From the NCBI GenBank assembly GCA_025054515.1, contig JANWZT010000003.1, positions 1-35,321 of the forward strand: a stretch of DNA of 35,321 nt, given 5' to 3'. The DNA is from Candidatus Caldarchaeum sp. (GTDB taxonomy: Archaea; Thermoproteota; Nitrososphaeria_A; Caldarchaeales; Caldarchaeaceae). Below, one piece after another: positions 1 to 35,321 of the stretch (positions are counted from its first letter, which is position 1; each line of letters begins with the position of its first letter). The position numbers and the translations under genes were made by a program. The notes under the pieces were generated by a model, which saw nothing but the letters and a program-made list of their open reading frames with translations, had not been told where the DNA came from and ran no database searches.

Positions 1-1
1 G

Positions 2-844
2 CTGGAGCTCGACGATGAATCGGTTCGTTCTTTCCTCGCCGAAAGGCTTGACTATTTCGGAAGCGGAGAAATGGGCAAAAAACTGCTCGGCTACCTCGAG
101 GAAATCATATCAGAAGGAGGTTGGAAAGGAACAGATGCGGAACAGACTCTCGCGAACATCAAAACCAAGATGAAGCTGATCATCGAAGCCGACAACCAAG
201 ACCAGTCGGGCAAACCGAACAGATGGGCTTCCATCTACTGGCGGAGGGCGCAACGATATCTCAACCGGCTGAGGACGGATGACGTCGAGCCGTTGATGGG
301 TGAGGAGACGCCGGAACGTCTGATAGAAAAACTACGTGAAAAACATGTCGTGGTTATTGATTTGAGCTATGGTGCGAAGGAGCAGAAGCTGAGTATTTTC
401 CTTTCCGTCGCACGGTTTCTCCGGTATCTGATGGAGGAGAAGAAGAAGCTCGGGATTGCTTTGGTCGTTGACGAGGCGCCGCAGTACTGTCCATGGAATC
501 CGCGGGGGCTTGAGGAGGCGACGACCCGTGAAATCATGAGCATCGCCGCGTTGGGCCGTTCCTACGGCCTGTCGATCACCCTCATTTCGCAGGGGATAGC
601 CGGTGAAATAGGAATCAACGCCGCCGTCAGACGGAACCTCAACACATTGTTCATCGGAAGAATCCATCCCCTCGACGTCTCGGAGGCCGAGAAGTTTTTC
701 GCCACGTCGCTTGTCGACCCTTCGAGCCTTCTCCGCCTTCCCGAAGGCCAGTTCTACATCATCGGTAAGATGAACCCGTCGCCGGTTCCTCTGCTGTTGA
801 CCTTCGAAATACCCGAACACGAAAAACTACGAGGCTCTGGGTAG
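2..844 (+). CDS. herA: HerA-type FtsK-like ATPase/DNA translocase, C-terminal part (5' end outside window)
   Basis: Frame is open to the left edge (LELDDESVRSFLAERLDYFGSGEMGKK...). Walker-B-like IALVVDEAPQY, then ALGRSYGLSITLISQ and a C-terminal LPEGQF block, as in HerA-like ATPases. Confidence 0.75.
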   Translation: MELDDESVRSFLAERLDYFGSGEMGKKLLGYLEEIISEGGWKGTDAEQTLANIKTKMKLIIEADNQDQSGKPNRWASIYWRRAQRYLNRLRTDDVEPLMGEETPERLIEKLREKHVVVIDLSYGAKEQKLSIFLSVARFLRYLMEEKKKLGIALVVDEAPQYCPWNPRGLEEATTREIMSIAALGRSYGLSITLISQGIAGEIGINAAVRRNLNTLFIGRIHPLDVSEAEKFFATSLVDPSSLLRLPEGQFYIIGKMNPSPVPLLLTFEIPEHEKLRGSG

Positions 845-872
845 GTTTGGTTTTGGACGGTGCTGGTTGTCC

Positions 873-1919
873 ATGAGTTTTCTGCGAACTTTCGTCGTCA
901 AGGCTGCGACGCTTGTCATAGTGCTGTTGACTGTGCTTCTGCTGGTCGTCGTGGTGTTGGGCTACACCGGTGTTTCCGACAGAATTCTCGCGGCCTACGT
1001 CAACGAAGAACTGCGGACAGTCCGGCAAAGCCTTTCCCAGCGGATCAAAGACCCGGTCGAGCTGGAGGCGGCGGTGGAGCAGGTGAAGAAAGAGCTTTGG
1101 GAATCCTACGGCCTCGACAGGCCTTGGTACGAAAGAATTCCCGCCATGGTTTTCCGGGTTCTTTTCCTCGACCTCGGATACTCTCGGACTATCACGTCGT
1201 TCGCGGGAAGTAGGAAAGTCGCAGACATCATAGCGGAACGCATCCCCTACACCATACTGCTGGTGACGACGGCCGTCGTCATAAGCGCGTTTGTCGGCAT
1301 CAACCTCGGCATGAGGGCCGCCTACCGGAGGGGAAAAGCCCTCGACAAAGCGGTTGTTTATCTTGCCGCCGCGAGCTACGCCCTTCCATCGTGGTGGACG
1401 GGCTTGATACTAATCCTCATTTTCTACTACCAGCTCCGTCTATTTCCGTCGGGCGGGCTTTACAGCGCGCCGCCTCCTACAGACCCGTTTCTCAGGTTTT
1501 TCGACCTTCTCTGGCACGCTTTCCTACCGGTTTTGACGCTGGTGATAATCGTCGTAGGAGGATGGGCCTACGTCAGCCGGACAATCGTCCTCAACATAGT
1601 TCAGGAAGATTTCGTCCAGGTCGCGAAGGCGAAAGGCCTGCCGGACAGCTTGATACGCAGCCGATATGTTCTGAGGCCCGCTGCACCACCGATAGCGACG
1701 AACATCGTCTTCGCCATCGCCGGCTCCATCGGCGGCGCGATACTGACGGAAACGGTCTTCAACTGGCCCGGCATGGGAAGGCTCTACTACGAAGCCATTT
1801 CAGCCTTCGACGAAGGCCTCGTCGTCGCCCTCACCTTCATCTATACCGTCATCTACGTCGCGGCAAGGTTTATCATCGAAATTTTGATAATTGCCCTCGA
1901 CCCCCGTGTAAGGGTTTAA
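873..1919 (+). CDS. dppB: ABC transporter permease, DppB/OppB-like
   Basis: N-terminal TM, SYALPSWWTGLILI, and the EAA-type loop VQVAKAKGLPDSLIRSRYVLRPAAPP. ATG at 873 follows a possible TTG at 867. Confidence 0.9.
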   Translation: MSFLRTFVVKAATLVIVLLTVLLLVVVVLGYTGVSDRILAAYVNEELRTVRQSLSQRIKDPVELEAAVEQVKKELWESYGLDRPWYERIPAMVFRVLFLDLGYSRTITSFAGSRKVADIIAERIPYTILLVTTAVVISAFVGINLGMRAAYRRGKALDKAVVYLAAASYALPSWWTGLILILIFYYQLRLFPSGGLYSAPPPTDPFLRFFDLLWHAFLPVLTLVIIVVGGWAYVSRTIVLNIVQEDFVQVAKAKGLPDSLIRSRYVLRPAAPPIATNIVFAIAGSIGGAILTETVFNWPGMGRLYYEAISAFDEGLVVALTFIYTVIYVAARFIIEILIIALDPRVRV

Positions 1920-1954
1920 CAGCTTATAAGCCGGCTGAATCCTATCTGCTTTGC

Positions 1955-2695
1955 ATGAAGTCGTTAACGGTTGCGGCTGTCGTCGTTGCGTTGTTTGCAG
2001 GAGTGGCCGTTGGAGCGACGTACTACTCGGTGGTTCTGGGGGAGAGCACGGCGGCCTACCAGCGTTTGGTCGACGAGCTACGGGCTGAAAACAGCCGTCT
2101 TCAGAGCCAGCTGACCGCTTCAAACAACCGGGTCAGCGGCCTCGAATCGGACATCAAATCCGTTCAAGCTCTTCTCGACAACGCCCAGAGAAGGGCCCGG
2201 GAACTGGATGAAAGGGTGCGGCGGCTGGAGGCCCAGATTCAGCAGTTGACGGACGAAAACACGGCGGCGAGAAGGGAGCTACAGTCCCTCCGGGCGAAAT
2301 CAGAGGCCGTCAAAAACGTTCTAACGCGTTTGGAGAACGACCGCGTTCTCCTCAGCTGGATACGGAACGACCCGCCGAACCAGCGGGAAGCCGCGAGAGA
2401 ATTCTGGAACGAAACACGTACCCTAAGCCTGAAAAGCGAACCCAACCTCGCGCTGACCGTGGACAAAATCCTCGCCAGCCTCGACCTATACTTCGACTGG
2501 TTGGAAAAACAACCGCGGCTGACCGGAACTTCCCGCGCCGAAATAATCGCTTGGTGCCCGCTCTACATCGACTGGATACTCAACGCGCCACCGGGAGTTG
2601 ACGAATATCCAAACGCGATAGAGCAGCTGACCGACGAAATTCTCCTCGTCGTCATCGGGCACATCGACTCGCTTTCAACAATTTTGGAAGGTTAG
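1955..2695 (+). CDS. Membrane-anchored coiled-coil protein of unknown function
   Basis: ATG at 1955 (MKSLTVAAVVVALFAGVAVGATYYS), one N-terminal TM, then a long heptad-rich helix. The ORF track start at 1391 runs out of frame through dppB. Confidence 0.8.
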   Translation: MKSLTVAAVVVALFAGVAVGATYYSVVLGESTAAYQRLVDELRAENSRLQSQLTASNNRVSGLESDIKSVQALLDNAQRRARELDERVRRLEAQIQQLTDENTAARRELQSLRAKSEAVKNVLTRLENDRVLLSWIRNDPPNQREAAREFWNETRTLSLKSEPNLALTVDKILASLDLYFDWLEKQPRLTGTSRAEIIAWCPLYIDWILNAPPGVDEYPNAIEQLTDEILLVVIGHIDSLSTILEG

Positions 2696-5211
2696 CGGCG
2701 GCGCAGTAGCAAGGCGGCTGCCACGGCAACGGCGGCGACGCCAGCTAAAGCTATGATGAGCCAGGTCGGCGGCGGAGGTTGTTCTGGGGCCGCTGGAGTG
2801 GTTACGACGGTCGTTCTCGGGGTTGTAACGGTGGTTGTTGGTCTGCGTACTTCGATTTTTTCGACGAAGTTGAAGGCGGTGGCGACTTGTTCGCTGTAGG
2901 CTACGGCCACGAGCTCGATGAAGCCGGGGCTTAGTCCGGCTGTTTTCGCGGCTGGAAGCGTTATTCTAACCGCTCCCGCCGTCGGTTTGGCCACTCCCGA
3001 TTCAAGGGTTTGGCCGGTGGCCGGGTCTTTGATGAAGTATGTTACGGCGACGTCGGCCGGGCCTGCGGTGTTTATGGTGATGACGGCGTCGCTTCCCGGC
3101 GATATCGTTCCTTCGACTTTTTGGATGCGTGGTTTGTCAACTGTTCCGAAATACCATTTTCCGGGCTTGAACGGGTACGACGGGTCTCGGAAGGCCCTCA
3201 GCTCGGCGTACTGTGAAGCGGGGTCGAAGACGGCGAGGTAGTAGGGGCCGTTGCTTACGACGGCGAGGTTGTAGGTGTTTATCCAGTTGAGGAGAGCCCT
3301 GTACCGTGCCATAGCGTTTTCCCGTGTTTCGTATGCTTTGCCGCCGACGGTGAAGACGTTCGACGGGAAGAAGTTTTTCGCCATGAAATCGTTCAAAGCA
3401 AGCCTGACGAGGCTCACCTGCTCCCTCAGGACGAGGTTTAGCTGGTCAACTCGGAAGCGGGCGGCGGCGGTGTCGCTGTAGGCGACGAGCCTTCGGGTGA
3501 AGACGAGGTCGTCCGATGCTGCGAGAAGCTCCCAAGGCATGCCTCCGCCGAAGACGTCGGCGTATTCGGCGATGTAGTCTTTTTCGAAGTTCCAGTAGTC
3601 GACGTAGACTTCGAGCCTGCTGTCGTCAAGTATCCGGAAGCCTTTGAAAGTTTCGAGGACCGGCCTTGACGTGAATGCGAGGGCGAATTCGATGCGTGAT
3701 TTTGTTTCGTCGTAGGCGATGTCGAAGCTTTGGTGGATGCGGTAGAGTACATCGGCCATGGTTATCGGGATGCCGTGATGCCATTTCGACGCGGTGTATT
3801 GGCGGTAGTCGAAGGTGACTTTGCTTATGGCCCTTGTCCCCGACGGAACGGTTTTCCAGCTTTTTGACGCGGCATCCCAGGTGAAAGCGTCGGACGGCAC
3901 CGAAAGCGTTCCCGTCGGCCCCGCTGTTTCGACCGTGTAGCTTGCTCTGAAAGGTATGGGGAGGCCTGTGAACGGATGACGGGTTAGGGAGGGGTCTGCG
4001 ACGGCCCTCCAAAGGTCCGCGCTGTAGACGTCGCCGAAGCCTCCGACGGGGTTCCACACGGTTCGGGGAGTCCAGACCCAGAGGTGGCCGATGTTGAGGA
4101 TTTCTCTGCCCGGCACGTGTGTTTCCCGGAGGGTCCAGATTCCCCTCGCGCCGGCGGCCAAATCTTCGGTAACTCCTTGAATCTTCTTCGACAACGGCGT
4201 GCTCTGCATAACTACGGCGACCCAGACCCTCACCGACTCTGACACGCATTCACGTAAAGCCCTTAGGTAGAGGGTGTTTCTTTCTTCGCGGCCGCTGTAT
4301 TGTCCTTTGAAGATGCGTTGGCCCAGCTCGTCGAGCAGCTGGTTGCTGTACTGCCAGTAGCCGAATTCCTGCCATCCCGGCATGTTTCCCAGCCACGGCG
4401 CGCAGAACTGGTTAATCGACGTCGAATCATACTTCTCCAGGGCTCCCCGGCCCCATCCTTCGGTGTAAATGTGCCACGTGAACTCCTGCGGGTCGGTTGT
4501 GTAAACCCTTGCGATGGCCTGAGCGAAGGGTAAGTAGATTCTTTCGACGGAGAACCCGGCTTTCTCCAGCTCCGAAGCGACGAGGTCTCCTATCTCCCTT
4601 CTTTCATCCTCCGTCCTTATCACAAACTTGAGCGAAATCGGTGTGTCGCGGAAGAACCATTTGCCGTCTCTTTTGACCGCTCCCGCGGCGGTCAAGGCGT
4701 TGGAGATTATTCTGTTGGCGTATTCGGGGTCGTACCGTATTCCTGTTCCGAGGACGGTGTTGAAGAACTGTGCGTAATCGTAGTCGTAGGGGGTTAGGAT
4801 GGTTACCATCGGAGACGCCAGCCCGCGGTAGAGCTCCCGGGAAACGTATTCCCGGTTGACGAGATATTGGAAGGCCTGCCGAACTTCCTTGATGCTGAAG
4901 GGGTTGAGGCCGCGGGGGTCGGGCGCCGGGTTGAGGATGAGCGAAAGAAGAAGCGACGGAGCTCTGACCATCGATATGTCGGGCCTGTTTTCGAGTGCTT
5001 GGAGACGGGAGACCCGCATGCTGTAAAGGTAGATGTCGATGTCGCCGCGTTCAAGAGCTTGGGGAGCAACCTCCTCCGCATACGCTCTTACGCGTATCAC
5101 GTCCGCCGCCGGACCTGGTTTGCTGTGGGGCGGGCTGTACTGCTGGGCACCAGCCGAAAGCAGGAGAAAAGTCAACAGCAGAAACACGGATGCATACGCT
5201 CTGGCTTTCAA
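2692..5211 (-). CDS. Family 5 extracellular solute-binding protein (peptide/oligosaccharide ABC transporter) with signal peptide, Thr/Pro-rich stalk and C-terminal TM anchor; apparently circularly permuted
   Basis: Contains SBP_5 blocks (EVRQAFQYLVNREYVSRELYRG; KWHHGIPITMADVLYRIHQSFD; NGPYYLAVFDP), with C-terminal TTTVTTPRTTVVTTPAAPEQPPPPTWLIIALAGVAAVAVAAALLLRRR. Confidence 0.88.
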   Translation of the reverse strand: MKARAYASVFLLLTFLLLSAGAQQYSPPHSKPGPAADVIRVRAYAEEVAPQALERGDIDIYLYSMRVSRLQALENRPDISMVRAPSLLLSLILNPAPDPRGLNPFSIKEVRQAFQYLVNREYVSRELYRGLASPMVTILTPYDYDYAQFFNTVLGTGIRYDPEYANRIISNALTAAGAVKRDGKWFFRDTPISLKFVIRTEDERREIGDLVASELEKAGFSVERIYLPFAQAIARVYTTDPQEFTWHIYTEGWGRGALEKYDSTSINQFCAPWLGNMPGWQEFGYWQYSNQLLDELGQRIFKGQYSGREERNTLYLRALRECVSESVRVWVAVVMQSTPLSKKIQGVTEDLAAGARGIWTLRETHVPGREILNIGHLWVWTPRTVWNPVGGFGDVYSADLWRAVADPSLTRHPFTGLPIPFRASYTVETAGPTGTLSVPSDAFTWDAASKSWKTVPSGTRAISKVTFDYRQYTASKWHHGIPITMADVLYRIHQSFDIAYDETKSRIEFALAFTSRPVLETFKGFRILDDSRLEVYVDYWNFEKDYIAEYADVFGGGMPWELLAASDDLVFTRRLVAYSDTAAARFRVDQLNLVLREQVSLVRLALNDFMAKNFFPSNVFTVGGKAYETRENAMARYRALLNWINTYNLAVVSNGPYYLAVFDPASQYAELRAFRDPSYPFKPGKWYFGTVDKPRIQKVEGTISPGSDAVITINTAGPADVAVTYFIKDPATGQTLESGVAKPTAGAVRITLPAAKTAGLSPGFIELVAVAYSEQVATAFNFVEKIEVRRPTTTVTTPRTTVVTTPAAPEQPPPPTWLIIALAGVAAVAVAAALLLRRR

Positions 5212-7397
5212 ACCTTTCTCCCTCTTCTCGCCGCAATAGCGAAAGCAGCAACGGCGGCCGCGACGGCGACGATGGCCAGCCCGAAAGCCATGTCCCCCAT
5301 CTGGTTTGAACCAGACCTGCTGAGCTCGGGCTTCAGTCGTTCGGCGACGGCGTCGGCGAGCTTGTCCACGTCGACTTGGCTCGGAAGCTTTTTCATCATT
5401 TCGTCGAGTTTCTTCGACGTGTCCTCCCGAACGGTCCTCAGCTGGTCTAAGACGTTGTTGAACCCGAAGCTGGTGTAGTAGGTTGCTTCGGCGACGTTGC
5501 CGAGGACGTCGATGGCCCTGATGAGATGAGCGCCTTCACCCGATACGGGGACGTAGATGGTGGCCGTGAACCTGCCGGCCGCGTCGGTGGGGAAGGATGA
5601 GATGACGACGCCGTCGAACTCGATGAAAACTTCCCGTTGCCGTGCAGCGAACCCGTCGCCTACGATGGTAATCACCTGCCCCGCCGGGCCCGAAGGCGGG
5701 CTGATGAAAATGGATGGCGACTTTACTGCCCTCAGTCTCGCGAAGCCGATGTCTTGGTTGGGAGAGCCCCGGAACCCGGCCCGTGAATCTGTCCACACCA
5801 TGTAGACGTCGTTGTTGGTCGCCGCTATGCCCCAGTAGTCTCCGACGAAGCTGGCTATGCCGTAGGCTGGGTTGGACGGATAATCGGTTACCCTCGAGTT
5901 TTCGAGGAATGTTTCACCCCGGTCGCCGGAACGCGTGTAGTAGATGTGGTAGCGGTAGTTGTCGGGGTCGTCGCGCATGTCGCCCCAGATGACGTGGATG
6001 GTGCCGTTGGGCGAAACAGTCAACGCCGGGAAGAACTGGTTACGGGTCGTCAAATCGTCGTTTATTCTCCGCGGCCTCGACCAAGTTGCTCCTCCGTCGG
6101 TCGATTTGGAGAAGTAGACGTCGGAAAGGTCTCCGGCGGCTCTTCCCATCGCTCCGAAGGAGATGTAGACTTCGTTGCTGTTCTGGGGGTTGGCGGCGAT
6201 GAATGGGAACATCGAAGCCCATGAACGGAAGTAGGTGGGGCTGAGGAAGAAGGGCTGCTCCCAGGTTCCGCCGGGAACGACCGGCGAAGGCCTCGACCAC
6301 GTTCTCCCCCCGTCCCGTGAAACAACGACCATCGGGGTGAACAATCCCTTGAACGGGCCGTCGTCGAGCGAATCGTAGTAAGCCACGTAAACGGTTCCGT
6401 CTGGAGCCACGTGGACGTTGCTTCCCTGAACGAGACGAGCTTCTTCGTCGCCCGCCAACCCGCTGAAAACGGGGCTGACGGCGACGGGGCTTGTCCACGT
6501 CTCGCCACCGTCCACAGATTTGACGAGCTTAATCGAAACCTCTACGACGGGCTCGCCGACGAACGGATAGAAGTCGAGAAACGGATAGATTATTCGGAAC
6601 TCTGTGTAGGTGACGTAGATCGCGTCCCGGGCTGGGTTGGCTCTGTCCGGGCCCACTGCCATCCATGGCTTATCGAGGAAAGAGACAGCGGCTCTGTCGG
6701 CGGCAGGCACTACCCTCCCCCTCGAAGCCACGTAGGGATAGCTCCACGTCACCCCGCCGTCCTTTGACACCGAAACCGTGACGCTTGCAACCTCTGTTTC
6801 ATAGAGAAGCCTTCCTATGCGTAGCGGTCTCGCTCCAATCGATAGGAGGGTATAGTAGGCTGTGCCGTCTCTGCCGAAGGCCACGACGGGGTCGCTGCAG
6901 AAGCTGTCCTCGGGCCCGGGAGCTGTCATGGATGGGCCTCGCCATGTTTCTCCCCCGTCGAAGCTTACGTAGCTTACGGCGCAGGAGACGTCGAAGTCGT
7001 GGGATGCCATGATGAGGTGGTCGGGGTTGTTGGGGTTGACGGCGATGTGCGGCTCGTTTTGGTATGGCCTGTTGCCTATGTCGAATGTTATCATTACGTT
7101 TCGGCTGAATTTGGCGGTCGGCGAGCGGTAGGGGATGTTGATGAGAGGCCCTTGCGGCGTGACGGCCTGCGTCTCAACGGGAAGCGTAAATCCTTCAAAC
7201 TCACGTTCCTTAAATTCCGCACCAATCCGGTAGGCCGCCCCGCCCGAAAGTCTTTCACCAACGACCAGAGAAGACCGGAAAACCTTCGCCGTCAACTGTC
7301 TTTCCGCAAACTCCTCCCCCCATTCAGCTCCTTCAACCATCGGAGCAAACAAACTCACCATGAGAACTGCCAACGCAAAACCAACAACAACCTTCAT
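5208..7397 (-). CDS. Secreted, membrane-anchored BNR/Asp-box beta-propeller protein (sialidase-superfamily fold)
   Basis: Six Asp-box motifs (VSFDGGETW, VSKDGGVTW, KSVDGGETW, VSRDGGRTW, KSTDGGATW, RSGDRGETF), signal peptide, IPT/TIG-like module (PSIFISPPSGPAGQVITIVGDGF), C-terminal TM. Start MKVVVGF at 7397 is preferred to 7409. Stop overlaps the SBP start by 4 nt. Confidence 0.88.
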   Translation of the reverse strand: MKVVVGFALAVLMVSLFAPMVEGAEWGEEFAERQLTAKVFRSSLVVGERLSGGAAYRIGAEFKEREFEGFTLPVETQAVTPQGPLINIPYRSPTAKFSRNVMITFDIGNRPYQNEPHIAVNPNNPDHLIMASHDFDVSCAVSYVSFDGGETWRGPSMTAPGPEDSFCSDPVVAFGRDGTAYYTLLSIGARPLRIGRLLYETEVASVTVSVSKDGGVTWSYPYVASRGRVVPAADRAAVSFLDKPWMAVGPDRANPARDAIYVTYTEFRIIYPFLDFYPFVGEPVVEVSIKLVKSVDGGETWTSPVAVSPVFSGLAGDEEARLVQGSNVHVAPDGTVYVAYYDSLDDGPFKGLFTPMVVVSRDGGRTWSRPSPVVPGGTWEQPFFLSPTYFRSWASMFPFIAANPQNSNEVYISFGAMGRAAGDLSDVYFSKSTDGGATWSRPRRINDDLTTRNQFFPALTVSPNGTIHVIWGDMRDDPDNYRYHIYYTRSGDRGETFLENSRVTDYPSNPAYGIASFVGDYWGIAATNNDVYMVWTDSRAGFRGSPNQDIGFARLRAVKSPSIFISPPSGPAGQVITIVGDGFAARQREVFIEFDGVVISSFPTDAAGRFTATIYVPVSGEGAHLIRAIDVLGNVAEATYYTSFGFNNVLDQLRTVREDTSKKLDEMMKKLPSQVDVDKLADAVAERLKPELSRSGSNQMGDMAFGLAIVAVAAAVAAFAIAARRGRKV

Positions 7398-7482
7398 GGA
7401 AAGAACCAATACTGAAAAACATTAAACTTTTTCCAAACACAACACAGTAACGCTTAAAGGCTCACATATCCCGTTAAAAACC

Positions 7483-8175
7483 GTGGTTTTCGGGTCGAAA
7501 ACAGTCGTTCTGACTCTGGCTTTAGCCGCTTTGCTCATACCAGCTTCTTCGCAACAGCAGGTTCCCGGAACAGGGTTCAGCTCCGCCCTCGAACTAACTT
7601 CCGGCACCTACTCCTTCTACCTCGCCGTGGGAGAAACACATTTCTTCAAAATCAACCTCGACCCCGGCGACATCCTAGTCGTCAAAGTCCGGATGGCCTT
7701 CAACCAAGACTTCGACCTCTACCTACTCAACCCACTTAGGGAAATCGTCGCCCAAAGCGTCCGCGCCGCCGGGTTCACCGACTCCATCGAGCTCATCGCC
7801 GCCGAAAAAGGCCCGCACTACATGGTTGTGACCGGGTTCGGTGTCACGCAGGGCACCTATTCGTTGACCGTGTTCGTCCAGAAGCCGCGCACCGTTACGC
7901 AGACGGTCACTACGACGGTTACGCAGAGGCTGACGGAAACCGCTACCGCCCTGTCTTTCATGACCAACACCGTGGTTTCGGAGAAGCTGGTGACCGTGGT
8001 CGATAGGGAAGTGGTCGAAGTTGAGCGGATTCCGTGGACGGCCGTCGGACTCGCCGTCCTCGCCGCATCAGTCCTCTACCTCGGCTATGCCGCGTCCAAC
8101 ACGTTGAAAAACATGGGAAGACGGGAGGAGAAACAGACGCCTCCACCCGCTTCAGAACCGTCTAAAACCGAATAA
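7483..8175 (+). CDS. Secreted PPC-like beta-sandwich protein with Thr-rich linker and C-terminal TM
   Basis: Signal peptide; YSFYLAVGETHFFKINLDPGDILVVKVRMAFNQDFDLYLLNP resembles the bacterial pre-peptidase C-terminal domain; TVTQTVTTTVTQ linker; TM near the C-terminus. GTG start about 25-30 nt after an AT-rich box, possibly leaderless. Confidence 0.75.
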   Translation: MVFGSKTVVLTLALAALLIPASSQQQVPGTGFSSALELTSGTYSFYLAVGETHFFKINLDPGDILVVKVRMAFNQDFDLYLLNPLREIVAQSVRAAGFTDSIELIAAEKGPHYMVVTGFGVTQGTYSLTVFVQKPRTVTQTVTTTVTQRLTETATALSFMTNTVVSEKLVTVVDREVVEVERIPWTAVGLAVLAASVLYLGYAASNTLKNMGRREEKQTPPPASEPSKTE

Positions 8176-8182
8176 ATCGTCT

Positions 8183-9172
8183 TCATCCATAAAGGTGGCA
8201 GGCGACGTAGCGATTTCCATCGACTTTCTGTAGCTTGGGGTCTTCACGTGGACATCTTTCGAAAGCTTTGGGACATCGGGGATGAAACCGGCATCCCGGA
8301 GGAATGTTCCGGGGTGAAGGCGGCTCACCCACTATCGCGGGCCTTTCCACAAACCTGTTGGAGGGGTCGGGCTCGGGAACCGAAGCGACGAGTCCCTGTG
8401 TGTAGGGATGCAGGGGCTCCGACAAAACATCGTCTACATCCCCCACCTCCACTATTCTGCCGAGATACATGACCGCTATTTTTTCGGCGAAGTAACGGGT
8501 TGTCGCAAGGTCGTGTGAAATGTAGAGAAAGGCGATTCCGTGTTCTTTCTGCAGTCTTTTCATGACGTCTAAGACTTCGGCTTTGCTGGATGCGTCGATC
8601 ATCGAAACAGGTTCATCAGCGACGATGTAACGGGGCTTGATGACGATGGCCCTCGCGATGGCCGCCCTCTGCCTCATTCCGCCCGAAAGAAGATGCGGAT
8701 ATTTTGCGGCGACGTCCTGCGGAGGAGTCAGCCGAACCTCCTCGAGAGCTCTGTAGACGTTTTCAAGCCTCTTTTCTCTGTCTTCGACTCCGTGAGCTAT
8801 CAAAGGTTCTTCGACTGTTTCGCCGACGGTGAGATACGGGTTGATGCTTGAGTAGGGGTCTTGGAAAATCATCCGCGTTTCACGTCTAAGCTTTGTCAGA
8901 TGTTTTTCAGGTAGGTTGGTGATGTCGGCTCCGTCGTAGATGACACGGCCTTCCGTCGGCTTCAGCAGTCTTATGCTGAGTTTTCCGACGGTTGTTTTCC
9001 CGCTGCCGGATTCACCTACGAGGGCGAAGGCCTCGCCTTCATGGACAACGATGTCGACGCCGTCAACGGCGCGGACAGCCGACGAACGGAGAAACCCTTT
9101 CCGCACCCTGTATGTCATGCCCACGCCGTCGAGAACAACCAACCGCCTACGCATCCCATCATCCAATTCCAT
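8183..9172 (-). CDS. oppF: Oligopeptide ABC transporter ATP-binding protein, OppF/DppF-like
   Basis: Walker A GESGSGKTT, signature LLSGGMRQRAAIARAI, Walker B YIVADEPVSMIDAS, C-terminal GCRFHPRCPKAFERC motif. Confidence 0.93.
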   Translation of the reverse strand: MELDDGMRRRLVVLDGVGMTYRVRKGFLRSSAVRAVDGVDIVVHEGEAFALVGESGSGKTTVGKLSIRLLKPTEGRVIYDGADITNLPEKHLTKLRRETRMIFQDPYSSINPYLTVGETVEEPLIAHGVEDREKRLENVYRALEEVRLTPPQDVAAKYPHLLSGGMRQRAAIARAIVIKPRYIVADEPVSMIDASSKAEVLDVMKRLQKEHGIAFLYISHDLATTRYFAEKIAVMYLGRIVEVGDVDDVLSEPLHPYTQGLVASVPEPDPSNRFVERPAIVGEPPSPRNIPPGCRFHPRCPKAFERCPREDPKLQKVDGNRYVACHLYG

Positions 9173-9216
9173 CCGTTATTAACTACAACGCTCAAATATT
9201 TACGAGTTGGACGTTG

Positions 9217-10620
9217 GTGGGGTTGGCGTGGGAGAATAGCTGGCGGGTTTTCTGGTCTTCGAACGTCTCGAAGGCCGGAGTTTTTCTCCTCGCGGCGATG
9301 GTGGCGATTTCGCTGTATGTCGTATCCACTTACCCGCTTGATTTCGGAACACGCTACTGGAACAACCCATCATACTGGGCCGACAACCCGAAAGAAGTCC
9401 CACCCGAATGGACAAACCTCTTCACAGCACGGCCGGCGCCGACCCACATCACCGTATCAATCAAAGACGTCGGAGAAACCTTCGAAAAATCCTTCAACTA
9501 CTTCTTCGAAGATTTCCCCAGCTTCGTATCCGTCACGGTTTCGGAGGTGGTTTACCGCGAAAGGCCTCCGACCCTGTTGTTCGAGCTTCTTAGACCCGAC
9601 GGAAGCAAAGCCCTCTTCTACGTTTTGACGGTTTCACCGCCCACGCCGGGCGAAACGCCTCCCTACAAAAGACATTTCGAAACTCGCCTCCGAGTCTACT
9701 TGAGCGGAGACATTCAGGCAGGCCGTTATCTCAGCAGGTTTCTTGCTTCGGAATACGGGAGTGGTTTTTCCCCCGAAGACGTTGTTCGGCTGGGTGTTGA
9801 GAAGGTTTTGTTCGGTGTCCCGGATGGAGCGGGGATGAAGCCGTTGCCCGGTGTTTATTCTTTCTCGGTGCGTGTTGTGAAAAACAACCCCGACGATGTG
9901 GTGGGTGATGTCTCCTTCGTGGTCGGCGGCAAGGTGTTCGGCGTGTTTGGAACGGACCGGCTGGGCCGCGACCTCGCCACGGGCCTTCTTTTCGGCTTCC
10001 CCGTCGCCCTGCTGATCGGCGTCGTGACGGCGGTTTCGACGACGGCGGTCGGGTCTTCGCTCGGCATGGTCAGCGGATACGTCGGCGGAAAAATAGACGA
10101 AGCGATACAGAGAACCTGCGACGTCCTCAACAACATCCCACTCCTTCCGCTGCTCATCTTCTTCACCTTCATCTTCAAGCCAAGCATCTGGCTCATCGTA
10201 CTTATCCTCGTTGCCTTCGGCTGGTCCGGGCTGGCGATAGTCGTCCGCTCCATCGTCCTGCAAGCCAAAACAGCACAGTACGTCGAAGCCGCTGAATCAC
10301 TCGGCGTAAAACGAACCCGCATCCTCCTCAAACACATCACCCCACAGATAGCCCCCTTCATAATATCGCAGATGATCTTCTCAACCCCCGGCGCCATCCT
10401 CGCCGAAGCGGCCTTAAGCTTTCTCGGCCTCGGAGACCCAGCCCTACCCAGCTGGGGCCAGATACTCGAATACGCGTTCCGCAGCGGCGGCGTCAACCTC
10501 GGGCTTTGGTGGTGGATTTTCCCGCCCGGGGCCCTGATAGCCCTTACCTCTTTCGCGTTCGTGATGATTTCGCTGGGTATGGAGCCGGTCGTAAGCCCGC
10601 GTCTCCGGAGGATGACGTAG
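9217..10620 (+). CDS. dppC: ABC transporter permease, DppC/OppC-like, with a large extracytoplasmic insertion
   Basis: FGTDRLGRDLATGLLFGFPVALLIGVV; EAA loop YVEAAESLGVKRTRILLKHITPQ; SFLGLGDPALPSWGQIL. Start uncertain: TTG 9214, GTG 9217 or TTG 9223. The track start at 8992 is antisense to oppF and implausible. Confidence 0.88.
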   Translation: MGLAWENSWRVFWSSNVSKAGVFLLAAMVAISLYVVSTYPLDFGTRYWNNPSYWADNPKEVPPEWTNLFTARPAPTHITVSIKDVGETFEKSFNYFFEDFPSFVSVTVSEVVYRERPPTLLFELLRPDGSKALFYVLTVSPPTPGETPPYKRHFETRLRVYLSGDIQAGRYLSRFLASEYGSGFSPEDVVRLGVEKVLFGVPDGAGMKPLPGVYSFSVRVVKNNPDDVVGDVSFVVGGKVFGVFGTDRLGRDLATGLLFGFPVALLIGVVTAVSTTAVGSSLGMVSGYVGGKIDEAIQRTCDVLNNIPLLPLLIFFTFIFKPSIWLIVLILVAFGWSGLAIVVRSIVLQAKTAQYVEAAESLGVKRTRILLKHITPQIAPFIISQMIFSTPGAILAEAALSFLGLGDPALPSWGQILEYAFRSGGVNLGLWWWIFPPGALIALTSFAFVMISLGMEPVVSPRLRRMT

Positions 10621-10621
10621 T

Positions 10622-11581
10622 TTGCTCGACGTCCGGAATCTTCGGCTCTACTACGGGATGGGCGGGACGGTGGTGAAGGCCGTGGACGGCGTCGAGTTCA
10701 GAGTGGCGGACGGCGAAACCATCGGGCTCGTCGGAGAGTCTGGAAGCGGAAAAACAAGCACGGGCCTCGCGCTTATGCGGCTGCTTCCCAACAACGTCGT
10801 CCACTTCAGCGGACACGCCTTCATCGACGGCGTCGACCTCCTCGCGATGGACTATCGAAAATTCGTCGCCGAATTCAGATGGAAGGTGGTGTCGATGGTT
10901 TTTCAGGGGGCTATGAACAGCTTCAACCCCGTTCTGAAGGTCGGCGAACAGGTTGCGGAGCCTCTACTCGTCAAAACAGACGCCGACAGGAAAGAGGCGG
11001 TCAATTTGGTGAAGAAGATGTTCCGTCAGGTGGGGCTGCCGGAGGAGGTTGCGGAAAGATATCCACACGAGCTGAGCGGCGGCATGAAACAAAGGGCCAT
11101 GATAGCGATGGCCCTCATCCTCAACCCGCGGCTGATTATCCTCGACGAGCCGACATCGGCCCTGGATGTATCAATCCAAACACAGGTGATAAACCTCCTC
11201 AAAAAACTCAAAAAAGAACTCCAGCTGTCGATGATATTCATCACACATGACCTCGCGCTGGTCAGCGACATCGCCGACAGCATCGCCGTCATGTACGCTG
11301 GTGAAGTGGTGGAATTCGGCGTCTCCGACGACCTGCTGACCAACCCAGCCCATCCCTACACCCAGAAACTCCTCAAATCAATCCCACGCCTCAAAGGCTC
11401 CAAAACCCTCGAATACATTCCCGGCCAGCCCCCCAACCTGTCAAACCCCCCAACCGGATGCCGCTTCCACCCCAGATGTCCACGCGTCTTCGATAAATGC
11501 AGTCTCGAAACACCGCCGTCGATAGCTGTCGGCAACGGTGTGGTGAAATGCTGGCTTTATGGCGGTGAAAAAGAAGGTTAA
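10622..11581 (+). CDS. oppD: Oligopeptide ABC transporter ATP-binding protein, OppD/DppD-like
   Basis: GESGSGKTST, ELSGGMKQRAMIAMAL, LIILDEPTSALDV, GCRFHPRCPRVFDKC; TTG start immediately after the dppC stop. Confidence 0.93.
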   Translation: MLDVRNLRLYYGMGGTVVKAVDGVEFRVADGETIGLVGESGSGKTSTGLALMRLLPNNVVHFSGHAFIDGVDLLAMDYRKFVAEFRWKVVSMVFQGAMNSFNPVLKVGEQVAEPLLVKTDADRKEAVNLVKKMFRQVGLPEEVAERYPHELSGGMKQRAMIAMALILNPRLIILDEPTSALDVSIQTQVINLLKKLKKELQLSMIFITHDLALVSDIADSIAVMYAGEVVEFGVSDDLLTNPAHPYTQKLLKSIPRLKGSKTLEYIPGQPPNLSNPPTGCRFHPRCPRVFDKCSLETPPSIAVGNGVVKCWLYGGEKEG

Positions 11582-11616
11582 TAACGCTGGCGTGGCCTTT
11601 GGTGTGAGAAGAGTGT

Positions 11617-12897
11617 TTGGCCGCTGACGAAATTCCGGATTTTCTCAAAATTCCCAAACCTCTGCAGGAAAAATTTTTCACGGTAGCGCAAGAGGAAGCC
11701 AAAAACCTCATGCGGGACATCATCCGGTTTTCCCGCAGGGCTTCCGAAGTCAAAAAAGAGCTCGCGAAAGGCATCCGTCTCTTCCATCCGATAAACGATG
11801 ACTGGAAGACGTTGAACGTCTGCGTCGTCGACGGCTCCGACGTTCCCGCGGTCGATGACAGGATAGGGCTACGGTATGGGCTTTACGCCGTAGCCTTCAA
11901 ACTTTTCAAAGGCATAGACTCCGTCGAAAAAGGAGAGGGATTTTTCGGCGACACTTTGCCGGGCAAAATCAGCATGCGGAGAGAAAGCTTCCTCAAAATC
12001 ATCGACCTCGTAACAACCTACTATGAACGACTGGTGGCAAATGAGATGCTCAAAAAAACAAACCCCGACCTCGTGCTGGTCGACGGCAGCTTCTTCGGAT
12101 ACAGGGCGGGCTGCAGCATGGTTAAACAAGACACGTTCTTTTGGACTGATTCAGTCACGGGAAAATCTTTCGGAACGGTCTACGACCTAATCGCCGAAAT
12201 CAACCAGATGACCGTCGACCTCGTCGAAAGCGGAAAAGCGGTAGGCATCATCAAAAGAGTTCCGACCGCGGCCATCGACGGCTACCTCAGTTACAAACAT
12301 GGCTTGGACAAAGGGCTGGAAATGACCGACAGGTCGTTACTTTCGTTGTTGATGAAGAAGGGAGAAGTTTTCGACTATGCGGAAATTTTTGGAAAAGATC
12401 TGCGTTATGATGTTTTGACGTGGTTCAGAACCACTTCGAGGGACCGGTCGATGGTGGGCAAATCGGTCGACGAGATTCTGGAGAATGCGGAGCGGCGGGT
12501 CAAGGTTCAGCTGGTCGCAGACCTGACGGACTGGACGGGAAAAGGCAGATGGAAATGGGACGAATACGCGAAACTCCCGGTCATACAGGCTGTCAGATCG
12601 ACGAAACGAATGTTTGTGAAAACCGAGGAGGATATTCCGCCGGTCTGTTTAGAGTTTTCCGAAAAAACTCCGGAAGAACTGATGAATAAAACTTTGGCCT
12701 ATGTTTTCGCCACATCTAACGCGGCGACGGGTCTTCCGATTGCCTTGGATTTGGTGGATGAACTTGTTTCTCTGCCGAGAGGAATCGGCAAAGAATTTGT
12801 GAACGAGATCGAGGCGGAGCTTCTGCGTAGAGGCCTGAGCAGGGAAAGCCTTCTCGCGGTTTTCAGCAGATACAACCCTCAGAAAGATGAGCCTTGA
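11617..12897 (+). CDS. nurA: NurA-domain 5'-3' nuclease-like protein
   Basis: Two DGS-type blocks typical of NurA (NVCVVDGSDVPAVDD and DLVLVDGSFFGYR), plus the late block GLPIALDLVDELVSL; about 426 aa. Confidence 0.72.
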   Translation: MAADEIPDFLKIPKPLQEKFFTVAQEEAKNLMRDIIRFSRRASEVKKELAKGIRLFHPINDDWKTLNVCVVDGSDVPAVDDRIGLRYGLYAVAFKLFKGIDSVEKGEGFFGDTLPGKISMRRESFLKIIDLVTTYYERLVANEMLKKTNPDLVLVDGSFFGYRAGCSMVKQDTFFWTDSVTGKSFGTVYDLIAEINQMTVDLVESGKAVGIIKRVPTAAIDGYLSYKHGLDKGLEMTDRSLLSLLMKKGEVFDYAEIFGKDLRYDVLTWFRTTSRDRSMVGKSVDEILENAERRVKVQLVADLTDWTGKGRWKWDEYAKLPVIQAVRSTKRMFVKTEEDIPPVCLEFSEKTPEELMNKTLAYVFATSNAATGLPIALDLVDELVSLPRGIGKEFVNEIEAELLRRGLSRESLLAVFSRYNPQKDEP

Positions 12898-13814
12898 CCA
12901 CGGAGTGGATGGCCGCGGGAGCGGTTTTTCTGTTTCTGTCGACTGTCGTTTTCGTCGACGGAGTCGAAGTTTTGTCGAGCCGTCTGGGGTTGACGCGGTT
13001 TGCGACGGGAGCGTTGTTGGCCGCCGTCCTAACGGCCCTACCCGAAACAGTCATCGCAATCCTTTCCCCGATTCATGGCGATGCGGAAGCCATGCTCGTG
13101 GGGATGGGCAGCGTTCTGGCGGCTCCTTCGATAACTCTTCTTCTGGCGGGGCCCGTGGCATTGTTGTTTTGGCGTGGTAACGGTGTCGGCAGGCTGGTGG
13201 CACGGAACTACCTTGTTTTCGCCGTCTTCATCGCTGTAGCGGTCGGTTTCGCTCTGTGGGGATTAGGTGTTTACCGGTACGTGCTGGGCCTTCTTTTCCT
13301 GTTATCATACGTTTTGCTGGCGCGTTCGATGCTGTTCGAAGAAGGTGAGCTGATGGAATCCCATGGAAATTCTTTCCTCGAAAGGCTGGCGAAGAGAAGA
13401 AGCACGCCGTTGCTCTTGACGCAGGTCGGTTTGTCTTCGGCCGGGTTGTTGGCCGGTGCTGATGTTTTCATCGACGCCGCCCTCAGGTTCGCCAACCCCT
13501 TCGTCATCAGCCTATTGGTTTCGCCTTTCGCCACATGCCTCCAAGAAGTTTTAATGGCTTTCTACTGGGTCTTCAGGAGGAAAGCCGACATCGCGGTCAG
13601 TCTCCTGTCGGGCGAAAACCTGATACAAGCAACCTTCGTAGCCGGCGTCGGCATGATTTTCACGGAATGGAGTCTGCCGTCTTCTGCGGCCGCCGTCGCC
13701 GCAATATACGTTTTGGCAGCCATGTTGTTGACGGTGTTTCTGTATTCGGGGAGAACAAGGCCCGTGGCCGCCGTCCTGATCCTGTATCCGCTGTATATTG
13801 TGACCGCTGGTTAG
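12894..13814 (+). CDS. Sodium/calcium exchanger (CaCA) family membrane protein
   Basis: Two alpha-repeat-like segments (GALLAAVLTALPETVIAILSPIHGDAEAMLVGMGSVLAAPS; LVSPFATCLQEVLMAFYWVFRRKADIAVSLLSGENLIQATFVAG) and multiple TMs. TTG start overlaps the nurA stop. Confidence 0.8.
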   Translation: MTTEWMAAGAVFLFLSTVVFVDGVEVLSSRLGLTRFATGALLAAVLTALPETVIAILSPIHGDAEAMLVGMGSVLAAPSITLLLAGPVALLFWRGNGVGRLVARNYLVFAVFIAVAVGFALWGLGVYRYVLGLLFLLSYVLLARSMLFEEGELMESHGNSFLERLAKRRSTPLLLTQVGLSSAGLLAGADVFIDAALRFANPFVISLLVSPFATCLQEVLMAFYWVFRRKADIAVSLLSGENLIQATFVAGVGMIFTEWSLPSSAAAVAAIYVLAAMLLTVFLYSGRTRPVAAVLILYPLYIVTAG

Positions 13815-15706
13815 ACGGTTTTCTTGATTTTCTGAATCCGCTCCGTTATCATGCTGTAGAGGACTGCGCCGTCGACTTTTCCACGATATTTTTTCATCAG
13901 CTCGCCCATAAGCCTGTTGGGCAGCCGGGTGTCCTCGATTTCTGACGTTCGGCTTTTGACCATCTCCTCGATTTCAAGTTCCAGCTCCTTCAACGAGACC
14001 GTGGACAAGCCGAGGTTTTTGACGGCTTCTTCCACAGACGATTCGGGATGGTTGCACAGCCATCCCAAAACATCGGACAGAGCTTCCTTCGAAAATTTTC
14101 CCACGTCGAGGGCGCGGAACGTTTCGGAAATTTTTTCGTCGGTGAGGTTTTGGACGGGGAAGCCTTCCCTGCCGAGGTTGGTTATTGTTTCGGTGAGCGC
14201 CGCGGCTACCACGCTCGGAGATATTTTAGTTGACTTGACGATTTGTTCGAAAAGTTCATCTTTTTCGTGGTCGATCAGGCCTTCGACCAGTTGTTTGCTG
14301 ATGCCGTAGGTTTTCGCCAGCCTTTCCGCCGTCTGGTCCAGCGTTTCAGGAAGGTTTTCACGAAGTCTGCCGAGCAGGTCTTCGCCCACGGGAACGGGTG
14401 GGATGTCGGTTTCGGGATACATCCTCGCAGCACCCGGCCTCGGCCTCATGTAAACCGTCAGCCCATCGGGCCGCGCGGCCCTCGTCTCGCTCGGAACACC
14501 TTCAACGGCCTGACAAGCCCGGTCATAAACGGCGCGAAGAGCTTCCAAAGCCTTCGGCTCATCGTCGACCACGATTACGACGGCATCCATTTCACCGGCT
14601 CCGACCAATCGTTTGACCTCCTCGACCTCTTCCGCCGACACGCCGTAGCCCGGCAATTCATCGGTGTGAAGAATGCCGTCGACTTCGGCCCAAGCTTTTG
14701 CATGTCCGGCCAGCTCGGCTCCGAGGCGGATTCCCTTCGCGGTTTCACGTGAAAGAAGGCCCGCGAACTTTACGAGCTTGACGGCGTAGGCTTTTCCACC
14801 GGCTTCGAGCTTTTTCTTGACAAGGCCTGACCTTGTTCCACGGAAAACTTCGGTTACGTCGACGACGCTGAACGGCGGAAGACGCTCGCCGGCGAGCCTT
14901 CTCCTCAGCTCCGCCGCTATTTCGATGAGATGAAGCTGCCGCTTGACCTCGTTTTCGACGACGGCTGATATTAGCTCCAGCTCTTGCACGCCCTTGATTT
15001 CCGTCAAAGCCCCGCCGGTTATCGAAACGTTGAGGTCCTGCCGTACTGTTCCAAGTCCTCGCTTGACTTTTCGGCTGGCTCTGAGGATTTTACCGATGGC
15101 GTGGGCGACTTTCGTGGCCTCAGCTGGTGAACGGATGACGGGAGCTGTTGAAATTTCGATGAGGGGGATGCCGAGCCGCGACAAATCGTATTCGACCACG
15201 CCTTTTCCCGTCGACAAAATTCGGGCCGCGTCTTCTTCGACGGTGATCGTTTGGATGGGTATGAACTTGCCGTCGACGGTTATGCCGCCTCCGAACGCGA
15301 CGATGCATGTTCTCTGGAAACCGGATGTGTTTGAGCCGTCGATGACGATTTTTCGCATGACGTGGATTTCGTCGACGGGTTTTGAGTTGAATAGCAGGGC
15401 GATGGTTAGGGCTGTTTCGATGGCTTCGGGGTTCAACTCATGCGGTGGTTCTTCGTCCATTTCGACGAGGCAGACGTTGGCGGGGTTGACGTGGTAGATG
15501 ATTTTCTTGCGTTTTTTCGATTCGAAGACGGCGGCGGGGTCGACCGTCCCCAGCTCGCTCTGTGCTTCTCGGAGATATCGGACGATCTTCAGGGTTTTGC
15601 CGTTTTCTTCCGCCTCTGTCGGGCAGTCGCAGAAAAGTTTGCGCCGTGTGTCGAGCTGACGATGTACTTCTACGCCGACTTTCAACCCGATTTTCTCATA
15701 GTCCAT
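13811..15706 (-). CDS. gatE: Glu-tRNA(Gln) amidotransferase subunit E
   Basis: MDYEKIGLKVGVEVHRQLDTRRKLFCDCP; PARMYPETDIPPVPV; C-terminal GatB/YqeY tail. Start at 15706 or 15715; either overlaps the gatD 3' end. Confidence 0.92.
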   Translation of the reverse strand: MDYEKIGLKVGVEVHRQLDTRRKLFCDCPTEAEENGKTLKIVRYLREAQSELGTVDPAAVFESKKRKKIIYHVNPANVCLVEMDEEPPHELNPEAIETALTIALLFNSKPVDEIHVMRKIVIDGSNTSGFQRTCIVAFGGGITVDGKFIPIQTITVEEDAARILSTGKGVVEYDLSRLGIPLIEISTAPVIRSPAEATKVAHAIGKILRASRKVKRGLGTVRQDLNVSITGGALTEIKGVQELELISAVVENEVKRQLHLIEIAAELRRRLAGERLPPFSVVDVTEVFRGTRSGLVKKKLEAGGKAYAVKLVKFAGLLSRETAKGIRLGAELAGHAKAWAEVDGILHTDELPGYGVSAEEVEEVKRLVGAGEMDAVVIVVDDEPKALEALRAVYDRACQAVEGVPSETRAARPDGLTVYMRPRPGAARMYPETDIPPVPVGEDLLGRLRENLPETLDQTAERLAKTYGISKQLVEGLIDHEKDELFEQIVKSTKISPSVVAAALTETITNLGREGFPVQNLTDEKISETFRALDVGKFSKEALSDVLGWLCNHPESSVEEAVKNLGLSTVSLKELELEIEEMVKSRTSEIEDTRLPNRLMGELMKKYRGKVDGAVLYSMITERIQKIKKTV

Positions 15707-17054
15707 GCAGTTCATCACCGTGGAACGTTGGCTGCGGCCTTGTCCGGCCTCCGATTTCACCGCAGAGGTTGCGCGCCATCAAATTTCTAACCTCATCCAG
15801 CTGGGCTTTTTCGCCGAGAAAGCCCAAAACCCACATCAACTTAACCAAAGCCGTTTCAGCCAGCATGTTGTCAAGAGGAGTGACACCGGCCCTCAGCAAA
15901 TCTCTTCCGTTCTCGTAGACGTTCATGTTGACCCGGCCGAACCGGCACTGGCTCGTCATGCCCACAAACATCCCCGAATCGGTTAACCGTTTCAACACCG
16001 GGATGAAAGATGATGCGACGTGTCCGAGCCCCGTCCCTTCGAGTATCAGCCCGCGGAGGTTCATCTTTTCGGCCAATATTTCCAGCGTCTGTGGATGCAT
16101 TCCCGGAGTGAATTTGACGAGCATAGCCCGGTCGTCGAAGTTTGGATGATACCGGTAGCTGTCCCAACCGCGGGAATGATGTCTGTCGTCGATTATTTCG
16201 ATTCCCCGTTGTGTGTGGACGGCTATCGGGGTTGCGTTGATTGACTGGAATGCTCCTCGGCTGCTTGTGTGGAATTTTACGACCCGTGTTCCGCGGTGGA
16301 TGAATATTTCTTCGTCGGAATGCCATCCATGCATGCAGACGACGACTTCGGCGAAAGGCGCTTTGGCGGCTGTTTCAACGGCTGCGATGAGGTTTTTGGC
16401 GGCGTCGCTGGAAGGCCTGTCGGATGACCGTTGGGCGCCGACCAAGACGACGGGGACGGGCGGGTTTTGGAGGGCGAAGCTGAGGGCCGCCGCGGTGTAG
16501 CCCATCGTGTCTGTTCCGTGTGTGATGACTATTCCATCGAATCCTTCGTTGAAGAGGGTGTTCACCCGCTGTGCGATGGTCGTCCAGTGTTTCGGCGTCA
16601 TGTTTTCGCTCACGACCTGCATCAGTATTTCGGCTGATACGTTGGCGATTTCGGCTATTTCGGGGACGATGCTGACGAGGTCGGAGGCGGATAGCGCTGG
16701 TTTGACGCCGCCGGTTCTGTAGTCGATGCGGCTGGCTATGGTTCCTCCGGTGTTTACTATGGCGACTTTGGGGAGGTTTTGACTTGGTTGCGGCGGCGGC
16801 GGAGGTTTGAATGCCGGAACGGCCGCGGAAGAAAGCTTTGAAACCTTCGTCGACGGGTCGATTTTCACGCCGACGTTATATCCGTTGTCGAGCTTCAGCA
16901 CCAAGACACCGGGTTCGCCGAATTCGTAACGGGCCATCACAAACCCCCTCAGCTGGAGGCCGTTCTTCTCGACCAAAACCTCGTCTCCAACCCCAGCCCC
17001 CAACCTCTCAAGCAAATTCGCGACATATCCCGAATAGCCGTGTTTAGACGACAT
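15696..17054 (-). CDS. gatD: Glu-tRNA(Gln) amidotransferase subunit D (asparaginase-like)
   Basis: VAIVNTGGTIASRIDYRTGGV; GIVITHGTDTMGYTAAALSFAL; N-terminal barrel extension typical of GatD. Confidence 0.93.
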   Translation of the reverse strand: MSSKHGYSGYVANLLERLGAGVGDEVLVEKNGLQLRGFVMARYEFGEPGVLVLKLDNGYNVGVKIDPSTKVSKLSSAAVPAFKPPPPPQPSQNLPKVAIVNTGGTIASRIDYRTGGVKPALSASDLVSIVPEIAEIANVSAEILMQVVSENMTPKHWTTIAQRVNTLFNEGFDGIVITHGTDTMGYTAAALSFALQNPPVPVVLVGAQRSSDRPSSDAAKNLIAAVETAAKAPFAEVVVCMHGWHSDEEIFIHRGTRVVKFHTSSRGAFQSINATPIAVHTQRGIEIIDDRHHSRGWDSYRYHPNFDDRAMLVKFTPGMHPQTLEILAEKMNLRGLILEGTGLGHVASSFIPVLKRLTDSGMFVGMTSQCRFGRVNMNVYENGRDLLRAGVTPLDNMLAETALVKLMWVLGFLGEKAQLDEVRNLMARNLCGEIGGRTRPQPTFHGDELHGL

Positions 17055-17094
17055 CCAGACTTCATCACCGATTACGCAGGATTTAATCGTGTAT

Positions 17095-17373
17095 TCAACC
17101 GTGGGATATGGATTGGATGCGTTGGAGGAGCTGGAGAAGGCTGTCGGTGACGGGATGTTCGGGGTTGAGCATAATCATTTTGACGGAGCGGAGTTTCTGC
17201 TGGTAAACCAGCCCGTGTTTTTCAAGGTTGGCTACGACGATGCCGACGGTCGATGGCGCGACACCGGTGGCGCGGGCCAAGTAGCGGAGGCTGAAGGCCT
17301 TGCTGGGATGTTCCAGCAAAAACTCAAGAACCTTCGAATGGGCCTTCGAAGCAAAAAGGTCGGCCAGCTTCAA
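17095..17373 (-). CDS. Winged helix-turn-helix transcriptional regulator (92 aa)
   Basis: KVLEFLLEHPSKAFSLRYLARATGVAPSTVGIVVANLEKHGLV, HTH topology. Confidence 0.75.
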   Translation of the reverse strand: MKLADLFASKAHSKVLEFLLEHPSKAFSLRYLARATGVAPSTVGIVVANLEKHGLVYQQKLRSVKMIMLNPEHPVTDSLLQLLQRIQSISHG

Positions 17374-17404
17374 CCCATATCAGACACGCAGACAGACCTA
17401 TAAA

Positions 17405-18082
17405 TCAGTCGGAAACAATCGTTCCCGCCCCACGGCCCAGCAACGCTTCACGAACATCCTCCAGCCGATGGCCGTTGACGTAGTAGAGCGGTATCCGTGT
17501 CCGGAGGGCCATCGCAAGGCCGACGGCGTCGACGACCTGGTAGTGGCCGGCGAGCTGTGATATTCTTCGGCCGATTTCCGCGAATTCTTCGAAAGTCATC
17601 CGCGGAATCAGTTTCGCGTCCGGGTTTTTCTTCGGGTCGTCGGAATAAACGCCGTCGACGTCGCTGGCGACGACAACGCGTTCGGCTTTTATCACGGATG
17701 CGGCGTGGACGCTGACGGCCATGGTGGACTGGCCCGCCGTCAACCCGCCTGATACCACGATTTTCCCGAAACCCGTGAGAAACCTTATGTCGTCGACCGA
17801 CGACGGAATGGTTTGGACGGCTTTGTCGCCGATGGCCCTCGCCAGCAGGTAGGCGTGGATTCGCGTGATTTTTATTGCCGCCTCATCGCATGACGCTTCG
17901 TCAAGCCCGATTTTCCGACCCGCTTCGATGTAACGCCGCGCCAAACCACCTCCGCCGACAACAACCACCCAACGGCCTCCGTCAAAAACATCGCCGAGAA
18001 GCCCAGCGTAGGCCTTCAAAGCGTCGACGTGGATTTCGTCGCCGAAAACAACGCTCCCCCCCAGCTTCAGAACGACGTTCAT
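17405..18082 (-). CDS. pyrH: UMP kinase, archaeal type (amino acid kinase family)
   Basis: MNVVLKLGGSVVFGDE; WVVVVGGGGLARRYIEAGR; VVASDVDGVYSDDPKKNPDAKLI; about 225 aa. Confidence 0.85.
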   Translation of the reverse strand: MNVVLKLGGSVVFGDEIHVDALKAYAGLLGDVFDGGRWVVVVGGGGLARRYIEAGRKIGLDEASCDEAAIKITRIHAYLLARAIGDKAVQTIPSSVDDIRFLTGFGKIVVSGGLTAGQSTMAVSVHAASVIKAERVVVASDVDGVYSDDPKKNPDAKLIPRMTFEEFAEIGRRISQLAGHYQVVDAVGLAMALRTRIPLYYVNGHRLEDVREALLGRGAGTIVSD

Positions 18083-18097
18083 CCATCCATCGACCCG

Positions 18098-20788
18098 CTA
18101 CTCGGTAATTAGCCTTAAACCACGCCGGCGAATCACCTTCGACAACTCAACCGACGTATAGACGAAGGCGGCTCCACCGAAAATCCAGAACAAATCACCG
18201 GTAGAGGGGGTGGTCAGCCGTAGAAGAGACGCGCCTCCGGGGACGGTGAGTATCGCCGTGATGAGCCCTATTTCCCATGCGATGGCGAGCCACAGCCATT
18301 TGTGGGGCCTTGCTTCGAAGTTTGTGTAGACGAGGGAGCGGCAGTTGAGGGCGAGGACGAGTTCGTTGGCTATGAACATGAGGAAAAGCCTCGTCCGGGC
18401 TTGTTCGACTCCTTCCGATAACGCGGTGAGGTAGCCGATGAGGTAGAGGGGTGTCGCGACGGTCACTATTGTGAGAAGTAGGTTGACGACTTCGCGGTTG
18501 AAGACGGGTTCGTTGCGTGGTGTTGGCTTGCGTTTCATGATGTCTGGGTCCGGCGGGCTGAAGCCGAGAGCTATGGCCGGCAACCCGTCGGTCGCGAGGT
18601 TGATGTAGAGGATGTGGACGGGGAGAAGAGGTAACGCGTCTTCGCCCTTGAGGCCGAGAAGCTCGGCGATGACCAACGCGACACCCGCTATCACGATGGT
18701 TTCGACGAGGTTGGCTTCAAGCAGGTAGACGAGATATTTCCGAACGTTTCCATAAATCCAACGACCAAGCTCCACGGCCTTAACGATCGTCGCAAAATTG
18801 TCGTCAGCCAAAACCATGTCCGAAGATTCTTTCGCAACATCGGTTCCCGTAATTCCCATCGCCACGCCGATGTCTGCCTTCTTCAAGGCGGGGGCATCGT
18901 TTACGCCGTCGCCCGTCATCGCGACAACGTATCCTTTACGTTTCCAAGCTTCGACGATCCTTAGCTTATGCATGGGTGAAATCCGAGCGTAAACCACAAC
19001 CCGCTCCACAATCCTGTCAAACTCTTCGTCAGAAAGCCTTTCGACTTCCTCACCCGTCAACACCAAATCACCTTCCCGGTAAATCCCAACCTCCTTCGCA
19101 ACCGCAAGAGCCGTAAGCCTATGGTCACCCGTAACCATGACCGTCCGAATTCCCGCTTCACGGGCCTTCTTCACGGCTTCGTAGGCCTCCGGCCTCGGCG
19201 GGTCCATCATCCCCACGAGGCCGAGGAAAACAAACCCCTCCTCTTCGAATTTGTTCTCGACGAAGCCGCGTCTATAGGCCACGGCCAAAACCCTGTAAGC
19301 GTTCTTCGCCATCTCTTCAGCGGCATTCAAAATAATTTTTCTCACTTCTTCGCCGTTAGGCCTGCTTCCACTTCCATCCCAAACATATGCACATTTCGGC
19401 AACACCGTCTCCACAGCACCTTTCATGAACCCGTAAACCTCTCCATCTTCCATGCTGTGAAAAGTGGTCATCAACTTCCGCTCCGAAGTGAAGGGAACTT
19501 CGTAGACGCGTGGGTAGGTTTTCCGCATCGCATCAACGTCGACGCCGAGTTCACGAGCGAACAAAACCAAAGCCCCTTCCGTTGGGTCACCGTGGACAAC
19601 CGGCTTCCCGTTCTCCACCACGACAGAAGCATCGTTACAGAGAACACAAGCCTTCACAAACATATCGGCTCCTCGATCGAGGTTGCGGAATGAATCTACA
19701 TCCATAAATTTCCCGTCGATGAAAAGCTGTCGGACGGTCATCTGGTTCATCGTCAAAGTCCCCGTTTTGTCGAAGCAAATCACCTGTGTAGAGCCGAGGG
19801 TTTCGACGGCCGGCATCCGCCTGACCAACGCGTTTCTCTTCGCCATGATGCCCATGCCGATTGCGAGGGTGGCGGTTACAATCCCCGGCAAGGCTTCGGG
19901 TACGATTGCAACGGCTAAGGCTACGGCGAAGAGGAAAACTTCCACCAAGAAACTCAGCGAAAGAAAACCGGCCAACAGCTCGCGTAGAAGCTCGACCACG
20001 AATATCGCCGCAATAATTACACCGGCGAAAACCGCGAAACGCTTACCTATTTCATCCATCCGGATTTCAAGCGGCGTTTTCTCCTCAGCCAAGGCTGATG
20101 TGGCGGTCGCGATTTTGCCGAATTCCGTCCGCGAACCCGTGGCGACGACGATTCCCTTGCCGCGACCGTATGTCACGATTGTTCCAGCGTAGGCCATGTT
20201 GAGCCGGTCGCCTATTCCGACGTTTTCGGGCATGGGGATGGTGGTTTTTTGGACGGGAGTGGATTCGCCGGTCAAAGGGGCTTCGTTGGTCTGCAGGTTG
20301 AAGGCCTCGATCACCCGCATGTCTGCCGGCACCTTCGTCCCAGTCGACAGTATGACTACATCCCCGGGCACAAGCTCCTTCGACGGAACCTCCATATCCC
20401 GGCCTTCTCTAACGACCGTCACGACGGGTGTGAGCATCTTCTTCAAAGCTTCAAGCGTCTTCTCAGCTCTGTATTCTTGGAAGAACCCGACGACGGCCAC
20501 GAAGAAGACGATGACGCCTATGACCAGAGAATCGATGACTTCGCCGAAGAACGCCGATATCACGAGGGCGGCGAGGAGAAGGCCGATGAGGATGTTCGCG
20601 AACTGTTTGAGAAAAATCTTCAACGCCGATGGTTTAGGAGCTTTTTCCAACTCGTTGTATCCATAGATTTTGAGCCTTTTCGCCGCCTCTTCGTTGCTTA
20701 ACCCACGAACCGGGTCTGTTCCCAGCTTCGCAACAACTTCATCAACAGTCTTCGCGTGCCAGCTCTTTTCGGCCTCGGCCTCCAACAT
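18098..20788 (-). CDS. P-type cation ATPase, Ca2+ (type II) family
   Basis: DKTGTLTMNQMTV phosphorylation site, TGES, MTGDGVNDAPALKKADIGVAMG, VPEALPGIV. A minus-strand TATA-like TATAAAAG near 20825 favours the start MLEAEAEKSW (20788) over 20818. Confidence 0.92.
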   Translation of the reverse strand: MLEAEAEKSWHAKTVDEVVAKLGTDPVRGLSNEEAAKRLKIYGYNELEKAPKPSALKIFLKQFANILIGLLLAALVISAFFGEVIDSLVIGVIVFFVAVVGFFQEYRAEKTLEALKKMLTPVVTVVREGRDMEVPSKELVPGDVVILSTGTKVPADMRVIEAFNLQTNEAPLTGESTPVQKTTIPMPENVGIGDRLNMAYAGTIVTYGRGKGIVVATGSRTEFGKIATATSALAEEKTPLEIRMDEIGKRFAVFAGVIIAAIFVVELLRELLAGFLSLSFLVEVFLFAVALAVAIVPEALPGIVTATLAIGMGIMAKRNALVRRMPAVETLGSTQVICFDKTGTLTMNQMTVRQLFIDGKFMDVDSFRNLDRGADMFVKACVLCNDASVVVENGKPVVHGDPTEGALVLFARELGVDVDAMRKTYPRVYEVPFTSERKLMTTFHSMEDGEVYGFMKGAVETVLPKCAYVWDGSGSRPNGEEVRKIILNAAEEMAKNAYRVLAVAYRRGFVENKFEEEGFVFLGLVGMMDPPRPEAYEAVKKAREAGIRTVMVTGDHRLTALAVAKEVGIYREGDLVLTGEEVERLSDEEFDRIVERVVVYARISPMHKLRIVEAWKRKGYVVAMTGDGVNDAPALKKADIGVAMGITGTDVAKESSDMVLADDNFATIVKAVELGRWIYGNVRKYLVYLLEANLVETIVIAGVALVIAELLGLKGEDALPLLPVHILYINLATDGLPAIALGFSPPDPDIMKRKPTPRNEPVFNREVVNLLLTIVTVATPLYLIGYLTALSEGVEQARTRLFLMFIANELVLALNCRSLVYTNFEARPHKWLWLAIAWEIGLITAILTVPGGASLLRLTTPSTGDLFWIFGGAAFVYTSVELSKVIRRRGLRLITE

Positions 20789-20961
20789 AACCGGCCAACA
20801 CTTAGCCCAAAACATCATCTTTTATACCCTAACCGGCGAAAAATGGGAAATAACTGCAAAGACCGAGCACAGCGAAGCCTTTTTAACATGGCTGTAGGTC
20901 GTAAGAGTTGGCTACTTTGGTTTTCGCTGTTTCGTAGCGATTACCGTCCGGTGTCGGGTCT

Positions 20962-22215
20962 ATGTTGAGGAGGGATTCTGTTTCTCTGTATCAGTTTAAA
21001 CGGCTTCTGCAGACCATCGAGCGTCTGGAAGGCCGTGGCACGGAGCTCGTAAGCCTCTACATACCGCCCGAAAAATCCATCTCCGACGTCATCAACTATC
21101 TGAGACAGGAATACGCCACCGCCTCCAACATCAAATCAAAGCAAACCCGCAAAAACGTGCAGGACGCCATCGAAAGCGCGATACAGCGGCTGAAGCTTTT
21201 CGACAAACCCGGGCCCACAGGCCTCGTAATCTTCAGCGGAGCCATCCCCCAGAACAGCGGCCAAACAAGCAAAATCGAGGTCCACCACATCTTCCCACCC
21301 GAACCCATCACAACCTTCCTCTACCGATGCGACAGCAAATTCCTCATCGACCCGCTCAAAGACCTGCTGCGGGAAAAAGCCGTCTACGGCGTAATAGTCA
21401 TCGACAACGAAGAAGCCGCCGTGGCTGTCGTCAAAGGCCGGAGTATCTCCCAACTCAAAACATACACTTCGGGAGTGCCCGGCAAACATCACGCCGGAGG
21501 CCAGTCAGCCCGCAGGTTCGAAAGACTCCGTGAAATGACCCTCAACGACTTCTACAAACGGGTCGCCGAAAAAGCCAACGAACTTTTCCTCCAATATCCA
21601 GAGATAAAAGGGGTTATTCTCGCCGGCCCGGGCCCTACCAAAGAAGTTTTCGCTCAAGGCGATTATCTCCACTACACGTTGAGGGACAAAATCCACATCG
21701 TCGATACTTCGTATTCGGGTGAAAGCGGCGTGAGGGAGGCAGTGGCGAAATCCGCCGACTTTCTCAAGGAGGTGCGGATGATTGAGGAGCAGAAGCTCAT
21801 CCAACGGTTTATGTCAGAGGCGACGAGGCCGGACGGGTTGGCGGTCTATGGGGAAAAACAGGTTTTCGACGCTCTCCAGAAGAATATGGTCGAGCTGCTG
21901 CTGGTCTCGGAGGAGCTTGACCGTGTCGAGGTAAAAATTAGATGTCAAAACTGCGGATACGAAACGAGCTTCAGAGTTGACGCGGCCGAGCTTCAGTCCG
22001 AGTTGCCGAAAAGGCTTGCTGAAAAATGCCCTTCGTGTCAGAACCAGAGCCTGACCCATGTCGAGTCGAAGCTTCTGATTGACAGGTTGATTGAGGAAGC
22101 TGACCGGCTTGGAGCGAGGGTTGAGCTGATTTCGTCGGAGCATGAGGAAGGCGAGATGTTCAAGAAGGCCTTCAACGGTGTCGCAGGTATTTTGAGGCAT
22201 CGAGGTGGCTACTGA
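20962..22215 (+). CDS. prf1: Peptide chain release factor aRF1
   Basis: NIKS motif (ATASNIKSKQT), GGQ motif (GKHHAGGQSARRFERLRE), zinc-binding CQNCGYETSF...CPSCQN. Confidence 0.95.
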   Translation: MLRRDSVSLYQFKRLLQTIERLEGRGTELVSLYIPPEKSISDVINYLRQEYATASNIKSKQTRKNVQDAIESAIQRLKLFDKPGPTGLVIFSGAIPQNSGQTSKIEVHHIFPPEPITTFLYRCDSKFLIDPLKDLLREKAVYGVIVIDNEEAAVAVVKGRSISQLKTYTSGVPGKHHAGGQSARRFERLREMTLNDFYKRVAEKANELFLQYPEIKGVILAGPGPTKEVFAQGDYLHYTLRDKIHIVDTSYSGESGVREAVAKSADFLKEVRMIEEQKLIQRFMSEATRPDGLAVYGEKQVFDALQKNMVELLLVSEELDRVEVKIRCQNCGYETSFRVDAAELQSELPKRLAEKCPSCQNQSLTHVESKLLIDRLIEEADRLGARVELISSEHEEGEMFKKAFNGVAGILRHRGGY

Positions 22216-22565
22216 TGGACGCGAAAAGCTATTTCAAGGTGGCAGGTGGAGGCGTCCGGGTTAAGGTCGTTCACGTAGTCGACGCTGTAGCTGACACAGT
22301 CATCAACGACCGCGACGCCGTTCTTTTTCCACGGCTGGTTGCAACCCTGCGTAAAAGCAGGGAAAGGTCGTCAACCCGGGTCTACCCCCGGGAATTCGAG
22401 GCCTTGAACCCTGTTCCGACGGTCGACGTGGTCAGCGTCGAGGAGGCAGAGAAATTCGTGGAAATTGTGAAGAAGCGGGCGAATGTCAGCCCGTATGAGA
22501 GGGCTGTGAAAATCGGCTTCGAAAACGATGTCTACATCGTAGCCCTGGAACATGCATGCGGTTGA
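22215..22565 (+). CDS. Small protein of unknown function, overlapping the aRF1 stop region
   Basis: ATG directly follows the aRF1 stop (ACTGATGG); 116 aa, codon usage like its neighbours. Confidence 0.65.
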   Translation: MDAKSYFKVAGGGVRVKVVHVVDAVADTVINDRDAVLFPRLVATLRKSRERSSTRVYPREFEALNPVPTVDVVSVEEAEKFVEIVKKRANVSPYERAVKIGFENDVYIVALEHACG

Positions 22566-22607
22566 TATGGGTTTGGTATTGGGTTTCTGGTATAAATTCC
22601 GGGAGCG

Positions 22608-23330
22608 ATGATGGTTGGTGAATTGGGCGGATTAGGTCGGATAAGGGCTGTTTTATTTGATTATGACAACACTTTGGTTGATTCGGCTTCGACTCTTCCG
22701 CTTGCTCAGCGGCGGGTCGCAGAGATGGTTGTGTCTCATCTTGGGAATTCGGTTGACGTGCAGCAGGTTTACAAGGTGCTGGCCCGTGTCGAAGAGATCG
22801 TCGAAAGGATGGGTTTGCTGGACAGGGATAAGATTTGGAGGCATGTTTTGAACGAGATGGGGATTGATTTCAGGGTGGATGAGGAGCTTTTGAGGGAATG
22901 GTCTATCGCCTACTGGCGGGAATACATGAAAGGCCCAATCTTCCCCGAAACCATACACGTTCTCGAAACCCTGAGTAAACAATATCAGCTCGGCATGGTT
23001 ACAAACACCGACGGCCTTCCCGGCATAAAGACGATGCGGCTTCAGAAAAGCGGACTTCTCAAATACTTCAAGGTCGTGGTAATCGCCGGCGAAGACGTGA
23101 AGGAAATCAAGCCCAGCCCCGTCCCGTTTCTCAGGGCCGCGGAGCTGTTGGACGTGGAGCCGGTGGAATGCGTGATGGTCGGCGACGACCCCGTCAACGA
23201 CATCGGTGGCGCGAAGGCCGCTGGTTTTCACGCCGTTTTGGTGGACAGGGTTGGGGGCAAGTCTTCCCCGATAAGGCCCGACCACGTAGTCCGGAACCTT
23301 GGGGAGCTGCTGACGCTCTTTAACGCATGA
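22608..23330 (+). CDS. HAD-superfamily hydrolase
   Basis: AVLFDYDNTLVDSAS; MVTNTDG; KPSPVPFLRAAELLDVEPVECVMVGDDPVNDIGGAKAAG. TATA-like GGTATAAATT just upstream; TTG 22623 is an alternative start. Confidence 0.85.
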   Translation: MMVGELGGLGRIRAVLFDYDNTLVDSASTLPLAQRRVAEMVVSHLGNSVDVQQVYKVLARVEEIVERMGLLDRDKIWRHVLNEMGIDFRVDEELLREWSIAYWREYMKGPIFPETIHVLETLSKQYQLGMVTNTDGLPGIKTMRLQKSGLLKYFKVVVIAGEDVKEIKPSPVPFLRAAELLDVEPVECVMVGDDPVNDIGGAKAAGFHAVLVDRVGGKSSPIRPDHVVRNLGELLTLFNA

Positions 23331-23340
23331 TGTTTAGAAA

Positions 23341-23350
23341 GCTTTTTTAA
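23341..23350 (+). promoter_or_regulatory. Putative TATA box for metG
   Basis: gcttttttaa about 25-30 nt upstream of GTG 23375, compatible with a leaderless transcript. Confidence 0.4.
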
Positions 23351-23374
23351 CACATTCCACGTCGATGTGGTAGG

Positions 23375-25052
23375 GTGAGTCGCTCTAAGCAAATGGGTTG
23401 TCTGCGGTGCGTGGCCCTACATCAACACCGTGCCTCATTTAGGGACGCTCATCGGCTCTGAGCTTTCGGCGGATGTTTTCGCCCGTTACCTCCGTGCGAA
23501 AGGCCATGAAGTCGTGTTTGTGAGCGGCAGCGACGAACACGGCACACCCATCGAGGTTGAGGCCGCGAAAAAAGGCGTAGACCCACGGGAAATAACCGAC
23601 CGTAACCATGCTCTGGTCGTCGACCTCTTCAACAAATTCCACCTTTCGTTCGACAACTACACCAGAACCCACAACCCCATCCACATCAAGTACTGTCAAG
23701 ACCTTTTCATGCAGATCTACCGTAACGGCTACGTTTACGAGGAGGAGGTTAGCCAGCTTTTCTGCAGGAACTGTGGAAGGTTTTTGCCGGACCGGTTTGT
23801 GACGGGTGTTTGTCCTTCGTGCGGTTATGCGAGGGCGCGCGGCGACCAGTGTGAATCGTGCGGCAGGGTTCTCGACCCGCTGGACCTTCTTGAACCACGG
23901 TGTAGCATCTGCGGTGAGAAACCGGTTGTCGAAACAAGTCTTCACTGGTTTTTTGACCTTCCACGTTTTTCGGATAGGTTGCGGGAATGGCTGGTCGAGA
24001 ACAGGACGATGCCGGAAAGGGTTCGGAACTTCAGCCTCAGCTGGATACGGGAAGGGCTTAAGCCTCGTGCGGTGACCCGTGACAACCTTTGGGGGATTCC
24101 CGCACCGTTTCCCAAAGCCCAGAAAAAAACCATCTATGTCTGGTTTGAAGCGGTGCTGGGGTATGTTACGGCGACGGTTGAATGGGCTTTGAAGCGGAAT
24201 GAGCCGGAGAGGTGGCGTGATTTCTGGCTCAACCCAGAAACCAAGTCCGCTTACTTCATCGGAAAGGACAACATCCCCTTCCACACCGTCATCCTTCCAG
24301 CCCTTCTCCTCGCATCCCACGAGCCCTACATCCTTCCGACGACCGTCGCCGCCACAGAATACCTTACCTTCGAAGGCCGCAAATTCTCCAAAAGCCTCGG
24401 CGTCGGAATCTGGCTCGACCAAGCCATCGCTTTCCTCGAAGCCGATATCTGGCGCTACTACCTCATCAAAATCAGGCCCGAAACAGGTGATTCAAACTTT
24501 AGCTACGACGGGTTGCAAGCCGCGGTCAACGCAGACCTCAACGACACGTTGGGCAATTTTGTGCATCGGGTTTTCACCTTCGTTTTCAACTATTTTGGGG
24601 GAATGATTCCTTCGCCGAAGTTTTTGACGGCTGATGAAGAGGAGATGTTGGCGAAGGTCGGCAGGGCCTTTGCTGAGGTAGATGAGTTGCTTAGTGATGT
24701 TAAGGAGAGGCAGGCGCTTGAGACGGTGATGCAGCTGGCCCGCGACGGCAACGTCTACTTCAACCGGAGAGAGCCCTGGAAACTGGTCAAAACGGACAGA
24801 GAGGAGGCGGCTGCCGTTCTCTACGCGGCTGCTCAGACGGTCGGTGCTCTGGGGCTGCTGCTTCATCCCTTTACGCCGGAGACCAGCCGACGCATCGTCG
24901 AAATGTTCGAAGAAACACACCGGCCAATCACATGGAGGGGCGAAGAACCTTGGAAGATACCGCCGGGCACAAAGATCAAAAAACCCACACCATTATTCGA
25001 AAAACTAACCGACCAAAAACTCGAAACAATCAGAACGACGCAGACAACGTAG
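23375..25052 (+). CDS. metG: Methionyl-tRNA synthetase; N-terminus apparently frame-disrupted between GTG 23375 and codon 23394
   Basis: [37 protein letters not shown] (HIGH-region), KFSKS, paired Cys knuckles CRNCG...CPSCG / CESCG...CSICG. The track start 23430 cuts into the HIGH-region strand. Confidence 0.9.
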
Positions 25053-25292
25053 CTGAAAACGGTTATCCGCGTCCGTGTTTTGGATGTTTTGATGGATTAG
25101 GATTTTGAGGGGTAGGGCTGATGCTTTGCTTGGAAGTTTGTTGCTGGAGTTTGAACCCGTCTTGGATGAAGAGCATGAGGAGGAACTGCTTCGCAGGTAT
25201 GTTGCTGCTGTTTGGTCTCCAACAAATAGACATTATAACAAAACAACTCCTCCAAAAGACCGTATAACACAGCCAACACACCAAACATCAGA

Positions 25293-25566
25293 ATGGAATA
25301 CCGAGTCGAATACGACCCAGCTGCAGACGTCCTCTACATCAAAGGCGAAATCAAAGAAACTTTCCGAAAACATCATAATCGACCTCGGGCCCCAAGGAGA
25401 AATAATCGGCGTCTACATCCCCAACTTTACAAAAACGAAAATCCTTTTCACTGGAACTCCAGCGTTACCTCTCCGTCCTTCATCTCGATTATCATCTTTG
25501 ATTTGCCGCGGCTTTCTTCGGCGATGGCCGACGGCAGCGTCGTTCTTCCGTATCTGTCGATTTTGA
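25293..25566 (+). pseudogene. DUF2283-like small protein, frameshifted
   Basis: Frame A: MEYRVEYDPAADVLYIKGEIKET. Frame B from about 25362: SENIIIDLGPQGEIIGVYIPN. Together they form one DUF2283-like domain broken at acTTTcc. Upstream GTATAACA is in position for a leaderless ATG. The 3' limit is uncertain. Confidence 0.65.
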
Positions 25567-25711
25567 GGGAATGCCGGCCGCCGGCGTATTTGATGTTGAT
25601 GGTTTTCCTTCCGCCCGAAAGAAGGGGGATGACGCTGGAAGGAAGACGGACTTTTCCATATTTGATGAGCGTGGGAGGGATTTCTGATTCGAGCTTGAGG
25701 TGAATTTTCAC
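25448..25711 (-). CDS. Small AbrB/SpoVT-like protein with two tandem LPS-containing units
   Basis: IKYGKVRLPSSVIPLLSGGRKTINIKYAGGRHSLKIDRYGRTTLPSAIAEESRGKSKMIIEMKDGEVTLEF; GTG start with TTTTTAAG about 25 nt upstream. Confidence 0.6.
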   Translation of the reverse strand: MKIHLKLESEIPPTLIKYGKVRLPSSVIPLLSGGRKTINIKYAGGRHSLKIDRYGRTTLPSAIAEESRGKSKMIIEMKDGEVTLEFQ

Positions 25712-25864
25712 AGCTTAAAAATGGTTTGGCGGTAAATATGTTTAACGCCTCCGGTTATATGGTGTTAAAATAACAACGAATGCGGCTGGCCGTCGTTTTA
25801 CCGACGGAAAAACCATTAAATAAAGCCAATTCGACAACAACTAACCACAAAGAGGTGGTGTGCG

Positions 25865-27124
25865 ACGCCGCTGCTCGTCGAACAGCACATCCCCGTCCCG
25901 AGGCAGGACCAGCCAGAGTTCTGGAACGTCGAAAGGATCGAGCACATCAGAGCTTTGGCAAGATGGGGAGAACCCGTGTCGGTCTGGGACGGCGCCAAAC
26001 ATTTTTCGAAAAGGTTGCTCGACAGGCTACGGTTCAAAGCGGAGCTGGACAACCCGTCGCCGCCGGTGAGAAAACCCAGCGACATAGACACGTCGACGAC
26101 CATGGCCTACGACGCCATCGAAATGGCCTCACCAATCTACCTCGGCGACATGTCCTTCGGAGCTTTGAGCGGAGTACCCAACGTCGCTCTCGCACGCGCC
26201 GCAGACTTGACCGAAATAGTTACGGGAACGGGTGAAGGAGGTCTTCATCCCGAAGTGAGAAAATGCAAAAGAATCACGGTTCAGTGGGCTTCGGCCCGGT
26301 TCGGCGTCGACATCGACGTACTGAACACGGGCCTCGGCATAGTCATCAAGATCGGGCAGGGAGCGAAGCCGGGGATCGGCGGCCACCTGCCCGGCGTCAA
26401 AGTTACGAAACCCATCTCGGAGACGAGGCGGATACCCGTCGGGTTAGACGCCATATCGCCGGCGCCGCATCACGACATCTACTCCATCGAAGACCTCGGC
26501 CAACGCATCATGGCCCTCAAAGAAGCAACCGGGAAGCCGGTTTTCGTCAAAGTCGGCGTAACCAACTACATCGCCTACATCGCGTCGGGCGTGGCGCGGA
26601 TGGGGGCTGACGGCATCATCATGGACGGCCACGGAGCTGGAACAGGCGCCTCACCGCTCGTCGTCCGAAACAACATCGGCCTTCCCATCGAAATCGCCGT
26701 CCCGGTCGTCGACGAAACGCTTCGGCGCGAAGGCTTGCGGGATGGCTTCACCGTTGTCGCAGCGGGAAGGGTGAGCAGCGCCGAAGATTCGGCTAAGCTC
26801 ATCGCCTTGGGGGCGGATGTTGTCTCGCTTGGCACGGCTCCGTTGATTGCGATGGGCTGTGTGATGGTTCACAAATGTCATCTCGGCTTCTGCCCCGCTG
26901 TGATAACCAACAAAATCGAGGAAAACCCCGTTAAGGTTCTATCTCTGGAAACAGCGACTAGATGGGTTGTCAACATGGTTAGGGGATGGACTTCTGAGCT
27001 GAAGCTAATCATGGAGGAGGTCGGCGTCTCTTCGGTTCGGGAGCTGCGTGGCAGGCGGGATTTGTTGAAGGGCTTCGGCGTCGAGGCCGAAGACCTCAGA
27101 CTCATCGGGGTTGAGGCGTTTTGA
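25865..27124 (+). CDS. Glutamate synthase, FMN-binding domain subunit (stand-alone)
   Basis: [48 protein letters not shown], and Fe-S site [13 protein letters not shown] (C-x5-C-x4-C). Coding continues upstream of the track start 25955; start codon possibly ACG 25865. Confidence 0.88.
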
Positions 27125-28092
27125 AGCCTTTCGGATGGACGCTTGGAAGGGTTAAACATGTTCAAGAACTGGCTGGAACAGTCGGCCGACAGCCCGGCGA
27201 ACCCCCTATCGCCAGCATGGGAAGCACAGGCCCTCCGCACGTGGAAGACCCGTTGCTGATACGGGACAGGCTGGTGTGCGACGGAGCGCAGGTGACAAGG
27301 CCGAGCATCGACCCCTACCGCGAACCAGTCGAAACCCATGTCTACCTCTGCGGCGGAAAAATCCGGCTATCCATGCCCGTCGTCGTGAAGATAAGAGCCA
27401 GCCATCCGCCATACTTCTCCGAAGCCGTCGTGAAGGCTGCGTACTACATGGGCGTCCTCGCCGACGTCAGCGAAGCCGGTTTGGAAAATTTCGAGAAATA
27501 TCGCGACGGCCTCTTAGCCGATGTCAGTTACGCCGGCGTGGGGGGATGCGCGGGTTATGTCTCGAGCTTCTACGGCCTCCGACGCCTCAGCGTCCCTGTC
27601 TTCGTCAAAGCTCCTCCGGCTGAAAGCTATCCATGGTTGAAGGCCGCGGCTGAAAATGGGATGTCGGGTGTTTTGGTTGACGAAGAGTTGGTCGGCGACA
27701 CATCTCTTGAAGTAGGTGTTTCAGTGGTTGACAGGGAGTTGAGGTTTCTTGGGTTGCGTAACGAGGTCAGCGTGCTGGCTGGTGGATGGAGTGTCCGCGG
27801 CTCAGACGACATCTACAAGCTGGTGGCCCTTGGGGCGGATGCGGTGGTTTTGTCGAACGCTGTCGAATATGCGGTGGGATATCCCGATGCGAAGGCCCGC
27901 GCGGATGTTTTACGTGAAAGGATGGAAAACCTTTTGCTGGGTCTTCAGAGAGAGCTGAAGCTTCTCGCGGGCGCTGCAGGTGTGAGCAGCGTCTTCAACT
28001 CCCTCGTCGGAAACAGGGAGCTGCTGAGGGCTGTCGAGCTCGACCGGGAAATACGTCTTAAGCTTGGCGTAAAGCAGGCGGGAGTCGGCTGA
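27121..28092 (+). CDS. Degenerate paralog of the glutamate synthase FMN-binding domain
   Basis: Alignable segments with the preceding gene ([59 protein letters not shown]) but lacks the QGAKPGxGGxLPG, GTGASP and Fe-S cysteine motifs. Confidence 0.75.
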
Positions 28093-28094
28093 AG

Positions 28095-30161
28095 ATGGAG
28101 CCGCGTGTCATCTCGGGATGCGGGATACTCGGGGTGCTCCGTAAACAGGATGCGGCCAAAATCGCCGCAAGCGACGCGGTCAGCTCCATCGAATGCATTC
28201 GATACCGTGGCAGCAGGCTTGGAGCTGGGTTCGCCGCCTACAACCTCGACGGCCCCCAAAATCACCTGCACAAGGTCAAGGTTTTCGTAAGCTCAGAAGA
28301 AGTGCTCCGGCATGTCAAAAACGTGTTGAAGGAATTTTCGGACGGCGGGCTGTGGGACGCAGGGTTCGATGCATTTTCGGGGAAGTTCATGTCTTGGACG
28401 GCGTTGGTGGATGCCTCGGAAGATTCTCTGAGGGCTGCCGTCGATAGGCTGAATTACGAGTTGATGAACGCGGGGTTGAAAGGCCGTGTCTATTCGTGGG
28501 GACGATATGTGGAAGTGTTTAAGGGTGTTGGATATCCTTTGGATGTTTCTCGGCTTTATGGGCTGGTTGAAAGAAGTGTTGAAGCGGATTTGTGGATTGC
28601 CCACACCCGTCAGCCCACCAACTCGCCCGGAATCTATCCCATCTGGTCCCATCCTTTCTCAAGCCATGAATGGGCCATCGCACACAACGGCGACATCAGC
28701 AGCTTTGGCTCGAACATGGAGTTCACACGGTTTAGAGGTTTCAGAAGCTTCGTCGGCACCGACAGCGAGCTCATCGCCTACCTCCTCGACTACCTAACCA
28801 ACATCAAGCACATGCCCTTGGAAAAAGCAGCCAAAGCCCTCGTCAACCCCTTCGAAGAAGACATCATCAACAACGCCGCAGACATCTCAGTCGACGAATA
28901 CGTCGCCGGCCGAGGGGCGTGGCTGGACGGGCCTTTCAGCGTGGTGGCCGGGTTCTGCGACGGCAAAGACGTATACATGCTGGCGCTGGCCGACAGGTCG
29001 AAGTTCAGGCCTTTGGTGGTCGGCGAAGACGAAGAACGGTTCTACGTGGCGAGCGAAGAAGCCGAAATCCGACAGCTGTCGGAAAACGCCCGCGTTTGGA
29101 CGGTCAAACCCGGTGGAGTTTTCCTCGCATCGATGAAAAAAGGAATAATCGTGTCGGGCCGCGAACATCCAGAAGTTTTCTACCGAAATGTTGGAAAGAC
29201 GACGGCGGTAGGCGAAGTCGTCGACGCACAAGGCCTGGGATACAGCCAGCTAAACCTCCGGATACGCAGCCTCTTCGAAAAAGGATTGAAAGAAGTCGTT
29301 GTCGTTAACGTGAACGGACACCGTTACCTCGGCTTCAACATGCCGCCGGGAACACGGCTGAAAATCCACGGCACCGCCGGAAACTGCTTGGCCAACTTCA
29401 ACAAATTCGGCGAAATAATCGTCTACGGCAGCGCCCAAGACGATGTCGGAGACGCCATGTACGGAGGCCGTGTAATCATTCACGGCGACGCGAGGGACGT
29501 GGTTGGGCAGGCCCTTCAGGGAGGCGAAATATTCGTGCGCGGCAGCGTTGGAAACCGGGCCGCCATACAGATGAGGGAGTTCAAGGACAGCAGGCCCTAC
29601 TTGGTGGTGGGAGGCAGGGCCGACGACTATCTCGGCGAATACATGGCGGGAGGTGTGGTGATGGTTCTGGGAGTTGACTCGATCGGCCTCGACGAACCGC
29701 TGGTCGGCCGATACATGGCCACGGGAATGGTGGGCGGCCGGATATACGTTAGAGGCCGGGTGGAAAGATGGAGGATAGGCCTTCATCCGCCGAAACCCGA
29801 CGTCATCCGATATCTCCGCGGCCTCTATCTCGATGGACTGATTGACGAGGCCGTGCTAAATTCTTTCGAAGGCCTGCGCACGGTAACCATCGACGACGTC
29901 CGAAAAATTCTTTCCGGCGAACCTCTCCGAAGAATAACGAAGCTGTTTACGTCAAAATACCACAAAGAACTTAGCATAACCGTCAAAAGACTTGACGAAG
30001 AACTGCCGGTTGTTGAACAACCGCTGACAAGATTTTTCCACGAATTCAACCTTGAAAAAACGCTATACACAAAATTGCTGAAGGAAGAATTCACCGTGGT
30101 ATCAGCACAGCCTCTGCAACCCGCAGAACAACAGCGTGAACACCAACCCGAAGAAGGCTAA
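28095..30161 (+). CDS. Glutamate synthase glutaminase (GATase type 2) fused to GXGXG domain
   Basis: CGILGVLRK near the N-terminus, YRGSRLGAGFA, HTRQPTNSPGIYPIWSHPF, IAHNGDIS; GXGXG repeats GTRLKIHGTAGNCLANFNKFGEIIVYGSAQDDVGDAMYGGRVIIHGDARDVVGQALQGGEIFVRGSVGN. Confidence 0.9.
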   Translation: MEPRVISGCGILGVLRKQDAAKIAASDAVSSIECIRYRGSRLGAGFAAYNLDGPQNHLHKVKVFVSSEEVLRHVKNVLKEFSDGGLWDAGFDAFSGKFMSWTALVDASEDSLRAAVDRLNYELMNAGLKGRVYSWGRYVEVFKGVGYPLDVSRLYGLVERSVEADLWIAHTRQPTNSPGIYPIWSHPFSSHEWAIAHNGDISSFGSNMEFTRFRGFRSFVGTDSELIAYLLDYLTNIKHMPLEKAAKALVNPFEEDIINNAADISVDEYVAGRGAWLDGPFSVVAGFCDGKDVYMLALADRSKFRPLVVGEDEERFYVASEEAEIRQLSENARVWTVKPGGVFLASMKKGIIVSGREHPEVFYRNVGKTTAVGEVVDAQGLGYSQLNLRIRSLFEKGLKEVVVVNVNGHRYLGFNMPPGTRLKIHGTAGNCLANFNKFGEIIVYGSAQDDVGDAMYGGRVIIHGDARDVVGQALQGGEIFVRGSVGNRAAIQMREFKDSRPYLVVGGRADDYLGEYMAGGVVMVLGVDSIGLDEPLVGRYMATGMVGGRIYVRGRVERWRIGLHPPKPDVIRYLRGLYLDGLIDEAVLNSFEGLRTVTIDDVRKILSGEPLRRITKLFTSKYHKELSITVKRLDEELPVVEQPLTRFFHEFNLEKTLYTKLLKEEFTVVSAQPLQPAEQQREHQPEEG

Positions 30162-30165
30162 AAAA

Positions 30166-30546
30166 TCAGGTCTCAACAAACTTTTTCATCGCTTCCACCG
30201 TCGTCACACCCACTCGTTTAAGGACGCGTAGTTTCTTGTGGTAGGTCTGGTCGACCCGATATCCTTTGGCCGTCAAGGACTGGGCCATCCGTTTCAACGC
30301 CTTTTCGCCTTCTTCGTCAAAGTCGAAAAGCAGAATGATTTTACCGGGTTTCGGCATGTTCATCAACTGTTTTTCAGCCGTGCTGGCGTGAATAATTTTT
30401 CCACGCACACCAATCATCCGGAGAGCTTTTTCATCTTTTGCGCCCTCCACAAGAATCACGACGTCTTCCGATGAATCATTTACAAGGTCGTCGAAAATTT
30501 TTCTAATTTCTTCGTAGAGTTTTTCGTCAACCGACGTTTTCTTCAA
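30166..30546 (-). CDS. Small TOPRIM-domain protein
   Basis: DVVILVEGAKDEKALRMIGVRGKIIHAS...KIILLFDFDEEGEKALKRMAQSL: TOPRIM E and DxD-type blocks. Confidence 0.82.
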   Translation of the reverse strand: MKKTSVDEKLYEEIRKIFDDLVNDSSEDVVILVEGAKDEKALRMIGVRGKIIHASTAEKQLMNMPKPGKIILLFDFDEEGEKALKRMAQSLTAKGYRVDQTYHKKLRVLKRVGVTTVEAMKKFVET

Positions 30547-30658
30547 CGTGTAACATTATCAAGTAGTGATTAATTTTAGTGTTCTAACGTTTGGAATCTT
30601 TCATTTTTTGTATATGATGCGGCCGAAAATGGGTGTGAAAAAGGCGTGAAAATCATAC

Positions 30659-30701
30659 GCACGTATTACCTATAGTTATAACGTGCACCGACAGCTCGGT
30701 G
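30659..30701. promoter_or_regulatory. Promoter/operator-like region of the RHH-ftsZ operon with two inverted repeats and a TATA-like box
   Basis: GCACGT (30659-30664)/ACGTGC (30681-30686) flank TATAGTTATA (30671-30680); CACCGA (30686-30691)-CAGC-TCGGTG (30696-30701) lies at the expected transcription start. Confidence 0.6.
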
Positions 30702-30726
30702 TCCCAAAGAAAGAGGTGGATGAAAA

Positions 30727-30873
30727 ATGAAAGTGGTAACGGTTCACCTGCCCGAACCATACCTCCAAGCCATCGACGAACTCGTCAAACGCCGGCTCTA
30801 CCCCAACCGAGCCGAAGCAATCCGCATGGCCTTACGGGACTTCATCCGTACGGAGGTCCAGATAAGTGAGTAG
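30727..30873 (+). CDS. CopG/ribbon-helix-helix DNA-binding protein, 48 aa (absent from ORF track)
   Basis: MKVVTVHLPEPYLQAIDELVKRRLYPNRAEAIRMALRDFIRTEVQISE; SD GAGGTG 8 nt upstream; 8-nt overlap with the ftsZ start. Confidence 0.88.
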   Translation: MKVVTVHLPEPYLQAIDELVKRRLYPNRAEAIRMALRDFIRTEVQISE

Positions 30874-31951
30874 CGTCGAAGACACGATTCAGACACCGGA
30901 GGAAATCAGAATCAAGCTCATCGGAGTCGGAGGAGCGGGCTGCAACACCGTAAACCGGTTGAACATATCCGGATTGACGGGAGTCTACACCATCGCCGCC
31001 AACACCGACCTCCAGCACCTCGACATGGTGCGCTCCGACAAGAAACTGCTTCTTGGAAAAACCATCACCAAGCTTAGGGGCGCCGGCGGAGACCCGACGC
31101 GGGGAAAGAAGGCAGCCGAAGAATCGGAGGAAGAGATACGGAGGGCTTTGGAAGGAGCTGACATCGTCTTTCTCGCCGCAGGCCTCGGCGGAGGAACTGG
31201 TACGGGAGCTGCTCCGGTGGTGGCGCGGATAGCCCGTGAAGAGGGGGCGACGGTCGTCGGCGTGGTTTCCCTGCCGTTCGGCTTCGAAGGCCAGGTGAGG
31301 AAACGAATAGCGTTGGCGGGCCTCGAAGAACTCAAAAAATACACCAACACATCAGTCGTCGTCGACAACAACAAACTCCTCGAGCTTTATCCCCAGCACA
31401 ACCTCAGAAGAGCCTTCAACCTCGCAGACGAAATCATCAGCAACATGATACAGAGCATAACCGAATCCATCGCCAAGCCCGGACTCATAAACATCGACTA
31501 CGAAGACTTCAAAACAATCGTCGGACGAGGAAAGCTGGCATCGCTCGGCATAGGCCGTTCTTCATCACCCAACCGAGCCGAAGAAGCGACCTTCAACGCA
31601 CTCCAATCCCCGCTTCTCGACGCATCCTACGAAGGCCTTTCCGGAGCCATAGTCCACGTGTGCGGAGGCGACGACATGCAGTTGGCGGAAGCCGCCCGCC
31701 CCGCCGAAATCGTTTCGGAGCTGATGGGCGAAGACGGGTTGGTTATCTGGGGGGCGCGAATCGACGATTCCTACAACGCTTCGATGCAGGTTTCGCTAAT
31801 TTTGACGGGCCTTTCATCGGCCGAACAAATCGTAGAAATCAACGAAGTAACGCCGACTTCGGTCGATCAAAGAATACATGAGGAAAACAGCGAAGAGATC
31901 GACAAAATCCTCGAACAACTCGGAATAAAACCGGTACCATCCTATCATTAA
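30866..31951 (+). CDS. ftsZ: Cell division GTPase FtsZ
   Basis: KLIGVGGAGCNTVNRL; tubulin/FtsZ signature GGGTGTGAAPVVARIARE; GTG start. Confidence 0.96.
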   Translation: MSSVEDTIQTPEEIRIKLIGVGGAGCNTVNRLNISGLTGVYTIAANTDLQHLDMVRSDKKLLLGKTITKLRGAGGDPTRGKKAAEESEEEIRRALEGADIVFLAAGLGGGTGTGAAPVVARIAREEGATVVGVVSLPFGFEGQVRKRIALAGLEELKKYTNTSVVVDNNKLLELYPQHNLRRAFNLADEIISNMIQSITESIAKPGLINIDYEDFKTIVGRGKLASLGIGRSSSPNRAEEATFNALQSPLLDASYEGLSGAIVHVCGGDDMQLAEAARPAEIVSELMGEDGLVIWGARIDDSYNASMQVSLILTGLSSAEQIVEINEVTPTSVDQRIHEENSEEIDKILEQLGIKPVPSYH

Positions 31952-31955
31952 CCCC

Positions 31956-31962
31956 TTTTTTT
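31956..31962 (+). terminator. Oligo-T archaeal terminator after ftsZ
   Basis: Run of seven T residues 4 nt after the ftsZ stop codon. Confidence 0.5.
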
Positions 31963-32108
31963 GAGAGCATGCGAAGCATTGGTTGCAGAAAATCCGCCAT
32001 AGCTGTTAGCAACCGGGTATCATAAGGTTGCGAGGCCATCTCGCCGCAGGATGTTCCTTATTTGACTGCGGGCAAAACCAAAAAACCCACTTTTTCCTCA
32101 ATTATTGG

Positions 32109-32885
32109 TTGTTGAAACGGCGGGTTGAACAGAGCGTTTTAGGGCTTCTGGCGTCGCGAAGGTCTATCCGCAAATTCCGGAAATCCCCCATCAGCGAGGA
32201 AATTCTCCATCTCATCGTCGAAACCGGCCAATCGGCTCCCTGCTATTTTCAAGCATATTCGGTCATCTGGCTGAAGTCGGAGCAGCTCATCGAATCGGCT
32301 TTCGAAACCTGCGGAACGGAGGCGATCAAACAGGCTTCTGCGGTTTTGCTGGTGTGTGTCGATTTCAATAAGCTGGAAACCTTCGCGGAGACGGTGACGA
32401 GCGAGCATTTTCTCAACCTTGACGCTTATCCGGCGGAGGTTTTGCTCAGCGTCTTGGAGGTTGGGCTGATGGTGGAGAACATGGTTATCGCGTCTGAGGC
32501 CCTTGGATACGGCACCCTGCTTCTTGACTGCGGGATCTACGAATGCGAAAGATTCACGGAATTGCTGAAGCTTCCGAACGGCGTGATTCCTTTGACGATT
32601 CTCCTGATCGGCGAGAAGGACGAAAACCCGCCGCCGAGGCCCCGCTGGCCTCTTGAAACAGTTCTTCACGTCGACGGCTACAGACCAATCACGTCCAAAG
32701 ACGCCGAGAAATATCTTGAAACGGCGGAGAAGCTACTGGCCCGGGAGGGATATCTGCTGAAATACGCCAACTTCAAGGGCAGCTACTCCGAATACCTCGC
32801 CGAAAGGTTCAACGCCAACAAAGAACTCCGCCAATCCTACAACGCACTTTCATCCTTCATCCGCAAACACGGCGTGAAGGTTTAA
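32109..32885 (+). CDS. Nitroreductase-family flavoprotein
   Basis: LLASRRSIRKFRKSPISEEILHLIVETGQSAPCYFQ; VENMVIASEALGYGTLLLD. TTG 32109/32112 start preferred; the track start 32028 adds a non-homologous-looking N-terminus. Confidence 0.82.
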   Translation: MLKRRVEQSVLGLLASRRSIRKFRKSPISEEILHLIVETGQSAPCYFQAYSVIWLKSEQLIESAFETCGTEAIKQASAVLLVCVDFNKLETFAETVTSEHFLNLDAYPAEVLLSVLEVGLMVENMVIASEALGYGTLLLDCGIYECERFTELLKLPNGVIPLTILLIGEKDENPPPRPRWPLETVLHVDGYRPITSKDAEKYLETAEKLLAREGYLLKYANFKGSYSEYLAERFNANKELRQSYNALSSFIRKHGVKV

Positions 32886-32924
32886 GGGTTCGTGCTTAAA
32901 TCTTCGGAACGCGAATATGCGGCG

Positions 32925-33986
32925 ATGAGTTTAGAAGCCGAAGTATCCGCGATGCTTTCGGATTACGCCGCGGCGGTGGAGAAGGCCGTGGAAGAAATCG
33001 TGCCGAAAACAACTGACACGGCGTATCTTCTGCGCTGGTTCGGGCAACCTGTTTTCCGCTACAGCCCCGAATCTCTGACGGAAGGGCTGTCGAAGCCCTT
33101 CTGGGAGCTGTTCAGACGTGGTGGAAAACGCTGGAGACCGGCTTTAACCCTGATAACCTACGAAGCTCTCGGAGGAAAGGCCTCGGACATTTACCAAGCC
33201 GCGGCCATCCCCGAAATAATCCACAACGCAACCTTGATAGTCGACGACGTCGAAGACGGAAGCCTTTACAGAAGAGGAGGCCCTTGCATCCACCGTATCT
33301 ACGGCGTCGACGTCGCCGTCAACGCGGGCAACGCATTCTACTACATACCCGTCTACCTCGTGGCGAAGCAAACCGACGAAACCAAAGCGGGGAAACTTCT
33401 GGAAAAATACGTCGAAATGATGGTCAAACTCAGCCTCGGCCAAACCATGGACATCGTCTGGCACAGAGGTCTCGTAACAGATGTGACCGAGGAACATTAT
33501 CTGCAGATGGCGTGTTTCAAAACGGGTGCTCTTTCGCGTTTCGCCGTCGAGCTCGCGGCCATTTACGCGGGACGGCTTGAGCTGTTGACTGATTTGGGAA
33601 GGTTCGGCGAAGCCGTCGGCGTGGCCTTCCAGATTCAAGACGACTATCTCAACATCTTCGGCGACGAAGCCAAATACGGCAAAGAAATCGGCGGAGACAT
33701 CACCGAAGGCAAGCACACCTTGATGACCGTCTACGCCCTCCGACATCTCCCACCGGAGAAAAGTAAACGCCTGCGAGAAATCCTTTCGATGCACACGTCG
33801 GAACAGAATATGATAGCGGAAGCAATCCAGCTGATCAAACAGTCGGGTGCGGGAGAATACGCCCGAAATGTTTCGAAGAAAATAATATCAGAGGCATGGG
33901 CGCAAATCGACCCGTTGCTACCGCCTTCAGAGGCGAAAGAGAAGCTCAACAAGCTGGCGACCTTCCTCGTCGAAAGAACCCTTTAA
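32925..33986 (+). CDS. Polyprenyl (isoprenyl) diphosphate synthase
   Basis: GGKRWRPALTLI; first Asp motif LIVDDVEDGS; second FQIQDDYLNIFGD. ATG 32925 is about 25-30 nt after CTTAAAT, possibly leaderless. Confidence 0.9.
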   Translation: MSLEAEVSAMLSDYAAAVEKAVEEIVPKTTDTAYLLRWFGQPVFRYSPESLTEGLSKPFWELFRRGGKRWRPALTLITYEALGGKASDIYQAAAIPEIIHNATLIVDDVEDGSLYRRGGPCIHRIYGVDVAVNAGNAFYYIPVYLVAKQTDETKAGKLLEKYVEMMVKLSLGQTMDIVWHRGLVTDVTEEHYLQMACFKTGALSRFAVELAAIYAGRLELLTDLGRFGEAVGVAFQIQDDYLNIFGDEAKYGKEIGGDITEGKHTLMTVYALRHLPPEKSKRLREILSMHTSEQNMIAEAIQLIKQSGAGEYARNVSKKIISEAWAQIDPLLPPSEAKEKLNKLATFLVERTL

Positions 33987-34021
33987 AACACTTATGCAGG
34001 CTCCAACCATTTGGTACACGT

Positions 34022-34513
34022 ATGTCAAGCGTCAAAATAGAGGTTGTGGAGGTGAAGATTCCGGAAGGATGCAACGTTGTTTTCGGCATCTCTCATTTCA
34101 TCAAAACCGTTGAAGATGTTTACGAAGCGGTTGTGAACACGGTTCCCGGAGCCAAGTTCGGGCTGGCTTTCATGGAAGCCAGCGGCGAATGCCTCGTCCG
34201 CCACGAAGGAACCGACCCCGACCTACGAAAACACGCCGCCGAAACCATGCTCAAAATCGGAGCCGGCCACACCTTCATCCTCTTCATCAAAGGATTCTAC
34301 CCCATCAACATCATGCAAAGGCTCAAAGACGTGCCCGAAGTCTGCACAATACTCGCCGCAACAGCCAACCCACTTCAGATAATCATAGCAGAAACGGAGC
34401 AAGGCCGCGGAGTTCTCGGCGTCGTCGACGGCCACAAACCAAAGGGAATCGAAGACGAAAAACACATCGAAACACGGAAACAATTCCTCAGAAAAATCGG
34501 ATACAAACTATAG
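34022..34513 (+). CDS. DUF355-type (adenosine-specific kinase-like) protein
   Basis: VKIPEGCNVVFGISHFIKTVEDVYEAVVNTVPGAKFGLAFMEASGECLVRHEGTD...INIMQRLKDVPEVCTILAATANPLQIIIAETEQGRGVLGVVDG. Confidence 0.85.
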   Translation: MSSVKIEVVEVKIPEGCNVVFGISHFIKTVEDVYEAVVNTVPGAKFGLAFMEASGECLVRHEGTDPDLRKHAAETMLKIGAGHTFILFIKGFYPINIMQRLKDVPEVCTILAATANPLQIIIAETEQGRGVLGVVDGHKPKGIEDEKHIETRKQFLRKIGYKL

Positions 34514-34526
34514 CCCTACGAGTAGT

Positions 34527-35321
34527 TCACAATCCCCTGAATACTTCAGCGTACAACCGCGCAATTCTTTTGACGTCAAAATCTCTAGCCCGTTTCAACC
34601 CTCTATCCCTATAAATTCTCAGAATCGATTCATCGTTCAATACTCGGACGATTTCATCAGCCCATATCTCCTCTTGCCACGTTAAGGGAGAATCCGGTCC
34701 ATGCATCTTGCCGTCAAAAACAGGCATCAAAATTCCATATTCACCGTACTCTGGCTTAAAGAGATGTTTTGGTCTTTGGGAGGAAGGTGCGAGTATTTCG
34801 CGGGGTCCGCTTATGCAATCACTTGACATGACAGGTAGACCACACGATAGGGCCTCCAGAACGACATTTGGGAGATCTTCAAAAAGAGACGGAAGACAGA
34901 AAAGACGACTTCTGGACATGTATTTGAAGGGGTTCGGTCGCCATCCAAGAAAAAAAACCTTGTTTTGAAGTTCTAGTCGCGAAGCGAGTCCCACCAGATA
35001 CATCGCAAACGGACCATCGCCTACCAATACAAGCCTTGATTCTGGAATTTGCTGATTTACTTTCTTGAATATCCGGATCAGATGCCAATGCCCCTTCGAA
35101 CGGTGAAGGCGTCCCACACTAAGTATGACTGGCAAATTTTCCGAAAATAGTTGAGAATCACGGCTGTCGAGCGGTTCTTCCGCCATGACGGACACTTTTT
35201 CTACGTCAACAGGATTCCGAATAACCACGACCTTACTTGGCGGAATCTTCCATCTATTTGTTAGGGCTTGTTTAATCTCCACGCTCGGGGTGATAACCCG
35301 CTTAGAAATTCCAATGGCAAG
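34527..35321 (-). CDS. GT4-type glycosyltransferase, C-terminal part (continues past right edge)
   Basis: VILSVGRLHRSKGHWHLIRIFKKV, LVLVGDGPFAMYL, LFCLPSLFEDLPNVVLEALSCGLPVMSSD; frame open to the edge (LAIGISKRVITPSVEIKQ). Confidence 0.88.
   Translation of the reverse strand, partial: LAIGISKRVITPSVEIKQALTNRWKIPPSKVVVIRNPVDVEKVSVMAEEPLDSRDSQLFSENLPVILSVGRLHRSKGHWHLIRIFKKVNQQIPESRLVLVGDGPFAMYLVGLASRLELQNKVFFLGWRPNPFKYMSRSRLFCLPSLFEDLPNVVLEALSCGLPVMSSDCISGPREILAPSSQRPKHLFKPEYGEYGILMPVFDGKMHGPDSPLTWQEEIWADEIVRVLNDESILRIYRDRGLKRARDFDVKRIARLYAEVFRGL

Follow-up and report, generated by a model that had tools for sequence, protein, structure and literature searches.

A family-5 substrate-binding protein with swapped block order in Candidatus Caldarchaeum and in related archaea and bacteria

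The gene at 5211..2692 on the reverse strand of the window, the 35,321-nucleotide stretch of Candidatus Caldarchaeum sp. DNA analysed here, encodes a substrate-binding protein (SBP) of family 5 (PF00496, Opp/Dpp) whose conserved blocks stand in swapped order. We consider it highly probable that this protein is a working ABC-importer receptor produced by an evolutionary circular permutation of the family-5 fold, with relocated termini. The reading frame begins with TTG and runs for 839 aa without an internal stop. Its start overlaps the end of the upstream BNR gene by 4 bases, and a hidden upstream piece of SBP coding sequence is therefore unlikely. The SBP core of about 665 residues follows a signal peptide and precedes an Ig-like domain, a Thr/Pro stalk and a C-terminal transmembrane (TM) segment:

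5143..5211, reverse strand: signal peptide, residues 1-23, a hydrophobic stretch up to AGA|QQ that is kept in relatives; putative cleavage site
4099..5142, reverse strand: canonical C-terminal part of a family-5 SBP (VRQA...NR block), now first, residues 24-371; corresponds to 7fi3 313-589 and 663-721 and to PF00496 profile 146-357
4057..4122, reverse strand: join of the old C-terminus to the old N-terminus (THVPGREILNIGHLWVWTPRTV), residues ~364-385, conserved in relatives; profile 345 falls on 7fi3 721 and profile 366 on 7fi3 22
3142..4098, reverse strand: canonical N-terminal part of the SBP (WNP, WHHG..ADV and NGPY blocks), now second, residues 372-690; corresponds to 7fi3 22-309, half-model TM-score 0.75
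2848..3141, reverse strand: beta-sandwich (Ig-like) domain, residues ~691-788; modelled by AlphaFold as successive strands, with block pLDDT values of 84-92
2695..2847, reverse strand: Thr/Pro stalk, transmembrane anchor and RRR tail, residues 789-839, read from the sequence; the type of anchor (TM or other) varies among relatives

An earlier note had proposed a circular permutation followed by a Thr/Pro stalk and a TM anchor. The permutation is borne out by the sequence, by structure prediction with Foldseek searches of the whole model and its second half, and by its conservation across 131 distinct relatives, and stalk and anchor are both present. To this architecture must be added the Ig-like domain between core and stalk, absent from the earlier reading, for which a Pfam search over residues ~691-788 gave no match. 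The peptides quoted in that note all occur in the 839-aa frame in the order it gave; the mature protein does not begin at IRVR, as it had supposed, its N-terminus lying near residue 24 (QYSPPHSKPGPAADV...).

Membership in family 5 is clear from a PF00496 score of 93.1 bits against a curated cut-off of 32.4, and the departure from the canonical linear block order makes the window protein a permuted variant of the family and not an ordinary member. The two halves hit the profile in reversed order. The first half (residues 34-264) matches profile positions 146-357 with an E-value of 1e-21, and the second half by itself gives a weak match at 108-140 (E 0.015), the position expected for a reversal, so that the evidence for this half comes mainly from one solved relative, 7fi3. 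Neither a normal-order match to PF00496 nor a different family in the first half was found. The permuted order also explains why linear annotation covers just part of such proteins.

The solved relative, OppA of Thermococcus kodakarensis, is a cluster C SBP homologous to the window protein over the whole SBP domain. When the window protein alone was searched against the PDB with phmmer, query residues 385-679 aligned with 7fi3 22-308 and residues 45-281 with 7fi3 332-596. A 79-row family profile (window residue approximately profile position + 20) matched the same chain with an E-value of 6e-78, its positions 366-661, 7-256 and 287-345 falling on 22-309, 313-589 and 663-721, respectively. The whole domain is thus covered, window residues ~27-365 corresponding to chain 313-721 and ~385-681 to chain 22-309. 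On the Thermococcus protein the half-profiles reached 115 and 151 bits; with 200 shuffled versions of the window protein they did not exceed ~3 bits. By these alignments there is a single cut in the canonical chain, between 7fi3 309 and 313, and a stretch of about 20 residues links the former ends; with the full domain present and nothing duplicated, this is the pattern of a circular permutation.

The predicted structure points the same way. AlphaFold modelled residues 24-788 from the 79-row alignment with a pLDDT of 93.6 and a pTM of 0.91, and residues 372-700 folded separately with a pLDDT of 91.7. Correspondence to 7fi3 was established half by half, with a sequential aligner. For the whole model, Foldseek returned 7fi3 as top match (E 4e-19, 403 columns, TM-score 0.38) with about one half aligned, as much as an aligner of this kind can recover from a permutant. 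With the second half on its own as query, 7fi3 again ranked first (E 7e-17, TM-score 0.75), the next match being at 5e-4. An OppA-like two-lobed fold is thus predicted, and the permuted chain very likely keeps the usual clam-shell shape.

The permuted SBP is encoded together with DppB/C permeases and DppD/F ATPases, the usual context of family 5, so that a complete DppBCDF gene set, beyond what the earlier note had described, lies near it:

867..1919, forward strand: DppB-type permease (PF00528, 9.8e-33; Opp2B/Opp4B families, under their curated cut-offs)
1955..2695, forward strand: membrane-anchored coiled-coil protein, accessory; homologues near the SBP in many relatives
5208..7409, reverse strand: BNR/Asp-box beta-propeller with TIG/Ig domain and C-terminal TM, surface-anchored (Pfam BNR_2, 6.6e-14)
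7483..8175, forward strand: secreted, membrane-anchored PPC-like protein, named from sequence reading; homologues beside BNR/SBP in Aigarchaeota-type loci
8183..9172, reverse strand: OppF/DppF-type ATPase with oligo_HPY tail (PF00005 and PF08352)
9172..10620, forward strand: DppC-type permease with extended N-terminal part (PF00528; Opp4C family, under cut-off)
10622..11581, forward strand: OppD-type ATPase (NCBIfam OppD subfamily, 1.8e-90, below curated cut-off)

Of the 68 loci whose downstream flank was long enough, 60 had a DppB-type permease nearby, as a rule with DppC and the ATPases behind it, and the BNR propeller gene lay directly upstream in 50 of the 76 loci with enough upstream flank. 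The propeller is strongly conserved beside the permuted SBP in both archaea and bacteria, with many invariant Arg and Asp residues. The coiled-coil protein has a conserved C-terminal region and accompanies BNR/SBP in Aigarchaeota, Thaumarchaeota and some Chloroflexota. The PPC-like protein, for which a Pfam search gave no convincing match, occurs near the SBP only in Caldarchaeum/Pelearchaeum/Geocrenenecus-type loci.

The ligand of the permuted SBP is probably an oligopeptide, by analogy with the nearest solved relative, which was solved with an endogenous pentapeptide. There is a smaller yet appreciable chance of a non-peptide ligand (an oligosaccharide, a glycopeptide, a polyol or a metal chelate); the neighbouring beta-propeller would then capture a polymer or trim it. 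Among the matches are family-5 members that bind sugars, chitin oligosaccharides, sialic acids or nickel, and the frequent upstream neighbour has a distant sialidase relation. However, the title of the closest PDB entry names a pentapeptide, the permeases and ATPases look Opp-type, and the BNR gene is absent from many archaeal members. Matches of the BNR protein to sialidase profiles were weak and partial (best E 1.6e-5), indicating a distant sialidase-fold relation. Flanking genes outside the operon included no common peptidase or glycosidase, and these neighbours gave no pointer to the substrate.

It is very improbable that the protein is a surface sensor or adhesin uncoupled from the transporter. 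Such a role could be imagined for a large, stalked, surface-anchored protein in a window with these genes on both strands (DppB, DppC and OppD forward; SBP, BNR and OppF reverse), but most relatives have DppB, DppC and the ATPases downstream in the same direction. Slightly less probable still is that two domains, partial or unrelated and only by chance similar to SBP blocks, have been fused. The weak PF00496 match of the second half would fit a fusion, yet the two parts complement each other along one PDB chain, leaving about 4 residues uncovered at the cut and duplicating nothing, the whole model has a high pTM, and no reading frame carries either half more than once. As for a chimera, the joining of halves from two tandem SBP genes in a fragmented metagenome bin (the window belongs to a bin with 349 contigs and a completeness of 82%), the chance is negligible, since the same order recurs in independent assemblies, among them collinear homologues of 75-78% identity in the same genus, one on a single 1.68 Mb contig, and 131 distinct permuted relatives from two domains of life with a conserved junction.

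The circularly permuted receptor is widely distributed. Of 61 related genomes, 44 gave matches; full-length, collinear ones were numerous, and some lay in single-contig genomes (e.g. G002 and G059). A scan of GTDB contigs gave 275 encoding stretches, from which 80 loci were kept. Its hosts are bins, and single odd occurrences may be contamination. The archaeal relatives belong to Nitrososphaerota, Thermoproteota, Bathyarchaeota and Nezhaarchaeota and the bacterial ones to Chloroflexota, Bipolaricaulota, Spirochaetota, Thermomicrobiota and one bin named Aerophobetes. The survey of homologs suggested earlier thus found the same order in many archaea, and the form extends beyond them to several bacterial phyla. 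Archaeal and bacterial clades intermingle in an unrooted tree, a topology compatible with transfer between domains. Two further observations concern individual copies. The window's own genome carries a second, partial permuted SBP (~47-52% identity) in two pieces on a short contig (G000:C255), and the permuted SBP gene of Wolframiiraptor gerlachensis (L025, L082) is broken by one TGA, through sequencing error or decay.

All 171 fetched reading frames with both halves (131 distinct by their last 500 residues) were permuted and 0 canonical; order was tested by profile for the loci of the best matches, and distant canonical SBPs, which would not reach a score with both halves, lie outside this count. 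No half was repeated in any of these frames, and the join region is conserved among the permuted relatives. When an artificial un-permuted query was used in the search for a canonical-order sister, matches appeared in 123 of the 200 genomes sampled from the window's phylum (58 of 90 genera), with permuted pairs only among the matches listed; the Thermococcus sequence as query likewise gave no collinear canonical match among the matches listed. Among the sequences tested for order, the nearest archaeal type of OppA occurs in the permuted form only.

Could the permutation serve C-terminal membrane anchoring? This idea is weakened by the bacterial relatives, which may lack a TM or carry sorting-like tails, Tat-like signals or an apparent lipobox, at the N-terminus in one member (L072), and by a canonical paralogue (L003) with the same kind of C-terminal anchor. 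Given such varied anchors, the permutation does not track one anchoring mode. In four bacterial members (L050, L052, L065, L067) the C-terminal tails have the form GGCG...-hydrophobic-RRR and resemble sorting signals, as opposed to the archaeal Thr stalk.

Taken as a circularly permuted importer receptor, the SBP would serve a complete Dpp/Opp-type ABC importer. The canonical second part comes first, the old C-terminus runs into the old N-terminus through a linker of about 20 residues, and the new ends fall between the GPY block and the strand that follows it in the canonical order. The permuted chain is predicted to re-form the normal two-lobed fold, and most likely still closes on its ligand and passes it to DppBC. 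The Ig-like domain, stalk and membrane anchor would now leave the fold at a former mid-chain point. Probably the gene was duplicated in tandem, the copies fused and the outer halves were then lost; no duplicated or fused intermediate was found among the sequences examined. More speculatively, and with the odds against it, the family may form an undescribed, widespread receptor class ("cluster Cc") in which the anchor has moved mid-chain and the SBP could act with the adjacent beta-propeller as a two-part surface capture machine. The conserved propeller partner offers a testable lead on feeding by largely uncultured archaea.

Among known systems, T. kodakarensis OppA is the top structural match for both models; it has the canonical order, whereas the two parts are swapped in the window family, a comparison that covers the SBP domain. 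Canonical DppA/OppA/NikA-type SBPs belong to the same Pfam family above cut-off and have the same kind of partner genes. One of them, in the same genome (L001), matches PF00496 collinearly over profile 2-350 and, unlike the window protein, has the canonical order; half-profiles also place its halves in normal order, with weak scores, and its sequence similarity to the window protein is much lower. We found no report of a permuted family-5/cluster C SBP in the literature, in open-access text including papers on permutation, most subscription papers being outside this scope. Natural permutation of an SBP is already known from Tp0684/TpMglB-2 of Treponema pallidum, a sugar receptor of cluster B that its authors placed in a proposed "cluster Bc" and whose permuted family spans phyla, consists mostly of tethered proteins and retains ligand binding (PMC4990184). 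The family-5 case is apparently undescribed, and the name "cluster Cc" would follow by analogy. Both SBPs are naturally permuted, occur across phyla and are mostly tethered. However, TpMglB-2 has a Type I/cluster B sugar-binding fold, belongs to another SBP cluster and differs in cut site, and the sequence and structure matches of the window protein are family-5 SBPs, not proteins of that fold; TpMglB-2 is thus an analogue and not a relative of the event described here. Circular permutations spread so far are, in our judgement, uncommon. This one affects a major class of nutrient receptors, extends to several bacterial phyla and provides, beside TpMglB-2, a second natural test of whether a shift of the tether point matters for SBPs.
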